Assembly (NCBI GenBank): GCA_902554885.1
Contig: CACDPV010000002.1
Span: 1-64,000 of the forward strand
Length of the DNA stretch: 64,000 bases
Direction: 5' to 3'
Origin: Paracoccaceae bacterium
Lineage (GTDB): Bacteria; Pseudomonadota; Alphaproteobacteria; Rhodobacterales; Rhodobacteraceae
Both the position numbers and the translations under genes were made by a program. Each line of letters opens with the position of its first letter. Position 1 is the stretch's first letter. The notes under the pieces are model-generated. The model saw only the letters and a list, made by a program, of their open reading frames with translations, searched no databases and was not told the DNA's origin. This document shows positions 1 through 64,000 of the stretch, piece by piece.

Positions 1-1126
1 CTAAGCACTCCTGAAGCACCTTGGCCAAACGATGCGCCAGCTTTTCAATTTCTACAGGGTCACGGGTAAGTAAGCGCAAAGTCGGTAACTCTTCAACTAA
101 ACGTTTAGTGTCAGTATAAAGGCAAAGAACGGCCTGCAGGGCAGCCAAAGTAACTTTGTCAGGCCGCATAGCCCGAGTCATCGGGCTTCGCTTGATCTTT
201 TCTATCAAATCACGGCGACCAGCAATTATCCCTGACTGTGGTCCCCCAAGAAGCTTGTCACCACTAAAGGTCACCAGATCAGCGCCAGATTTCAATGTAT
301 CAGAGACAGTTGTTTCATGAGGGAGGTTATAAGACTCCAGGTCAACAAGCGTGCCACTACCTAAATCTATAATTAAGGGTAAGTCGTGATTATGTGCAAT
401 CCTAGAGAGCTCTCTCTCTGAAACACCTTTGGTGAACCCTTTAATCTCGAAGTTACTGGTATGAACCTTCATTATTAACGCAGTCCTAGAACTAATTGCT
501 GACTCAAAATCTGCTTCGTTCGTACGATTGGTCGTACCAACCTCAACCAGCTTACAACCTGCGCGGGCCATGATATCCGGCATTCGGAAAGATCCACCAA
601 TCTCAATCAGCTCACCGCGTGAAACAGGAACCTCCTTGCGACGCGCTAAGCAGTTTAGCGTCAGCAAAACAGCAGCGGCGTTATTGTTGACAACGAGGGC
701 AGCATCTGCCCCAGTCAATTGGCATATCAAAATTTCAGCATGCTTATGTCGATCACCACGTTTGCCTGTTTTTAAATCAAATTCTACATTGCTTGCACCT
801 CGGGCTACATTAACCATTGCCCGTATTGCAGATTCTGGCAGAGGGGCGCGGCCGAGGTTGGTATGCAGTACTGTCCCGGTTAGATTATAAACTGGCCGGA
901 TCGATGGAAGTAAAACGCGCTGTGTCTCTTCCAAAACTGATTGGATGAGCACAGCCATATTAGTAGACTCACCGACCAATATACTCTGGCGTACATTCAT
1001 CAAGACGCTTTGAACGCATCGCTTGACCAAATCCATTCCATGCGTACTAACCAGTTTCTGCACAGATGGACTATTCAGAAGAATATTCACAGATGGAATT
1101 TTTTTTGGTGCGTCGATTATTGTCAT
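1..1126 (-). CDS. selA: L-seryl-tRNA(Sec) selenium transferase, C-terminal end cut by window
   Basis: PLP-dependent enzyme that converts Ser-tRNA(Sec) to Sec-tRNA(Sec) with selenophosphate in the cytoplasm. Reverse-strand translation from the ATG at 1126 gives a SelA-type start (MTIIDAPKKIPSVNILL), then LTGTVLHTNLGRAPL near residue 90, VVNNNAAAVLL, and SGDKLLGGPQSG with the expected PLP lysine at about residue 291. The frame is still open at base 1, so about 375 codons are present of a family usually near 460-475. An upstream TTG 18 bases earlier is a possible alternative start. The gene is divergent from a LysR regulator. Its presence implies that the organism makes selenoproteins. selB would be expected just beyond the left edge; that is inference. 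Confidence 0.93.
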   Translation of the reverse strand, partial: MTIIDAPKKIPSVNILLNSPSVQKLVSTHGMDLVKRCVQSVLMNVRQSILVGESTNMAVLIQSVLEETQRVLLPSIRPVYNLTGTVLHTNLGRAPLPESAIRAMVNVARGASNVEFDLKTGKRGDRHKHAEILICQLTGADAALVVNNNAAAVLLTLNCLARRKEVPVSRGELIEIGGSFRMPDIMARAGCKLVEVGTTNRTNEADFESAISSRTALIMKVHTSNFEIKGFTKGVSERELSRIAHNHDLPLIIDLGSGTLVDLESYNLPHETTVSDTLKSGADLVTFSGDKLLGGPQSGIIAGRRDLIEKIKRSPMTRAMRPDKVTLAALQAVLCLYTDTKRLVEELPTLRLLTRDPVEIEKLAHRLAKVLQECL

Positions 1127-1206
1127 TTCGATTTCATTTGGCAATCCGCTACTCAATTTTATTTTGTATATTCTTTAATGCCAGAAATAATTTTCATAAT
1201 CCCCTA

Positions 1207-1223
1207 CTTTAGAAATACTAAAG
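1207..1223. promoter_or_regulatory. Inverted repeat between selA and LysR gene
   Basis: CTTTAG-N5-CTAAAG is a perfect six-base inverted repeat in the divergent intergenic region. Its size and place fit an operator, possibly bound by the adjacent LysR protein, but it does not match a textbook T-N11-A box well. Function is inferred from position only. Confidence 0.25.
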
Positions 1224-1287
1224 CATGAAATTTAAGAATCTTTTACAAGACTAATTCAATAACTATAATTCAGTAAATCAAAATCTG

Positions 1288-1317
1288 TTGACAGCTATAT
1301 TCAGTATTTCTTAATAT
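1288..1317 (+). promoter_or_regulatory. Candidate sigma70 promoter for the LysR gene
   Basis: TTGACA at 1288-1293 is a perfect -35 box. TAATAT at 1312-1317, 18 bases away, is a four-of-six -10 box. Transcription would begin near 1324, so the in-frame ATG at 1351 is a more credible translation start than the ATG at 1324. Confidence 0.4.
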
Positions 1318-1350
1318 ACACTAATGAACTTACATTTGACATCCAACTCG

Positions 1351-2211
1351 ATGAGATTTGACATCGACTTGTTAAAAACGTTCATTGCCGTTGCCGACAC
1401 GGGTTCAGTGAAATTAGCATCAGAGCGTGTTGCTCGGTCATCTGCGGCAGTATCAATGCAGATGAAGAAACTAGAACAGCTTGTCGGCGCACCTATTTTT
1501 CAAAGGGCAGCTGGTACGATGCGTATGTCCGATGTGGGAGAGCGTTTGATGCCTCACGCACATCGTATAGTCCAAGCCCATGATACCGCCGTTGCCGAAC
1601 TGCAAAGCCCAAATATTGAAGGTCTGGTACGGGTAGGTCTATGTCTCGAAAATTCAGAGACACGTATGCCAGAGATATTATCCGGATTTTCTCAAGCGCA
1701 CGCACGTGTGACCGTTGAGATAGTGTCTGGCGATGCTCAGGATCTGGCTCTGATGCTCGCGAACGGTGAATTAGACATTGCGATTCTAACCACTGGCGGC
1801 GGCGCGCCTCTTGAAGAAAGAGATAGGCTGCTCTTCGAGCAACCATTAGCATGGGCAGTTCATAAAAACGGACAATGCCTCAAGGAGCGCCCATTGCGCT
1901 TGGCTGTGGCGCCTGTTGGATGCCCCTGGCGAATAGCAGCACTTGATGCATTGAAATACGCTGGAATTCCATATCAAATTGCTTATCTCTCGAATGTTTC
2001 AGAATCACAGCTTGCAGCCGTTCGCGCAGATTTGGCGGTAGCAGCTTTACCATTCAGCCGCATTCGAAATGCAAACCAACCAATTTGTATAAATGATGAG
2101 CTACCCAAGCTTCCTTATACACAAATAGTGCTTCGCACTGCAGTTAATCCAAGCGAAAATACGAAGGCGCTTGCTGCACAGGTCTTATCTGCTTTCAATC
2201 GACCTGCATAA
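1351..2211 (+). CDS. LysR-family transcriptional regulator
   Basis: DNA-binding transcription factor with an N-terminal winged helix-turn-helix and a periplasmic-binding-protein-like effector domain. The first 60 residues have the LysR pattern (DIDLLKTFIAVADTGSV, then SSAAVSMQMKKLEQ). The remainder is the effector domain, beginning near IEGLVRVGL. An upstream in-frame ATG at 1324 would add nine residues. I prefer 1351 because LysR proteins usually begin a few residues before the DLLKTF helix and because the candidate promoter ends at about 1317. It is divergent from selA and convergent with the sugar ABC ATPase gene, so its target cannot be named from context alone. The effector is unknown. 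Confidence 0.85.
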   Translation: MRFDIDLLKTFIAVADTGSVKLASERVARSSAAVSMQMKKLEQLVGAPIFQRAAGTMRMSDVGERLMPHAHRIVQAHDTAVAELQSPNIEGLVRVGLCLENSETRMPEILSGFSQAHARVTVEIVSGDAQDLALMLANGELDIAILTTGGGAPLEERDRLLFEQPLAWAVHKNGQCLKERPLRLAVAPVGCPWRIAALDALKYAGIPYQIAYLSNVSESQLAAVRADLAVAALPFSRIRNANQPICINDELPKLPYTQIVLRTAVNPSENTKALAAQVLSAFNRPA

Positions 2212-2284
2212 AATAATGATAATGTTTAATTTCACTTGCTAAGCAGAACTGTGAGAACTGTAGCTGCTCAAGGGCCCTAATTTG

Positions 2285-3298
2285 TCATGATGCACTATCA
2301 AAGCTGTACGTATCATCAACATCCACATAAAAACCACTTAAGGTACCTTTAGAAATTTTATCTAAATCAGTTGTTTTTAGAATAAACTGATTTCCACTCG
2401 ACGTCTCGCAATGGACAAGAGCATACTCACCAAGATGTTCAATTAAGTTTGGAATACCTTCAACAACTGCGTCGCCAGCCTTAGATATTTTTAGATGCTC
2501 TGGGCGAATACCAAGGGTATCAGTGCCAGATTTAATTAACGACCGCCCATTATCTGTAAGATCTTTTAGCTCAAAAAAGTTCATTTTTGGACTGCCAATA
2601 AATTGCGCTACGAACATGTTGCTAGGATTTTTATATAGTTCAATTGGAGATCCAATTTGCTCAATTTTTCCATCCCTCAAGACAACAATTTTATCTGCTA
2701 AGGTCATCGCCTCAACTTGATCATGGGTAACATAGATCATAGTCGTTCCAAGACTTTCATGAAGGCGAGCAATTTCAATTCTTGTTTGCACTCTTAAAGC
2801 AGCATCTAGATTCGAAAGAGGCTCATCAAACAAAAATACTTCTGGGCCTCGCACAATAGCTCGACCGATAGCAACACGTTGACGTTGCCCACCTGAGAGC
2901 GCTTTTGGACGACGATCGAGATAATCTTCAAGTTTCAGGATTTTTGCTGCCTTTAGGACTTTTTCTTTCACGACAGTTTTTGCAACTCCGTTCATTTTTA
3001 AGCCAAATCCCATATTTTCAGCTACAGTCATATGAGGATAAAGTGCATAATTCTGAAAAACCATGGCCACACCACGATCAGCAGGATCAGCAGTGGTAAC
3101 ATCACGACTGCCTATTCCAATGGTACCACCAGTTACTTGCTCAAGACCCGCAATCATGCGCAAGAGGGTAGATTTTCCACATCCAGAGGGCCCTACAAAA
3201 ACACAAAGTTCACCATCTGGGATCTCCAGATCAACACCATGAATGACGTTCGTTTCATCGAAACTTTTAGTCACTTTTTTAAGAGTTACTCCACTCAT
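2285..3298 (-). CDS. Sugar ABC transporter ATP-binding protein (UgpC/MalK type)
   Basis: ATPase that powers carbohydrate import and sits on the cytoplasmic face of the permeases. It has Walker [10 protein letters not shown] near residue 38, the signature LSGGQRQR near 135, Walker B VFLFDEP near 155, the switch THDQVEAM near 192, and a C-terminal TOBE-type regulatory region. At 337 residues it is slightly short for the MalK group (about 360-370), the loss lying in the C-terminal domain. It is divergent from the binding-protein gene at 3492, and the operator-like palindrome lies between them. It is the only ATPase available for the permeases at 4844 and 5785. ATG with an upstream AGAGGA. Confidence 0.9.
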
Positions 3299-3338
3299 TA
3301 AATCCTCTTAATACGCTGGAAATTATTAGTTTTTTTGC

Positions 3339-3350
3339 CAAAGCGCTTTG
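3339..3350. promoter_or_regulatory. LacI-family-like operator palindrome
   Basis: CAAAGCGCTTTG is a perfect 12-base palindrome with the AAGCGCTT core typical of LacI/GalR operators. It lies between the divergent ABC ATPase gene and the binding-protein gene, where it could control both. No LacI-family gene is present in this window, so the regulator would be encoded elsewhere. Confidence 0.45.
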
Positions 3351-3406
3351 CTCTAAATTTTCTATAAAGATGCATAATCATTATTATGGCATACATTGAT
3401 ATACTG

Positions 3407-3438
3407 TTGACAAGCCTAGCCATGCTTGTCAGTATTTT
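3407..3438 (+). promoter_or_regulatory. Candidate promoter with embedded inverted repeat for the galactoside operon
   Basis: TTGACA at 3407-3412 can serve as a -35 box, with a weak -10 region near 3430-3438. Overlapping it is a perfect inverted repeat, TGACAAGC-N8-GCTTGTCA (3408-3431). An operator overlapping a promoter would allow repression. The start of transcription is inferred. Confidence 0.35.
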
Positions 3439-3491
3439 CAATACTTGAAGTTTAGATATATGAGACTTCTCGGGACAATAGGGAGAAAATT

Positions 3492-4745
3492 ATGTTCCAA
3501 AAATTTATTAAACTAACTACTGCTTTTGCACTATCAACTGGTGTTGCAGTCCCAGCGTATGCTGAATTATCTGGCACGTTACGTATAACATCCGACATGT
3601 CAAACCCGGCGCCGCGTGCGGTAATGGAAAAAATGGCCGCCGATTTTGACGCGATGCATCCCAATCTTAGCGTTGATCTAACTGTTATCGACCGAGAGGG
3701 TTGGAAAACGCAAATCAGAAACTCGCTGTCAGCAAATGCACCTGATGTTGTGAATTGGTATGCTGCGACTCGGATGAAGCCATACGTTGACGCTGGTCTA
3801 TTTATGGATATTTCTGATCTTTGGAACGAACCAGAAATGGCAGCACTTGCCTCTACTAAAGGTGCAATGACACTAGACGGCAAGCAGTGGGGCGTTCCAT
3901 ACACTTATTACCAATGGGGTGTGTATTATCGCCAAGATATTTTTGGGAAATTGGGCTTAAGCGAGCCTAAAAACTGGTCAGAAGAGCTTTCCAATTGCCA
4001 GGCGCTTTTGGATGCCGGAGTCAAATGCTACTCAATTGGTACTAAGTTTCTTTGGACAGCTGGAGGCTGGTTTGACTATATAAATTCTCGCACAAATGGT
4101 TATGATTTCCATATTGAGCTAGCCACTGGACAGGTTGCCTGGACAGATGACCGCGTACGCGCTGCATTTGCAAATTGGCGTCAGCTAATTGACATGGGTG
4201 CATTTATTGACGATCACCAGACGTATAGCTGGCAAGAAGCTTTACCTTTTGTGATTGACGGAAAGGCGGCAGCATACCTAATGGGTAACTTTGCCGTGGC
4301 TCCACTACGCGCAGGCGGTTTGACAGACGACCAGTTGGACTTTTACCAGTTTCCAGTAATCAATTCAGATGTTGACTACGCAGAAGATGCGCCAACGGAC
4401 ACATTTCATATTGCTTCTGGCGCGAAAAATGTAGAAGCAGCCAAAGCATTTTTGTTATACGTCACTTCACCAGACGTACAGACAGAAATCAATTCTGGCG
4501 ATGCATTAGGTCAGTTGCCAGTGAACGCAAAAGCGTCTGTTTCGGATGATAAGTTCATTCAGCAAGGCTTTGATATGCTGTCAAACAACGCAGGTGGCGG
4601 TATCATGCAATTTTTTGACCGAGACTTTCCTGCAGAAATGGCTTCAGTAGGGATGGAAGGTCTTCAAGAATTTATGGTATTTCCAGATAATCTAGACGAT
4701 ATCTTAGAGCGTTTGGAAGATGCACGCCAACGCATATATAACTAG
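3492..4745 (+). CDS. Extracellular solute-binding protein, sugar ABC transporter (family 1)
   Basis: Periplasmic receptor that hands a sugar to the permease pair. It begins with a Sec signal peptide (MFQKFIKLTTAFALS, cleavage near VPAYA at about residue 24). The body is a family 1 binding protein: a LRITSDMSNPAP beta strand, WYAATRMKPYVD, a ligand-site-like stretch AGGWFDYIN, and a C-terminal helical lobe. Length is 417 residues, normal for the family. A GGGAGAAA Shine-Dalgarno sits just before the ATG. The adjoining alpha-galactosidase points to raffinose, melibiose or another alpha-galactoside as ligand; that specificity is inference. A hairpin follows the stop codon. Confidence 0.9.
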   Translation: MFQKFIKLTTAFALSTGVAVPAYAELSGTLRITSDMSNPAPRAVMEKMAADFDAMHPNLSVDLTVIDREGWKTQIRNSLSANAPDVVNWYAATRMKPYVDAGLFMDISDLWNEPEMAALASTKGAMTLDGKQWGVPYTYYQWGVYYRQDIFGKLGLSEPKNWSEELSNCQALLDAGVKCYSIGTKFLWTAGGWFDYINSRTNGYDFHIELATGQVAWTDDRVRAAFANWRQLIDMGAFIDDHQTYSWQEALPFVIDGKAAAYLMGNFAVAPLRAGGLTDDQLDFYQFPVINSDVDYAEDAPTDTFHIASGAKNVEAAKAFLLYVTSPDVQTEINSGDALGQLPVNAKASVSDDKFIQQGFDMLSNNAGGGIMQFFDRDFPAEMASVGMEGLQEFMVFPDNLDDILERLEDARQRIYN

Positions 4746-4759
4746 TATATGATATTTTG

Positions 4760-4778
4760 GGGCCACTGCTGGTGGCCC
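4760..4778 (+). terminator. Intercistronic hairpin after the sugar-binding-protein gene
   Basis: GGGCCAC and GTGGCCC form a seven-base-pair stem around a five-base loop (TGCTG), with no strong U tract after it. It is better read as a 3' stabilising or partly terminating hairpin that leaves more binding-protein mRNA than permease mRNA. Confidence 0.5.
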
Positions 4779-4843
4779 TAAATTAAACTAATTCTCAAGC
4801 ATTGGCGTATTCTGAACACAAAACTCATAAAGGTGGTCCATCA

Positions 4844-5785
4844 ATGCCCTCCGACTCTACTGGCTCTCCAAAATTCAATAATTGGTATCGTAGAAATGAG
4901 ATTGCTATTACGCCTTGGCTATTCCTAATTCCAGCAGTCTTATTTTTTGCGACCTATGTTATTGTTCCAATTGGTCAATCCTTTTGGATCTCCTTTCACA
5001 TGTGGGACGGATTAGGTGAGAAAACTTTCATAGGTATGGGTAACTACGAACGTCTTTTGGGCCTAGGCGATCAAAAGATGGACCGTAAATTCGAAACTTC
5101 TTTTTGGAATAATTTAAAGTGGCTAGTGCTTTATTTGTTAGCAATACCTTTGGGTTTGTTTATTGCATTATTCCTAAACCAGACTGTGGCTGGCATTCGC
5201 TTGTACAAATCACTTTTCTTTTTCCCCTTTGTTATTTCACAAGTCGTAGTTGGGCTTGTTTTTAGTTGGTTTTATCTGCCCAATGACGGCTTATTTGACG
5301 TCTTAATGAGTTGGTTTGGCATCGACATCCGCGGGGGCGTTCTAGGCAATCCAAAAACTGCAACTTATGGAATAATTGCGGCTGGCCTATGGCCACAAAC
5401 AGCTTATTGTATGATTTTGTATCTTACTGGCTTAAATTCTGTGGATCCCGAACAGGTGGAAGCAGGCCGTCTCGATGGCGCAAAAGGGTTTAGGATGCTC
5501 TGGTATGTGATCTTACCACAGTTACGCCCTGCCACCTTTATTGCTTTCGTTGTCACAATAATTGGTGCTTTGCGTTCATTCGATTTTATTGCGGTAATGA
5601 CCAATGGAGGTCCATTTGGATCTACTCGCGTATTATCATTTTTTATGTTTGAGGAAAGCCTATCGGAATTTGGTTTTCGAATGGGATACGGAGCAGCAAT
5701 TGCTGTTGTTTTGTTTTTTATTATGCTGGGGTTCATTGCCTACTTTCTTTTCCAAATGTGGCACGATGAGAAGGAAAGCCGATAA
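4844..5785 (+). CDS. Sugar ABC transporter permease (MalF/UgpA type)
   Basis: Inner-membrane permease subunit. The 313-residue product has about six hydrophobic segments and the binding-protein-dependent permease loop EQVEAGRLDGAKGFRMLWYV, which contacts the ATPase. I chose the ATG at 4844 because AAGGTGG lies eight bases before it; a TTG at 4802 in the same frame would add an unlikely polar leader. The stop overlaps the next start as TAATG, so the two permeases are translationally coupled. Its partners are the gene at 5785, the binding protein at 3492 and the divergent ATPase. Confidence 0.9.
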   Translation: MPSDSTGSPKFNNWYRRNEIAITPWLFLIPAVLFFATYVIVPIGQSFWISFHMWDGLGEKTFIGMGNYERLLGLGDQKMDRKFETSFWNNLKWLVLYLLAIPLGLFIALFLNQTVAGIRLYKSLFFFPFVISQVVVGLVFSWFYLPNDGLFDVLMSWFGIDIRGGVLGNPKTATYGIIAAGLWPQTAYCMILYLTGLNSVDPEQVEAGRLDGAKGFRMLWYVILPQLRPATFIAFVVTIIGALRSFDFIAVMTNGGPFGSTRVLSFFMFEESLSEFGFRMGYGAAIAVVLFFIMLGFIAYFLFQMWHDEKESR

Positions 5786-6633
5786 TGTTTCCCACGCCAA
5801 TTCAGAACCGTCCGCTCGCTAATCAGGTCAGCTATCAAGTATTACTCCCTATTGCGCTTATCTTATGGCTTTTACCATTGCTCGCTGTAATGATTTTCTC
5901 GATCAAGCCTGATGTGGACTTTGCCAAGGGTAATTACTGGGGGCTACCTTCATCATTTGAACTTTTTAACAATTATGGCCGCGTATTTTTCGCCTCAGAC
6001 ATGCCGCAGTATTTGCTCAATTCCTTATTTATTACGGTTCCAACAGTAATTGGAGCAGTAGCTCTTTCCTCTATGACTGGCTTCGCGTTGGGCGTATATA
6101 AGTTTCGTGGCAATTTATTGATATTTTTTATGTTCATCGCAGGTAATTTCGTACCATTCCAGATTTTGATGGTACCTGTTCGCGACCTCACAGTTAACCT
6201 AAACCTTTACGACACAAAGCTGGGATTAATTCTGTTTCACATTGCGTTTCAAACTGGGTTTTGCACTCTGTTCATGCGCAACTTCATTCGTGCACTGCCA
6301 TATTCTCTTATTGAGGCTGCAAGGGTTGAAGGAGTAGCTGAATGGAAAATTTTCTTGTATATAGTATTGCCGCTAATGAAGCCAGCAATAGCGGCATTGT
6401 CCGTTTTAATCTTTACGTTCATTTGGAATGATTATTTTTGGGCCATTGTCTTAACACAAGGGCCTGACACACAACCCGTAACGGCAGGCATTACCGCCTT
6501 CAACAGTCAATATCGCGCTGCCTACCATATGATGAGCGCTGGTAGCATCGTTGCGGCCATTCCACCAGTTTTCATGTTCTTTCTGATGCAAAAACATTTC
6601 ATTGCTGGTCTAACACTTGGGTCAGTGAAGTAA
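5785..6633 (+). CDS. Sugar ABC transporter permease (MalG/UgpE type)
   Basis: Second inner-membrane permease of the sugar importer, 282 residues with about six transmembrane helices. The EAA loop is IEAARVEGVAEWKIFLYIVLP, and a typical MalG-type ending (HFIAGLTLGSVK) closes the protein. It overlaps its neighbours by one base on both sides (TAATG junctions), so the two permeases and the alpha-galactosidase form a coupled translation unit. Confidence 0.9.
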   Translation: MFPTPIQNRPLANQVSYQVLLPIALILWLLPLLAVMIFSIKPDVDFAKGNYWGLPSSFELFNNYGRVFFASDMPQYLLNSLFITVPTVIGAVALSSMTGFALGVYKFRGNLLIFFMFIAGNFVPFQILMVPVRDLTVNLNLYDTKLGLILFHIAFQTGFCTLFMRNFIRALPYSLIEAARVEGVAEWKIFLYIVLPLMKPAIAALSVLIFTFIWNDYFWAIVLTQGPDTQPVTAGITAFNSQYRAAYHMMSAGSIVAAIPPVFMFFLMQKHFIAGLTLGSVK

Positions 6634-8708
6634 TGAATTTATGGCGACTAGATTGCGGCGTTCAAACTCTTCTAGTTGGCGGTGACAAAAACTTGCCCGA
6701 AGTGTTTTACTGGGGCAAGCGTTTGCCGGAAACAGATGACCTAAGGGAAATTTGGGATTCAACTAGATTAGATTATTCTGGTGGCGTTTTGGACGGTGTT
6801 CCTCCACTTTCAATCTGCCCAGAGGTTTCAAAAACATTCGCTGGTTATCCTGGAATGAGAATTCGTGGAACTACCGGTAGAAGATTGCAACCGAACTTTA
6901 GGCTAGCAGATGCAAAATATACGGAAACATCATTAATTCTAAAATTTGAAGACCTCAAACTAGGCCTAGCCTATAGTGCTAGCTTTTTAGCTCACAAAGC
7001 AACTAATGTTTTTGAACTTTCAGCATCCCTGTCTGCTGATATCGAAATATTGGTAGATTGGTTTGCTGCGCCTGTTCTTCCAGCAACCCAAACAGCCCAG
7101 AAAATGATTGATTTTTCAGGTCATTGGTGTCGCGAATTTGAAAAACAGGAAACAGATTGGTCGATCGGTGCCCGCCTGCGTAATAACCAGACGGGACGCA
7201 CAGGCCATGAGCATTTTCCCGGACTTATCGTACCCGCGCTTAATTGTGATGATACTCAAGGCTCCGCATACGCATGGCATTATGGTTGGTCAGGTGGGCA
7301 CTCAATGATTGCAGAGGAACTGCCAGACGGCCGTCGCCATATTCAGTTTGGACATGCTTTTGATTCTTATCCAAACCCTATTCTTCATATTGAAACAGCC
7401 CCTTTGTTTGTAAGTTACTCTGACCAAGGCTTGAACGGTTTATCGGTAAACTTTCAACGTCACTTGAGAGATAAAGTCATAACTTGGACCAAGGGATCGC
7501 TGCCGCGACCTATCCACTATAATTGTTGGGAAGCAATTTATTTTGAACATGAAAGCAATAATTTGTCAGAAATAATGGAACTTGCGGCAGATATCGGGGC
7601 CGAGCGTTTCGTGTTGGACGATGGTTGGTTTGGGACGCGCGATGACGATACGCAATCTTTGGGAGATTGGGAGATTGACCCCCGCAAATACCCAGAAGGT
7701 CTAGGACCATTAATTGCAAAGGTTAATCAATTTGGTATGAGTTTTGGAATTTGGTTTGAGCCAGAAATGGTCAATTTAAATTCGAAACTTTACGTCAAAC
7801 ATCCTAATTGGGTTCTAGGAACAATTGATCAGATACTAGGCCGAAACCAGCTGGTGTTGGATATGGCAAACCCCGGTGTACAAGAATATCTTTTTGAAAA
7901 GATTTCAGCCATTCTAGGTGATCATAATGTTACCTACATAAAATGGGATCATAACCGCGTTCTTCCCCACGTCGATGCAGCACAGACCTATGGAACTTAT
8001 GAACTCATGTCACGCCTTCGCGATAAATTTCCGAATGTAGAAATCGAGAGCTGCGCATCTGGAGGCGGCCGTATCGATTTTGGCATCTTAAAATACAGTC
8101 AACGCGTGTGGCTCTCCGATACCAACGATGCACATGAACGATTACGCATTCAACACCAGGCAAGCAACTTTCTGCCAATGGCAGTAACAGGCAGCCATGT
8201 TGGCCCTCGTGAATGCCATACATCAGGACGCATACACAATATAAAGTTTCGGGCTTGGGTCGCCGCACAGCGGCTCATGGGATTTGAAATGGATCCACGT
8301 GAACTTACGCCAGAAGAGCTATCTTCACTCAAAAAAATAACACAGTGGTGGAAAGATAACCGCATTTGGCGTCATGATGCTGATATTCACCGTCTAAAGG
8401 TAGCAGATATTTCAATTACTGCTGAAATTCAGATTTCACGTAACCAAGAGAAATTTGTTGTTTTTGTTGGCATAGCTGAAACATCTAAATGGTCATGTCC
8501 CATTCCAATCCAACTAACTGGATTAAAGCCAGATTACATATATGATGTTACCCTTTTAAATCATCACGAAAAAACAACTGCCTCACGGGGTGGATCTGTT
8601 TTCGACAAAGGGAAAATAAGTGTCAGCGGACAATATTTGATGTCAAATGGGATTATTCTCCCAAGCCAGTTTCCCGACCGCATGTGGGTTTTAGAAGGAA
8701 CTCAGTAA
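6633..8708 (+). CDS. Alpha-galactosidase, glycoside hydrolase family 36
   Basis: Cytoplasmic retaining glycosidase that removes terminal alpha-galactose from oligosaccharides brought in by the upstream importer. The 691-residue protein has no signal peptide. It shows the GH36 order: an N-terminal beta domain, then WEAIYFEH and FVLDDGWFGTRDDD near residue 325, the nucleophile motif KWDHNR (Asp439), ESCASGGGRIDFG near 470, and the acid/base region SDTNDAHERLR (496-504). Length is normal for bacterial GH36 (about 700). The TAATG overlap with the second permease gene places it in the import operon. The precise substrate (melibiose, raffinose, galactosylglycerol or other) is not shown by sequence. 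Confidence 0.93.
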   Translation: MNLWRLDCGVQTLLVGGDKNLPEVFYWGKRLPETDDLREIWDSTRLDYSGGVLDGVPPLSICPEVSKTFAGYPGMRIRGTTGRRLQPNFRLADAKYTETSLILKFEDLKLGLAYSASFLAHKATNVFELSASLSADIEILVDWFAAPVLPATQTAQKMIDFSGHWCREFEKQETDWSIGARLRNNQTGRTGHEHFPGLIVPALNCDDTQGSAYAWHYGWSGGHSMIAEELPDGRRHIQFGHAFDSYPNPILHIETAPLFVSYSDQGLNGLSVNFQRHLRDKVITWTKGSLPRPIHYNCWEAIYFEHESNNLSEIMELAADIGAERFVLDDGWFGTRDDDTQSLGDWEIDPRKYPEGLGPLIAKVNQFGMSFGIWFEPEMVNLNSKLYVKHPNWVLGTIDQILGRNQLVLDMANPGVQEYLFEKISAILGDHNVTYIKWDHNRVLPHVDAAQTYGTYELMSRLRDKFPNVEIESCASGGGRIDFGILKYSQRVWLSDTNDAHERLRIQHQASNFLPMAVTGSHVGPRECHTSGRIHNIKFRAWVAAQRLMGFEMDPRELTPEELSSLKKITQWWKDNRIWRHDADIHRLKVADISITAEIQISRNQEKFVVFVGIAETSKWSCPIPIQLTGLKPDYIYDVTLLNHHEKTTASRGGSVFDKGKISVSGQYLMSNGIILPSQFPDRMWVLEGTQ

Positions 8709-8874
8709 CGACCGCAAAAAGGCTTAGAATTGTACTCATCGAAGCCCTACTCCTTCGGTTTTATAAAGGTTATTAAAACCTTGATGATTGGTTATTTGGT
8801 GAGAATCGAAGTTTATGTTATCTGTTCAAATATAGAAGATTGGGAGCTCGCTAAAACATATAACTAAAAAGTAA

Positions 8875-8962
8875 GAGGTGCCATCTAACTAGGCTCTGTG
8901 GCTGAGATCAGGGAAATAGCAGCGGCAGTTTAAATAAACCTGTTAACGGGTAAATTAGGGAG
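8875..8962 (+). promoter_or_regulatory. TPP-riboswitch-like leader, degenerate (tentative)
   Basis: The 260-base gap before the SBP56 gene holds no ORF, but its last 90 bases carry several THI-box-like blocks in the right order: GGTGCC (8877-8882), GGCTGAGAT (8900-8908), AACCTG (8937-8942), GGGTAA (8948-8953) and TAGGGAG (8956-8962). The CTGAGA block is the most diagnostic. However, the arm that should complete the P5 helix seems to be missing, and AGGGAG is also the ribosome binding site. It could be a diverged riboswitch, another RNA element, or coincidence. The rest of the gap shows nothing clear. Confidence 0.25.
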
Positions 8963-8968
8963 AAAAAT

Positions 8969-10375
8969 ATGAATAAACCAATGAAACCAGATCCCACTTT
9001 TCATGCATCGCCTATTCTTGCTATGCGGGCACCGGTGGAAAATTTTGCGTTTACAATTATGCTTGGCAAAGACACATCACATCATGATGGCTTGGCAGTA
9101 ATTGATTTAAGAAAAGATTCTAAAACCTATGGTGAAATCGTTCACCAAGTAATAGCGCCAACAACTGGGGATGAATTTCATCACTTTGGATGGAATGCCT
9201 GCTCCTCATCATTGTCTCCACTTTCTGGACACGCTTTTCTAGAGCGACGCTACCTAATTGTACCAGGTATAAGATCGAGCCGCATCTATATCTTTGACGT
9301 CAAAGATCCACTTAAGGCAAAAATTCACAAAGTTATAGAGCCAGAGGAAGTATTCGAAAAAACCGGTTACTCAAGACCGCACACGATACACTGTGGCCCA
9401 GAAGGTATCTATGTTTCCACACTTGGTGGATCCGGAGAAGACGGAACTGAGTCACCTCCAGGTATCTTTATAATGGACTGTGAAACTTTTGAAATAATTG
9501 GTATCTATGAGCTGGACCGTGGCCAGCAAGATAAACATTACGACTTCTGGTGGAACCTACCACAAGATTACATGGTGAGTTCAGAGTGGGGTCTTCCCCC
9601 ACAATTTGAAAATGGCGTGGTACCAGCAGACTTAGTAGGTGGTAAATACGGACACAAAATCCACTTTTGGGATTTGAGAGCTCGTAAGAACATTCAAACG
9701 ATTGATTTGGGTGAAAATTACCAAATGGCTCTAGAAATTAGACCTGCACACGACCCAACTAAATCCTATGGCTTCTGTGGAGTGGTTGCTGATAATACTA
9801 ACTTGCAAGGTGCAGTCTTTACTTGGTGGCGTGACGAGGACGGCAAATGGCAAGCGAAGAAAACTATTACAATTGACCCAAGACCAGAAGACCCAGAAGA
9901 TCTTCCAGAACTAATAAAAGGTTTTGGGGCCGTACCGGTATTAGTAACAGATATCGATCTCAGCCTGGATGATAAATATCTATACGTTGCGTGCTGGGGT
10001 ATTGGGGAAATGCACCAATATGACGTTTCAGATCCATTCAACCCTGTTCTGGCAGGAAAAGTTGAGTTGGGTGGCATCGCCAAAGAAACAAAACATCCAA
10101 ATGGTAAAGATTTTGTCTATGGGCCACAGATGGTTGAAGTCAGCCGTGATGGGAAACGTGTCTATTGGACTAATTCCCTTTACTCGACCTGGGACGACCA
10201 ATTCTATCCTCATCACGAAGGGGGGCAAATGGTCATGGCAAATGTTGGTGAAAACGGGGGTCTGACCCTGGATCCCGATTTTTATGTAAATTTTCCTGAG
10301 AACATGCGTGCTCACCAAATTAGACTAGAGGGTGGGGATTGCTCTACAGATAGCTTCTGTTATCCATCAGTTTAG
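8969..10375 (+). CDS. Selenium-binding protein SBP56 family (methanethiol oxidase-like)
   Basis: Members of this beta-propeller family include human SELENBP1 and bacterial MtoX, which oxidise methanethiol to formaldehyde, H2S and H2O2 using copper. The 468-residue product keeps the histidine motifs HHFGWN (71-76), RPHTIHCGPEG and MRAHQIRLEGGDC, and the propeller blade motif YVSTLGG. The usual CSSC near residue 78 is CSSS here, so one conserved cysteine is missing. There is no obvious signal peptide. A strong GGGAG sits before the ATG. The next gene starts within 20 bases and encodes a membrane protein, so the two are probably co-transcribed. Methanethiol oxidase activity is inferred from the family. 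Confidence 0.85.
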   Translation: MNKPMKPDPTFHASPILAMRAPVENFAFTIMLGKDTSHHDGLAVIDLRKDSKTYGEIVHQVIAPTTGDEFHHFGWNACSSSLSPLSGHAFLERRYLIVPGIRSSRIYIFDVKDPLKAKIHKVIEPEEVFEKTGYSRPHTIHCGPEGIYVSTLGGSGEDGTESPPGIFIMDCETFEIIGIYELDRGQQDKHYDFWWNLPQDYMVSSEWGLPPQFENGVVPADLVGGKYGHKIHFWDLRARKNIQTIDLGENYQMALEIRPAHDPTKSYGFCGVVADNTNLQGAVFTWWRDEDGKWQAKKTITIDPRPEDPEDLPELIKGFGAVPVLVTDIDLSLDDKYLYVACWGIGEMHQYDVSDPFNPVLAGKVELGGIAKETKHPNGKDFVYGPQMVEVSRDGKRVYWTNSLYSTWDDQFYPHHEGGQMVMANVGENGGLTLDPDFYVNFPENMRAHQIRLEGGDCSTDSFCYPSV

Positions 10376-10393
10376 AAATTGGAAACTACTTCA

Positions 10394-11056
10394 ATGGCGG
10401 CCCTGTGGTGGGCCGTCATCCTTTCGGGTGCCTATCATGGCCTAAATCCTGGTATGGGTTGGCCACTTGCTGTTTCGGCTGCGCTCATGGAACGCAAAGC
10501 TGCTGCTATGCCAAAGGCTCTATTACTCTTAACTACTGGACACTTGTTGGCGATGATTGCAATTTTATTGCCGTTTTCTCTGATGATTTGGCTCGTAGAA
10601 AGAGAATATGAGATAAGGTTAATTGCCAGTTTTATCGTGATAGGCATGGGTATCTATTTGCTAATCAACTCGAAACATCCAAGATATCTAGCTCGTATTC
10701 ATCCAGCGAAATTAGGCTTGTGGTCATTCTTATCCGCCATCGCACATGGTGCCGCACTGATGCTGGTCCCGATTTATTTAGGAATTTGTCAGATTGCAGA
10801 AGATAACGGGAGCACAGAAAATGCAGGGCACCTCGCAGCCCAAAATTTAATGTCAAATGATTTGTTTACAGCGTTAGGCGTATCGTTAGTACATACGGTT
10901 TCAATGGGAATTGCAGGCGCCTTGTTGGCAATCCTTGTATATTTTTGGCTCGGGCTCAAATTTATTTCACAAGCGTGGTTTAATTTGGATAAGATTTGGG
11001 CATGCAGTTTGATACTTGTCGGAGCATTTGGTCTTTATTTTACGGGTACCCATTAG
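10394..11056 (+). CDS. Six-helix integral membrane protein, function unknown
   Basis: A 220-residue, very hydrophobic protein with about six transmembrane segments. It has a first-helix motif YHGLNPGMGWPLA and a later IAHGAALMLVPIYLG. Intramembrane HG motifs of this kind resemble nickel/cobalt permeases (HupE/NicO-like), but I cannot assign it firmly. The ATG at 10394 puts a hydrophobic helix right at the N-terminus; an in-frame TTG at 10379 is an alternative. It starts 18 bases after the SBP56-family gene, so a linked role, for example metal supply or export of a product, is plausible but unproven. Confidence 0.7.
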   Translation: MAALWWAVILSGAYHGLNPGMGWPLAVSAALMERKAAAMPKALLLLTTGHLLAMIAILLPFSLMIWLVEREYEIRLIASFIVIGMGIYLLINSKHPRYLARIHPAKLGLWSFLSAIAHGAALMLVPIYLGICQIAEDNGSTENAGHLAAQNLMSNDLFTALGVSLVHTVSMGIAGALLAILVYFWLGLKFISQAWFNLDKIWACSLILVGAFGLYFTGTH

Positions 11057-11198
11057 ATTAACTAATCTAGTAATTGAGATAAGGCCGCGTACCCCAGACA
11101 GGTTTTATGATGCGTTGCTCTAACTCTACAAACTCTTTTGAGGACCAAAACTAACCCTAAAATAAATAGTACTTTAACAATAGTTTCAGAAAGATAAC

Positions 11199-12656
11199 TT
11201 AATTTTCATTGCGAACTGAAAGTTGCGATGTCTCAAATAACCAAGCTATATTATTATCTTCCAGTGGGGTTGGATAATCCCCGGTAAAGCAATGATCGGT
11301 AAATGCTGGATTGGTATCATCACGGCCTTTTTCATATCCCATTGCCCGATAAAGCCCATCGACTGAAAGAAAAGATAAACTATCTGCCCCGATGTATACA
11401 GCCATTTCCTTCTCTGACTTTAGTGAAGCCAACAATTGTGCCTTTTCGGGAGTATCAATACCATAAAAGTCAGGATATTTAATTGGCGGGGAGGCAATTT
11501 TCATATGAACTTCTCGAGCACCAGCTTGACGCATCAATTCCACTATTTTCACTGATGTCGTGCCGCGCACAATCGAGTCGTCAATTAGCACAACTTTTTT
11601 ACCACTTACCGCATTTCTGTTAATGTTATGCTTGAGTTTGACACCAAAATCACGTGTTGATTGCTGGGGCTCAATAAAAGTCCTGCCCACGTAATGGTTT
11701 CTAATTATTCCTAATTCGAAAGGTAGTCCCGCAGCTTCAGCATAACCTAAGGCAGCTGGTACCCCGCTGTCTGGTACTGGCACAACTATATCGGCAGAAC
11801 AGGGTGCTTCAGCAGCAAGCTCATGACCAAAGTTTTTGCGGCATTCATAAATACTCTTCTCTCCAAAAACACTATCTGGCCGCGCAAAGTAAATATATTC
11901 AAAAATACATGGTCTTTTTTTCATTGCAGGGAAAGGCTTTATACTTTCTACGTTTCCACCAGAGATCACGACTACCTCTCCATTCTCCACCTCTCGAACA
12001 AACTTTGCTCCGATAATATCTAATGCGCATGTTTCAGAAGATAATATGAATTGGTCTTCAAGCTTACCTAAAATAAGTGGACGTATACCCAGAGGATCTC
12101 TGGCACCTATTAATTTGTCATCTGTCAAAGCAACTAATGCATAGGCACCATCAATCTGTCTTAACGCATCAACAAAACGATTGATTGCTCCATTACTTTG
12201 CGAACGAGCTATCAGCTGAAGGAGTACTTCTGTGTCAGAAGTTGATTGAAAAATAGCTCCACTCTGGACTAATTCATTCCGTAATTTTAAGGCATTTGTT
12301 AAATTACCATTATGTGCGATTGCAAATCCACCTACGGAGAGATCAGCAAATAATGGCTGAACATTTCTCAACGCTGGCTCGCCTGTTGTCGAATACCTTA
12401 CATGGCCCATGGCCATTTGACCTTGCATTCTTTCTATTATTGGCTTTTTCGTGAAGTGATCGCTTACAAGACCAATACGTCTTTCTGAATGGAATCGTTT
12501 ACCATCAAAACTAACGATACCCGCCGCTTCTTGACCTCGATGCTGTAAAGCATGCAATCCCAGAGCTGTTACCGCTGCAGCTTCTTCATGGCCAGAAATA
12601 CCAAATACCCCACATTCTTCGCGCAATTTATCGTCAGCTTCGTCCCAAAGATACAT
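11199..12656 (-). CDS. purF: Amidophosphoribosyltransferase
   Basis: First committed enzyme of purine synthesis: PRPP plus glutamine gives 5-phosphoribosylamine. An N-terminal Ntn glutaminase domain begins at Cys15 after a 14-residue propeptide (EECGVFGI), followed by LHALQHRGQEAAG. A C-terminal phosphoribosyltransferase domain carries the PRPP loop VVLIDDSIVRGTTS near residue 350. Total 485 residues, normal for PurF. I chose the ATG at 12656 because AGGA lies six bases upstream; an ATG at 12668 overlaps that site. cvpA, often upstream of purF, is absent. The 240 bases upstream are AT-rich with no ORF. Confidence 0.95.
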   Translation of the reverse strand: MYLWDEADDKLREECGVFGISGHEEAAAVTALGLHALQHRGQEAAGIVSFDGKRFHSERRIGLVSDHFTKKPIIERMQGQMAMGHVRYSTTGEPALRNVQPLFADLSVGGFAIAHNGNLTNALKLRNELVQSGAIFQSTSDTEVLLQLIARSQSNGAINRFVDALRQIDGAYALVALTDDKLIGARDPLGIRPLILGKLEDQFILSSETCALDIIGAKFVREVENGEVVVISGGNVESIKPFPAMKKRPCIFEYIYFARPDSVFGEKSIYECRKNFGHELAAEAPCSADIVVPVPDSGVPAALGYAEAAGLPFELGIIRNHYVGRTFIEPQQSTRDFGVKLKHNINRNAVSGKKVVLIDDSIVRGTTSVKIVELMRQAGAREVHMKIASPPIKYPDFYGIDTPEKAQLLASLKSEKEMAVYIGADSLSFLSVDGLYRAMGYEKGRDDTNPAFTDHCFTGDYPTPLEDNNIAWLFETSQLSVRNEN

Positions 12657-12897
12657 TATAATCCTCATAATTTAGGTTTATGGGAAAACTTTTAAACAAA
12701 TTAACATTAGCCCTGTCATCAGACTGAATACAAGCAACATCCGTAGATAATCTTTTTAAATAGTAAATAAAACTATTGAAAACTGACATTGCTTGAAAAA
12801 AACTAATTCCCCAAAATCCAGTTACAACAAAAAAATTATGAGGAGAACCAACGATGCAACGATAAAAGATTGGAAATCGAAAAAAGCAATACTCAGA

Positions 12898-13683
12898 TCA
12901 ATCGATTAGACCAAAAACAAAATTCTTGAGCTCTTCTGCGACGATCTCGCCAGCTTCGAGCAAAAGCGAATGCTTGAAATCATGCAGGATCACCAATTCA
13001 GCATCGTCAAGAGCATTGGCAATTTCTTCATTGAGACGCGGCGGACAGCCGCCATCAAATTCACCTGTCAGCACCAGCGATGGAACCTTGATTTCACCCA
13101 ACCATGGTGACATTTCTGTGGTTGCATAAATCCGAAAGACATTCAGAAAAACGTCAGCATTGGTGCCGATCACCTGATCAAGACGGCGGCGGACAATATC
13201 AGGGTGATTTTTAATAAAATCGTCCGTAAACCAGCGATCCGTTAATGTTTCCAGCACATTTGGAATACCGCGATCTTCCATGGCTTTAACAACTGCCATT
13301 ACCTTGGCGCAATCATCTGGCGTTCTGAACGCCGCGGTTGAAAGCAACCCTAAAGACAGCACATGGTCAGGATATGCCCTTGCATAGGCAGGACCAATCA
13401 TGCCACCAAGGGAATGGCCAGCAAAGTGTGCCTTTTCAAAACCAGTTGCTTGTCTGATATATTCAAGGTCTTCAACCAAATCATCAAGGCCAAATTCCCC
13501 ATCAGGCAAAGGCGATTCCCCATGGCCACGCAGATCATAAGTCACCACTGTGAAAAATGGCGTCAAAATCGGCATGAGTTTCGCCCAAGTATTACGTGCC
13601 GCACCAATCCCATGGATAAGAAATAACGGCGGCCCCTCGCCTCGAACAGAACAAGCACATGGAATAGAGGCCGATTTGGCCAT
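12898..13683 (-). CDS. Alpha/beta hydrolase
   Basis: Hydrolase of 261 residues with the full fold signature: oxyanion region LIHGIGAARNTW near residue 24, DLRGHGES, the nucleophile elbow GHSLGG near 90, an acidic residue in LTGEFDGG, and a C-terminal histidine in LHDFKHSLLLEAG. It resembles 3-oxoadipate enol-lactonase and related C-C or ester hydrolases. It overlaps the tautomerase gene at base 13683 and follows an LLM monooxygenase. The trio looks like an oxygenase, tautomerase and hydrolase module for degrading an organic compound. GC content is about 48-50%, above most of the window. The substrate is unknown. Confidence 0.87.
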   Translation of the reverse strand: MAKSASIPCACSVRGEGPPLFLIHGIGAARNTWAKLMPILTPFFTVVTYDLRGHGESPLPDGEFGLDDLVEDLEYIRQATGFEKAHFAGHSLGGMIGPAYARAYPDHVLSLGLLSTAAFRTPDDCAKVMAVVKAMEDRGIPNVLETLTDRWFTDDFIKNHPDIVRRRLDQVIGTNADVFLNVFRIYATTEMSPWLGEIKVPSLVLTGEFDGGCPPRLNEEIANALDDAELVILHDFKHSLLLEAGEIVAEELKNFVFGLID

Positions 13684-13877
13684 CAGCTTTTGTCGCGATC
13701 AGCAAAAGCGATACCGCCGCGCCCCCATTCATCTTGGCTAACATCTGTAATGATCACATTAACAGACTCAGGACTTGCCCCCGTGGCACGGCAAAACCCA
13801 TCAGTGACTTCACTGATGATTTTGCGCTTTTGATCACGATCACGACCTTCAAACATTTCAACACGGATGATTGGCAT
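13683..13877 (-). CDS. 4-oxalocrotonate tautomerase family protein
   Basis: Small 64-residue enzyme that becomes active after removal of the initiator methionine, exposing the catalytic Pro1 (MPIIRVEMFEGRDRDQKR). Family members isomerise enol and keto forms of unsaturated dicarboxylates by forming hexamers. Length matches the 4-OT family (about 60-65). It is coupled to the hydrolase downstream by an overlapping start and stop. Exact substrate not determined. Confidence 0.85.
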   Translation of the reverse strand: MPIIRVEMFEGRDRDQKRKIISEVTDGFCRATGASPESVNVIITDVSQDEWGRGGIAFADRDKS

Positions 13878-13895
13878 AGAACCCTCTTTAATCTA

Positions 13896-14936
13896 TTAAG
13901 CGGCTAATGTTGGCTGGGATGAAAAGTGAGGCATTACATCTTGGGCAAACTGTTCAATCGCCTCTAGCGTTTCACTAGCCTCAAGCCCGAAATTTAGATT
14001 TAAAATCACGCGATCAATGCCCAATTCTGCATAAGGCACCAGTTTATCTATCACTTCTTGCGATGTGCCGATTAAAAGGCTGGCGCCTAATTCTTCGATT
14101 GGGGTCTTACAGGGCAAAGGTTTAATCATGCCTTTTTCGACAATACCAGGGCCGTCTGCGTGAACATTGTTGAAGCGGCCATAATAATGATGGGCGGCCT
14201 TAACCTTACGTTGTTTTTCTTTTTGACTGCTAGCCATATGGGCAACACGAGAGAGAGTCAGCGTCACTTCCCCGTCTTTTGCTCCCATCTCATCTTTTGC
14301 TTTATTGAAAGCATTGACCTGATCAAGCAGCAATTGATGGTTGCCAGATAAAGGCGTGGTTTGAATATGAAAGCCGCGCTTGGTGCAATGATAAATGCCT
14401 TCAGGGTTCATCACTGCCATCATCATCGGTGGTCCACCTGGGCGAATAGGGCGCGGCATGATCGTTAAGGGATCAAATTGATAATATTTCCCGTCCCAAG
14501 AAACTTCTTCTTGGGTTAATAACGCCTGCAAGACTTCCAGAGATTCATTAAAGCGATCTTGGGTTTCGTCCATCGGTACGCCAAAACGTTCCATCTCATA
14601 GGGAAAGGCACCGCGCCCAACACCAAGCAATAAACGGCCCTCCGTGAATATATCAGCAACCACAACCTCACCTGCATAAATGCGCATATCATGTAGTGGC
14701 AAAACCACAATTGAGGTCATGATATTGAGATGGTTGGTCATCGCAGCAATTTTAACCGCAAACTGCAATGGTGCCGGCATCATCAGGCAATTCATCAAAT
14801 GATGTTCAGTGATGGAAACAGCATCAAAGCCAAGGCGATCTGCCAAAACAGCCTGATCAAGCATATCCTGATAAACTCTATCACCACCGTAATCCTTGCT
14901 GGGGTAATCTGCCGATAATTGAATACTAAACTTCAT
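13896..14936 (-). CDS. LLM-class flavin-dependent oxidoreductase (luciferase-like)
   Basis: Cytoplasmic FMN-dependent monooxygenase with a TIM-barrel fold. Features are SITEHHLM near residue 45, a VVVADIFTEGRLLLGVGRG segment with the F420/FMN-binding pattern near 95-110, and PRPIRPGGPPM near 170. About 346 residues, normal for the family. An in-frame ATG 18 bases upstream (14954) exists, but AGGG five bases before 14936 supports the shorter form. It is first in a three-gene unit with a tautomerase and an alpha/beta hydrolase, so it probably oxygenates the substrate that the others process. A partner flavin reductase is not seen nearby. Confidence 0.87.
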   Translation of the reverse strand: MKFSIQLSADYPSKDYGGDRVYQDMLDQAVLADRLGFDAVSITEHHLMNCLMMPAPLQFAVKIAAMTNHLNIMTSIVVLPLHDMRIYAGEVVVADIFTEGRLLLGVGRGAFPYEMERFGVPMDETQDRFNESLEVLQALLTQEEVSWDGKYYQFDPLTIMPRPIRPGGPPMMMAVMNPEGIYHCTKRGFHIQTTPLSGNHQLLLDQVNAFNKAKDEMGAKDGEVTLTLSRVAHMASSQKEKQRKVKAAHHYYGRFNNVHADGPGIVEKGMIKPLPCKTPIEELGASLLIGTSQEVIDKLVPYAELGIDRVILNLNFGLEASETLEAIEQFAQDVMPHFSSQPTLAA

Positions 14937-15157
14937 GATACCCTCATCATGCATAAATAACTTTCAAAGAAAATATTTTGATCATCTGTCAATTTATAGA
15001 TGCCGTTTGTTGTTTTTAGCTTTTTCTAACATTGCGCATGCTTTTGAATTTAATCAATAGGGTTAATGCACCCGCAAAAAACCTAGCAGATCTTCGATTT
15101 CTAACTCTTGCAACCAGCCCCAGTAACCCCAGTTTAGGCTTCCGCATAGCCGGCGGG

Positions 15158-16828
15158 TTACCCGGCCGCACGCATCGCGGACTGCGCACAGAAACAGGAG
15201 GCCGCAATGGCCTCATCGGCGCGCGCCTGCGCCAGATCCAGCCTCTGGCGCACTTGGACGATCTCTACGGTTTCGCCACGCGTCTTCAGGCAGTCATGCA
15301 GACCCTTCAGCGCCCAGACATTATCCGGGTGCACGGTTGCACGTGCAAGTTGACCACAAAGGCCTAGATCCTCGCGGAACACTGCCTCGGCCTCGTTCGT
15401 GTGACCCTGCTCCAATAGCAGCGCGCCCAGTGCATGACGGACCGGCTGCATCCAGCCCCAAGGCTCATCATAGGGCAAGGTGTCTTCAAGTACGATGGCC
15501 CGGCGCAAGGCGGCATAGGCCTCGTCGTATTTTGCCTGACGATAGAGGATCTCGCCGCGCAACATCTCTGACCCGATAGCCAGAAGATCCACCACTGTAT
15601 TGTTGTGCAATGTACGGCTTTCTGGCACGCGTTCGATCGCAGCGTGATAAAGCGCCTCCTCTGCCAGTGCAGCGTCCACCTCGCCCAGGGCGGCGTGACC
15701 AATAGCGCGGGCATAATGGACATGCGCCGCCTTCGTGCAGTAAAGGTCGGGATCATCGGGCAATTCCAGCTGGGTCGCCTCCCGCCAGCGACCAAAGCGG
15801 ACCAGAACATGTGGACCAAAACTCAGGTAGCTTTCAAAGTAATCCGCCATGGGTGGACTTTCCATGCGCAACATCTCCTCCGGAGTGGTCTTCGCCATCC
15901 CCTGCACAGCACGCATGGCCGGCTCGAACTGGCCAAGAAACATCGCACCGTAGATCACGAAATGGTAATTGTGCTGCCGATAGCCGGTATAAATGTTGAA
16001 CGCACCCCGTTCCTCATAGAACTTAAGGTCAGCCTCGATCGCCGCCTCATTCCAGTCCACCACGTTCTGGTAATGCCCGCACAGAATATCTATGTGCGTT
16101 GGCATATGGATCAAATGCCCGGCATCGGGCACCAGCCGGCGCAACGCATCGCCGGCCTTCAACGCCTTTTCCGGAAAGGGCGACATTTCCATTAGGTGAA
16201 CGTAGAGATGCAGCAGGCCGGGATGATGCATTGCTGACGGATCACCCTCCAGCGCCTCTTCCAAAACCGTTTGCGCTTCGACCGTCCGCGCGCCCGCAGC
16301 AGGCTGACCACTGGCCAAATCCCACATTTTCCAAGGCGTCAGGTTCAAAAGCGACTCAGCAAAGACCGTACGCACCTCGTGGCTTTCGGGGTAGGCGGCA
16401 AACGCGTCACGCATAGCATCCGCGAAATCGGCACTCCACGCTTTCATCGCTTCGGGATCCAGTGGGTCCGGCTGAGGGTGGCGCGCGGGCAGCGCATGAA
16501 TCAGTGCGGCCTCCCATCCCATGACACCATTGATCAGATCAAGCGCCTTGCGCGCATGATCATACCCGGCCCGCGCTGCTGCCACACGGCCAGCATAATC
16601 GAACAGATCCCATGGCATGTTGTAATTTGGCCCCGATGCATATCCTGCCCCCCAATGGGCCATGGCGCATTTTGGATCGGCGTCGATGGCGCGTTCGAAA
16701 CACTTAACGGCCTCTTCGTGGTTATAGCCGTAGGTCCATAAAATCCCCCGGTCGAACCATGTTTGCGCCTCAGCCGACTGCGTTGTAACGGGAAAACTGT
16801 ACCCGCCCAGATCAAAATACGTGTCCAT
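15158..16828 (-). CDS. TPR-repeat protein, high-GC and probably acquired
   Basis: A protein of about 556 residues with tetratricopeptide-like helical repeats, for example EAVKCFERAIDADPKCAMAHWG near residue 40 and GEILYRQAKYDEAYAALRRA late in the protein. No signal peptide or catalytic motif is clear. The start at 16828 is favoured because AGGGGA lies just before it and the protein then begins MDTYFDLGGYSF; a longer frame to 16933 adds an unrelated basic leader. GC content is near 60% (65% in one sampled line) against about 40% around it. It sits 0.3 kb from tRNA-Met. This strongly suggests recent transfer from a GC-rich relative. Role unknown; TPRs usually mediate protein contacts. Confidence 0.8.
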   Translation of the reverse strand: MDTYFDLGGYSFPVTTQSAEAQTWFDRGILWTYGYNHEEAVKCFERAIDADPKCAMAHWGAGYASGPNYNMPWDLFDYAGRVAAARAGYDHARKALDLINGVMGWEAALIHALPARHPQPDPLDPEAMKAWSADFADAMRDAFAAYPESHEVRTVFAESLLNLTPWKMWDLASGQPAAGARTVEAQTVLEEALEGDPSAMHHPGLLHLYVHLMEMSPFPEKALKAGDALRRLVPDAGHLIHMPTHIDILCGHYQNVVDWNEAAIEADLKFYEERGAFNIYTGYRQHNYHFVIYGAMFLGQFEPAMRAVQGMAKTTPEEMLRMESPPMADYFESYLSFGPHVLVRFGRWREATQLELPDDPDLYCTKAAHVHYARAIGHAALGEVDAALAEEALYHAAIERVPESRTLHNNTVVDLLAIGSEMLRGEILYRQAKYDEAYAALRRAIVLEDTLPYDEPWGWMQPVRHALGALLLEQGHTNEAEAVFREDLGLCGQLARATVHPDNVWALKGLHDCLKTRGETVEIVQVRQRLDLAQARADEAIAASCFCAQSAMRAAG

Positions 16829-17059
16829 GGCATCCCCTGCCGGCCCCGCTCGGAGCTTTCGAAATTTCTTGAGAAAGCAAACTGACTTTCTCCAAGTAGA
16901 ACCAATTTTACAGCGGTTTCGTGCACCGATCAACTGGCATCAACTCATCCAATCACGTTGAAACGATACAGTCTATCCTCAGCAACCCCCGTCACACACA
17001 CTTTAAAAGAATTTTCTGATTCTGGCAGCGTAGCTATATCAACTGATTTGTTACTCAGT

Positions 17060-17105
17060 TTTATAAGTAACGGATAATAATGTTTATAAGTAACGGATAA
17101 TAATG
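17060..17105. repeat. Perfect 23-bp tandem duplication
   Basis: Two identical 23-base copies, 17060-17082 and 17083-17105, each starting TTTATAAGTAACGG. They end nine bases before the 3' end of tRNA-Met. This may be replication slippage or the scar of an insertion event near the tRNA gene. Confidence 0.85.
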
Positions 17106-17114
17106 CTAGAATTT

Positions 17115-17191
17115 TGGTAGCGGAGGAGGGACTTGAACCCCCGACACGCGGATTATGATTCCGCTGCTCTAACCACCTGAGCTACTCCGCC
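17115..17191 (-). tRNA. tRNA-Met (CAT), elongator type
   Basis: The reverse strand reads as a 77-base tRNA with encoded CCA. The acceptor stem is GGCGGAG/CTCCGCT with a terminal G-U pair. The D arm is GCTCAGGTGGTTAGAGC, the anticodon stem GCGGA/TCCGC closes loop ATCATAA (anticodon CAT), and the T arm contains GGTTCAAGTCC. The body matches alphaproteobacterial elongator tRNA-Met. tRNA-Ile2, which also has CAT, is less likely. The GC-rich TPR gene lies on its 3' side. Confidence 0.95.
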
Positions 17192-17267
17192 ATTAACGCG
17201 CTTGGAGTAAGAGTTTTGAATGAATACGTCAAGCTCATATTCGATGTTTTAATATTTTGTATCTTAT

Positions 17268-18221
17268 TCAGTTATTTACCATTTGACAAAGTAACTCAAA
17301 CATTATCGAAGCTCCCAAAAATGCAGTATTACCAGTTGCATCGAAAGGCGGACTGACTTCGACCATATCCGAACCAACAATGTTCAGACCTTTGAGCTCT
17401 CTAACAACCTGCAAAGCTTGAAAACTATTTGGACCACCCACTTCAGGCGTACCAGTGCCAGGTGCAAATGTAGGATCGACAAAATCAATATCATAAGAAA
17501 CATAAGTTTCCTGATCACCCACAATTTCTCTAACTTCTTGCATAAGGTCTGATAAATCTCTTTTAAAAAATTCTTCAATGCGAATGATACGTATCCCTAC
17601 TGACATGGCAAAATCTACATCCTCGCTATCATACTGAGTGCCACGTATTCCAATTTGCACGACGCGTTTTGGATCAAGCAAATTTTCCTCTACTGCTCGT
17701 CTAAAGGGTGTACCATGAGTATATTTCGTGCCATTAAAATAGCTATTAAATAGATCCGTGTGACTGTCAAAATGAACCATCCCAACAGGCCCTTTTTTTG
17801 CTACTGCACGTAAAACAGGTAAAGATACAAGATGGTCACCACCTACGGTCAGTGGCTTTATACCAGCTGCAATAACTGTGTCATAGAACTTGGTAATTCG
17901 GTCCATTGAGTCGTGGATATCCGCAGGATTAGGTCCAACATCTCCTAAATCTGCAATATTTTTTATTTCAAATGGACGTGTTCCAAAAACTGGGTGCTGC
18001 GCTCTAATCATAGTTGACGCATCTCTCACTTGTCTTGGGCCATGACGCGGGCCTGGTCTATTAGTCGTTCCACTATCCCAAGGTACCCCTATTAAACCGA
18101 TATCAACATCATCAAAACGCGGGTGGTCAACTGGTACATTTGGTAACCGCATAAATGTTGGCACGCCGGCGAACCTTGGCAGATCAAATCCGGATACAGG
18201 TTTAAAAAAAGAGTCTGGCAC
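17268..18221 (-). CDS. Agmatinase/guanidino-acid ureohydrolase family protein
   Basis: Binuclear manganese hydrolase that releases urea from a guanidino compound such as agmatine, guanidinobutyrate or guanidinopropionate. Metal-site motifs are all present: GGDHL, HFDSHTDLF and SYDIDFVDP, followed by PGTGTPEVGG. Length is 317 residues, normal for the family. The start is GTG, with AAAGGAA upstream. Flanking genes (tRNA-Met, an M17 aminopeptidase) do not show the pathway, so the guanidino substrate cannot be fixed. A second, frameshifted family member lies at 53243-54182. Confidence 0.88.
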   Translation of the reverse strand: MPDSFFKPVSGFDLPRFAGVPTFMRLPNVPVDHPRFDDVDIGLIGVPWDSGTTNRPGPRHGPRQVRDASTMIRAQHPVFGTRPFEIKNIADLGDVGPNPADIHDSMDRITKFYDTVIAAGIKPLTVGGDHLVSLPVLRAVAKKGPVGMVHFDSHTDLFNSYFNGTKYTHGTPFRRAVEENLLDPKRVVQIGIRGTQYDSEDVDFAMSVGIRIIRIEEFFKRDLSDLMQEVREIVGDQETYVSYDIDFVDPTFAPGTGTPEVGGPNSFQALQVVRELKGLNIVGSDMVEVSPPFDATGNTAFLGASIMFELLCQMVNN

Positions 18222-18341
18222 TGAATATTCCTTTATCTGACTTCTACGTCACTTAGTTACACACTATATTTTTCTACAATATTACTAAAATATAAAACGG
18301 TACGCCAAATCAATTTATATTTAGAAAGTATTGATTAAAAT

Positions 18342-19727
18342 TTAAATTGAAAGCAACTTATCAAGCGCCAATAAAATAGCACGAGGACCTTGGGTGAGCC
18401 CACCTTTGGGGCCTAATATACTCGAGTTCTGTTGCCAAGAATATATATCAAAGTGAATATATTTTTCCGGATTTTTTACAAATCTCCTCAAAAAAAGTGC
18501 CGCGGTTATTGATCCGGCAAATCCTCCAGCTGGAGCATTATCGAGATCGGCAATTTGAGGTTCAATAAGCTTATCGTAAGGATCCCAAAAAGGCATTCGC
18601 CACACGGGATCCATCGCCGCTACCGAAGCTTCAGATATCGCAGTAGCGTCACTATCGAGGCCCGCGTAGAAAGGTGCAAGATCAGCACCCAATGCAATTC
18701 TGGCAGCACCAGTTAAAGTTGCCATTGATATTATTAGATGAGGGTCGTCTTCTGATGCATAACTCAGGGCATCTGCCAAAATTAGTCTGCCTTCAGCATC
18801 TGTATTATTAATTTCGACACTCAATCCTTTCCTTGATTTTAGTATGTCACCAGGCCGAAACGCGGTTCCTGCGATAGAATTTTCAACCGCCGGAATTAAG
18901 ACCCGAAGCTGAAGATCTATATCTAGGCCCATAATTGCTCTTGCTAACGCCAATACATTCGCAGCACCACCCATATCCTTTTTCATAAGGCCCATAGAAT
19001 TTCCTGGCTTAATATTCAGGCCACCCGTATCAAAGCATACTCCTTTACCCACCAACGTAAGTTTAGGACCACTACTGCCAATTTTTAAATCTATAAGTTT
19101 TGGTGTATTTTCTGATGCCGCGCCCACAGCATGTATCATTGGAAAATTCTTTTCAATCAACTCCTCACCGGAAATGACTTCAAATTTGGCGTTGAATTCA
19201 TTAGCCAATTCTCTAGTTGATTTTTCAAGTTCTGACGGTCCCAAATGGTTGGCAGGTGTGTTTATCAGGTCACGCGCCAAAACCTCACCAGCCAAAACTG
19301 CCTCTATCCAAGTGGTATCTACATCAATTGGTTTTACAAGTTTTACGCCACCAACCTCTGAACTACTCTTATAATTTGTAAAATTATACTGAGACATAAG
19401 CCAGCCTAGAACCTCAAGTTTGGGGTTCTCTAGAGGAATATCACTTACTATCTTATAACACCCTGCGGGAAGCTTTTTTGCGGCGGCTGCAAGAAAAAAC
19501 CTTCCTGAATTTCTATTATCCCTTGAGCCACAACCAAGAAGTGCAACTGGCTTCTTATTTTTTAACGGGCAAATTAGTGCTTGGGCTAATTTACCCGAGA
19601 AGAAATGGAGCTTACACCAATCTCTTACCTCATCCCCCAGCTCAACCATTAAGTTTTCAAAAATCTCTGGGGTGCAAATATATGTATCTATTGAATTGTC
19701 GGAATTCTCAGCAAACCCAAACTTCAT
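18342..19727 (-). CDS. Leucyl aminopeptidase family protein (M17)
   Basis: Cytoplasmic dizinc aminopeptidase of 461 residues. The catalytic C-terminal domain carries GKGVCFDTGGLNIKPG, MKKDMGGAANVL and NTDAEGRLILADAL, which supply the metal ligands and active-site lysine. The N-terminal domain is more divergent, as is usual. The C-terminus (LGPKGGLTQGPRAILLAL) also fits M17. It probably recycles peptides. It stands between a ureohydrolase and asd with independent spacing on each side. Confidence 0.92.
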   Translation of the reverse strand: MKFGFAENSDNSIDTYICTPEIFENLMVELGDEVRDWCKLHFFSGKLAQALICPLKNKKPVALLGCGSRDNRNSGRFFLAAAAKKLPAGCYKIVSDIPLENPKLEVLGWLMSQYNFTNYKSSSEVGGVKLVKPIDVDTTWIEAVLAGEVLARDLINTPANHLGPSELEKSTRELANEFNAKFEVISGEELIEKNFPMIHAVGAASENTPKLIDLKIGSSGPKLTLVGKGVCFDTGGLNIKPGNSMGLMKKDMGGAANVLALARAIMGLDIDLQLRVLIPAVENSIAGTAFRPGDILKSRKGLSVEINNTDAEGRLILADALSYASEDDPHLIISMATLTGAARIALGADLAPFYAGLDSDATAISEASVAAMDPVWRMPFWDPYDKLIEPQIADLDNAPAGGFAGSITAALFLRRFVKNPEKYIHFDIYSWQQNSSILGPKGGLTQGPRAILLALDKLLSI

Positions 19728-19902
19728 ACTCCACCCCGTATCAATCTATTAAATATAAAGGTCCGACTTAACATTATTGTAACAAGAAAAATAGGCCCAG
19801 ACTTATTTGGCTGATTGCCATTTAATTAATGCAAACGGAAGCTGTAGAAATCTGCTTAAATTTATGAGCACACGTCAGTTCAAAAAATGGACCAGATTTC
19901 AA

Positions 19903-20928
19903 TCAATCACCTTTTTTCAGACAGCGCTGAGCCAGGACTTCTGCAATTTGAACCGCGTTGAGGGCGGCGCCCTTTCTTAGGTTATCAGAAACACACCATA
20001 AATTGAGCCCATTCTCAATTGTACTATCCTGACGTATTCTACTGATAAATGTGGCGAAGTCCCCGACACATTCAACAGGTGTGGTGTATCCACCATTTTC
20101 ACGTTTATCTACGACCATGATACCCGGTGCTTCACGGAGTATATTTCTAGCCTCGTCCTCGTCCAGAAACTCTTCAAACTCTAAGTTTACTGCCTCACTA
20201 TGGCCAACGAACACCGGCACTCGCACACATGTCGCAGACACTTTTATTTTTGGATCGATAATTTTTTTGGTTTCCGCAACCATTTTCCACTCTTCTCTAG
20301 TGGTACCATCTTCCATGAAGCTATCAATGTGAGGAATTACGTTAAATGCGATTTGTTTAGTGAACGCTTCCGGGGAGACATCTTTGACAGGATTATATAT
20401 CGCTTTCGTTTGCTCCCAGAGCTCATCCATTCCATTTTTCCCCGCACCAGAAACCGATTGATACGTACTTACTACAACTCTTTTTATTCCCGCTCTATCA
20501 TGCAAAGGTTTTAGAGCCACAACCATCTGCGCAGTGGAGCAATTAGGGTTAGCTATTATATTTTTCTTGGCATAGTCATGAATGGCATGACTGTTCACCT
20601 CTGGAACAATAAGCGGAACATCAGGGTCATATCGATACAGCGAACTGTTATCTATAACAATGCAGCCAACTGATGCAGCCCTTGGGGCATGCTTTTTGGT
20701 TCCGTCTGACCCAATTGCAAATAAAGCAAGGTCCCAACCTGAGAAATCGAAAGTTTCTAAATCTTTTGTGACTAGAGTATTATCGCCAAAGCTTACTTCA
20801 GTGCCCAATGACCTGCGGCTCGCCAAAACGGCGATTTCATCCACTTGAAATTGGCGTTCATAAAGGATGCTCAACATCTCGCGCCCAACGTTACCAGTGG
20901 CACCAACGACGACAACTCTGTAACCCAT
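19903..20928 (-). CDS. asd: Aspartate-semialdehyde dehydrogenase
   Basis: Makes L-aspartate 4-semialdehyde from aspartyl phosphate with NADPH, feeding lysine, threonine, methionine and cell-wall diaminopimelate synthesis. It has the nucleotide-binding start VVVGATGNVGREML, the catalytic Cys130 in ANPNCSTAQMV, and a substrate-site histidine in PVFVGHSEAVN. The 341-residue length is standard. ATG with upstream AAGGAA. It lies 36 bases after an NDUFA9-like gene on the same strand, so co-transcription is possible. Confidence 0.96.
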   Translation of the reverse strand: MGYRVVVVGATGNVGREMLSILYERQFQVDEIAVLASRRSLGTEVSFGDNTLVTKDLETFDFSGWDLALFAIGSDGTKKHAPRAASVGCIVIDNSSLYRYDPDVPLIVPEVNSHAIHDYAKKNIIANPNCSTAQMVVALKPLHDRAGIKRVVVSTYQSVSGAGKNGMDELWEQTKAIYNPVKDVSPEAFTKQIAFNVIPHIDSFMEDGTTREEWKMVAETKKIIDPKIKVSATCVRVPVFVGHSEAVNLEFEEFLDEDEARNILREAPGIMVVDKRENGGYTTPVECVGDFATFISRIRQDSTIENGLNLWCVSDNLRKGAALNAVQIAEVLAQRCLKKGD

Positions 20929-20964
20929 ACTAAATTTCCTTCAGCTTAACTAAAAATTTATAAA

Positions 20965-21948
20965 TTAATTTTTCAGCCCTTTCGCTGAATCTTTTATCGA
21001 CGCATACTGGCCAGAGACACGATATCTCCAAAGATACTCGGGCAAGACAGTTTCCATAGCAGTCGGCCGAATTTCTAGATCTGATAAATCATTTGCGTCT
21101 GATGACACAGTATTATCTCTTTGGAGATTTTTTACCTGATCTTGCGTTAATATGTTGTTTGGGAATAGACCAAAAGTGATAGCTTTAAGTAAGTCTAGAG
21201 ATTTCCCCATAATACCTGCCACAAAAAATGGCACCTTCAACATTAAGCGCCTTCTTTGGATGACGCCTAACATCCGCTTCATTAATTCGGAAAAAGTCTC
21301 AATGTTTGGTCCACCTAATTCATAAATCCCAGAAACAGAACGATCTGAAAGTGCCTTTTCAACTGCAAACGCGACATCCCCAACATATACCGGTTGGAAC
21401 TTAGTATGAGCTCCAACTAAAGGTAAAAAGGGAGATAAAGTTGCCATTTGTGCAAATCGATTAAAAAATTGATCTTCTGGTCCGAATATAATTGAAGGTC
21501 GTAGAATTGTTGCATCCGGAAAATACTTCAATACCGAAGCTTCTCCCAGTGCTTTTGTTCTTGCATAATTACTTGATGACCCTTCATTGGCGCCAATTGC
21601 AGAAATCTGAACAAAGTTTGCCACCCCATTATCTGATGAAATTTTGGCGACACGCTCTGCACCTAATGCTTGAACATCTTTAAACGTATTTTTACCAATT
21701 TCCGATAATATTCCAACGCAGTTCACAACTGCATTAGCACCAATAATTACTTTTATAACAGAGGCATCATCTCTGATATTACAAAGTACAGGCTCAACTT
21801 GGCCAACAGCACCGTATTGCCTAACAAACAGCGCCTCGTTAGGACGCCTAACTGCAACTCTTACACGCCAACCTTGCTTAGCCATTCGTTGTGCTACATA
21901 ACGCCCAACAAAACCAGATCCACCAAAAATGGTAACTAGTTTCGACAT
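20965..21948 (-). CDS. NAD(P)-binding SDR-type protein, NDUFA9-like
   Basis: An atypical short-chain dehydrogenase of 327 residues with the Rossmann motif IFGGSGFVGRYVAQRM at residues 7-22. The overall pattern (RVAVRRPNEALFVRQYG, YARTKALGEASVLKYFP, GPEDQFFNRFAQMA) resembles the complex I accessory subunit NDUFA9 and its alphaproteobacterial relatives. The usual YxxxK pair is present as YARTK. It may have a role in complex I assembly or quinone metabolism, but no complex I gene is nearby. GGAGAG precedes the ATG. Confidence 0.85.
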   Translation of the reverse strand: MSKLVTIFGGSGFVGRYVAQRMAKQGWRVRVAVRRPNEALFVRQYGAVGQVEPVLCNIRDDASVIKVIIGANAVVNCVGILSEIGKNTFKDVQALGAERVAKISSDNGVANFVQISAIGANEGSSSNYARTKALGEASVLKYFPDATILRPSIIFGPEDQFFNRFAQMATLSPFLPLVGAHTKFQPVYVGDVAFAVEKALSDRSVSGIYELGGPNIETFSELMKRMLGVIQRRRLMLKVPFFVAGIMGKSLDLLKAITFGLFPNNILTQDQVKNLQRDNTVSSDANDLSDLEIRPTAMETVLPEYLWRYRVSGQYASIKDSAKGLKN

Positions 21949-22050
21949 TCAGCTCTCCATTATAAACTTCGCGCATTGCATACAACTTGTGGTTCGTCGA
22001 CACAAGCGGTGTAATAGGAAATTTAATTTTTAAACGTGCTCAAACAAAAG

Positions 22051-22497
22051 TTAGTGGCACGCCTTACCTAACACCTTTAATCTCCAATAATTATATGGAA
22101 GAGGCGTTAAAAATCCTGCTGCAAGCATAAAGGGTATCACCCACCAAGTAAGAGTAGCACCACCGGTTAAAATAACGTCTGTTATATTCATGGCAGCTTC
22201 CATCGCTATCATTGAAATTAGTGACATACCAATTGCAGTTTTGAAGGCATTACTTAGTTCCATTTGCCTCCATAAAATGACCGTCTCTAATATTATTGAG
22301 GTAATCAAGCCATTTAGTATCGCGAGGGTCATAATCGCCATCACTGGCCATTCAATTCCCGAAAATTGAAAAAATGCAATTGTCCCAAAATCACCTATGG
22401 AGCAACCAATCAAGCACCACATCGTATTATAGGATGATCGTCGCCATGTATGCTTACAACGCCAATTTATTCCAGTTATATTGCTGATTTCAACCAA
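22051..22497 (-). CDS. DUF4396-type membrane protein, predicted CueR target
   Basis: A 148-residue membrane protein with four or so hydrophobic segments. The N-terminal SSYNTMWCLIGCSIGDF matches the pattern I know for DUF4396 proteins, including its cysteine pair. The start is TTG, supported by AAGGAG six bases upstream. Its promoter, overlapping the divergent cueR-like gene's control region, has the unusual 19-base spacer of MerR-activated promoters. That makes it a likely copper-induced gene. The biochemical role is unknown; copper handling at the inner membrane is an inference from regulation. Confidence 0.72.
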   Translation of the reverse strand: MVEISNITGINWRCKHTWRRSSYNTMWCLIGCSIGDFGTIAFFQFSGIEWPVMAIMTLAILNGLITSIILETVILWRQMELSNAFKTAIGMSLISMIAMEAAMNITDVILTGGATLTWWVIPFMLAAGFLTPLPYNYWRLKVLGKACH

Positions 22498-22511
22498 TTT
22501 ACGCTCCTTGA

Positions 22512-22544
22512 ATTATGTGATAAACCTTCCAGTAAGGGTAAAGT
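22512..22544 (-). promoter_or_regulatory. CueR-type promoter/operator
   Basis: On the minus strand: -35 TTTACC (22537-22542), a 19-base spacer containing ACTGGAAGGTT, and -10 CATAAT (22512-22517). The imperfect dyad ACCTTCC...GGTAAAGT covers 22524-22544. A 19-base spacer is diagnostic of MerR-family activation, and the spacer closely resembles the CueR site I recall before E. coli copA. It directs transcription of the DUF4396 gene, and the site also lies directly upstream of the regulator gene. Confidence 0.75.
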
Positions 22545-22556
22545 AAAGGACAAAAT

Positions 22557-22955
22557 ATGAATATTGGAGAGGCTGCTAAAAAATCTGGGCTCACCGTAAA
22601 AACAGTTAGATATTACGATGAAATAAATTTAATTAAGCCTGTGAAAAATAAAGCTACTAATTACCGCCAATACACTGACGCTGAATTGGCTAAATTACAA
22701 TTCATCGGAAAAGCGCGACGTTTTAATTTTAGCATCAAAGAGTGCAAAGAACTTCTCTCATTATACGAAAATCAAAATCGTAGTAGCAAAGAAGTGCGAA
22801 ATCTTACTCTTACTAAAATTTCAGAAATCGATGTTAAATTAAATGAACTAGAAAACTTACGCACACAACTTTCACACCTGGTTAATTGCTGCAAAGGGAA
22901 CGAACGACCCGAGTGTCCGATAATTGACGAACTATCTAATAGCGATTTGAACTAA
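22557..22955 (+). CDS. cueR: MerR-family copper-responsive regulator
   Basis: Metal-sensing activator of 132 residues that twists 19-base-spacer promoters. The N-terminal winged helix is MNIGEAAKKSGLTVKTVRYYDE. A coiled-coil dimerisation helix follows, then a metal-binding loop with Cys112 and Cys120 (CKGNERPEC), the same spacing and numbering as E. coli CueR. Cys111 is extra. Loop chemistry points to Cu(I) rather than Zn or Hg. It is divergent from the DUF4396 gene, which carries the matching promoter. No copper ATPase lies next to it. Confidence 0.85.
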   Translation: MNIGEAAKKSGLTVKTVRYYDEINLIKPVKNKATNYRQYTDAELAKLQFIGKARRFNFSIKECKELLSLYENQNRSSKEVRNLTLTKISEIDVKLNELENLRTQLSHLVNCCKGNERPECPIIDELSNSDLN

Positions 22956-22963
22956 ATCTTGTT

Positions 22964-23004
22964 TCTTTGGGTAGGACCAACATTTTCCACTCCCCACCCA
23001 AAGA
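22964..23004. terminator. Hairpin between convergent genes
   Basis: TCTTTGGGT and ACCCAAAGA form a perfect nine-base stem around a 23-base loop between the ends of cueR and the iron alcohol dehydrogenase gene. There is no U tract on either strand, so the terminator role is only suggested by place. Confidence 0.35.
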
Positions 23005-23101
23005 TCTGCACTTCATCCCAAGCTGGTCGCTTCCCTTGAAGTGGCTCTATTTAAAGGTAGCTCTTTCGGTGAAAAGTCAAAAACTTTTTACAATTTTTGT
23101 A

Positions 23102-24247
23102 CTACAGCACTTCTTCAAACAATGCTCGTACATTCGTCTCGTTTAATTCTACAGGATTGCCGCCACAACTTGGATCACTTAAAGCACCCTTTACAAGCTT
23201 TTCTAAATCTGGGCTCTCAACGCCTAAATTACCTAGCTTTGACGGAATATTAAGTGACGCATTAAACTGATCGACAAAAGTCTTAAAACCTGAAAAACCA
23301 TTTTTAATACCCAGGTAACCTGAAACTGAGTCAAAACGCTGCTGAATTTTTAATTCATTCAATCTAAGCACTGCTGGCATGCAAACAGCATTAGTCGTTC
23401 CGTGATGTGTATGATGCATAGCGCCAATTGGATGACTGAGCGCATGAATGGCACCAAGTCCTTTTTGAAAAGCTGTTGCACCCATTAATGCCGCTGACAT
23501 CATATTTGCCCTAGCCTCAACATCACTTCCGTCCAAGTAAACTTTTTCAAGATTTTCAATGACAAGTCGCATTCCCTCCACTGCAATACCCTGGCTCATT
23601 GGATGGTAGTGTGGGCTCGAAAATGCCTCTACACAGTGTGCGAATGCATCCAAACCGGTACCAGCAGTTATTGATTTTGGCATTTCAACTGTTAGCTCAG
23701 GATCGCAAATGACAACTTTTGGCAGAATTTGCGGATGGAAAATAATTTTCTTCTCGGCAGTAGAAGAATTAGTCAGAACGCTAGCTCTTCCAACTTCAGA
23801 TCCAGTTCCCGCAGTCGTTGGAACTGCAACAATAGGGAAAATGGCATTTGGTTTTGCACGCGTCCACCAATCAGAAACATCTTCAAAATCCCAAACCGAG
23901 CGATCTTGACCAACCATAAAGGCAACTAATTTTCCTAGATCTAAGCCTGAACCTCCTCCAAAGGCTATTACGCCATCATGATTTCCTTCTGTAAATGCAG
24001 CTATACCTGCATCTAAATTTTTCTCATTAGGGTTTGGGTCAACATTCGAAAAAATAGCCTCGCCCAGACCAGCTTCTTTCATTAACTGCAAAGTTTTGGA
24101 TGTTATTGGAAGATTACTCAAACCTTTATCAGTAATCAAAAGTGGGTTTTTAATATTTGCTTGATTACAAGCATCAGAAATTTCCCTTATGCGACCAGCG
24201 CCAAATTTTATTTGTGTAGGATATGACCAATTTCCAATTAGTGTCAT
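23102..24247 (-). CDS. Iron-containing alcohol dehydrogenase
   Basis: NAD(P)-dependent dehydrogenase of the group III (iron) family, 381 residues. It carries FGGGSGLDLGK near residue 95, VPTTAGTGSEVGR near 135, and metal-ligand histidines in LDAFAHCVEAF, AIHALSHPIGA and MHHTHHGTTNAV. Its start overlaps the stop of the aldehyde dehydrogenase gene (ATGA). It ends the six-gene TRAP/ligase operon running from 29985. It may interconvert an alcohol and an aldehyde generated after gamma-glutamylation; substrate unknown. Confidence 0.91.
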   Translation of the reverse strand: MTLIGNWSYPTQIKFGAGRIREISDACNQANIKNPLLITDKGLSNLPITSKTLQLMKEAGLGEAIFSNVDPNPNEKNLDAGIAAFTEGNHDGVIAFGGGSGLDLGKLVAFMVGQDRSVWDFEDVSDWWTRAKPNAIFPIVAVPTTAGTGSEVGRASVLTNSSTAEKKIIFHPQILPKVVICDPELTVEMPKSITAGTGLDAFAHCVEAFSSPHYHPMSQGIAVEGMRLVIENLEKVYLDGSDVEARANMMSAALMGATAFQKGLGAIHALSHPIGAMHHTHHGTTNAVCMPAVLRLNELKIQQRFDSVSGYLGIKNGFSGFKTFVDQFNASLNIPSKLGNLGVESPDLEKLVKGALSDPSCGGNPVELNETNVRALFEEVL

Positions 24248-25623
24248 TGCGTTACTTTCTTTAGGTGGTAAGATTTAGGCCTTGTAAGATTATGATAACC
24301 AATGATCGACAGACCACCACCGCTACCCGTATTTTTACAACCAGTCCAACACAGCGCTGGATCAAGGTAATCAGCACGATTTAAAAATACTGTCCCTGTT
24401 TCAATTTGATCTGCAATTTTTTCTGCTCGGCCAACGTCCTTTGTCCACAAGCTCGCAGTTAAACCAAATTCACTATCGTTCATTAAAGAAATAGCTTCCT
24501 CATCACTGGACACAGGCATAATACAGACAACTGGACCAAAAGTTTCATCTTTCATAATTCGCATATTATGATTAACGCCTGTTAAAATTTGTGGTGTTAC
24601 ATAGGTGCCAGCGTCATCATTTTTGAAAACTTCGATATGAGCCGTCGCACCTAACTCTACAGCCTCATTAATTTGTAATCTTACTTCATCAGAAAATCGT
24701 TTATTTGCCATAGGCCCAATAGTGGTTTCAGGCTCCAACGGATTGCCAAGCTTATAATTTTCGACAATATTTATAGCTTTCTGTAAGAATTTTTCATAGA
24801 GACTCTCAACTACGTAAATTCTCTCTATTCCACAGCAACATTGTCCAGAATTAAACATTGCGCCGTCTATTAATGTTTCCACTGCTGCATCTAAATCCGC
24901 ATCTTCCATAACATACCCGGGATCTTTACCCCCAAGTTCTGTTCCAACAGGCGTAAAAGTTCCAGCTGCTGCTCTCTCCATCTCGATACCCCCTCGCAAG
25001 GAACCAGTAAAATTAACGAAATCAAATGAATTCTCTTCAATAAGACGAGACGTGGTATCGTGGTCTAAGTACATGTTAATAAATACATCTTTCGGGATAC
25101 CGGCAGAGATAAAAGCGTCAACGAGCCGCTCACCCACTAAGAGGGTTTGGGTTGCATGTTTTAATGCTACGACATTTCCTGCAATTAGTGCAGGAGCAAT
25201 TGTATTGATTGCCGTCATATAAGGATAATTCCACGGTGCAACGACGAAAACTAATCCATGAGGTATTCGTTTTATATAACGCTTAAAACTGGAGTCATTG
25301 CTAATCTCAATATCTTGCAACGCTTGTTCAGCTATCTCACTCATATATTGAGCGCGCTCTTTAAAGCCCCCAAATTCACCACCATACCTAATTGGCCTCC
25401 CCATCATTTGGGCTAGCTCTGGTACTATCTGATCGTTCATTTTGCCTACAGCGTCTACACCTTCCATAACCAACGATATACGTTCAGCTAATGGTCGAGC
25501 CAACCAAGCTTTTTGTGCTGCACGCAGGAGTTGAACTTTATCCTTTGCATCTTTTAATGAAAGAGTATTTCTTTTCGCAAATATTTCACCATCAATCGGT
25601 GAAATGCATGTTATTTCATTCAT
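24244..25623 (-). CDS. Aldehyde dehydrogenase family protein
   Basis: NAD(P)-dependent aldehyde dehydrogenase of about 459 residues. Motifs are VVAPWNYPYMTAINTIAPAL near 125, the nucleotide-site FTGSLRGG, the general base glutamate in GTELGGKDPGYV, and the catalytic cysteine in FNSGQCCCGIERIYV. I prefer the ATG at 25623, four bases after the ligase stop; a TTG 18 bases upstream is in frame. With the ligase and iron alcohol dehydrogenase it probably oxidises an amino-aldehyde or gamma-glutamyl-aldehyde, as PuuC does in putrescine use. That role is inferred. Confidence 0.92.
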   Translation of the reverse strand: MNEITCISPIDGEIFAKRNTLSLKDAKDKVQLLRAAQKAWLARPLAERISLVMEGVDAVGKMNDQIVPELAQMMGRPIRYGGEFGGFKERAQYMSEIAEQALQDIEISNDSSFKRYIKRIPHGLVFVVAPWNYPYMTAINTIAPALIAGNVVALKHATQTLLVGERLVDAFISAGIPKDVFINMYLDHDTTSRLIEENSFDFVNFTGSLRGGIEMERAAAGTFTPVGTELGGKDPGYVMEDADLDAAVETLIDGAMFNSGQCCCGIERIYVVESLYEKFLQKAINIVENYKLGNPLEPETTIGPMANKRFSDEVRLQINEAVELGATAHIEVFKNDDAGTYVTPQILTGVNHNMRIMKDETFGPVVCIMPVSSDEEAISLMNDSEFGLTASLWTKDVGRAEKIADQIETGTVFLNRADYLDPALCWTGCKNTGSGGGLSIIGYHNLTRPKSYHLKKVTQ

Positions 25624-25627
25624 AATA

Positions 25628-26989
25628 TCACGCTCTTTCAAAGCCTCTTGCTATTTCCCAATCCGTCACAACCCTATCAAATTCTTCCAACTCAACTTCA
25701 GCAGCTCTACAATAATGTTTTACGACGTCCTCTCCAAAAGCAGATTTAAGCATTTCGGATTGAGCCAGGGCGAACTTTGCGTCACGCAAATTTTCAGGAA
25801 TCATTTTTGTGTCACCCTGGTAAACATCGCCTTTAGCAGGCTCATCTAGCTCTAGCTTATTTTCTATTCCTGCCAATCCAGCAGCAATTTGGGCGGCAAT
25901 CGCTAAGTAGGGATTCATATCAGAACCACCTATTCTACATTCTATTCTGACACTCTTAGTTCCTGCGCCACACAAGCGAAAACCAGCCGTGCGATTATCT
26001 ACCGACCAGATAACACGAGTAGGAGCAAATGTTCCTTTGGCAAAACGTTTGTAGCTATTAACATAAGGAGCAAGGAAAAATGTAATATCTGATGTGTAGT
26101 GCAAAAGGCCTGCCATATACTGTTTCATCAACAGGCTCATTCCCAATTTACCATTAGGGTCATAGAATGCATTTTTACCACCTTTCCATAGTGACTGGTG
26201 AACGTGTGACGAAGAACCCACCTTGTCGTGATGCCACTTTGGTAGGAAAGTAACTGCATGCCCCTTACTCCAAGCAATTTCCTTTACAGCGTGTTTGGCA
26301 ATTGTATGATACTCAGCGGTATTAAGTGCATTTGCATATTTTATATTCAGCTCTTCCTGACCCGTTTCTGCCTCACCTTTCGAATTTTCGACCGGGATAC
26401 CAGCATCCCATAAACAGTTGCGAACAGGGCGCATGATATGTTCTTCTTTTGTAGTTTGAAGGATATGATAATCTTCATTATAGGCGCTAATGGGCTTTAG
26501 CTCTCGAAAACCATCTTCCTGCATCTCTTTGAAGCTTTTCTCAAAAAGAAAAAATTCTAATTCTGTAGCCATCATGGGATCAAGGCCGATTTTTTCAAGA
26601 CGCTTAATCTGCTTCTTTAGAATAGCTCGGGGTGAATGACTTACTTCCTCATGTGTGTGATGATCAAGGACATCACAGATGACCATAGCAGTCCCATCCA
26701 ACCATGGGGTACTACGTAGGGTACTAAGGTCTGGCTTCATCGTATAGTCGCCATAACCATCTTCCCAACTCGTAGATGCATATCCATCTGGTGTACCCAT
26801 CTCTATATCCGTAGCTAACAAATAATCGCAACAATGAGTCTCTTTATATCCATCAGAAATGAAGTGTTTCGCGTGGAATCTTTTACCCATCAGCCTTCCT
26901 TGCATATCCACCAAACATACAAGCACGGTATCAATACTGCCGTCACCGACGGCCAACTCCAGATCTTTAAATGTTAAATTTCCGGTCAT
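25628..26989 (-). CDS. Glutamine synthetase family ligase (gamma-glutamylamine type)
   Basis: ATP-dependent ligase of 453 residues related to PuuA and other gamma-glutamyl-amine synthetases. It shows the beta-grasp start DTVLVCLVDMQGRLMGKRF, ATELEFFLFE, a glutamate-binding region with GSSSHVHQSLW, and the ATP/catalytic motif APTRVIWSVDNRTAGFR, followed by ECRIGGSDMNPYLA. I see no GlnA-type adenylylation loop. GGGAAG precedes the ATG. Embedded between a TRAP transporter and two dehydrogenases, it most likely attaches glutamate to an imported amine. The amine is unknown, and no PuuD-type hydrolase is present nearby. Confidence 0.88.
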   Translation of the reverse strand: MTGNLTFKDLELAVGDGSIDTVLVCLVDMQGRLMGKRFHAKHFISDGYKETHCCDYLLATDIEMGTPDGYASTSWEDGYGDYTMKPDLSTLRSTPWLDGTAMVICDVLDHHTHEEVSHSPRAILKKQIKRLEKIGLDPMMATELEFFLFEKSFKEMQEDGFRELKPISAYNEDYHILQTTKEEHIMRPVRNCLWDAGIPVENSKGEAETGQEELNIKYANALNTAEYHTIAKHAVKEIAWSKGHAVTFLPKWHHDKVGSSSHVHQSLWKGGKNAFYDPNGKLGMSLLMKQYMAGLLHYTSDITFFLAPYVNSYKRFAKGTFAPTRVIWSVDNRTAGFRLCGAGTKSVRIECRIGGSDMNPYLAIAAQIAAGLAGIENKLELDEPAKGDVYQGDTKMIPENLRDAKFALAQSEMLKSAFGEDVVKHYCRAAEVELEEFDRVVTDWEIARGFERA

Positions 26990-27009
26990 TATAATTCTTC
27001 CCTATTGGA

Positions 27010-27034
27010 GAGCGCCCCAAGCTTCAGGGCGCTC
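27010..27034 (-). terminator. Intercistronic hairpin after the TRAP binding-protein gene
   Basis: GAGCGCCC and GGGCGCTC form a perfect GC-rich eight-base stem with a nine-base loop. It lies just after the stop of the TRAP receptor gene and before the ligase gene. There is no U tract, so it more likely stabilises upstream mRNA than ends it. Confidence 0.5.
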
Positions 27035-27046
27035 ATCTATTAATTT

Positions 27047-28084
27047 TTACTCAAAATTATATGGAGCTCCAGCCTGATTAATAACGGAGTTGTACTCTTT
27101 AAAGATATTTACAATCTTTTGATGCACCTCACCCTCTTGGGCGACTTCTTCCCAAAAATCCTTAGCAGCATTTTCAACTTCTGCCCATTCTGCTGGAGGA
27201 ACTGAGCGTAATGCAAGCTTATCACCGTTTGCACGTAGGGCCGCTTCACCACCCCAGTACCATTGGTTACGATATGTATGTCCCGCTTCGGTTGCCGCCA
27301 TAACTACCGATTTAAGGTGGTCTGGTAAGTCAGCCCATCTCTTCTCGTTTATGAACCATGAGCCAATCCAAGCACCGGAAATATTATTCGTTAGAAAATA
27401 ATCCGTAACATCAGCCCAACCCACAGTATAATCTTCGGTAATTCCTGACCAGGCCATTCCATCAAGCTCACCAGTTTGCACTGCTACCTCTGCATCTTCA
27501 TAAGGAATGTTCATCGGAACCACACCAAATTTCGCAAGGAACCTACCTGCGGTTGGAAATGAGTATAGTCTTAGCCCGTCTAGATCAGCTACACTTGTGA
27601 TTTCCTTTTTTGTGTTGAAGTTACAAGGATCCTGCCCTGCGGCTGATATCCATTTTACACCTACCTTTGCATACTCTTCTTCCCATATTTCCTTTAATCC
27701 ATATTGATTAAATAGGACTGGAACATCTAAAATATGCTTGGTTGCAAATGGAAAATATCCTCCAAACATACGCAATGGAGTTGGTGATGCCATAGAGTCG
27801 TCGTCTGAATGAACGCCATCAATTGTACCTCGTTGCAACGCTTGAAAGAGCTCACCAGTTGGAACTATTTGATCTGCGTAGAACAACTCTACCTGCAACT
27901 CTCCATTAGAATTAGCGTTTATGTAATCAATTACTGGCTTAGTTACGTGCTCTCCAAGTGCACCACCGGCATACGTTTGAAAACGCCATTTTATTGTGCT
28001 TTGAGCTTGGACTATTGCAGGCGTAGCTAGTGCCGCTGCACCACCTATACTTGCTGTGGTTAAAAACTTACGTCTTGTTGTCAT
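27047..28084 (-). CDS. TRAP transporter periplasmic receptor (DctP-like)
   Basis: Binding protein of a tripartite ATP-independent transporter. It has a Tat-like leader with RRKFLT near residue 4 and cleavage near PAIVQAQ. The mature part has WRFQTYAGG, LQRGTIDGVHSDDDSM and an arginine-containing ligand region GLRLYSFPTAGRFLAKFG, the usual carboxylate-binding feature. The ATG at 28084 has AAGGAG seven bases upstream; a longer frame to 28132 is unlikely. The protein resembles the alpha-keto-acid TakP group, but the ligand is not provable. About 345 residues. Confidence 0.88.
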   Translation of the reverse strand: MTTRRKFLTTASIGGAAALATPAIVQAQSTIKWRFQTYAGGALGEHVTKPVIDYINANSNGELQVELFYADQIVPTGELFQALQRGTIDGVHSDDDSMASPTPLRMFGGYFPFATKHILDVPVLFNQYGLKEIWEEEYAKVGVKWISAAGQDPCNFNTKKEITSVADLDGLRLYSFPTAGRFLAKFGVVPMNIPYEDAEVAVQTGELDGMAWSGITEDYTVGWADVTDYFLTNNISGAWIGSWFINEKRWADLPDHLKSVVMAATEAGHTYRNQWYWGGEAALRANGDKLALRSVPPAEWAEVENAAKDFWEEVAQEGEVHQKIVNIFKEYNSVINQAGAPYNFE

Positions 28085-28147
28085 AATATACTCCTTTTTA
28101 TTGATACTCTCCTCAACTTTCGTCCCTTTCACAGGGATCTCTTAAAA

Positions 28148-29473
28148 TTAATTTCCGTACACTTCTCCTGGCAACCAAAGCGCTAATTCTGGAAATAACA
28201 TTATCACTGTCAGCGCAAAAACCATTACTATCACGAATGGCAGAATAGAAGTGTATATATCTTTAAGACTGATCTCTGGAGGAGCCATCGCCCTCATCAG
28301 AAATAGATTATACCCAAATGGTGGGGTCATGTAAGCAATCTGTGTAGTAATTGTGTAAAGAACTCCATACCAAATTAAATTAAAACCCAATTCCCCAACT
28401 AACGGCACATATAATGGTGCAACGATTACTAACATTGCCGTATCATCTAAAAATGTACCCATAATAATAAAACTTAGCTGCATCAAAATTAGAATAACCC
28501 ATGGGGACAAACCAAGCTGTTCTGTAAAAAGACTCTCAATAGCTTTTACTGCCCCTAAACCATCAAAGACTGCGCCAAATGCAAGAGCTGCTAGAATAAT
28601 CCACATAAACATGCATGAAATGCCAAGGGTCTTTCGTACACTTTTTTCAAAAACCTCGCGCGTCATGCGCCCTTTTACTACTGCTGCAACAAAAGCCGCA
28701 ATTGCTCCAATTGCAGAGCTTTCAACTAAAGATGTCCACCCATTGATGAAGGGGATCATCATTGCAAAAAATATAAATAAAGGTAACAGGCCTGCGCTGA
28801 GAAGTTTTAATTTTACAGGAAGTGGAATATTACGATCCTCAACTGGAAGAATTGGACCAAGTGCCGGGTTAATACGACAACGTACTGCAATATAAATTAT
28901 AAACATCGCCGCCATCATGAGCCCAGGGATCACTCCCGCCAACCAAAGTTGACCCACAGGTTGACGAGCAATCATAGCATAAAGCACCAGAACGACTGAA
29001 GGAGGAACCAGTATTCCTAGAGAGGACCCAGCCTGAATTACTCCAGTAACCATCCTTTTATCATAACCACGCTTAAGCAATTCAGGGAGCGCAATTGTAG
29101 CTCCAATTGCCATACCCGCCACAGAAAGACCGTTCATTGCTGAAATAAGCACCATCAACCCAATAGTGCCAACTGCAAGGCCTCCTGACAGACCGCCCAT
29201 CCAAACATGAAACATCTTATAGAGATCATCTGCAATTTTCGATTCAGAGAGAATATACCCCATGAAAATAAACATCGGTAATGTTAAAAGAGGATACCAT
29301 TTCATTAATTTAATGGCTGCAGCAAATCCAATATCATAACCACCTCTATCTCCCCACAGAAAAAAAGCAGCTACAACTGCAACAAAACCAATAGCTCCAA
29401 ATACTCGCTGACCAGTGAGGAGCATCAACATCATTGTTGAGAACATTAAAATAGCAATCATCTCATATGACAT
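28148..29473 (-). CDS. TRAP transporter large permease (DctM)
   Basis: Main membrane subunit of the TRAP system, which imports solute with a sodium gradient. It has 441 residues and about 12 hydrophobic helices. Typical DctM landmarks are LPMFIFMGYILSES, QAGSSLGILVPPSVVLVLYA and TQIAYMTPPFGYNLFLMRAM. Its start overlaps the DctQ stop (TAATG). Intact, in contrast to the second DctM gene at 37530-38838. Confidence 0.92.
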   Translation of the reverse strand: MSYEMIAILMFSTMMLMLLTGQRVFGAIGFVAVVAAFFLWGDRGGYDIGFAAAIKLMKWYPLLTLPMFIFMGYILSESKIADDLYKMFHVWMGGLSGGLAVGTIGLMVLISAMNGLSVAGMAIGATIALPELLKRGYDKRMVTGVIQAGSSLGILVPPSVVLVLYAMIARQPVGQLWLAGVIPGLMMAAMFIIYIAVRCRINPALGPILPVEDRNIPLPVKLKLLSAGLLPLFIFFAMMIPFINGWTSLVESSAIGAIAAFVAAVVKGRMTREVFEKSVRKTLGISCMFMWIILAALAFGAVFDGLGAVKAIESLFTEQLGLSPWVILILMQLSFIIMGTFLDDTAMLVIVAPLYVPLVGELGFNLIWYGVLYTITTQIAYMTPPFGYNLFLMRAMAPPEISLKDIYTSILPFVIVMVFALTVIMLFPELALWLPGEVYGN

Positions 29474-29985
29474 TAATTCTTTTCTCCAAAATCATGGCCT
29501 TTGATGCGTAAAATATCTTTGAAAAATTCTGATATTGACTGAAGTAACATTAATGAGAGTCCAAAGAGCATGATCAGTTTTATCGGCCAAATATACGGAC
29601 GCCAAATCGAGGAGCTGCGCTCTCCCCCATAACTCAAGGAATACATAAAGCTTTCCCACCCACCCCAAATCATAAATATCAGGTAAATGATCAAAAATAT
29701 TATGGTCATTGCATCAATTTGAGCCTTCCGATGATTATCCCACTCTCCATAAAGCAAATCCATCCGTACATTAGACCCCATCTGAATGGAGTAAGGCCCA
29801 CCCAACATATAATACGCAACCATACAAAATTGAGCCATTTCTAAGGTCCAAAGCGATGGGTTAAAAAATGTTTTAGAGATCGATGACCATAGCAAAATAC
29901 CCATCATTAGAAAAATGCCATACATGGCGAATCGGCCGATACGGTAATTAAAAGCATCTACATATTTAATGAAGTGGATCATCAC
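29473..29985 (-). CDS. TRAP transporter small permease (DctQ)
   Basis: The four-helix small membrane subunit, 170 residues, first gene of the operon. Hydrophobic helices begin near FAMYGIFLMMGILLW. The second carries the loop YYMLGGPYSIQMGSNVRMDLLYG, which is typical of DctQ. It is translationally coupled to DctM by a one-base overlap. Confidence 0.87.
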   Translation of the reverse strand: MMIHFIKYVDAFNYRIGRFAMYGIFLMMGILLWSSISKTFFNPSLWTLEMAQFCMVAYYMLGGPYSIQMGSNVRMDLLYGEWDNHRKAQIDAMTIIFLIIYLIFMIWGGWESFMYSLSYGGERSSSIWRPYIWPIKLIMLFGLSLMLLQSISEFFKDILRIKGHDFGEKN

Positions 29986-30068
29986 TAACTATCGGTTCTA
30001 AATACAAAATTTGTCAAGAATTAATAAAAAACTTTCTTAAAAAGTATAGGGAACCTGCTGCTCTCAAC

Positions 30069-32093
30069 TTAGTTACTAGACCTCCATGCCTGGGTACGCC
30101 TCAAAACACCTTTGGATAAAATAAGATGTATGACCCGGGCAAATATATTTGTATAAAAAATCATCATACCCATCGCAGCAGCGGGAGCAATATCTCCAGC
30201 ATCATCCATATTTAGCACGGCAATTGAAGCTAATGAAGTTTTGGGCGAATAGAGAAAAACAACAGCAGAAACTGTAGTCATTGCATTAACGAATAAGTAG
30301 ATAGCAATATCCAGAATTGCTGGCAGACATACGGGAACCGTCACTCTAGAAAATAGTTTAAATGTGGGTTGTTTCAAAGATGCTGAGACAGATTCAAACT
30401 CACTGTCCATTTGCTTTAGAGCAGTAACGGCCGTAAGATGTGAAACCGTGTAAAAATGTGTAACAGTACAGATGACAAGAATGGCCATTGTTCCATATAC
30501 TATATGCAAAGGATTTTCAGGATTATTAAAAAAGAATATATAGGCAAGCCCTAGCACCATACCCGGTATCGCCATTGGTAACATGGCAAACATCTGAAAT
30601 ATCGCTCTACCAGTTTTAAATCCGCTTGATTTTTCTACTAAGTATGCTCCAAAAAATATTACGCACGTACCTATTAAAGCTGTCAATAAAGCCATTTTGA
30701 TTGAGTTATAATAGGCACCCCAACCGCCACCATCCATTTTATCGAACTGATAATTATTTAAACTTAAACTTAGATCATATGGCCAGAATTTAATTAGAGC
30801 AGCAAACTGACAAATACCCAACATGCCAATTATAAATAATCCAACAAGTCCGCAATAAATAGTAAAGATAAAGTCAGCCCTCGAACTTGGCTTGGGATTA
30901 AATGGAACGGACCTAGCAGTGAGCAAAGCCACCTGTTTACTTTGGACAACGCGGTCTATTGCGAAAGCTAAAATCGCCGGAATTATTAAAACTACTGAGA
31001 CAACGGCCCCCATCTCAAAGTTCTGTTGACCTATAACTTGTTTGTAGATGTCCACAGCTAAAACGTTAAATTGACCACCGATTACCTTGGGCAAACCGAA
31101 GTCCGTAATTACTAGGTTAAATACAACGAAAGCTGCTGAGATTATACCGTACCTTGCCCCGGGGATAGTAACGGTCCAGAAGGTTTTCCAAGGCGACGCT
31201 TTTAAAGAAATAGCAGCTTCATAAAGACGAGCGTCAGAAATAGCTAATGCAGTAGATATGATTAAAAATGCGTGCGGAAAGGTGAAAAATACTGATCCTA
31301 TAATTATACCAATAGGACCGTAAATACTTGCTCCAAATAATAAGCCTTTAATTACACCCTGTGCCCCAAAAAGGTAGACAAGAGCAATGCCGGGGAGTAG
31401 CGACGGAACAAGTATCGGAGCCATTGCAATAAGCCTAAAAAAGCCCTTAAACCGCATACAGCTCCTATTCAGTGCATATGCAAACCAGAACGCTAAGATT
31501 ACTGTGATTATTGTACTAATTATTGCAATAAATATCGAATTCTGAATTGATTTAAACAAAGCTGGAGTAGAGAAATAATTTATAAAATTTGATAAACCGG
31601 TTGACCTAACAGGCCGTAACTGTACGCGGCGAAAAGTATTACTATCCATTTCTTGCCAATCAGTCCCGGTCATTAATGTAGAACCCACTAGGAACCGCCC
31701 CTGGCCATCAACATTCCGAATACGATACATAACTGGGCTGCGAAAACTGAAGTCTGGAAAAAAGATTGTAGCGCCTAGTCGGCCGCCAGAACCTGTACTT
31801 AGTTCCTCATCCGGGATAACCTTTAAACCTTCATTTAAATTTTGAAGGTTTGTAATTTCAGGAGAAAATTGACCCGCATCATCACTAACTTGGACTTCGA
31901 ACTTTGATAAATCATATTGAAAAGTCGAAAAGGATTTCGAGAACATCGAATAAAGAGGAAATACCAGGCTAATTACAAGGTAGAGAGCAATAACAATCAT
32001 ACCTCCACGCATTATGATATCGTCGCGGCTGAGCTTAGCTTTCACTGACCCTTTGGGTCTGACTACTGTATTGTCTATATTAGCCGAATTCAT
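30069..32093 (-). CDS. ABC transporter permease, fused two-domain (2-AEP/Fe3+ type)
   Basis: Inner-membrane permease of about 674 residues with two tandem permease domains, each with its own EAA-like loop (YEAAISLKASPWKTFWTVTIPG near 260 and a later match before VTVPVCLPAILDI). It begins with one helix and a roughly 120-residue extracytoplasmic insert, then the first core. Fused permeases of this kind occur in the FbpB and PhnU groups. The product pairs with the ATPase at 32096 and the binding protein at 33295. A TTG at 32099 overlaps the ATPase stop; the ATG at 32093 is preferred. Substrate uncertain. Confidence 0.87.
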   Translation of the reverse strand: MNSANIDNTVVRPKGSVKAKLSRDDIIMRGGMIVIALYLVISLVFPLYSMFSKSFSTFQYDLSKFEVQVSDDAGQFSPEITNLQNLNEGLKVIPDEELSTGSGGRLGATIFFPDFSFRSPVMYRIRNVDGQGRFLVGSTLMTGTDWQEMDSNTFRRVQLRPVRSTGLSNFINYFSTPALFKSIQNSIFIAIISTIITVILAFWFAYALNRSCMRFKGFFRLIAMAPILVPSLLPGIALVYLFGAQGVIKGLLFGASIYGPIGIIIGSVFFTFPHAFLIISTALAISDARLYEAAISLKASPWKTFWTVTIPGARYGIISAAFVVFNLVITDFGLPKVIGGQFNVLAVDIYKQVIGQQNFEMGAVVSVVLIIPAILAFAIDRVVQSKQVALLTARSVPFNPKPSSRADFIFTIYCGLVGLFIIGMLGICQFAALIKFWPYDLSLSLNNYQFDKMDGGGWGAYYNSIKMALLTALIGTCVIFFGAYLVEKSSGFKTGRAIFQMFAMLPMAIPGMVLGLAYIFFFNNPENPLHIVYGTMAILVICTVTHFYTVSHLTAVTALKQMDSEFESVSASLKQPTFKLFSRVTVPVCLPAILDIAIYLFVNAMTTVSAVVFLYSPKTSLASIAVLNMDDAGDIAPAAAMGMMIFYTNIFARVIHLILSKGVLRRTQAWRSSN

Positions 32094-32095
32094 AT

Positions 32096-33202
32096 TCAAG
32101 CCGCTTGAAAATCGAAAGCCAAAATGCTTTCAGAGGGTAACTCAATCCACAAAATTTGGTTTGGCTCTATAGACAATCTTCTGACTGCGTTTACTGAGAA
32201 ATCTGCTGTAACCAATGCCTCTGGAAATTCATCGCTCTTCAACTTGCAACGCCAAAATGAACCCAAAAACTCCATTTCTACCAGCTGAGCAGAAAACACA
32301 TTCTTGCCTGACTTTGCCGGAAGCTTAGCGCCCAATGGTATTATATCCTCCGGCCTGATGGTTATTGAGACTTCACGGCCTTGAGAAAACCGATGCTCCA
32401 CCATATTTAATTCAGTATTGCCAACTTTGACCAAGCTTTTGCCACTTATTGTGCCCCTGAATTGCGTCATTTCACCGATGAAATCTGCAACAAATAAGGT
32501 CTCTGGCTTACAATAAACTTCATTGGGCGTACCTATTTGCTCTACCTTTCCTTCATTCATAACAACAATGCGGTCGGCCATTGACAGAGCTTCTTCTTGA
32601 TCATGGGTGACCATTATAGTTGTAACACCAAGTTTCTGTTGTAGAGTTTTTATTTCATGCCTTAAATACACACGTACTTTAGCATCGAGAGCGGACAGTG
32701 GCTCATCCAGAAGCAACAGACCGGGGCCTGATGCTATTGCCCTGGCCAAAGCAATTCTTTGCTGTTGACCGCCAGAAAGCTGAGCGGGATACTTAGGACC
32801 TTGATCCGGAAGTCCGATTAGATCTAATAACTCCGAAACCCGTTCATTAATTTCACTTTTAGAACGCCCAGTATTTTCAAGCCCAAATGCTATATTTTTC
32901 TCAATAGTAAGATTGGGAAATAAAGCATATGATTGAAAAACAATTCCATAGTCACGCTCAGAGGCGGGAAAATTAGAAATATCTTTTCCACCTTGCACTA
33001 CTGCCCCACTTGTTTGCAGATCTAATCCAGCTATTGCTCGTAAAAGAGTTGTTTTTCCACATCCCGAGGGGCCTAAGAAACAGACAAATTCTCCCTCCTT
33101 TATATCTAAAGATACATCTTTAAGAGCAGTAAAGCTTCCAAATGATTTCCAAAGATTTTTTATTGAGAGATACGAGGATTGCGGATCTTTAATGCCTTCC
33201 AA
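32096..33202 (-). CDS. ABC transporter ATP-binding protein (2-AEP/Fe3+/polyamine type)
   Basis: ATPase of 368 residues with Walker A GPSGCGKTT near residue 44, signature LSGGQQQR near 142, Walker B LLLLDEPLSALDAKV, and switch THDQEEAL. A C-terminal TOBE-like domain (VSITIRPEDIIPLG) follows. The TTG start has AAGGAA seven bases upstream. A strong hairpin terminator separates it from the binding-protein gene, so it is probably made at a lower level. It powers the fused permease at 30069. Confidence 0.9.
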   Translation of the reverse strand: MEGIKDPQSSYLSIKNLWKSFGSFTALKDVSLDIKEGEFVCFLGPSGCGKTTLLRAIAGLDLQTSGAVVQGGKDISNFPASERDYGIVFQSYALFPNLTIEKNIAFGLENTGRSKSEINERVSELLDLIGLPDQGPKYPAQLSGGQQQRIALARAIASGPGLLLLDEPLSALDAKVRVYLRHEIKTLQQKLGVTTIMVTHDQEEALSMADRIVVMNEGKVEQIGTPNEVYCKPETLFVADFIGEMTQFRGTISGKSLVKVGNTELNMVEHRFSQGREVSITIRPEDIIPLGAKLPAKSGKNVFSAQLVEMEFLGSFWRCKLKSDEFPEALVTADFSVNAVRRLSIEPNQILWIELPSESILAFDFQAA

Positions 33203-33256
33203 GGTGTATTCCTTAAATTTATATTATTATTAATCCATAAATTTAGACAACAAAAA

Positions 33257-33286
33257 AGTCAGGCAGTAGAAATTTACTGCCTGACT
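33257..33286 (-). terminator. Strong intrinsic terminator/attenuator after the binding-protein gene
   Basis: A perfect 12-base stem, AGTCAGGCAGTA with TACTGCCTGACT, has a six-base loop and on the minus strand is followed directly by TTTTTT. It lies inside the operon, after the solute-binding protein and before the ATPase. Partial read-through would give excess binding protein. This is the best-formed terminator in the window. Confidence 0.9.
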
Positions 33287-33294
33287 AAAATTTA

Positions 33295-34314
33295 TTATTT
33301 AGGATCAGACTTGCCGTCGTAGCGTGACTGCCATTCTTTCAAAATACGCGCTCTATTGTTTGCCGCAAATTCGAAATCATTCGGAATCATCGCCTCAATT
33401 AATCCTTCAGGAAAATGCTCAACAGGTTTTGCTACGCCAGGATAGGCAACAACTGCATAACCTTGGTTGTACATTTCATTAGCTTCCTTGGTTACTGAAA
33501 AATCTACAAGCTTCTGTGCCGCTTCCATTTTAGATGTTCCAGCGACAATAGCGGTGGCTTCCATATCCCAACCAACCCCTTCAGACGGAACAATAATATC
33601 TAATGGAGCACCAGCTGCCTTCGATTTTGCACCGCGGAAAGCAAATGAAATCCCAATTGGAATTTCCCCAGCAGCGGCTAATTTACAAGGCTTTGAGCCT
33701 GAGTGAGTATACCGTGCGATATTTTCATGAAGGGCATCCATATACTCCCAACCACCTTCTTCGCCAAACAACTGAAGCCAACTAGATACATCTAGAAATC
33801 CTGTACCAGATGAGTTTGGATTTGGCATAATCAAATGGCCTGCGTACTGAGCATCCGTCAAATCTTTCCAAGAGGTTGGTGGTGTTAGTCCAGCTTTTCC
33901 AGCCTCGACAGTATTGTAGCAAACTGCAGCAACCCATGCATCCATTCCAACCCAAGCAGGTGGATTATCACCATCAACAAATTTACTATCCAACTTTTCT
34001 ACACCAGCTGGAGCGTAAGGCTCTAACATTCCCTCTGATTTGAGCAAAAGCAGCGAAGTACCTGCTAGACCCCAGACAACATCCGCTTGCGGATTATTTT
34101 TTTCAGCCAATAGTTTTGCTGTAATAATCCCTGTAGAATCTCTAACCCAGTTAATTTTAATATCTGGATGACTTTCGTTAAATTTAGCAGCATATCTAGA
34201 AAGATCTTCAGCCTCTACAGCCGTATAAACAGTGAGCTCTGTATCCGCAAATACGGATGTAGCTAATAATGATCCAACCGCTAACGATTTAAAAAATCCA
34301 AAGTTAAATTTCAT
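33295..34314 (-). CDS. ABC transporter periplasmic binding protein (2-aminoethylphosphonate/Fe3+ type)
   Basis: Receptor of 339 residues with a Sec signal peptide (MKFNFGFFKSLAVGSLLA, cleavage near VFA at about 23). The mature start, DTELTVYTAVEAEDLSRYAAKF, and the motif VVWGLAGTSLLLL fit the group that includes the phosphonate-binding PhnS2/AepX proteins and Fe3+-binding FbpA. The FbpA-type iron tyrosine pair is not evident, so an organic ligand such as 2-aminoethylphosphonate is more likely, but this is inference. A run of G lies six bases before the ATG. Confidence 0.85.
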   Translation of the reverse strand: MKFNFGFFKSLAVGSLLATSVFADTELTVYTAVEAEDLSRYAAKFNESHPDIKINWVRDSTGIITAKLLAEKNNPQADVVWGLAGTSLLLLKSEGMLEPYAPAGVEKLDSKFVDGDNPPAWVGMDAWVAAVCYNTVEAGKAGLTPPTSWKDLTDAQYAGHLIMPNPNSSGTGFLDVSSWLQLFGEEGGWEYMDALHENIARYTHSGSKPCKLAAAGEIPIGISFAFRGAKSKAAGAPLDIIVPSEGVGWDMEATAIVAGTSKMEAAQKLVDFSVTKEANEMYNQGYAVVAYPGVAKPVEHFPEGLIEAMIPNDFEFAANNRARILKEWQSRYDGKSDPK

Positions 34315-34411
34315 TTTGTACCCCCAATGTGGTTTAGTTGTTTATTCTTCAAAATGCGTAATATTCCAAAGATTAGGATATGATCGCATGATTCTGTAAC
34401 AAAAAAAAAAA

Positions 34412-35638
34412 TTATTTCATTTTTCTTGATTTTTTTGATCTAGCCATCGCACATTTATTTAAGAATTCTTCATCAAATGGATCAACCTTACCGAACCTAT
34501 CAGGCTTAAATGACGAACTATAAAGATCAGATTTACCGTCTAAAATAATTTCAGAAATAATAGCTCCTATTCCGCCGGACAAACTAACACCTGAACCACA
34601 GTCCCCAGCTGCTACATATAACCCATCAATTTCCGCAATAGGACCTAAAATAATTTCTCCATCTGGAGTATATGAAGAGAGACCACTGATATAGCTAGAA
34701 AAATTTGCACTTTCTATTTTGGGGAAAAACCGAGAAAGATCAGAATAAGAATTCAGTAATATGTCCCAGTGATCTTCGCCAAGCGTGGGAGAGAAATATT
34801 GTAAGTCCTCTGGTAGTTTTCTTGCATCAAAAACGGCACATTCATTCTCCTGGACACCAAGCAATAAGCCTCCTAATTCTGGACGTGTATACGCAGAAAC
34901 ATCAGGCATAATTGTAATTGAACCCGCACTACCATAATCAGGATCGGGCTCAGTTAGCCAGTAATGGCTACGAACGGGAGCCGTAGCAATTGGCACTTTG
35001 ATCGCAGATGCAAATAAGGAGGTCCAAACACCCCCAGCAAGTATCAAATTAGGGGAAAAAAATTTTCCATCCGCAGTATCAATTCCACAAATTTTAGATC
35101 TATCAATTATGACCTCTGTGGCGGCTAAGTTGGACCTGAACTTAACACCATTATTCTTCGCCGCTTTGAGATAATGCCAGGTCAGACGATAGCTATCGAG
35201 ATAGCCATCTGAAGGGAAAAATGCAGCCTGTTGAATTTCTTCTTGATTCAACCAAGGGGCCATTTTATTTATATCTCGATCATTCGGTACTGACACATCT
35301 ACATCGAAAAGAGACGCCGTCTCGATCATAGAATTCAATTCAGAAACTCTTTCTTTAGATGACGCTAAATGCAAACTTCCCGTTTTATTATACTCTACAG
35401 TCTCTCCCAGCTCCTGCTCTAATTGCGAAATCACTTCGACAGTTTTTTTAGCTAAAGGGATATTTGACTTTTTAGTAGATCCCTGCAGCACTAATCCAGC
35501 GGAGCGACTAGAGGCACCACTTGCAAAGTCATTTCTCTCTAATACCAGAACAGTATCATTTGATTTTTTAGAAATTTGATAGGCAATTGATGCACCCAAA
35601 ATACCACCACCAACAATTATATGATCATAAAAGCTCAA
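34412..35638 (-). CDS. FAD-dependent oxidoreductase, DAO family
   Basis: Flavoenzyme of 408 residues with the dinucleotide motif HIIVGGGILGASIAYQI at the N-terminus, ERNDFASGASSRSAGLV, and a second FAD contact GLYVAAGDCGSGVSLSGGIG near 345. Relatives oxidise sarcosine, glycine-type or other secondary amino acids and amines. The TTG start gives the motif at the expected place. An A11 tract, T11 on the coding strand, immediately follows the stop and may act as a terminator tract. It is downstream of the zinc alcohol dehydrogenase and upstream of the ABC genes, so it probably handles an imported amine. The substrate is unknown. Confidence 0.85.
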   Translation of the reverse strand: MSFYDHIIVGGGILGASIAYQISKKSNDTVLVLERNDFASGASSRSAGLVLQGSTKKSNIPLAKKTVEVISQLEQELGETVEYNKTGSLHLASSKERVSELNSMIETASLFDVDVSVPNDRDINKMAPWLNQEEIQQAAFFPSDGYLDSYRLTWHYLKAAKNNGVKFRSNLAATEVIIDRSKICGIDTADGKFFSPNLILAGGVWTSLFASAIKVPIATAPVRSHYWLTEPDPDYGSAGSITIMPDVSAYTRPELGGLLLGVQENECAVFDARKLPEDLQYFSPTLGEDHWDILLNSYSDLSRFFPKIESANFSSYISGLSSYTPDGEIILGPIAEIDGLYVAAGDCGSGVSLSGGIGAIISEIILDGKSDLYSSSFKPDRFGKVDPFDEEFLNKCAMARSKKSRKMK

Positions 35639-35666
35639 CTTTTATGGCCTCACTCTCTGCCCAAAT

Positions 35667-36782
35667 TTAATGATCAAAAACAATTACGCCTCTTCCTGGT
35701 TTTCCCTCCAACATGTCACGGAGCGCAATATTTATCTCCCTGAGCTGGTACCGCCGATTAACCATTAAATCGATCGGTAGTTTTCCCTCAAGGAATTTTT
35801 CACCATAAAGAGCAAAATCCCTGTGGGTGCAAGCAGAACCATATATCGAACCAGATATTGTTTTTTCTGCTCTAGTTATGGCAGTAGTTTTTAGATTAAT
35901 TGTCGCGTCCTCGCTGTCCAAACCGACAAAAGTTACAGTACCACCTGAACAGCAATAATCAATCGCATCAGATTGCAATTCTCTTTTACCTACTGCCTCA
36001 AATACATGATCAGCACCCACACCCGTTAGCTCCATTAGTTTTTTAGAAATATCTTCATTCTGCTTCGACACAAGAAAGTCTGTGGCACCCAATTCTATTG
36101 CAAGGTTTCGCGCACTAATATTTTGATCAATACAGATAACTTGTGAGGCTCCTTTCAATTTAGCCGCCATCACTACTGATAAACCAACACCTCCCGCCCC
36201 TATTACAACTACTGTTTCCCCGTTTTGTACCTTGGCTCGATTTAAGACAGCACCAACACCAGTCGTTACAGCACAACCAAGAAGCGCAGCAATTTCAAAG
36301 GGAATAGATTTATCTACGGGCACGCAACATACTTCAGGTACCACAACATTTTCAGACCAACATCCAAGTGAACCAAGCTGCCGAACTGGCCCCTCTGAAT
36401 TAGAAAATCGACAAGAGCCATCCAATAGTGTTCCATTGCCAACTGGCGTTTGATAGGCTTTGCATAAATGTGTCTTCCCACGAACACATTGATAACATTT
36501 TCCGCAGTATGGCAGCCAGCTGAGAACAACGTGATCGCCCACACTCACGTTGTTTACTTCCTTCCCAATAGAAGTGACAAGACCTGCACCTTCATGGCCC
36601 AGAACGCATGGCATTATCTGGTTAGCCTGACCACTAATCACATGAACATCAGAATGACAAACACCCGCAGCTCCCATTTGAACAAAAACTTCTTTTGGTC
36701 CTGGAGCCGCTAAATTTAAATTCTCCACAACTAGATCTGAATTTGTTTCATAAAGAACAGCTGCTTCAGTGTTTTTAATCAT
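35667..36782 (-). CDS. Zinc-dependent alcohol dehydrogenase (class III-like MDR)
   Basis: NAD-dependent medium-chain dehydrogenase of 371 residues. Catalytic zinc ligands lie in GVCHSDVHVISG and VLGHEGAGLV. The structural-zinc lobe is CGKCYQCVRGKTHLC, near residues 93-107. The Rossmann motif is VVIGAGGVGLSVVMAAKL, near 196. It resembles formaldehyde/glutathione-dependent dehydrogenases in length and pattern. Together with the DAO oxidase, whose amine oxidation could release formaldehyde or another aldehyde, a paired role is plausible but unproven. Confidence 0.9.
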   Translation of the reverse strand: MIKNTEAAVLYETNSDLVVENLNLAAPGPKEVFVQMGAAGVCHSDVHVISGQANQIMPCVLGHEGAGLVTSIGKEVNNVSVGDHVVLSWLPYCGKCYQCVRGKTHLCKAYQTPVGNGTLLDGSCRFSNSEGPVRQLGSLGCWSENVVVPEVCCVPVDKSIPFEIAALLGCAVTTGVGAVLNRAKVQNGETVVVIGAGGVGLSVVMAAKLKGASQVICIDQNISARNLAIELGATDFLVSKQNEDISKKLMELTGVGADHVFEAVGKRELQSDAIDYCCSGGTVTFVGLDSEDATINLKTTAITRAEKTISGSIYGSACTHRDFALYGEKFLEGKLPIDLMVNRRYQLREINIALRDMLEGKPGRGVIVFDH

Positions 36783-36856
36783 AAGATCTCAAGCTCAACT
36801 ATTAATTTAATGGAGCGTATATTATTTTAATTATGGCACAATAAAATATACCGATT

Positions 36857-37525
36857 TTACAAATAGGCCGGGTCTACCGTGTTCGGTAATAGCGTTTCAA
36901 TTGCGGACAAAATATCAAAGATCTTAATATCTTTGAATTGTTTCAAATTTGGCTTGTATGGCGGCATATTTGTGCATTCCAGCAACAGAGCTCGCGTATT
37001 TTCATTACAAGCATGCTTAAAAACTGTAAGCAATTCATCTGCTACTTTTGCCTCATCAAACATCACCATATCTTCAAAGATAACTTTGTGAAAATAACTG
37101 GAATTTTCCAGACCACATATGCACTTAGAAAACTTCCAAAGTGCTCTCGGCAAATGCTTAGTACAGAGTTTATCTGCAGCAATAGTTAAAATTATAACTT
37201 GCTCAGGTGAATAAATTTTACTCATGTCAGCCAGTTGATTAATTGATGATACCACAACAGGAATATCTAAGTTTTCTTGAAGCTCTTTCTGAAATGGAGC
37301 TAAGAAACCACACGAAGTTGTCAGAATATCACCTGTCGCAGATTGCGCCGCCTCTACAAAAGGTGTGATATCAATATTTTCAGGTCGAGATGTAACTACC
37401 TTATTTGCTGTGGCGCCCTCGACTATTAAATGCTGAGGTGGTTCAATAAATGTTTTCTTACATCCAATATCGCCCGGAATACGCAAAAATTTTGTATCGA
37501 GCTGCAGTATACTGACGCGACCCAA
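36857..37525 (-). CDS. Aspartate/glutamate/hydantoin racemase-like protein
   Basis: A 222-residue protein with the paired catalytic cysteine motifs of the Asp/Glu racemase superfamily: LTTSCGFLAPFQKEL near 95 and LLLECTNMPPY near 190. These cysteines act as the two bases in racemases and in maleate isomerase-like enzymes. The start is TTG, four bases after the DctM stop. Located in a TRAP operon with a D-amino-acid-dehydrogenase-like flavoprotein at the other end, it could invert an amino acid before oxidation. Substrate unknown. Confidence 0.75.
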   Translation of the reverse strand: MGRVSILQLDTKFLRIPGDIGCKKTFIEPPQHLIVEGATANKVVTSRPENIDITPFVEAAQSATGDILTTSCGFLAPFQKELQENLDIPVVVSSINQLADMSKIYSPEQVIILTIAADKLCTKHLPRALWKFSKCICGLENSSYFHKVIFEDMVMFDEAKVADELLTVFKHACNENTRALLLECTNMPPYKPNLKQFKDIKIFDILSAIETLLPNTVDPAYL

Positions 37526-37529
37526 GACG

Positions 37530-38204
37530 TTAATTCCGCTGACGTATATTTTCTGGTAGCCATGTAGCTAACTCTGGAAAAATAACTAAGATCACAACCA
37601 TTAACAACATTAACGCGACCATTGGAATAGCGGTCTTAGCAATGTAGCCAATTTCATGTTTCGTCATACCCTGCAAAACAAAAAGGTTAAAACCGATTGG
37701 GGGAGTAACCTGCGCTGTTTCGATGACAACAACTAAGAAAATACCAAACCAGATCAGATCAATTCCGGCTGTCCTGATCATTGGCTCCACTATTGCCATT
37801 GTGAGAACAACAGATGATAGCCCGTCCATAAACATACCGAGAATTAAATAAAAAACTGTAAGAACTGCAATTAGAGCTACCGGTGATAAATTATAACTCT
37901 CAATTAATTCTGCCATGGCTCTTGGCAGACCTGTGAAGCCCATAGATAGCGATAAAAACGCAGCACCCATAAGAATTAAGGCGATCATGGCAGATGTCTT
38001 AGTGGCTCCCATAAGGCTAACTGAAAATGTTGACCAATTAAGAGACCCCTGGGCTGCCGACAATATCAATGCTCCAACTACTCCAACTGCTGCAGCTTCT
38101 GTAGCCGTGGCAAATCCTAAATACATTGACCCTATGACAACACCGACCAAACCCATTACTGGCACAAGAAATAGACTTTCCTTTATCATCTTATAAAAAG
38201 ACAT
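37530..38204 (-). CDS. TRAP large permease DctM, C-terminal half (frameshifted gene)
   Basis: The second half of a DctM permease: about five helices with YLGFATATEAAAVGVVGAL, then MDGLSSVVLTMAIVEP and TAQVTPPIGFNLFVLQGM, all standard DctM landmarks. It is continuous in homology with the preceding frame at 38191-38838. The ATG at 38204 is probably an internal methionine and not a true start. Removing one A from the coding-strand AAAAA near 38211-38215 joins the halves as ATKEPSMSFYK. Confidence 0.85.
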   Translation of the reverse strand: MSFYKMIKESLFLVPVMGLVGVVIGSMYLGFATATEAAAVGVVGALILSAAQGSLNWSTFSVSLMGATKTSAMIALILMGAAFLSLSMGFTGLPRAMAELIESYNLSPVALIAVLTVFYLILGMFMDGLSSVVLTMAIVEPMIRTAGIDLIWFGIFLVVVIETAQVTPPIGFNLFVLQGMTKHEIGYIAKTAIPMVALMLLMVVILVIFPELATWLPENIRQRN

Positions 38205-38838
38205 AGAGGGCTCTTTTTGTGGCCGATCGCCGGTTCCAAAAAAAATGCCAACAAACTATGTAAGTCATAAATAAACCGGCCAGAACTAGTCCCGGGAAAA
38301 CACCAGCCATAAACAATTTAGTTATACTCTCGTTAATGGTTACTCCATAAACAATCAAAGTTAAGGAGGGTGGTATCATTAGGCCGAGTGTCGCCGCGCC
38401 TGCCAACGTACCAATAATCATGTATTCCGGATATCCCCTACTACGAAGTTCAGGGATAGACATTTTTCCTACCATATTTAAAGTTGCAGCAGAAGATCCA
38501 GAAACCGCAGCAAATATGGTACATCCCGCTATATTTGTATGCAGTAAGCCGCCAGGTAAAAACCGCATCCAGGGCGATAGTCCTCGAAACATATCTTCTG
38601 ACAATCTTGTTCGAAATAGTATTTCCCCCATCCAAATAAAAAGTGGTAAAGCCGTAAGGGTCCAACTACTTGCTCCCGTCCAAATGGTAGTAATCATTGC
38701 ATCGCCAGCTGGGCGGGTTGTGAATAGTTCCATACCCACCCAAGCGACACCCATTAGCGCCAACCCAACCCAAACAGAGCTGCCTAGAAGCAGAAATAAA
38801 ACGAACAAAAAAATGATTATGGCATAAAGTTCTGTCAT
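38191..38838 (-). CDS. TRAP large permease DctM, N-terminal half (frameshifted gene)
   Basis: First half of a DctM permease (MTELYAIIIFLFVLFLLLG, LPLFIWMGEILFRT, LAGAATLGLMIPPSLTLIVYG). It then runs out of frame after RRSATK and stops at 38191, about halfway through a protein that should be 430-440 residues. The start at 38838 overlaps the DctQ stop as ATGA; the open frame extends upstream to 39051 only as a DctQ shadow. Either a real pseudogene or an assembly error; the second half is otherwise well preserved. Confidence 0.85.
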   Translation of the reverse strand: MTELYAIIIFLFVLFLLLGSSVWVGLALMGVAWVGMELFTTRPAGDAMITTIWTGASSWTLTALPLFIWMGEILFRTRLSEDMFRGLSPWMRFLPGGLLHTNIAGCTIFAAVSGSSAATLNMVGKMSIPELRSRGYPEYMIIGTLAGAATLGLMIPPSLTLIVYGVTINESITKLFMAGVFPGLVLAGLFMTYIVCWHFFWNRRSATKRALYVFL

Positions 38839-39548
38839 TCGATTGCTTCCCGAAAAATACGCGTTTCTCTGTAAGCCAGTAAACGAAAAAGGTGATCCCA
38901 AATTGCAACCGCTAGCAAAATTGTTCCCACGGACATTGCTATTTGTGGAAGCCATACAGGTGTATAAACCAATTCTGAGGTCGTTTTTGACCAAGTTGTG
39001 CCCCACTCCCAAGGCCATTGGCCAATCATAGAAAAAATAGAAAGCAACCATTCAGGAACTTGATCTAAGCCTTGTGTCCTATCGTTCAAAATTTCAGATA
39101 GAAAATTTGTTTTGACTGCATATCGCGCAAAGTATGTAGCAGTCCAAGCCGACACCAGCATAGCAAATGCATCTAACCAAAACTTTAAAAAATTGTTTAT
39201 GTTGAGAAAAATAGAGACACGAATATGGGAACCCTGGGTTAAGGCGAAAGCCAGAGCAAAAAAGGATGTACATGCCATCGCATATCCAGCAAACTCTGTT
39301 CCTCCGGGAAAGATCGTATTAGTCCAACGCGCAACCATCTGACCAACAATCAAAAGTAGAATTACAATCATAAAAATTGCAGACAAAATACCAAACCCCA
39401 AATAGACTTTATCCAATAACGGCCAAATTGGAGACATTAATCTTTTTGCTTTAGTAGGACAAAAAAGACAAAAGAGCGCAAATAGCGTTGGCAAGATAAA
39501 GAGCCAGAACCACAAAGGGAGCCCAAATAAAGGCTGCCAATCTCTCAT
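38835..39548 (-). CDS. TRAP small permease (DctQ), long form
   Basis: Small membrane subunit of 237 residues, longer than the usual 160-180. It carries an extra pair of N-terminal hydrophobic segments (LPLWFWLFILPTLFALFCLF). The DctQ core follows, beginning with IFMIVILLLIVGQMVARW and including FAGYAMACTSFFALAFALTQGSHIRV. AAGGAGG lies seven bases before the ATG. It overlaps DctM by four bases (ATGA). Confidence 0.85.
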   Translation of the reverse strand: MRDWQPLFGLPLWFWLFILPTLFALFCLFCPTKAKRLMSPIWPLLDKVYLGFGILSAIFMIVILLLIVGQMVARWTNTIFPGGTEFAGYAMACTSFFALAFALTQGSHIRVSIFLNINNFLKFWLDAFAMLVSAWTATYFARYAVKTNFLSEILNDRTQGLDQVPEWLLSIFSMIGQWPWEWGTTWSKTTSELVYTPVWLPQIAMSVGTILLAVAIWDHLFRLLAYRETRIFREAIE

Positions 39549-39567
39549 TTTCTGCCTCCTTTTAAAA

Positions 39568-39588
39568 TGCCCCGCATTTAGCGGGGCA
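39568..39588 (-). terminator. Intercistronic hairpin after the second TRAP receptor gene
   Basis: TGCCCCGC and GCGGGGCA form a perfect eight-base stem with a five-base loop. On the minus strand it is followed by ATTTTAAAAGG. It lies between the DctP and DctQ genes and probably raises receptor mRNA above permease mRNA. Confidence 0.65.
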
Positions 39589-39600
39589 ATTTATGTTAGC

Positions 39601-40572
39601 TTAATTCGATTTGTAAGCATCCAGTATTGCTTGACCATCTGCTCCCGCTGATGCCAACCAATCTGAAGTCATCTTTGCTCCAATCGCCTGGAGTTCAGCC
39701 AAAAATTCTGGACTTGCATCTTCTACAGCCATTCCATTTGCTTCAAGCTGCTCAAAATACCAATTCGCCAATTCAGCAGATTTAGCAGAGCATGCTGCTC
39801 CAGTTTCATCTGCAGCTTTTTGGATAGCGCCCCTCATATCAGAATTCAAACCTTCCCAAACACCCTTATTAACCATTACGTAGTTACGAGGTAACCAAGC
39901 ATTAACTTTATAATAGTGTGATAAATGCTCCCACACCTTTCTATCGTATCCGGTAGATCCAGATGAAATAAATGATTCTGCCACTCCAGTCGCCAATGCC
40001 TGCGAAAGTTCAGCAGCCTCAACTTGCACTGGAACCATTCCTAACTCTTCGGCAAAAGTCGCGGTTGCAGAGTTGTAAGAGCGAAACTTCACACCCTGGG
40101 TATCTTTTGAGGAATTAACCGCTTTGTTGAAATAAAAACCTTGGCCTGGCCATGGGCACGTATAAAGAGCCACGAGGTTCAAATCGGATAGTTGTGAATT
40201 TACTTTATCCTTCGCGGCCGCCCATAGCTTATTGTTAGCTTCATAAGTCGTGGCAAGAAACGGCAAGTTATCCCATCCCAAAAGCGGAGCTTCATTAGCA
40301 TGAGCTGACATAAAACGTTCGCCAATAGGGGCCTGCCCCGTTTGTATAGCTCTTTTTATCTCACCGCCCTTAAACAAAGATCCACCAGGATGAACCGTAA
40401 TATTTATCCCGCCGCTGGTATAATCGCGGACTTTGTCAGCAAAAACTACGCCCATTTCTGAATGAAAGTTGGTGGCAGAATAGGCCATTGGCATATCCCA
40501 GTCCTCTGCTATTGAGGCACCTGCTATAAATGCACCGCAAACAACAGCAGCGGCTAAATTCTTAATCTCCAT
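39601..40572 (-). CDS. TRAP transporter periplasmic receptor (DctP-like)
   Basis: Binding protein of 323 residues with a Sec leader (MEIKNLAAAVVCGAFIAGASIAE). The mature protein has the DctP features VHPGGSLFKGGEIKRAIQTGQAPIG and GVKFRSYNSATATFAEELG, the latter with the ligand-binding arginine. GGGAGGA precedes the ATG. It is upstream of DctQ and split DctM, and directly downstream of a DadA-type gene. An amino acid or carboxylate ligand is plausible; unproven. Confidence 0.88.
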   Translation of the reverse strand: MEIKNLAAAVVCGAFIAGASIAEDWDMPMAYSATNFHSEMGVVFADKVRDYTSGGINITVHPGGSLFKGGEIKRAIQTGQAPIGERFMSAHANEAPLLGWDNLPFLATTYEANNKLWAAAKDKVNSQLSDLNLVALYTCPWPGQGFYFNKAVNSSKDTQGVKFRSYNSATATFAEELGMVPVQVEAAELSQALATGVAESFISSGSTGYDRKVWEHLSHYYKVNAWLPRNYVMVNKGVWEGLNSDMRGAIQKAADETGAACSAKSAELANWYFEQLEANGMAVEDASPEFLAELQAIGAKMTSDWLASAGADGQAILDAYKSN

Positions 40573-40607
40573 TAATTCCTCCCAATTTTTGTTATGTTGC
40601 AGATCGC

Positions 40608-41846
40608 TTAGGCATATTCATTTGGGTCAAACCACGATAATTGAATATTTGGCTCTCGTTCATCTAGCAACTGAGCTATGATACGACCTGTTTTAGCACC
40701 ACCTGTCAAGCCCACATGCTGATGCCCAAATCCAACAAATACATTTTTAAAGTTTTTGACTCGACCTATTAATGGAAGACTATTCGCTGTTGTTGGACGA
40801 TGACCCAACCACTCTGTAATATGATCATATTGTATATCAGCAAAAAGTTTTTGAGCATTTTTCTTTAATAACTCTACCGGTGCTTTAGATGCTCCAGCCT
40901 TCAATCCACCGAATTCTACAAGCCCAGCTAATCTAATTCTCCCATCCATCGGGGTTACCACAAATTTTCCTGAGGAAACCATCATTGAATTTTGGGGCAT
41001 TTTTGAGGGGTTTATAAGCTCAATATGGTACCCACGTTCACTTTCAAAAGGTATATTGAGACCAAGCCTTTTAGATAAATTTCCAGACCATGGTCCTAGT
41101 GTAAAAATTACATGATCTGCCTTATGCACTCCATTGTCAGTCTCCAAACCAACGATCATTGAATCTTTTTGCTGAAAACTTTTTATATTCGCTCGAACTA
41201 TTTCTCCGTTATTATTCTCAAAATATTTTGCAAGTTCTTTTATATATTCGCCAGGGTCACTAATTTTACCATGGTTACGGTTAACCACTATCACTTTGAA
41301 TGCATCTTTATAGATTGGATCAACGCTTTGTAGTGCTTCCCCTTTTAAAATATCAAAATCATGCTTGAGTTTACTACGTATGTCCCATGCGAAACCATCT
41401 TTCTCGAAAGCTTCTTCTGTATCATAGCCAAACAAATAATCAGTAGTTTGGATATATTTTTCCGCTCCGGTTCCCTTTGCTAAAGATTTATGCTGGTCTA
41501 CGGTATCATACAACAATTGAGACATTGCAGCAGCATAAGTCTCAACATGCTCAATATTTGTATGCCTTAGATATTTAAAAAGAAAAGGCATTAAGCGGGG
41601 TAAATATGAGTATTTTAGGAAAAGTGGCTTATTCGGATCCAGTAGCATTCCCGGCGACTTAGAAATTAAGCCTGGAGTTGTTACGGGAATAATAGAACCT
41701 GAGGCCAAAACACCAGCGTTCCCATAAGAGGTGCCAGACGCTGGGCCAGTGCGATCGATCAATTTTACCTGGTAACCAAATCTTTGCAACCATATGGCTG
41801 CTGATACACCAACTATCCCTGCTCCAGCTACTATTGCCGTTTTCAC
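40608..41846 (-). CDS. D-amino acid dehydrogenase family FAD protein (DadA-like)
   Basis: Flavoprotein of 412 residues with the FAD motif AIVAGAGIVGVSAAIWLQR, IDRTGPASGTSYGNAGVLA, and a C-terminal FVGFGHQHVGLTGGAKTGR. DadA relatives oxidise D-amino acids, or D-hydroxyproline, to imino acids and pass electrons to the respiratory chain. GTG start with GGGGGTAA upstream. It is first in the minus-strand racemase/TRAP operon, so racemase followed by dehydrogenase is a sensible route. A close paralogue lies at 55194-56435. Confidence 0.87.
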   Translation of the reverse strand: MKTAIVAGAGIVGVSAAIWLQRFGYQVKLIDRTGPASGTSYGNAGVLASGSIIPVTTPGLISKSPGMLLDPNKPLFLKYSYLPRLMPFLFKYLRHTNIEHVETYAAAMSQLLYDTVDQHKSLAKGTGAEKYIQTTDYLFGYDTEEAFEKDGFAWDIRSKLKHDFDILKGEALQSVDPIYKDAFKVIVVNRNHGKISDPGEYIKELAKYFENNNGEIVRANIKSFQQKDSMIVGLETDNGVHKADHVIFTLGPWSGNLSKRLGLNIPFESERGYHIELINPSKMPQNSMMVSSGKFVVTPMDGRIRLAGLVEFGGLKAGASKAPVELLKKNAQKLFADIQYDHITEWLGHRPTTANSLPLIGRVKNFKNVFVGFGHQHVGLTGGAKTGRIIAQLLDEREPNIQLSWFDPNEYA

Positions 41847-41966
41847 TGAATTACCCCCTAATAAACGAATTAATATTCACTAACCGTTTGACTAAGTTCC
41901 AAATCTATTCACACTCAATCGAAACATAAGTCTGGCTTTTTTCACAAAATAATCCAAGGTAAAAAA

Positions 41967-42158
41967 ATGATTTGGTGGATGATAAAGTTAATCTTTCGTC
42001 CAGTTAGGTTAATCTTTCTTTTAACCTTTATATGGGTTGCAATAAGTATTTTAAAAATTGAAAACCCTACAACAGAGGATGCTGAAGGACTTGCTTGGTG
42101 TAAAGAATACAAACCAAACTTATCTTACGAAGAATGCTCTAATGAATTTGGTTATTGA
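41967..42158 (+). CDS. Small membrane protein (63 residues), unknown
   Basis: A short protein with one strong hydrophobic helix (VRLIFLLTFIWVAISIL) and a polar, acidic C-terminal tail that contains two cysteines (EGLAWCKEYKPNLSYEECSNEFGY region). An AAGG lies about seven bases before the ATG. It is 21 bases upstream of the P450 gene on the same strand. No family recognised. The helix and ribosome binding site make it a plausible real gene, not a chance ORF. Confidence 0.5.
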   Translation: MIWWMIKLIFRPVRLIFLLTFIWVAISILKIENPTTEDAEGLAWCKEYKPNLSYEECSNEFGY

Positions 42159-42179
42159 AAGATATTTTAAGGAACTCCT

Positions 42180-43346
42180 ATGAGTTCTGCACCTGTTCAA
42201 GATATTGATCTTAAGACCTTTGAAAGTAATCCATATCCAATCCTAGGTTTTTTTCGAACAAACTCACCAATTACTTATGTGCCTCAGCTTAATGCAACTC
42301 TGTTCTCAAAGCATCAGGATATTTTCATCTGTGAAAAGAATGTGGAAGTATTTTCATCTGTGCAGCCGAATGGATTAATGACTAAGCTCATGGGGCAGAA
42401 TATGATGCGAAAAGACGGAGACGCCCACATTAATGAGAGAAAAGCAATTTTCCCAACAGTCTCTCCCAAAATAGTTAAAAATTTTTGGAAGGACCAGTTT
42501 GTTGAAAAAACTACTAAAATTATAAAAAAAATTGGTAACAAAAAAGAATTAGAGATCGTTTCTGAATTCTCCACACAAGTATCAGCGGAAGCTTTGAAAC
42601 TTATCACCGGTTTGAGCAAGATGAAATGGATTGAAATGGATCGGGTGAGCCAAGGGATGATAGACGGTTGCTCTAATTACATTAGCGACCCCGTGGTAAC
42701 AAAAAATTGTGAAGATTGTACTCGATCGATTGATCTGCACATCGATGCACAGTTGAAAGACCCTAAACTACATAACGCACCGTCTTTGCTTTCCAGTCAA
42801 CTAGAGGCGGGACTATCTATGGATGCAATACGAGCGAATATAAAACTTGCTATCTCTGGAGGTCAAAATGAACCGCGTGATGCTATTGCGGGAACAATCG
42901 GAACGTTACTAGAAAATCATTCGCAGCTGGAATCAATAATATCAGGCTCCAAAACGTGGCTGCAAGCATTCGAGGAATATTCACGGTGGATGTCTCCAAT
43001 TGGTATGTCTCCCAGACGCATAGCCAAAAATTTTATCTATAAAGACGTTGAGTTTTATGAAAATGACATGATCTTTTTCATGTTCGGGTCTGCAAATCGG
43101 GACGAGGCTATATTTCAGAACCCAGATTACTTCGACATCTCAAGAGATAATGGCCCATCGATTTCATTTGGTGCTGGACCTCACTTCTGTGCAGGTGCTT
43201 GGATATCCAAAACTCTGATCGCAGAAGTAGCACTGCCTTTATTTTTCTCACATTTCTCCAATTTATATTTAAAAAAACCAATTGAATTTCAAGGTTGGGC
43301 CTTCAGGGGACCCAAGGAGGTTATTTTAGTAAATAGGAATAAATAA
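42180..43346 (+). CDS. Cytochrome P450
   Basis: Soluble bacterial P450 of 388 residues. The heme-thiolate loop is SFGAGPHFCAGAW, with Cys337 as the axial ligand. The PERF-like region sits at FQNPDYFDISRDN. In the I-helix the usual A-G-x-D/E-T motif is replaced by GGQNEPRD, so the oxygen-activating threonine is absent at its normal place. AAGGA precedes the ATG. It lies in a plus-strand group with a metallo-beta-lactamase-fold hydrolase, an aminopeptidase and an MFS transporter. No ferredoxin or reductase is adjacent. Substrate unknown. Confidence 0.91.
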   Translation: MSSAPVQDIDLKTFESNPYPILGFFRTNSPITYVPQLNATLFSKHQDIFICEKNVEVFSSVQPNGLMTKLMGQNMMRKDGDAHINERKAIFPTVSPKIVKNFWKDQFVEKTTKIIKKIGNKKELEIVSEFSTQVSAEALKLITGLSKMKWIEMDRVSQGMIDGCSNYISDPVVTKNCEDCTRSIDLHIDAQLKDPKLHNAPSLLSSQLEAGLSMDAIRANIKLAISGGQNEPRDAIAGTIGTLLENHSQLESIISGSKTWLQAFEEYSRWMSPIGMSPRRIAKNFIYKDVEFYENDMIFFMFGSANRDEAIFQNPDYFDISRDNGPSISFGAGPHFCAGAWISKTLIAEVALPLFFSHFSNLYLKKPIEFQGWAFRGPKEVILVNRNK

Positions 43347-43411
43347 CTTGCTGAAGATAAAATTATCAAACATATTCCAAATAGAGAATATTATTGGCTC
43401 AGGAAAAAACT

Positions 43412-44320
43412 ATGATTATTAGAAGACGTTCATTTCTTAAAGCGGCGTCCTGCCTGCCATTATCAGTAGCTTTACCGAGCATAGCGTACACTAAGATTGA
43501 CTTTGGGAAGACAAATATCACAACAGTAAGTGACGGAAGTATTACACTTCCAGCCGGGTTGACTTTCGACACAATGCCTAAGGCTGAACTTGAGCTGATA
43601 ATCAATGAACTATCTCTGTCACGAGAACAATTAGTTAGGGAATGTAACGTAACATTGTTGGAAACAGAGAACCGTAAAATTCTATTCGATGTTGGTGCCG
43701 GTGTTTACTTTTTGGATGGTATGGGGGCCATCGTCGATAGCTTGGACGAGAGGGGACTTGCGCCTGAAGATATTACTGATGTCATTTTTACTCATGCACA
43801 TCCAGACCATATCTGGGGTGTCCTAGACGATTTTGATGATTTGTTATTTCCAAATGCCACGTATCATATTGGCAGGACAGAATGGGATTATTGGTGGAAC
43901 CCAGAAACAGTTAATAGAGTTGATGAGAGCAGAGTAGAGACAGCAGTTGGTGCTAAAACCCGGTTTGAAGCATTACAAGATCAAATAGAATTTTTTGATG
44001 ATGGAGATGAGCCGATACCAGGTGTACTGGCATTGATGACACCCGGCCACACGCCTGGTCATATGAGTTTTGAAATAGCCAATGGCTCGCAATCTGCTCT
44101 TATAGTCGGAGATGCTATAAATGACCATCATGTTGCATTCAAAAGACCAAACTGGCTAAATGGACTTGACCAAAATCCGGAAGAGGCAGCTCAAACGAGA
44201 CAGAAGCTACTAAATCGAATATCAAATGAAGATATGTTGATTGTTGGTTTTCATTTACCAAAAGGTGGAATAGGCCGCGTGGCGCAGTCTGGCACTGAGT
44301 ATTCATTTGTAAGTATTTAG
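43412..44320 (+). CDS. Metallo-beta-lactamase-fold hydrolase with Tat-type leader
   Basis: Zinc hydrolase of 302 residues. The N-terminus has a twin-arginine-type signal (IIRRRSFLKAASCLPLSVAL), suggesting export folded to the periplasm. The metal site motif is FTHAHPDHIWG, with later ligands in MTPGHTPGHMSF and IVGDAIND. AGGA lies before the ATG at 43412; a TTG at 43394 is a weaker alternative. Related proteins act on lactones, thioesters or glutathione adducts. Substrate not assignable. Confidence 0.88.
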   Translation: MIIRRRSFLKAASCLPLSVALPSIAYTKIDFGKTNITTVSDGSITLPAGLTFDTMPKAELELIINELSLSREQLVRECNVTLLETENRKILFDVGAGVYFLDGMGAIVDSLDERGLAPEDITDVIFTHAHPDHIWGVLDDFDDLLFPNATYHIGRTEWDYWWNPETVNRVDESRVETAVGAKTRFEALQDQIEFFDDGDEPIPGVLALMTPGHTPGHMSFEIANGSQSALIVGDAINDHHVAFKRPNWLNGLDQNPEEAAQTRQKLLNRISNEDMLIVGFHLPKGGIGRVAQSGTEYSFVSI

Positions 44321-44429
44321 CTCCAACTTCAGCTTAAAGATCATAATTTTTTGAAAGTGCATTGATAAGTAATAGTTATCAACGTAACGATTATTCATGC
44401 ACCACAGACACAAAACTAAAGGTTAAGAT

Positions 44430-45674
44430 ATGTCAGAGACTTCCATTATTAATTCTACTCACATTGATCGTTTGGCGGAACTTGCTGTTAAAACGGGTTT
44501 GGCCTTAAGGCCGGGTCAGGATTTAATGATCACAGCACCTTTAGAAGCCTTACCCCTGGTTAGAAAAATTACCGATTATGCATACAAATCAGGCGCTGGA
44601 GTTATTACTCCAATATTTTCAGATCCAGAGATGGTTTTATCACGTTACAGAAATGCACTTGATGCATCGTTTGATAAGGCTGCTAATTGGCTTTATGATG
44701 GAATGGGAGTAGCTTTCGACAATGATACTGCAAGACTTGCAATTGTTGGCGATGATCCAATGTTGCTTGCAGATGAAGACCCTCAGAAAGTTGGAAGAGT
44801 TAATAAGGCAAACTCTCAGGCATTGACGCCAGCCAGAGAGAGAATTACGCGCTTTGACATAAACTGGAATATCATAGCATGGCCTGGGTTAGCTTGGGCT
44901 AAACGAATGTTTCCAGATCTGCCAGAGAAAGAAGCTCAAAAGAAACTTTCAGAGGCTATATTCTCAGCTTCGCGCGTTAACATCAATGATCCTATTGGCG
45001 CGTGGAGTAAGCATAACAAAAATTTACGAAAACGCTCAGACTGGTTAAACCAGCAAAACTTTGCTTCCCTACATTTTTCAGGACCAGGCACTGACCTTAC
45101 TGTTGGACTCGCAGATGATCACGAGTGGATGGGCGGTGCATCTCTAGCAAAAAATGGTGTTATTTGTAATCCAAATATACCGTCAGAAGAGGTTTTTACC
45201 ACACCGCATTGCCTGAAAGTTGAAGGTACGGTTAGCTCCACAAAACCTCTATCTCATCAAGGAACATTAATTGATAACATCTGTGTAAAATTTGAATCTG
45301 GAAGTATTACTGAAGCTCATGCATCCAAAGGTGAAGAAGTGTTATTGAAAGTATTAGACTCTGATGCAGGTGCAAGGCGTTTGGGAGAGGTGGCCTTAGT
45401 TCCTCACAGTTCACCAATTTCGCAAAGTGGTCTTTTATTTTATAACACTTTGTTCGATGAAAATGCCGCTAGTCATATCGCGTTGGGTCAGTGTTACTCT
45501 AAATGTTTTAAAGATGGAGAAAATCTGAGTAAGGATCAGATCATCTCGAGGGGCGGTAATAGCAGTATGATACATATAGACTGGATGATTGGATCTGGTG
45601 AAATAAATGTGGATGGTATAAAAACCGATGGGACTGCAGTGCCAGTTTTCCGAAACGGTGAATGGGCTGGATAA
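44430..45674 (+). CDS. Aminopeptidase, M29 family
   Basis: Metallo-aminopeptidase related to AmpS and thermophilic aminopeptidase T, 414 residues. Typical features are LAVKTGLALRPGQDLMITAP at the start, the metal region VEGTVSSTKPLSHQGTLID, the GARRLGEVALVPHSSPIS motif, and the late HIALGQCYSKCF. It is probably cytoplasmic. The next gene (MFS) starts inside its last codons, so they are coupled. The combination of peptidase and exporter may relate to a peptide-like compound; inference only. Confidence 0.9.
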   Translation: MSETSIINSTHIDRLAELAVKTGLALRPGQDLMITAPLEALPLVRKITDYAYKSGAGVITPIFSDPEMVLSRYRNALDASFDKAANWLYDGMGVAFDNDTARLAIVGDDPMLLADEDPQKVGRVNKANSQALTPARERITRFDINWNIIAWPGLAWAKRMFPDLPEKEAQKKLSEAIFSASRVNINDPIGAWSKHNKNLRKRSDWLNQQNFASLHFSGPGTDLTVGLADDHEWMGGASLAKNGVICNPNIPSEEVFTTPHCLKVEGTVSSTKPLSHQGTLIDNICVKFESGSITEAHASKGEEVLLKVLDSDAGARRLGEVALVPHSSPISQSGLLFYNTLFDENAASHIALGQCYSKCFKDGENLSKDQIISRGGNSSMIHIDWMIGSGEINVDGIKTDGTAVPVFRNGEWAG

Positions 45675-46864
45675 GTCAAATTCAAAACATAACTGTAAAG
45701 ATACGCCGACAAATAAGTGAGGCAACGACTGCTCCTGGCATGGTAATGATATCTTTATCAGCCGTAGCACTTGGCGCAGCGTTTGGTGGCTATCTCCCGC
45801 TAATTTCCTTATGGATGGAAACTTTCAATATATCTTTTCAAAGGATTGGCATAGTTTGTGGAGCTGCTGCTCTTGGCGTTGTGTCCAGCGCCTACTTTGC
45901 ACCAAAATTGGCTGCGAAATATGGATATATAGTGACAATTAATGCTGGTTTAATCGTTGCAGCTATAATGACCATTGCATTCCGCTTTACGGACAACTAC
46001 AGTTTGTGGCTTGTCTTTCGGTTTGTAAGTGGCCTTGGCTTAGGTCTACACTGGGTTCTGACTGAAGCTTGGCTGGCCAATATTGTAGCTGAAAAATATC
46101 GCACCCGTGTGATGGCAATTTATGCTACCGCTATTTCAATAGGATTTGCTGTTGGACCCGTCGTCATTTGGTTATTTGGTGCTCTTTCGATAATTCCATT
46201 TATAATTATGGGTGGTCTTCTGATTTTAGCTGCAATTCCAATATTAAAACTCAAAGGCCTTGAACCTAAAGACACTCAAACTCATTCTGCATCACCGCTC
46301 ATATTGATCAAAAGAGCTCCAACTGTAGCTTCTGCCTGTGTCGTTGTCGGCAGTGTAGATTTAGCATTAATTAGTCTTCTTCCAGCAATGATAACTCGCA
46401 CACCCGAAGCTGCACCAATTCTAGCGTTGATTATCGTACCGGCCATGGCACTGGGTGCAACAAGTCTTCAGTACCCTATTGCAATTTTGGCCGATAAATA
46501 CGGCCTTCGGAAAGTTGGCGTAATAACTGTTTGTGCAGGCCTCATATTTGCCAGCTTGATCCCATTTTTTTTAGGATCGATATTCATAACTCTTATCTTC
46601 GGATTTCTTGCTGCAGGCTTGGTTTATGCTCTTTATTCGATTGGACTTGCAATGTTGTCTAGAAGGTTTTCAGGAGCGGAAATTGTTGCAGCAAACGCTG
46701 GATTTGTAATACTTTTTGAACTTTCAAATTTGATTGGGCCTTGGGTTGCAGGATTTTTGCTAGATATAAATATGCGTTTGGGCCTGCCTATTTTCACACT
46801 TTCTATAGGTGTTTTTTATGTGACTATCTCATGGATAAGAAGACACACAAATGCCAATTATTAA
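45662..46864 (+). CDS. Major facilitator superfamily transporter
   Basis: Membrane protein of 400 residues with about 12 helices in two halves. The first half has FAPKLAAKYGYIVTINAGLI and FRFVSGLGLGLHWVLTEAWL; the second has PIAILADKYGLRKVGVITV, a classic MFS loop between helices 2 and 3 of a bundle. It resembles the YcaD/NNP-like drug and metabolite transporters. Its ATG lies 13 bases inside the M29 gene end, showing translational coupling. Direction of transport is unknown. Confidence 0.87.
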   Translation: MGWISQIQNITVKIRRQISEATTAPGMVMISLSAVALGAAFGGYLPLISLWMETFNISFQRIGIVCGAAALGVVSSAYFAPKLAAKYGYIVTINAGLIVAAIMTIAFRFTDNYSLWLVFRFVSGLGLGLHWVLTEAWLANIVAEKYRTRVMAIYATAISIGFAVGPVVIWLFGALSIIPFIIMGGLLILAAIPILKLKGLEPKDTQTHSASPLILIKRAPTVASACVVVGSVDLALISLLPAMITRTPEAAPILALIIVPAMALGATSLQYPIAILADKYGLRKVGVITVCAGLIFASLIPFFLGSIFITLIFGFLAAGLVYALYSIGLAMLSRRFSGAEIVAANAGFVILFELSNLIGPWVAGFLLDINMRLGLPIFTLSIGVFYVTISWIRRHTNANY

Positions 46865-46881
46865 AAATATTTCTAAATAAG

Positions 46882-47907
46882 TTAAATACCCCAGGTATCT
46901 GAAATACGATAACCGCCTGGCCATGGATCTGCCGGATCAAGCATGTGCTGATGGGTCCCCGTAATCCATGCACGACCACTAATTTCTGGCAAAATAGCCT
47001 CCACATTTCCGACCTTAGTTAATCCTAAAATTTGACCAGTAAATTCTGAATCAATAATAGAACTTGCAGTTAACTGCTCCCCAATTTTTATTTTCCCACG
47101 CTTGTGTAAGATTGCCATTTTAGCTGACAAGGCTGTCCCTGTGGGCGACCTATCAATTTTTCCAGGTTTTATGGCTACCGCAGATTTAAAGTTTTTACCC
47201 TTTTTATCTTGCAATAATGGGCCACAAAAGTGGCAGAACGAAAAATGATCCCAATCAGAATAGGTGGGATGATAAAAGTTTAATTGCTCGTTAGCGGCTT
47301 GAGTAATCTTTTCTCCTAATTTCGCAAGATCTTTAGCTTCATCCGGAGAAAGCCTAAAGCCTAGACTGTCTGCGTCCAACACCACAAACGAGTCACCACC
47401 AAAAGCAGTATCAACCTTCAAGGCTCCATATCCTTCGATCTCAAGTACTGAATCAAGAGCATTTGAGAAACTAGGCAAATTTTTAACATAGATTCTATCT
47501 GCCTTTCCGTTAGAACATTCTGCCTTTACTTTTATTAAACCTCCTGGCGCCTCAAGCGTGAAACTCGTGATGGGTTCAACCATCTCTATTATTCCGGCAT
47601 CAAGCAAAACGGTTGCAACGCAAATCGAATTTGATCCTGACATCGGAGGATTAAACTCTGGCTCCATTATAATAAAGGCTGCATCTGCTTTTGGGTTCTT
47701 TGGGGGCACAAGTAAATTTACATGTCTAAAAACGCCACCTCGGGGCTCATTTAATAGGAAATTACGCAATAAACCATTACTCAAAATCCACTTACTCTGC
47801 TCCCAAACTGTATCTCCAGGCGGCGGCGGAACTCCACCAATAATCACGTCTCCGACCTCGCCTTCCGCATGAGCTGAAATAACATGGATTGACTTAGTGG
47901 TTCGCAT
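46882..47907 (-). CDS. Proline racemase superfamily protein with Ser/Thr in place of both catalytic Cys
   Basis: Family members are proline racemase, 4-hydroxyproline 2-epimerase (Cys/Cys) or trans-3-hydroxyproline dehydratase (Cys/Thr). The 341-residue protein has the superfamily start (IHVISAHAEGEVGDVIIGG), the first active loop PPMSGSNSIC with Ser90, and the second, DRSPTGTALSAKMA, with Thr256. Neither catalytic cysteine is present, so racemisation by two thiols is impossible. It may be a dehydratase variant or have another activity. It is 58 bases from, and divergent to, a TPP enzyme. No hydroxyproline deaminase gene is nearby. Confidence 0.85.
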   Translation of the reverse strand: MRTTKSIHVISAHAEGEVGDVIIGGVPPPPGDTVWEQSKWILSNGLLRNFLLNEPRGGVFRHVNLLVPPKNPKADAAFIIMEPEFNPPMSGSNSICVATVLLDAGIIEMVEPITSFTLEAPGGLIKVKAECSNGKADRIYVKNLPSFSNALDSVLEIEGYGALKVDTAFGGDSFVVLDADSLGFRLSPDEAKDLAKLGEKITQAANEQLNFYHPTYSDWDHFSFCHFCGPLLQDKKGKNFKSAVAIKPGKIDRSPTGTALSAKMAILHKRGKIKIGEQLTASSIIDSEFTGQILGLTKVGNVEAILPEISGRAWITGTHQHMLDPADPWPGGYRISDTWGI

Positions 47908-47965
47908 TAAAGAAGCTTAGGTATAGCTTTAAGATGTGTAAACTGCTTTTTAGGAAAATATTAAT

Positions 47966-49540
47966 ATGGAGAGACCAACCGGAGTCCAAATATCAAGGTT
48001 TTTAAAAAACCAAGGTGTCCAATATATATTTGGTATTCCCGGCGTTCACAACCAAGAGCTTTATCGCGGCATTGACGAAGCGGAGCTCATCCATGTTCTT
48101 GCAAGACATGAACAGGGCGCTGGCTTCATGGCGGATGGTTACGCCAGAGCAAGTGGGAAACCAGGAATTGTTTATGTTATTACGGGACCAGGTATTTGTA
48201 ATGTTTTAACTGCACTAGGGCAATCATACTCCGATAGCATACCGGTCCTAGCTATTTCTTCCTGCTTAGACGAGACAGCATACCGACGCGGACAGTTACA
48301 CCAAATGCTGGATCAGGAGAGTGCGGCCGGTAGTGTTTGTGACTGGTCTGAGACAGCTCAAAATTACAAGGCTGCTTATGGCTTATTGGAGCGGGCATTC
48401 ACAGAATTCCACGATAAGAGGCCCAGGCCCAAACATATACAAATCCCAATTAAAGTACTTGAAGAAAACGCACCTGATTTTGAAATCAGTGAAAGAGCTA
48501 AGAACTTTTTTTCATATGCCGAAAACGAAATAAATGAGGTTTCGACGCTAATTAAAAACTCTGAAAAGCCTCTGTTTATTGTAGGTGGTGGCGCCAAGAA
48601 AACAGACGTTTTTAAGCTAATAAAAAAGACTGGTGCTGCCAGTTTTACAAGCTTTACAGGCAGGGGACTAATACCATCAACTTACCCTTTATTTATGGGC
48701 TCATCGTTGGCTCGGCCAGACACTGTAAGTGTGCTGTCAAAATCAGATTTAATAGTTGTTCTGGGCTCAGAACTAGCGGAAGTTGATATCTGGCGCTGCA
48801 ATCTGGGTCACAAATGTACATTGGTTCGTGTCGATACCGATCCTGAAGTACTCAGTGATCATCATAATGCGGATATTAAGCTTAATATGAAGGTGGAAGA
48901 CTTTGTTGAAGCATCTCTGAAAAACTTCGATGGACAAGATAGTGCGGAAAAGTGGGATCCTAAACTTGTATCGCAAAAACGTGAAGAATGGGCTTTACAA
49001 GCAATAAGAGAGTTTCCCGGGGTATCAGAGGTGGTCAGAGCGGTCGAAGAAATAGTGCCAGAAGATACTGTGGTATATTCTGATATGACGCAATTCGCAT
49101 ATTTGGCTAAAGAAATCTGGGATATGAAAAAACCTAATCATTGGCATCATCCTTATGGGTTTGGGACTTTAGGTTATGCATTGCCAGCTGCGATAGGCGG
49201 TTGTATTGCTAGGCCCAATATGCCCACGATAGCTATAGCCGGTGACTATGGATTTCAGTACACAATTCAGGAGTTAGGTACCGCTGTTGAACTGCAACTT
49301 AATTTACCAATTCTCATTTGGGACAACCAAAAACTTAAAGCAATTGAGGACAGCATGGTAGCTGCGCAAATTGCTCCAAATTCCGTTCAAGCTTTAAACC
49401 CCAATTTCTGCAAATTAGCAGAATCCTATGGGGCGCTATCCAGAAAGCCATCTAACCTAAAAGAACTGCAAAAAAATATAATTGAAGCTTTCAGCGCAAA
49501 AGTCCCGACTGTTATCCATATCTCTGGAGAAATCCAATAG
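47966..49540 (+). CDS. Thiamine pyrophosphate-dependent enzyme, acetolactate-synthase-like
   Basis: Three-domain TPP enzyme of 524 residues. The N-terminal pyrimidine-binding domain carries the activating glutamate in ARHEQGAGFMADGYARASGK (Glu49). The central domain follows, and the C-terminal diphosphate-binding domain has AGDYGFQYTIQELGTA, ending in WDNQ. Typical anabolic synthases have GDG and NN at these sites, so GDY and DNQ suggest a specialised decarboxylase or synthase, for example an oxalyl-, sulfopyruvate- or benzoylformate-type enzyme. It is shorter than IlvB (about 560-590). A hairpin terminator follows. Substrate unknown. Confidence 0.87.
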   Translation: MERPTGVQISRFLKNQGVQYIFGIPGVHNQELYRGIDEAELIHVLARHEQGAGFMADGYARASGKPGIVYVITGPGICNVLTALGQSYSDSIPVLAISSCLDETAYRRGQLHQMLDQESAAGSVCDWSETAQNYKAAYGLLERAFTEFHDKRPRPKHIQIPIKVLEENAPDFEISERAKNFFSYAENEINEVSTLIKNSEKPLFIVGGGAKKTDVFKLIKKTGAASFTSFTGRGLIPSTYPLFMGSSLARPDTVSVLSKSDLIVVLGSELAEVDIWRCNLGHKCTLVRVDTDPEVLSDHHNADIKLNMKVEDFVEASLKNFDGQDSAEKWDPKLVSQKREEWALQAIREFPGVSEVVRAVEEIVPEDTVVYSDMTQFAYLAKEIWDMKKPNHWHHPYGFGTLGYALPAAIGGCIARPNMPTIAIAGDYGFQYTIQELGTAVELQLNLPILIWDNQKLKAIEDSMVAAQIAPNSVQALNPNFCKLAESYGALSRKPSNLKELQKNIIEAFSAKVPTVIHISGEIQ

Positions 49541-49563
49541 ACTAACGACGCCTCCAAAATGAA

Positions 49564-49587
49564 AAAGACCCTCTTGAGAGGGCCTTT
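49564..49587 (+). terminator. Rho-independent terminator-like hairpin
   Basis: AAAG-A-CCCTC, loop TTGA, then GAGGG-C-CTTT forms an interrupted stem just after the TPP-enzyme gene. The following U tract is short (CTTTATC), so the terminator is of moderate strength. Confidence 0.6.
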
Positions 49588-49659
49588 ATCGCAAAGATTG
49601 ACCTAGGGAGGAGGAAGGTCACTATCTTTTAGTCTTTCAAACGAAATTGGGAGGAACGT

Positions 49660-49791
49660 ATGAAAAACTTTAGAAAACGCTTTACGCTTTTCTCCAATAC
49701 AATATGCTGCGTTGCGGCAAGTTTTACCAATGCTATTTTTGCATACCCGCTTTGCATTATTTTATTGTTGGCATATATTTATAACTCTTAA
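49660..49791 (+). CDS. Orphan signal-peptide-like micro-ORF (43 residues)
   Basis: A very good GGGAGGA ribosome binding site precedes an ATG that opens a 43-codon frame. The product looks like a Sec signal peptide with a cleavage site (MKNFRKRFTLFSNTICCVAA, then NAIFA and YP), followed by one more hydrophobic stretch and a stop. It resembles the start of the TRAP and ABC binding-protein genes in this window, so it may be the remnant of a lost binding-protein gene. It could also be a genuine small membrane or secreted peptide. It stops seven bases short of the convergent SDR gene end. Confidence 0.45.
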   Translation: MKNFRKRFTLFSNTICCVAASFTNAIFAYPLCIILLLAYIYNS

Positions 49792-49797
49792 CATATT

Positions 49798-50502
49798 TTA
49801 TTTGAATATTATCGACTTAGATGCTGGCGATACGTTGATTTCATCAATGTTTGTACCCTTTCTGGTTTCAATAATATCACATACTATTTTAGCAATGTCG
49901 CCTGGCTCAATTGCATTATTTCCATCCTCACCAGGCTTAAAATTTAAAGTATCAAAAAATGGGGTTCTTACAAAACCAGGGTTTATCAAACAAACCCTCA
50001 CGCCAGTATTGCCACATTCATCACGAAGTGATTGAGCAAAGCCTCTCAGACCAAACTTTGCAGCCGAATAAAGTGATGCCTTTTTCTTTCCAACTATAGA
50101 AGCCTCTGAACCCATGATAATAATGTCACCATTACCCTTAGCCTTCATAAAGCTCACTAAGTGTCTACAAAGCATTATATGTGATATTAAATTTATATTT
50201 ATAAAATCCGATATTTGCTTAGCGGAAAAATTCTCCAAGGTTCGAAAATCACCGCAACCAGCATTACAAATTAACACGTCAACGTCAGAATGTTGATGCA
50301 AGACCTGCGGAATAATACGCTCAGTTTTTTCAAAATCCGATAGATCAATTGAAATAGGAAAATAACCATCAAAGTCTGGTTTGAATTTTTTGTGATCGCG
50401 TGCAAGACCTATTACATCAGTCCCACTTTTTAATAGTAGTGAAGTAATTTCTTTTCCAATGCCACTTGAACTACCAGAAACAATCGCTTTTCTTTTTTCC
50501 AA
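49798..50502 (-). CDS. SDR-family NAD(P)-dependent oxidoreductase
   Basis: Classical short-chain dehydrogenase of 234 residues: cofactor motif SGSSSGIGKEI near residue 9, ICNAGCG near 78, serine in IIMGSEAS, and catalytic YSAAKFG near 143. It is the last gene of the coupled quartet with a radical SAM enzyme, a nucleosidase and a glycosyltransferase, and overlaps the radical SAM gene by 32 bases. The TTG start has GGAG about ten bases upstream. GC is about 33-36%, lower than most of the window. It presumably oxidises or reduces a product of the neighbours; the substrate is unknown. Confidence 0.88.
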   Translation of the reverse strand: MEKRKAIVSGSSSGIGKEITSLLLKSGTDVIGLARDHKKFKPDFDGYFPISIDLSDFEKTERIIPQVLHQHSDVDVLICNAGCGDFRTLENFSAKQISDFININLISHIMLCRHLVSFMKAKGNGDIIIMGSEASIVGKKKASLYSAAKFGLRGFAQSLRDECGNTGVRVCLINPGFVRTPFFDTLNFKPGEDGNNAIEPGDIAKIVCDIIETRKGTNIDEINVSPASKSIIFK

Positions 50503-51514
50503 ATTTTACAAACTCCAGCCTCAAACCAAACAACGAAAAAATTTTATTCCTTGTTGTATACTTTTCTAATTCAGATTGAAGAAATGAAGACATTTCTTCC
50601 TCTATTTCTTTACCATAAGATACAATTCCATCCTTAGCCTCCATTGGAAATGAAAAAAGTTTATCATCTGGATATAGTGACGTAATTTTTTTATACATTT
50701 CTTTAGGGTATCTCAGGGGACCGTGACTTACAGAGTGAACTTGATCAATGTTTATATCCTTGAATATTTTGTTAATCAGCTCCGAATAAAGTTTTTCCCA
50801 GCCAGAGCAGTAAATCAGAGGGTCAAACCTGAGACCAACGGGCCAACCATTTTTGGCTAGTTTCTGCAAAACATTAATTCGTCTGTCTATACTGGGAGCC
50901 TTATTATCCAAAATGGCAGCGACATTACTGGGAGACAAACTATAAGCTACGACACAATTAGAAATAGGACTTCTGTTTAAGAAAGTGTCAGAGACTATAC
51001 TCTTAGTTCTAAGTTCAAGTTCAACTGAACTGAAATTAGTAAAAAATTCTAATGCTTTTTCTGCAAAACCTGTAATTTTTTCGAATGCTAAGGAGTCACA
51101 GTCATAACCAGAAAAAAAAGTCATACTTTTATTAGTATTTTCATAAATTGTATCAGAAATCGCTTCGAAAAAATCCTCATAATTTACAAATAAAACGTAG
51201 TTTGCAGAAGAGTACATACCTTGTAAAAAACAGTATCGGCAATCATAGATACAGTTATACATGTGAGAAAAATAATAATTTTTTTGTGCATCAATACCAA
51301 AACCTGATGGTGCCGGTAAAACAAAATTATCATGTTTTTTTGCTAAAATTAAAGCAGGGTTTTGTTTTTGAATACGAAAGTTCTGTTTCCTCCGATTAAA
51401 CATCTCTTGATATCTTTCAATCTCAAAAATATCAGCGTACTTGAGGCGTTTAAAAATTTTTTGTGCAACTGGATGATCTAGGACTTCTCGCTCTACAAAA
51501 ATGCTATCGATCAT
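50471..51514 (-). CDS. Spore photoproduct lyase family radical SAM protein
   Basis: Iron-sulfur radical SAM enzyme of 347 residues. The cluster motif CX3CX2C is Cys88, Cys92 and Cys95 (YNCIYDCRYCFLQGMY). Further SPL-family landmarks are SGYDCDSLAFEKITGF, LELRTKS and NGWPVGLRFDPLIYCSGWEKLY. True spore photoproduct lyase repairs a thymine dimer in spores, and this organism is not expected to sporulate, so another DNA or nucleoside lesion or a distinct reaction is possible. It is coupled by ATGA to the nucleosidase gene upstream and overlaps the SDR downstream. Confidence 0.88.
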   Translation of the reverse strand: MIDSIFVEREVLDHPVAQKIFKRLKYADIFEIERYQEMFNRRKQNFRIQKQNPALILAKKHDNFVLPAPSGFGIDAQKNYYFSHMYNCIYDCRYCFLQGMYSSANYVLFVNYEDFFEAISDTIYENTNKSMTFFSGYDCDSLAFEKITGFAEKALEFFTNFSSVELELRTKSIVSDTFLNRSPISNCVVAYSLSPSNVAAILDNKAPSIDRRINVLQKLAKNGWPVGLRFDPLIYCSGWEKLYSELINKIFKDINIDQVHSVSHGPLRYPKEMYKKITSLYPDDKLFSFPMEAKDGIVSYGKEIEEEMSSFLQSELEKYTTRNKIFSLFGLRLEFVKFGKKKSDCFW

Positions 51515-52371
51515 TCGAGCTTCCAGTCTTTTATCGCTAAAAAAAGCTCACTTTCGAGATTAGAAATTAATTCTGAGGCGGAGTTTCCTGTGGCTAGAGT
51601 ACGTGCTAATTTTCCATCGGGAAATGCAGACTTCCATTTTTTATATGCTTGCAAAAATCTATATCTATTACTCTGAGTAAAATGATACCTTTCAAAATAT
51701 TGATAAACTTCTTCTGGTACGTGAAGTCTTGCTTTCTCAGCATTCACTAATTTTTCTATGTGACTAATTATTTCACAAAGTTTATCTTTATTTTGATATA
51801 TCAATTGCGTAATTGCTTCTCTTGAAACTGAACTCACAGGGCTTTTTGGTGTATCGGATACGATTTTTAAAACGAATACCAATTCATTACAGCAAAACAT
51901 AGAGGCGAGCTCACAAAAACCTGATGCTTCCATATCAAAAAGTACCGCATCTGAATATGTTGTTTCTGGCTTGGCAACAGTATGCAGTGTTTGGCATTTG
52001 ACTATTTTTGAGAGTCGAAAACCCGGAAAATATGACGTTTTTCTTGCTGTATCATGAACCTTTATCGCTTGGAATAATTGCCCAATTGGTTCTTCATAGA
52101 ACCCAGCAATTCCGATGTTAATCCACCCGACATACCTCTGAACATTAAACAACATTTTTAAATAGGTGGCTGCCGCGGCGGCTTTACTTGAACCAACTCC
52201 AGATATCACAAGAGCATGCCCACTCTTTGAGTTTATATACACAGGGAAATTTAAATTATTGGAAAATGGGCTTAGATCAAATAAATCAATAAGTGGCCTT
52301 GCTTCAGGTTCTAATGCTATCACCCAACAGATTTTGACCTCACAGCCTTGACTATAAGAACGTTCAATCAT
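51511..52371 (-). CDS. MTA/SAH nucleosidase-like phosphorylase superfamily protein
   Basis: Protein of 286 residues whose first 200 fit the nucleosidase/phosphorylase fold: IALEPEARPL (equivalent of the MTAN Glu12 region), VISGVGSSKAAAAATYL, NIGIAGFY, the base/ribose glutamate in FDMEASGFCEL, and the catalytic aspartate in VSDTPKSPVSS. An extra 85-residue helical C-terminus is unlike MTAN (about 230). As MTAN can also cleave 5'-deoxyadenosine, a radical SAM by-product, pairing with the SPL-like enzyme makes biochemical sense. It could also act on a modified nucleoside. Coupled to both neighbours by overlaps. Confidence 0.82.
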   Translation of the reverse strand: MIERSYSQGCEVKICWVIALEPEARPLIDLFDLSPFSNNLNFPVYINSKSGHALVISGVGSSKAAAAATYLKMLFNVQRYVGWINIGIAGFYEEPIGQLFQAIKVHDTARKTSYFPGFRLSKIVKCQTLHTVAKPETTYSDAVLFDMEASGFCELASMFCCNELVFVLKIVSDTPKSPVSSVSREAITQLIYQNKDKLCEIISHIEKLVNAEKARLHVPEEVYQYFERYHFTQSNRYRFLQAYKKWKSAFPDGKLARTLATGNSASELISNLESELFLAIKDWKLE

Positions 52372-53239
52372 TAAAACCGCGCATTAATATAGCCTCCCAA
52401 TGCTGCTTCTTCTGAAGCATATTCTCTGCATAAGCGAATTTTTGGCGCTTTTGAGATCCATTTATCAAAATTTCCAACTTTAATATGACCTCGTGGATCG
52501 CCTCAGTTTTGTGAACAAGCGTGAGATCAGGCTCCTTTAATATCTTCTCAATAGAATATATTCGAAATCTATCCATACCCCAGTGTGCACCTGAAAGCTG
52601 GTCACTGTGACCGCCTTTTTTGATGATTAAAGGTTTATCAATGAAATTTACATCCTCTTTTGCACTGTACCGCAACCAGAAATCATAATCCTCACAGGCT
52701 GGTAAGTCCTCATCAAAAAACCCAAAGTCCTCGAAAACTGATCTATGCATCATTGCTGAACTTGGAGATATACAACATAATTTGAGACAGCTTTGAAAAA
52801 CATTGCCTCCATGTTTCTTATGTTTTTTGTGTTGGTTTACGCGAACCCCATTGCGTATCCATATTTCGTCAGTATGACACAGCCGACTACTCTGTGTATC
52901 ATTCTGAAATGCACTCACCTGCCGATCAAGCTTACTTTTTAACCAAAGATCATCAGAATCTAACAGAGCAATATACTCACTTCTTGCCTCCTTAATCCCT
53001 AAATTTCTTGCAGAACTGACCCCTCGATTCTGTTGAAAAAAATAGCGCAAAACAGTCTTTTTAGTGCTTAAGGAATTAAACCCTAAGTCACGTAGAATAT
53101 TATATGTTGCATCAGTGGATCCATCATCAACTATAATAATCTCACGTGCAGGCAATGTTTGAGCCAGAACTGATTGAACACACTCTGAGATAAATTTCTC
53201 TCGATTATATGTTGGGATTATTACCGAAACTTCAGTCAT
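52364..53239 (-). CDS. Glycosyltransferase family 2
   Basis: Inverting GT-A enzyme of 291 residues: VSVIIPTYNREKFISEC at the start, VDDGSTD near 38, and the metal DxD in LLDSDDLWL (Asp94, Asp96), then an acceptor-side ED pair in CEDYDFWLRY. There is no transmembrane helix, so it is cytoplasmic or peripheral. The stop overlaps the nucleosidase start, and the start lies three bases from the ureohydrolase stop, so it is an internal gene of the operon. The sugar and acceptor are unknown. Confidence 0.9.
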   Translation of the reverse strand: MTEVSVIIPTYNREKFISECVQSVLAQTLPAREIIIVDDGSTDATYNILRDLGFNSLSTKKTVLRYFFQQNRGVSSARNLGIKEARSEYIALLDSDDLWLKSKLDRQVSAFQNDTQSSRLCHTDEIWIRNGVRVNQHKKHKKHGGNVFQSCLKLCCISPSSAMMHRSVFEDFGFFDEDLPACEDYDFWLRYSAKEDVNFIDKPLIIKKGGHSDQLSGAHWGMDRFRIYSIEKILKEPDLTLVHKTEAIHEVILKLEILINGSQKRQKFAYAENMLQKKQHWEAILMRGFND

Positions 53240-53242
53240 TAT

Positions 53243-53518
53243 TTAACTATTTTTTTTTAACTCGAGCATAAGACATTTTAGAATTAGTCGACCCACTGCG
53301 ATCATCGAAATTTGGTTAATATCGTTTTTAGGCGCTAGCTCTGCAATGTTAAGGCCTATAATTTTTCCTTTTTTAGATATTCCTTCAAAACAAGCAATGA
53401 TTTGCCTCCAATCGAGACCACCAGGAGATAGTGCTATGGTTCCTGGCATTATTGATGGGTCTAACCCATCTACATCGAGAGTTATAAAGAATTTTCCCTC
53501 ATCAGGTAAATTGCCCAA
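53243..53518 (-). CDS. Ureohydrolase family protein, C-terminal part (frameshifted gene)
   Basis: C-terminal third of an agmatinase/arginase fold: the metal motif LDVDGLDPSIMPGTIALSPGG, then the closing region IGLNIAELAPKND. It is a continuation of the frame at 53502-54182. The TTG at 53518 that opens it is probably only an internal codon. Removing one T of the TTTTTT at 53515-53520 on the coding strand restores one continuous protein of about 312 residues. Confidence 0.82.
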   Translation of the reverse strand: MGNLPDEGKFFITLDVDGLDPSIMPGTIALSPGGLDWRQIIACFEGISKKGKIIGLNIAELAPKNDINQISMIAVGRLILKCLMLELKKNS

Positions 53519-54182
53519 AAAACCATTCTATTCCTTTTTCGTGAATATCTTTAGCAAGATAAATCTGAGCTCCCCAATTTTTTGCATCTTTTAAATCTTG
53601 CTCAGTCGCACTCCCATAAGAACGTATGCCAACTTGATGTATTCCAGAAATATGCGCCATTTCAGACGCTCTTCGCATAGGGCTTGAGTATCCATGCCTT
53701 TCGCCAAAGCGCTCATTCTTCCAATCCATATGTGCGTCAATTTGAATGATCGTAACATCATTCAATACGTCCAAACCACGCAAGACTGGATTGGTTATTC
53801 CATCATCACCTCCTACCGAAACCGGAAAAATACTTCTTTCAACTAGGTATCGCACAGCACTTTCTATGTCAGAGTAGTGCTGGTCAACTTTGTTCTCTTT
53901 AAGTGGAACATTTCCTCCATCAGCAACTGATATTGATGCAAGAGTACCGCCTGATAAGAGGTCAAGATCTACAGAATGTGGATCAACAAGAATTCTTGAT
54001 GATGCGTCACGAAGTTTATCTGGAGCAGTTGACTGATTATTTGGAAACTCCACAGTACTGTAAGGTTTACCGAAGGGTGCCCCAAAAACTACGGCTTGGT
54101 GCTTCAAATTTGACCAATCTAAAAGGATAGGTAAATTGAGGAAACTTTTTGACGTAGGAAGTTTTGTGATAGGTGGCTTCAA
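53502..54182 (-). CDS. Ureohydrolase family protein, N-terminal part (frameshifted gene)
   Basis: First two thirds of an agmatinase-family protein, 226 residues to a premature stop. It has the IDAHMDWKN metal motif, but the usual GGDH is GGDD (SVGGDDGITN), so a histidine metal ligand is replaced by aspartate. The frame leaves homology at GIEWFF and ends nearly at once. It lies eight bases after BKACE and is followed by GT2, so the break sits inside an otherwise intact operon. TTG start. Either a true null mutation or an assembly indel. Confidence 0.82.
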   Translation of the reverse strand: MKPPITKLPTSKSFLNLPILLDWSNLKHQAVVFGAPFGKPYSTVEFPNNQSTAPDKLRDASSRILVDPHSVDLDLLSGGTLASISVADGGNVPLKENKVDQHYSDIESAVRYLVERSIFPVSVGGDDGITNPVLRGLDVLNDVTIIQIDAHMDWKNERFGERHGYSSPMRRASEMAHISGIHQVGIRSYGSATEQDLKDAKNWGAQIYLAKDIHEKGIEWFFGQFT

Positions 54183-54190
54183 CTGAAAAC

Positions 54191-55024
54191 CTAAATTTCT
54201 ATTTGAAGATTTAGCATTTCGCGCGTCTGACGCCAGGTAGCAACAGGGCGCTCATATTTTTCACATATTTCGGCTGCTCTTTGAATTAAGGCCGCATTTG
54301 AAGGGGCTAGAGTATGTTTATTAAGCCTAACGTTATCCTCAAGTCCTGCTCTCGTATGACCCCCAGCAGCAATTGCCCACTCATTTACTATAAGTTGGTT
54401 GGCTCCAATTCCTGCTGCACACCACTCAGCTTTTGGGGCCCTTTTTGCCATTAGCTTAACGTACACATCAAAAACTTCCTTATCCGCTGGCATGGCATTT
54501 TTAACTCCCAGAACAAACTGAACATATAACTTTCCGTATAATTCATTTTGATTATGCATTCTAATAGCGGTCAGAATATGGCTTAAATCAAACGCTTCTA
54601 CCTCAGGGGTAACCCTATATCTTTTCATTTCTGATGCTAACCAGTTTACCAAGTCAGGTGGATTTTCATAAACACGGGTAGGAAAATTGTTTGAACCAAC
54701 CGATAGCGACGCCATGTCAGGGGCTAAAGAAAGCATGCGTCCTCTATCCGTTCCTGCACCTGAGCGACCCCCAGTAGAAAACTGGATTACCATCCCAGGA
54801 CAATGATTTTTTAAGCCCTCTAGCAGTGCAGCAAATTTTTCAGGGTCGGAAGATGGTGTCTGATCTGTATTGCGAACATGACAATGAGCAATTGTTGCCC
54901 CCGCTTCAAAAGCACTTTGCGTACTTTCTATTTGCTCTTGCAAACTAATTGGTACTGCAGGATTATCAGCCTTTGTTGGGAGTGACCCAGTGATTGCAAC
55001 ACATAAAATGCAGGGTTTTTTCAT
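54191..55024 (-). CDS. BKACE family beta-keto acid cleavage enzyme (DUF849)
   Basis: Zinc-dependent enzyme that condenses a beta-keto acid with acetyl-CoA to give acetoacetate and a new CoA ester; the known prototype is 3-keto-5-aminohexanoate cleavage enzyme (Kce). The 277-residue protein has the metal motif AHCHVRN near residue 43, QFSTGGRSGAGTDRG, and the late GANQLIVNEWAIAAGGHTRAGLEDN. Length and motif order are normal. It is first in a coupled operon with a ureohydrolase. Its keto-acid substrate is unknown; dehydrocarnitine and others are precedents. Confidence 0.92.
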   Translation of the reverse strand: MKKPCILCVAITGSLPTKADNPAVPISLQEQIESTQSAFEAGATIAHCHVRNTDQTPSSDPEKFAALLEGLKNHCPGMVIQFSTGGRSGAGTDRGRMLSLAPDMASLSVGSNNFPTRVYENPPDLVNWLASEMKRYRVTPEVEAFDLSHILTAIRMHNQNELYGKLYVQFVLGVKNAMPADKEVFDVYVKLMAKRAPKAEWCAAGIGANQLIVNEWAIAAGGHTRAGLEDNVRLNKHTLAPSNAALIQRAAEICEKYERPVATWRQTREMLNLQIEI

Positions 55025-55193
55025 AAAAATTTAACTTTCTAAATCAAGGGTCACTTGACGTCATAATGGGTTAACTTAGGCAAAACATCAAATTCATTTC
55101 TCCAAATACATACGCCAGTAAGGATTATCCATTCGTTTGCATGGCATGGGACTGATTTGAGCTATGCAGCGACATGCCGCCCTCACTATACTC

Positions 55194-56435
55194 CTATAAA
55201 TTATATCGATTTGGATCATAATCCGAGATGTCAATATTTGGAGATCTTTTGTTAATTATATCTGCTATTAACCTTCCAGTTTTTGGTCCAGATGTCATTC
55301 CAATGTGTTGGTGTCCAAATGCTGTATAAACACCACTTTCCTTGAGCTGTCCAATTAGTGGGAGGCTATCCGGGACAGTTGGTCTAAATCCAAACCATTC
55401 CTCAGTCTTATCATAAGACATTTTTGGAAAAGCCTCAGCCACTCTTCGCCTAAGTAACTTAATTGGAGCCTTACTTGGACCAAGTTTTATGCCACCTAGT
55501 TCAACTGTACCGGCACATCTAAGATCGCTTCCCATAGGCGTCACTCCAAATTTACCTATTGTCATCATCATCGGATTTCGAGGCAATATCGACGCATTTT
55601 TGTATACTACGTGATATCCTCTTTCTGCCTCTAGCGGAATATTAAGGCCTAGCTTTAGCATTAGCTCTTTTGACCAAATACCAGCTGTTATGATGGCTCT
55701 ATCACATTCAAATTGACCATTGTCAGTGTGCACAGTAGAAATTTTTTCATTTTGAAATCCAAAATCTTCTACCTTCGCATTAATAAATTTTCCTCCATTT
55801 TGAGAAAATACTTTCATGAGTTCGCGGATATAACCCTGCGGGTTAACAATGTGCCCCTGCCCACTAATTACTGCTAAGCAACCAATAAATGAACCACATA
55901 TTGGCTCAACATCTTGGACCAAATTTCCTGTAAATATCTCAGGAACCATTCCAACTTTTTTCTTACATTCCCAACCAAAAGAGTCTTTGTGAAAGTCTTC
56001 TAAAGATCTATAAGCATAGCTAAACTTACTGTCCGCTATCCAATTAGCTGCAGCCGTGCCTTCAGTAAGACTTTTATGCTGTTCAACGGAGTCCGTCAGA
56101 AGTGGAATTAAAGCTTCAATGGTTCTGTTTGAACCTGAACGGTTTGCGTTCTGTAAAAACTTTATCAACCATGGAGTTAGCTTAGGTAAGTAACTCCACT
56201 TTAAAAATAGTGGGCTCATTGGATCAATTAGATAACGTGGTATTTGTTTCCAAAGCGATGGTTCATTGACCGGAACAATTGCCCATTGGGCTAGGAGCCC
56301 AGCATTACCGTATGATGCCCCCATTCCAGGCTCGGCTTTATCCAATAACACAACTTCAAAATTTGAGCGTTGCAACCAAATCGCCGTTGAAATACCGCAG
56401 ATACCAGCTCCGATAACAATAACTGGCTTTACCAT
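55194..56435 (-). CDS. D-amino acid dehydrogenase family FAD protein (DadA-like), second copy
   Basis: Flavoprotein of 413 residues with VIVIGAGICGISTAIWLQR, GASYGNAGLLAQWAIVP and FGHQHIGMTSGPKTGR. It is a clear paralogue of the gene at 40608, similar from end to end including the C-terminal PNIDISDYDPN-type tail. AGAGGA precedes the ATG. It follows the amidohydrolase gene in the BMP-type transporter operon, so it may oxidise an amino acid released by that hydrolase. The exact substrate is unknown. Confidence 0.88.
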   Translation of the reverse strand: MVKPVIVIGAGICGISTAIWLQRSNFEVVLLDKAEPGMGASYGNAGLLAQWAIVPVNEPSLWKQIPRYLIDPMSPLFLKWSYLPKLTPWLIKFLQNANRSGSNRTIEALIPLLTDSVEQHKSLTEGTAAANWIADSKFSYAYRSLEDFHKDSFGWECKKKVGMVPEIFTGNLVQDVEPICGSFIGCLAVISGQGHIVNPQGYIRELMKVFSQNGGKFINAKVEDFGFQNEKISTVHTDNGQFECDRAIITAGIWSKELMLKLGLNIPLEAERGYHVVYKNASILPRNPMMMTIGKFGVTPMGSDLRCAGTVELGGIKLGPSKAPIKLLRRRVAEAFPKMSYDKTEEWFGFRPTVPDSLPLIGQLKESGVYTAFGHQHIGMTSGPKTGRLIADIINKRSPNIDISDYDPNRYNL

Positions 56436-56471
56436 TAAATCCTCTTCATTCGTTTAATGCCTGAAGATCTA

Positions 56472-57746
56472 CTAATTTATCTCATTAAAATCTATATCGC
56501 CTTCTGGCTTATGTAATGTATATTTAACTGGGTCAGACCTTGAAATTATAAGGCCACCTCTGACAACCAACAATCGGTGAGCACGCAATCTAATAGCCTC
56601 AATCTTGTCTTTTGCCTGTAATAAAACAAAGTTTGCCGGCTTTCCTTTTTCAATTCCGTATTCTTCTAAACCAATTATTTTGGCAGAATTTTTAGTTACG
56701 GCATCAAAACACCACCCCATATCCTCGCGACTGGAGAGTTGACCTACATGCAATGCCATGAAAGCAACATCTAGCATGTCTGCTTTTCCAAGAGAGTACC
56801 AAGGATCCATAACACAATCCGATCCGAAACCAACTGTAAGGCCTGCGTCGCGTAGCTCCCTAACTCTAGTTTGACCGCGTCTTTTTGGGTAAGTATCATG
56901 CCGACCCTGAAGCATTATATTAATCAGGGGGTTAGGTATTACGTTTATTTGTGACTCAGCCATCAGGGGTATCAACTTAGAAACATAATAATTATCCATC
57001 GAATGCATTGAAGTTAAATGTGACCCTGAAACACGGCCCTCTAGACCTAACCTTTTCGTTTCAAAAGCCAATGTCTCCACATGTCGGCTCATTGGATCGT
57101 CGCTTTCATCACAATGCATATCAACCATTAGCCCACGTTCTGCAGCAATTTCGCATAGCAATTTAACACTTCGGGCGCCCTCAGACATTGTCCTCTCAAA
57201 ATGGGGAATGCCTCCAACCACATCTATACCCATATCCAAAGCCCGTTTGGTGTTTTCCAGTGCTGTTGGGTCCCGAAAGACACCGTCTTGAGGAAACGCT
57301 ACCAACTGCAGATCTAAATACCCTTTAACTTTTTCCCTAACTTCTAAGAGAGCCTGAACACCTTTCAATTCGTCATCACAAGTATCTACGTGACTACGTA
57401 TAGCTCCTATACCCTTGGCAACTGCAAGATCACAGTATTTCATAGCCCGAGAGATAATGTCGTCAATCGATTGCAACGGCTTGAGTTCACCCCATAAACT
57501 TATACCTTCCAACAAAGTACCTGAGACATTGAGCCTTGGAGTACCTAATGACAAAGTTGCATCCATATGGAAGTGTGGATCAATAAATGGTGGTGACAAA
57601 AGACACCCTTCGGCATCAATAGTTTCCTTTGAGTCCCCTGAAATAGATTTAGCAATTTCAACTATTTTCCCATCCTTACAGGCAACATCAAACTCCCCTA
57701 TGTCATCTGTCAGGCTGACGCCCTTTATCATTAAATCAAACATCAT
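56472..57746 (-). CDS. Amidohydrolase, cytosine deaminase-like
   Basis: TIM-barrel metal-dependent hydrolase of 424 residues. Metal-ligand motifs are PPFIDPHFHMDATL, IRSHVDTCD, VDMHCDESDDP, SGSHLTSMH and FGSDCVMDPW. This pattern is that of cytosine deaminase (CodA) and related deaminases of isocytosine or other N-heterocycles. It is immediately downstream of BMP-type permeases, which import nucleosides or bases, so deamination or ring opening of an imported base is likely. Cytosine itself is not certain. Confidence 0.88.
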   Translation of the reverse strand: MMFDLMIKGVSLTDDIGEFDVACKDGKIVEIAKSISGDSKETIDAEGCLLSPPFIDPHFHMDATLSLGTPRLNVSGTLLEGISLWGELKPLQSIDDIISRAMKYCDLAVAKGIGAIRSHVDTCDDELKGVQALLEVREKVKGYLDLQLVAFPQDGVFRDPTALENTKRALDMGIDVVGGIPHFERTMSEGARSVKLLCEIAAERGLMVDMHCDESDDPMSRHVETLAFETKRLGLEGRVSGSHLTSMHSMDNYYVSKLIPLMAESQINVIPNPLINIMLQGRHDTYPKRRGQTRVRELRDAGLTVGFGSDCVMDPWYSLGKADMLDVAFMALHVGQLSSREDMGWCFDAVTKNSAKIIGLEEYGIEKGKPANFVLLQAKDKIEAIRLRAHRLLVVRGGLIISRSDPVKYTLHKPEGDIDFNEIN

Positions 57747-57752
57747 CTAACC

Positions 57753-58697
57753 TTACCTTTGCCCTTTGTACCAAGGTGTCAATAAAGCTCTAGGATAGTC
57801 CGCCGATCTCGCTGCTATGACCAACGCTGCAATTGACAAAACATATGGGGCCATCAAAAAAACTTGCCCAGGAACAAGGGCTCCCATCTCGGTTTGCAAT
57901 CTTACTTGCAAAGCATCAAAAGCGCCAAATAAAAGCGCACCTATTAAAGCTTTTCCCGGTCTCCAACTTGCAAAGATTACGAGCGCAATACAGACCCATC
58001 CACGACCATTAACCATCCCAAAGAAAAATGCATCAAATGCGCTCATTGTTAAAAAAGCACCGCCAAGAGCCATCAGAGCTGAGCCAATAACGATTGCCCA
58101 CATTCGAATTGCATAAACTGATAAACCCTGAGCATCCACACTATTCGGGTTATCCCCAACTGCTTTTATTGCCAATCCAAGGTTTGTGCGATTCAGCACA
58201 TACCAAACTAATAATACCATGATTAAAGCAAGCCAAGTTAAAGCGGTTTGCTGGAACAAAACTAATCCAATAAATGGTAAATCAGAAAGTATAGGAATAT
58301 CCAGAGGTTGAAACGGCTCAATTCTTGGGGGTGATGAAACATCCGGCAACGCTGTTCGATAAGTGAAGTAACTTACAGAAGTAGCAAACAAAGTTATTCC
58401 AAGCCCACTAACGTGCTGCGAAAGCCCAAGTGGCACAGTAAGTAGCGCGTGTATTAATCCAAAGAATGCGCCACATAAAAATGCGACTAAAATTCCACCC
58501 CATAGTCCAGCACCTAACCATGTGGCCATCCAACCACACATCGCACCTACAACAAATATACCTTCAATTCCTAGATTTAAGGTGCCAGATCTTTCACAAA
58601 TTAAAGCTCCTAACACACCAAAAATTAAGGGTGTTGCTATCCTTAGAGATGCTGCCCAAAAACTATCCGTAAGCAAAATATTGAGGATATCAATCAT
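57753..58697 (-). CDS. ABC transporter permease (BMP/nucleoside type)
   Basis: Inner-membrane permease of 314 residues with about nine hydrophobic helices. It has the family loop ICERSGTLNLGIEGIFVVGAM near residue 34 and GLAIKAVGDNPNSVDAQGLS later. It belongs with the permease at 58694 and the double ATPase at 59764. The four-base overlap with the upstream permease shows coupling. Confidence 0.92.
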   Translation of the reverse strand: MIDILNILLTDSFWAASLRIATPLIFGVLGALICERSGTLNLGIEGIFVVGAMCGWMATWLGAGLWGGILVAFLCGAFFGLIHALLTVPLGLSQHVSGLGITLFATSVSYFTYRTALPDVSSPPRIEPFQPLDIPILSDLPFIGLVLFQQTALTWLALIMVLLVWYVLNRTNLGLAIKAVGDNPNSVDAQGLSVYAIRMWAIVIGSALMALGGAFLTMSAFDAFFFGMVNGRGWVCIALVIFASWRPGKALIGALLFGAFDALQVRLQTEMGALVPGQVFLMAPYVLSIAALVIAARSADYPRALLTPWYKGQR

Positions 58698-59767
58698 AAA
58701 ATCTTTTTCCCAGTACCAGCACGCACAATTTTAAATTTTGCGATAAACCCTCCAACTAACACACATAAAAGAGATACTGATACCACTAAATCTGCTAGGA
58801 AAGATGATATCCCCATTGCCCTACTCATGCTGTCAGCCCCAACAAACACAGAAGCAATAAAAACTGATGCAATTAAAACACCGATTGGAGATAATCCTGC
58901 CAACATGGCAACCACTATTCCCGCATATCCAAATCCCGGCGAGAGGTCTGCTGTGAGATAACCTTTTAGTCCGGCAACTTCACTCACGCCGGCAAGCCCT
59001 GCAAGACCCCCCGAAAGAAGGGCTACTCCAAAGAGTGAACGATTTATGTTTATCCCTGCATGCTTTGCAGCAGATGAGTTTTCCCCAACAGCTCTTAATT
59101 TAAATCCCCAAACTGAGTGCTTTATCATGAAATGGGCTATTACAGCTAAAATAACAGCTAAAATCAGACCAGAATGAACGCGCATTCGATCAATTAGTGG
59201 TGGAAACATACCCTGATCCAAAATTGGAGCTGACTGCGGCCACCCCAAACCCATTGGATCCTGCAAAGGCCCTTCTAACAACATTTGAAGAAAGATGATT
59301 ATAATGAAGTTGAGCAAAAGTGTTGTTACCACCTCATCAGCGCCAAAACGTACTTTCAGATATGTTGGAGCAACCATTCCTACCGCGCCAGCACATGCTC
59401 CCAAGACTATAATTAGAGGTAATAAAAAAATAGCAGGTAGATCAAAAAAACCTGACCCTACACTCACAGCAGCTATTGCGCCAAGGTAAAGTTGACCTTC
59501 AGCACCTATATTCCAAAGTTTTGCCCGAAAAGCGATTGCCGCAGCAAGACCAGTAAAGATAAGAGGTGTAGCCCGGGTCAACATCTCTGAAACAGCAAAA
59601 ACAGAGCCAAAAACACCCTTTGCCATTTCAACATAAGCAATTAGGGGATTAGCGCCGGCTGAAATTATAGGTATCGCCGCAAATAATAAAGAAACTATAG
59701 CCGCGATTATCGGTATGAATATCGTGCTACTGTTTGATACTTTTGCCCGTGGTTCGATGCGGATCAT
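58694..59767 (-). CDS. ABC transporter permease (BMP/nucleoside type)
   Basis: Second permease of the importer, 357 residues. It has the matching loop FRAKLWNIGAEGQLYLGAIAA near residue 80 and KLRAVGENSSAAKHAGINI near 225. The start overlaps the ATPase stop by four bases, the usual layout in this transporter family. Confidence 0.92.
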   Translation of the reverse strand: MIRIEPRAKVSNSSTIFIPIIAAIVSLLFAAIPIISAGANPLIAYVEMAKGVFGSVFAVSEMLTRATPLIFTGLAAAIAFRAKLWNIGAEGQLYLGAIAAVSVGSGFFDLPAIFLLPLIIVLGACAGAVGMVAPTYLKVRFGADEVVTTLLLNFIIIIFLQMLLEGPLQDPMGLGWPQSAPILDQGMFPPLIDRMRVHSGLILAVILAVIAHFMIKHSVWGFKLRAVGENSSAAKHAGININRSLFGVALLSGGLAGLAGVSEVAGLKGYLTADLSPGFGYAGIVVAMLAGLSPIGVLIASVFIASVFVGADSMSRAMGISSFLADLVVSVSLLCVLVGGFIAKFKIVRAGTGKKIL

Positions 59768-61281
59768 ACAGACTCTCCCGCCATCATTAAGCCTATAGCC
59801 TCTCGGCTACTTGAATTGACATCATGTAAGTTAGCATCTCTCATAACCACTATTCGATCGGCTAACCCTAAGATCTCATCTAAATCTTCAGAAATTAGAA
59901 TAACTCCACCACCCCTATCTCTGGCTTCAATTAGATGCCTCTGAACATCGGACGCCGCACCCATATCAAGTCCCCGAGTTGGTTGATTAGCCAGAATAAT
60001 CTTTGGTTGTTGTTCAAAAACTCTAGCCAAAATGAGCTTCTGAATGTTCCCTCCAGATAATAAACGAGACGCTTGATCTATACCTGGCCCCCGCACATCA
60101 TATTTTTCTGATAATGTTTGTGCATTATCATTAATTACGGAGGAACGCAGAAAACCAAAGTTTTGAATTAGAGGATCATCCAAGCGCTCAATAACCATAT
60201 TTTCAGAAACACTTAAGCCACCGACTATTCCCTGCCGATGCCTATCCTCTGGGATCCTTCCAAACCCCAATTTTATCATATTCAAAGGGTTTATATTTTG
60301 AATGGCCACGCCTTTTAAAAGTATTGAGCCTTTATCAGGCAGTACCAAACCAGAGATAAGATCAGCGAGTACATTTTGACCATTTCCTGAAATCCCAGCA
60401 ATTCCTAAGATTTCATGCGATTTCAATGTTAAACTTATATTTTGAAGAGAGTCTCTTTTTGACCGCCCGGCTACAGAAATGTCATTTAACGATAAAATTG
60501 GTCCACCAGGAGTTATTCTTTTTGGAAATACTTTTTGGGTTTCACTTCCAACCATTAAGCGTGCAATTTTCTTTTCGCTTGCATTTGAAGTCTCCATACT
60601 TCCAACATTTTTACCGTGGCGCAACACAACAAGCCTATCTGAAAAAGATAAAACTTCACGCATTTTATGAGTTATGAAAATGACCGACAAACCCTGTTTA
60701 GTCATTCGTCTTAAATTGGAAAATAGAGCATCTGCCTCTTGTGGAGTGAGAACTGCTGTTGGTTCATCAAGTACCAGGATATGAGCGTCACGGTATAATG
60801 CTTTGAGGATTTCAACTCGCTGTCTTTCTCCAACAGAAAGCCTACCCACAGGAATATCAAGCGGTGCCTCTAAACCACTGTTAGACATTATATTGTTAAT
60901 TTTTTTTTCTGCTTTTCTCTGATTGCGCCTCAATGAAAACAGCGGCTCAGCGCCCAAAGTAATATTTTCAAAAGCTGTAATATTTTCAGCAAGAGTAAAA
61001 TGCTGATGAACCATTCCAATTCCTGCAGTCAAAGCAGCACTAGGGTTACCCAGCTCTAATGGGACGAAATCATCATTAACGCTCTTAATCTCAATATTTC
61101 CAGAATCAGGTAAATAATGACCAAACAACATGTTCATAAGCGTTGTTTTGCCCGCACCATTTTCGCCAAGAAGCGCCAGAACTTCTCCTTTTTGAAGGTG
61201 AATCGTTACATCATCATTCGCTAGAATTGAGCCAAAGCGTTTTGCAAGCCCGTTGAGCTTTAATACTGTTGATGCTTCCAT
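59764..61281 (-). CDS. ABC transporter ATP-binding protein, two-domain (BMP/nucleoside type)
   Basis: Tandem ATPase of 505 residues. Domain 1 has Walker A GENGAGKTT near 39, signature SVGERQR, and Walker B ILVLDEPTAVLTP. Domain 2 has a degenerate Walker A (GISGNGQNVL), signature LSGGNIQK, and IILANQPTRGLDM in place of a canonical Walker B. Such asymmetry is normal for the family (NupA/BmpB). It serves the two permeases that follow. Confidence 0.93.
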   Translation of the reverse strand: MEASTVLKLNGLAKRFGSILANDDVTIHLQKGEVLALLGENGAGKTTLMNMLFGHYLPDSGNIEIKSVNDDFVPLELGNPSAALTAGIGMVHQHFTLAENITAFENITLGAEPLFSLRRNQRKAEKKINNIMSNSGLEAPLDIPVGRLSVGERQRVEILKALYRDAHILVLDEPTAVLTPQEADALFSNLRRMTKQGLSVIFITHKMREVLSFSDRLVVLRHGKNVGSMETSNASEKKIARLMVGSETQKVFPKRITPGGPILSLNDISVAGRSKRDSLQNISLTLKSHEILGIAGISGNGQNVLADLISGLVLPDKGSILLKGVAIQNINPLNMIKLGFGRIPEDRHRQGIVGGLSVSENMVIERLDDPLIQNFGFLRSSVINDNAQTLSEKYDVRGPGIDQASRLLSGGNIQKLILARVFEQQPKIILANQPTRGLDMGAASDVQRHLIEARDRGGGVILISEDLDEILGLADRIVVMRDANLHDVNSSSREAIGLMMAGESV

Positions 61282-61290
61282 TTTTAAAGT

Positions 61291-61316
61291 GCGCTGCCCA
61301 CTTTTGCAGCCAGCGC
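61291..61316 (-). terminator. Intercistronic hairpin after the BMP receptor gene
   Basis: GCGCTG pairs with CAGCGC, and an inner alternative GCTGC/GCAGC is also possible. It sits between the receptor gene and the ATPase gene without a U tract. Likely a stabilising or partial-stop element, as seen beside other receptor genes in this window. Confidence 0.45.
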
Positions 61317-61325
61317 TAGTATTTT

Positions 61326-62309
61326 CTAATTATCAGAAGTAGGACGGGCGTCGTTAACATTGACCCTGAACAGACCATCCAAAAGCTCTGCTTCTCTCGC
61401 CTTTACAGCGGTTGCCGTTTCCGCAGACATGAGACTTTCATCCATAACTAGCGATCCACCACCATAGGCCATGAAGCTATACTGACCATAGTCCGCAGCC
61501 TCGAATGATCCGTCCGCCACGCGAGACACGGCCTTATCTATTGTGGCTTCCATATGCCAAATAGCAGATGCCATTATTGTACCAGGATAATCACCTGAAG
61601 TATCGATAACATTTCCGATAGCTTTTACTCCACGCTCTACAGCTGCATCAGAAACGCCAAATCTCTCCGCATACATAACGTCTGCCCCAGCATCCATCAT
61701 AGCAAAAGCACTTTCCTTCGCTTTTGGTGGATCATACCAACTATCAATAAAGTTTACTAAGAATTTAACATCCGGATTTACTTCTCGGGCACCATCCATA
61801 AAAGCGTGCATCAGACGATTTACTTCTGGTATAGCGTACCCGCCAACCATACCAATTAAATTGGATTTTGTTGCAGCGCCTGCAACCATACCAGACAAAT
61901 ATGAGGGTTCATGAATCCAGTTGTCGAAGACAGAAAAGTTCGGGGCAACAGGTGTAAAAGATGAGCCCATCAAAAAAGCAGTGTCAGGATAATCTTTGGC
62001 AACTTTTCTCGCAGCACGCTCTAGACCAAAAACTTCTCCAACAATTAATTGCATACCTTGTTCTGCATATTCCCGCATTACTCTCTCATAGTCAGTATTT
62101 GCTATGTTCTCTGAATAAACATACTCGATGTCACCGCGCGAGGCAGCGGTATTTAGGGCTTTGTGTATTCTGCTTATCCATTGCTGCTCAACTGGAAGCG
62201 TATATATTGCGGCAACCTTGACCTTGTCAGCATATGAAGCACCAGCCATCAGTACACCTGAGCAAGCAAATGTGACAGCCAGTAAAAATCTACGTGTAAT
62301 TGAAATCAT
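61326..62309 (-). CDS. BMP-family ABC transporter receptor
   Basis: Periplasmic binding protein of 327 residues with a Sec leader (MISITRRFLLAVTFACSG, cleavage near AGASYA). BMP-family features are VAAIYTLPVEQQWISRIHKAL, MQLIVGEVFGLERAARKVAKDYP, and MDAGADVMYAERFGVSDAAVERGVK. Relatives bind purine or pyrimidine nucleosides or bases; some bind other ligands. GGAGAG precedes the ATG. It heads the operon reading left and is divergent from the Rieske oxygenase gene. Confidence 0.92.
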   Translation of the reverse strand: MISITRRFLLAVTFACSGVLMAGASYADKVKVAAIYTLPVEQQWISRIHKALNTAASRGDIEYVYSENIANTDYERVMREYAEQGMQLIVGEVFGLERAARKVAKDYPDTAFLMGSSFTPVAPNFSVFDNWIHEPSYLSGMVAGAATKSNLIGMVGGYAIPEVNRLMHAFMDGAREVNPDVKFLVNFIDSWYDPPKAKESAFAMMDAGADVMYAERFGVSDAAVERGVKAIGNVIDTSGDYPGTIMASAIWHMEATIDKAVSRVADGSFEAADYGQYSFMAYGGGSLVMDESLMSAETATAVKAREAELLDGLFRVNVNDARPTSDN

Positions 62310-62381
62310 TTTTTCTCTCCTTGATTAATATAGGTGAGCACTTTTTTATCAATCAGTCAATTTATTGTTGCTGCCCATCAA

Positions 62382-62397
62382 AAGTGCTTTAGCACTT
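62382..62397. promoter_or_regulatory. Palindromic operator candidate between BMP and Rieske genes
   Basis: AAGTGCT-TT-AGCACTT is a 7+7 inverted repeat in the 132-base divergent region. A further AGCACTT half-site lies at 62337-62343, beside the BMP receptor start. The set suggests a shared regulator for transporter and oxygenase; no regulator gene lies next to it. Confidence 0.45.
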
Positions 62398-62441
62398 GCA
62401 TATCTTCTGTGCAGTGTGCTTTCTATTTCTAATTGATAACA

Positions 62442-63677
62442 ATGATAAAGAGTTTATGCTTTTATAAAGAGGTGTTTTCATTGGGAAAAGAACATACAGA
62501 GATACCTAATGATTGGGATAGGTCAGGCCTTCCAGCCTGGAGCTTCTTTAACAACGAAATGTTTGAGGCTGAAAAGGATTTACTTTTTAGACGCCATTGG
62601 CAGCTTATATGCCATAGTAACGACATACCAAACACGGGAGATTTCATAACTTGGAATTTAATTGGCGAGCGTGCACTAGTTATAAGAGGCAAAGATGGAA
62701 AAATCAGAGCATTCCATAATCTGTGTAAACATCGTGGTTCCAGAGTAATAGCCGATGACGCAGGCACATGTAAGTCAACAATAACTTGTCCATTCCATGG
62801 CTGGACTTATAATCTTGACGGTACGCTACGAGGCGCTTCACGACCGTCATCTCTTCCCAAACTGGACCCAGTTGAATATGGCCTACCCCCTTTGGAAATG
62901 GACATATGGAATGGGTTTATTTTTGTGAGATTTCAGCCTGGCCCTCAACCTGCACTTTCAGATATTTTGAAAAAATTTGACGACGAAGTTTCACAGTACG
63001 AGCTCTTTGATCTAAAACCTACTGGAGATGGCTTCTGGACAGAAGAAATTGATGCCAATTGGAAGTGTGTACGCGATGTTGATAATGAAGGTTACCATGT
63101 ACCTATGGCTCATCCGGGTCTATATGATCTATTTGGTCAGAATTATTACGATGAACCAATAGCAGGAGGACTATCCAGATCCGTTGGATCTTTTAACTCC
63201 GGGGATGGACGCCTTTGGAGCGTTAGAAACTACAAAAAATTATTGCACGCCAAAGATAGTTTGGACGACACTCATCAGAAATGTTGGTTATACATTGGCG
63301 TTTTCCCAAATCTTGTGTTTGGCTTGTACCCAGATTCAGTCATCTTCTATCAAGAGTATCCAGTGGAAAATGGAAAAACCATACAACGCGGTGGTAATTA
63401 CAAATATGCAGAAGAAAATCGGGAGATGAAAGTTTCAAGATATTTAAGCATGAGAATTGATCGGTTAACTAGCAAAGAAGACGAACAGTTGATCAAATGG
63501 TCATGGGAAGCAGCATTCTCAAGCGCTTACGAAGGCGTTTTATTATCTGATTTAGAATATGGGGTGAAAGCATACCACGATACTTTAAGAGAATATTTTC
63601 CAGTGCTTTCGGGCCCGGAACCAGAGCGCGGTAGATTAATTCAAGTAAATGAAAGGTTGCTTGCTAAAAGAGAATAA
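62442..63677 (+). CDS. Rieske non-heme iron oxygenase, alpha subunit
   Basis: Oxygenase of about 411 residues. The Rieske [2Fe-2S] ligands are Cys95 and His97 in NLCKHRG and Cys116 and His119 in CPFHGW. The mononuclear iron site is VDNEGYHVPMAHPGLYD, with the C-terminal aspartate expected later. Relatives hydroxylate aromatic rings or N-demethylate betaines and carnitine. The ATG at 62442 was chosen over a TTG at 62433. No ferredoxin or reductase gene lies next to it. Divergent from the BMP importer, so a shared substrate pathway is plausible. Confidence 0.92.
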   Translation: MIKSLCFYKEVFSLGKEHTEIPNDWDRSGLPAWSFFNNEMFEAEKDLLFRRHWQLICHSNDIPNTGDFITWNLIGERALVIRGKDGKIRAFHNLCKHRGSRVIADDAGTCKSTITCPFHGWTYNLDGTLRGASRPSSLPKLDPVEYGLPPLEMDIWNGFIFVRFQPGPQPALSDILKKFDDEVSQYELFDLKPTGDGFWTEEIDANWKCVRDVDNEGYHVPMAHPGLYDLFGQNYYDEPIAGGLSRSVGSFNSGDGRLWSVRNYKKLLHAKDSLDDTHQKCWLYIGVFPNLVFGLYPDSVIFYQEYPVENGKTIQRGGNYKYAEENREMKVSRYLSMRIDRLTSKEDEQLIKWSWEAAFSSAYEGVLLSDLEYGVKAYHDTLREYFPVLSGPEPERGRLIQVNERLLAKRE

Positions 63678-63832
63678 AGATCAATTAAACAATCATTACT
63701 ACCACTTTATGAGCTAAAGGACGTAATCGTAAACTCTAACAAATCTTATTAGCTTTAGATAGTAAATGTAAAACTGCAGATTTTTAACAACGATAAAGAA
63801 TCTAAACTGCAAACCCATTCATATCTTAAACT

Positions 63833-64000
63833 TCAACAGTTGGATGGAGGGCAAGCAGATCTCCGTGCCAAATTGATAAATGGTGGCTTTACTATAGAAA
63901 CTTTTTTCATAAGTTTATGATATTGTAACTCTTTCAAAGAATATATTTCGACCCATAAATTTTCCATTTTGGAATTTGATGAACCTAATTTCAACTGAGC
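63833..64000 (-). CDS. Possible C-terminal end of a minus-strand gene, cut by window edge
   Basis: From the right edge the minus strand is open for 55 codons to a TGA at 63833 (NLWVEIYSLKELQYHKL... PPFINLAR). No family is recognised, and an open stretch this long could occur by chance in AT-rich DNA. The 155 bases between the Rieske gene and this stop show no other feature. Confidence 0.3.
   Translation of the reverse strand, partial: AQLKLGSSNSKMENLWVEIYSLKELQYHKLMKKVSIVKPPFINLARRSACPPSNC

Follow-up and report, generated by a model that had tools for sequence, protein, structure and literature searches.

We identified, in the window (the whole 64-kb stretch of DNA that was analysed), a gene for a small membrane protein of the uncharacterised DUF4396 family that lies divergent from cueR and is preceded by a CueR operator. 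The linkage recurs in related genomes, and so does a pattern in which DUF4396 replaces copA beside cueR. CueR is commonly described as controlling CopA, the Cu(I) ATPase. We propose that DUF4396 and cueR form a copper-tolerance switch, in which DUF4396 would be a CueR-driven Cu(I) exporter standing in for CopA, and we hold this explanation as a whole with moderate confidence.

The divergent gene pair and its promoter

The DUF4396 gene (positions 22051-22497, minus strand) starts with TTG and encodes a membrane protein of 148 amino acids. The family assignment made in the first-pass annotation was confirmed by a match to PF14342 (E 1.2e-35, 123.4 bits for a cut-off of 27) that spans profile positions 1-141 of 141. 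The divergent gene, cueR (22557-22955, plus strand), is separated from it by a gap of 59 bp and encodes a Cu(I)-type MerR-family regulator of 132 amino acids. The CueR equivalog TIGR02044 scored 148.9 bits with this protein (148.1 in the genome search), narrowly over the cut-off of 147.4, and residues 1-128 of 132 align with the solved CueR 1q05_A (E 3.8e-27). Its cysteines are at positions 63, 111, 112 and 120, and Ser77 is also present. Cys112 and Cys120, to which the first-pass annotation had drawn attention as CueR-like, are thus both there; in CueR these two bind Cu(I), with Ser77 accompanying them. A ribosome-binding site AAGGAG, also noted before, is found at 22504-22509 on the minus strand, 6 nt before the TTG start of DUF4396, and is kept in the relatives L002 and L133.

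According to published work, the CueR signal is a ACCTTCCC-(5)-TGGAAGGT dyad within a 19-base spacer (PMC1526738). The window contains the dyad ACTTTACCCTTACTGGAAGGT at 22524-22544 on the minus strand, centred in a 19-base spacer and conserved upstream of DUF4396 in relatives. It agrees with the published signal at 14 of 16 positions (2 mismatches), and nowhere else in the 64-kb window is there a match with 3 mismatches or fewer. Shuffling the window produced at least one such match in 32 of 100 shuffles, and the significance of this single site is weak; what raises the operator above chance is the comparative evidence and not the match itself.

Promoter type and spacer length were as first annotated, and the hexamers had to be corrected by 5 bases. 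The -35 hexamer is TTTACT (22542-22547), the spacer covers 22523-22541 and the -10 hexamer is TATCAC (22517-22522), all on the minus strand. This register rests on an alignment of 57 promoter sites, including the window's own (L001), and on the genus sites. The first two bases of TATCAC carry 1.70 and 1.87 bits in the alignment, against 0.03-0.29 bits for the six positions of the CATAAT first annotated. Likewise, TTTACC is lost in L002, L124, L127 and L129-L131, and TTTAC[TA] is retained in all ten genus sites listed. The register TTTACC-N19-CATAAT was therefore rejected as not conserved in relatives, the corrected one lying 5 bases upstream. Judging from the spacing, transcription from the rejected register would start inside AAGGAG; the start inferred from the corrected register falls just ahead of it.

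Recurrence of the pair in close relatives and in the genus

Close relatives were surveyed using the best 80 of 585 DUF4396 relatives in genome contigs, the window's own copy being excluded from the counts. Since only these 80 were kept, the counts lean towards close relatives, and since near-identical loci (L005-L011 and others) were counted separately, they do not represent independent events. A CueR-like open reading frame is present in 45 of these best 80 loci and adjoins DUF4396 in 44, in divergent orientation in 43 and in tandem in one (L046). All 46 CueR-like frames, the window's included, carry C-x7-C. A CueR box agreeing at 12 or more of 20 positions precedes DUF4396 in 56 of the best 80 loci, 16 of which have no adjacent cueR; L050, whose reading frame lacks a start region, was left out of the operator scans. 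When the published signal was scanned over the other 79, the site upstream of DUF4396 outscored every other site of its locus in 42, for about one locus expected from a random position by our estimate. This concerned 31 of the 44 loci with an adjacent cueR and 11 of the 35 without. Neither an adjacent cueR, nor a box, nor a multicopper oxidase, CopC or CopD gene was found in 18 of the best 80 loci. The first-pass suggestion that CueR ties DUF4396 to the copper response is supported by this neighbourhood survey, with no copper-induction data at hand. Control of DUF4396 by CueR at the window locus, for which expression data are lacking, appears very likely to us.

Relatives of DUF4396 are also encoded at 12 loci (L082-L093) on contigs from viral collections, and whether these are viral or misbinned host contigs is unresolved. 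A search of plasmids at E 1e-5 found no DUF4396 relatives.

Sixteen genomes of the window's genus were analysed, 14 of which carry DUF4396 (own genome included). A strong CueR gene adjoins it in 13 of these 14. The remaining one, G003 (L133, G003:C8:72900-74600), has an intact box and an intact DUF4396, but of its cueR only some 40 bases, recognised by eye, are left, which reflects either a recent loss or an assembly fault. DUF4396 is not essential, since two genomes, G006 and G010, have neither DUF4396 nor that cueR nor CopA. A 27-base operator pattern composed from the window and L002 sites recovered the site upstream of DUF4396 in all 14 genomes, with at most 2 mismatches in 13 and with 3 in G008. 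Elsewhere in the 16 genus genomes, no site came within 2 mismatches of the pattern, and sites with 3 mismatches were no commoner than for a reversed control pattern. One of the 3-mismatch sites is a second CueR-like box in G014 (L134, C18, about 1360-1386, minus strand), located before what we read from the sequence as a cytochrome c / c' pair. The regulon may therefore include more than one target in that genome, and a single-target regulon is not claimed as certain for the genus. Apparent cytochrome c / c' genes such as those behind the L134 box are of the kinds that follow DUF4396 in other lineages.

Other copper systems were searched for in the same genomes. The Cu-ATPase family TIGR01511 exceeded the cut-off in none of the 16 genus genomes (five contain only fragments, E 3e-4 to 8e-4) and in 16 of 25 other genomes. 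The CusA family (TIGR00914, 1e-60) was found in 0 of 16 genus genomes versus 24 of 25 others. A copper-resistance multicopper oxidase over the cut-off was likewise found in none of the 16, yet in only 1 of 14 controls, and G006 and G011 gave weaker partial matches. The window's own genome is 53% complete, and incompleteness inflates absences such as a missing CopA.

Class-wide distribution and the absence of CopA

The wider class was sampled evenly with 241 Alphaproteobacteria genomes, all at least 90% complete except the window's own, which was included. In this sample (n=241), PF14342 was detected in 33 genomes, the Cu-ATPase (1e-100) in 159 and CueR (1e-36) in 100. CueR was present at this threshold in 13 of the 33 DUF4396 genomes and absent from 20, and cueR adjoins DUF4396 in seven (G000, G136, G169, G230, G291, G294 and G310). 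Loci were fetched for 29, with the gene start located in 21 and not in the other 8; a box of at least 12 was present in 7 of those 21. The recurrence expected from the first-pass annotation is thus found among close relatives (44 of the best 80 of 585) but is looser across the class (7 of 33), which indicates that the CueR link belongs to part of the DUF4396 family. Four loci in genomes of 1.2-1.4 Mb (L099, L101, L103 and L104) encode a window-like DUF4396, with no CueR at 1e-36 and no recognisable box.

The Cu-ATPase is absent from 21 of the 33 DUF4396 genomes versus 61 of the 208 others (n=241), and these 61 class genomes carry neither. Among genomes with CueR, DUF4396 is present in 6 of 9 without CopA versus 7 of 91 with CopA (Fisher p 1e-4, rising to 5e-4 when the own genome is left out, uncorrected for phylogeny). 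The six genomes with CueR and DUF4396 and without CopA (G000, G136, G169, G230, G291 and G294) belong to six families, and cueR adjoins DUF4396 in every one; G294, an assembly of two contigs, has a listed completeness of 100%. Three class genomes are counter-examples, with CueR and neither CopA nor DUF4396. G295 has next to cueR, at a contig end, what is presumably a CopA fragment, and in G236 (L138, G236:C4:30500-36500) the CueR-like gene lies next to genes that we take to be MerP/MerT-like, both readings being made from the sequence without a family scan. No explanation was found for G038.

A further test covered 50 genomes, which we chose from the 80 loci and whose completeness is not given. 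TIGR01511 at 1e-90 was missing from 40 of the 50, and was present in 13 of 14 control genomes. Since the ATPase is present in 10 of these 50 genomes and in 12 of the 33 class DUF4396 genomes, G310 among them, DUF4396 is not a strict replacement of CopA. In the named isolate Amylibacter marinus NBRC 110140 (L031), where DUF4396 adjoins cueR, one TIGR01511 ATPase (3.8e-139) is encoded too. Both arrangements occur within the genus g68: the neighbour of cueR is copA in G130, and DUF4396 in G230 and G310. A TIGR01511 ATPase (9.0e-156) is encoded in G310 as well, elsewhere in the genome or at a place not listed.

PF14342 also comprises a second subtype, with HCLSGC..GE and a His-rich tail. At L144 (G293:C1:2482000-2495500), such a His-tailed DUF4396 has a Cu-ATPase gene, a cueR and a box no more than 10 kb away, and a gene between them presumably encodes a multicopper oxidase, again named without a family scan. 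The copper link may thus extend past the window's subtype.

The DUF4396 protein, its proposed role and alternatives

At E 0.001, Pfam gave only DUF4396 for the window protein and NCBIfam gave nothing, and no P-type ATPase domains were found. An AlphaFold2 model built with 50 sequences (mean pLDDT 85.7) has helices at residues 2-8, 15-46, 52-76, 81-89, 91-111, 120-130 and 133-142. By our reading, 15-46, 52-76, 91-111 and 120-130 with 133-142 are the four predicted transmembrane helices. The N-terminus has 4 Lys/Arg, the middle loop 2 and the C-terminus 3, with none in either of the remaining loops, which predicts a cytoplasmic location for both termini. Foldseek found no match of the model among solved folds at E 0.001 or better, and sequence searches of solved structures found no DUF4396 relative at E 1. 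The best VIA-align Z was 7.3 (8q3v_C), in a range that the tool calls common, with Rnf and Nqr subunits at Z of about 5-6; these weak resemblances were set aside as unconvincing.

Conservation was evaluated on 75 aligned sequences, 18 of which had been picked by a motif containing CxxGC and the next G and are invariant there by construction. In the 57 relatives not picked in this way, C28, G31, C32 and G35 are invariant, C28-x3-C32 being the CxxGC. C14 is less conserved (49 of 50 close and 8 of 10 farther relatives). M96, M99, E100, M103 and N104 are invariant in all 67 window-like sequences; among the 8 distant ones, M103 is retained in 6, and M99, E100 and N104 in 5 each. P134 and N136 are kept in all 75. 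C147-H148 forms the C-terminal end of nearly all window-like sequences, with H148 gapped in 3 of 50. In the model, the Met/Glu/Asn stripe sits in helix 91-111 and C28/C32 in helix 1. We infer that the stripe and the paired cysteines may resemble soft-metal coordination.

The proposed switch would work as follows. CueR would sense excess cytoplasmic Cu(I), probably Ag and Au as well, and activate the divergent promoter with its 19-base spacer, leading to expression of DUF4396. DUF4396, predicted to cross the inner membrane with four helices and to have its N- and C-terminus on the cytoplasmic side, would take up cytoplasmic Cu(I) through Cys28-x3-Cys32, the Met/Glu/Asn stripe and the terminal Cys-His and pass it to the periplasm, where, in many relatives, neighbouring genes may supply a multicopper oxidase, CopC/CopD, a cupredoxin or cytochrome c. 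In the window's genus, where CopA and CusA were not found, DUF4396 has the position next to cueR that copA has in related bacteria. The genes, the operator, the recurring linkage and the replacement pattern are observed; that copper regulates the gene, that the protein binds Cu(I), and which way and how it would transport the metal are inferred. Even without copper data, we consider a role of DUF4396 in copper detoxification probable. Its being a Cu(I) exporter in place of CopA, with transport inferred only from CxxGC, the stripe and the terminal Cys-His, we rate slightly above even. The protein has 148 residues and no ATPase domain, and the driving force of any transport is thus unknown.

The pair resembles CueR-copA and HmrR-actP in having a CueR-type regulator, a dyad in a 19-base spacer and an adjacent membrane-protein target, but this target is a 148-residue DUF4396 protein and not a Cu(I) P-type ATPase. 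MerT offers another parallel: it too is a small membrane protein that has several helices and a cysteine pair and is controlled by an activator of the MerR family. MerT brings Hg(II) into the cell, whereas we propose export for DUF4396, and the window DUF4396 has no Pfam match to a mercury transport family at E 0.001.

Neighbouring genes bear on what else DUF4396 could do. Neighbour families were built as single-linkage BLAST clusters, and one representative of each was identified, by TIGR01480 for the multicopper oxidase, PF04234 for CopC and PF05425 for CopD. Within 4 kb of DUF4396, a multicopper oxidase is encoded in 20, CopC in 20, CopD in 21 and at least one of these in 36 of the best 80 of 585 loci. 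Cupredoxins, class I cytochrome c and cytochrome c' likewise occur nearby in relatives, and at L025 CusB and CusA are encoded downstream. Such loci are reminiscent of copABCD and pco, which share the oxidase, CopC and CopD; they differ in that many of them have DUF4396 directly behind the CueR box, ahead of any other gene, and these partners are absent beside the window and L002 genes. The recurrence of periplasmic and membrane copper proteins and of c-type cytochromes would suit a chaperone for Cu(I), or a maturation factor, that is bound to the membrane, serves periplasmic partners and does not clear the cytoplasm, and so would the persistence of Cu-ATPases in 10 of the 50 DUF4396 genomes. 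This chaperone role is possible, and we find it rather unlikely: the window and L002 keep CueR control with no partner nearby (the gene downstream is epimerase-like), and the search of the genus for the copper-resistance oxidase points the same way, with the reservations on controls and partial matches given above.

In 23 of the best 80 of 585 loci, the strand of DUF4396 also encodes a small protein with CxxCH that begins no more than 0.7 kb downstream; the motif occurs in 30 of 380 small open reading frames near DUF4396, those of the 23 loci included. DUF4396 could accordingly be a Cu(I) sink, a sensor partner or a redox protein tied to cytochrome c genes and shielding respiration, as could also be read from the second box in G014 and from the CueR sites predicted ahead of cytochrome genes in Vibrio (PMC1526738). 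We regard such a function as improbable, and less plausible than a chaperone: the stripe and paired cysteines suggest soft-metal coordination by inference, DUF4396 has no haem motif, and no cytochrome adjoins it in the window or L002. A copper importer for cuproprotein supply would be consistent with the CopD neighbours, CopD often being described as a copper-uptake protein. Activation by excess Cu(I) through CueR would be an odd control for uptake, and CueR stands in related genomes beside copA, which removes Cu(I) (PMC10141476); import is thus very unlikely. A coincidence of divergent neighbours and a promoter match, which the 32 positive shuffles might suggest, is already refuted by the comparative data, namely the recurrence of cueR and of the box in 44 and 56 of the best 80 of 585 loci and in 13 of 14 genus genomes, including loci without an adjacent cueR, and its chance of being correct is negligible.

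In the literature searched, a DUF4396 protein of Acidihalobacter is placed at the margin of a cluster of heavy-metal genes, in a passage that names neither a function nor a CueR link (PMC7760498). No further mention of DUF4396 and none of PF14342 was found in this literature, and no title or abstract opening listed in searches on the CueR regulon, on CueR in marine bacteria/SAR116 and on SAR11 copper concerned a CueR-DUF4396 link.

With CueR wired to DUF4396 and no CopA found, a small membrane protein may serve as a stand-in for the pump in marine bacteria. We suggest tentatively, at somewhat less than even confidence, that DUF4396 is an unrecognised family of Cu(I) exporters, about 150 residues long and without an ATPase, which on repeated occasions has replaced copA beside cueR in marine Alphaproteobacteria and some Gammaproteobacteria. 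If the export reading is true, bacteria without an apparent CopA would still have a CueR-controlled exit for cytoplasmic copper, which could account for copper handling in streamlined ocean bacteria that have no P-type pump. For the uncharacterised DUF4396 family, the CueR link points to a metal, to a switch and to particular residues on which tests can focus.
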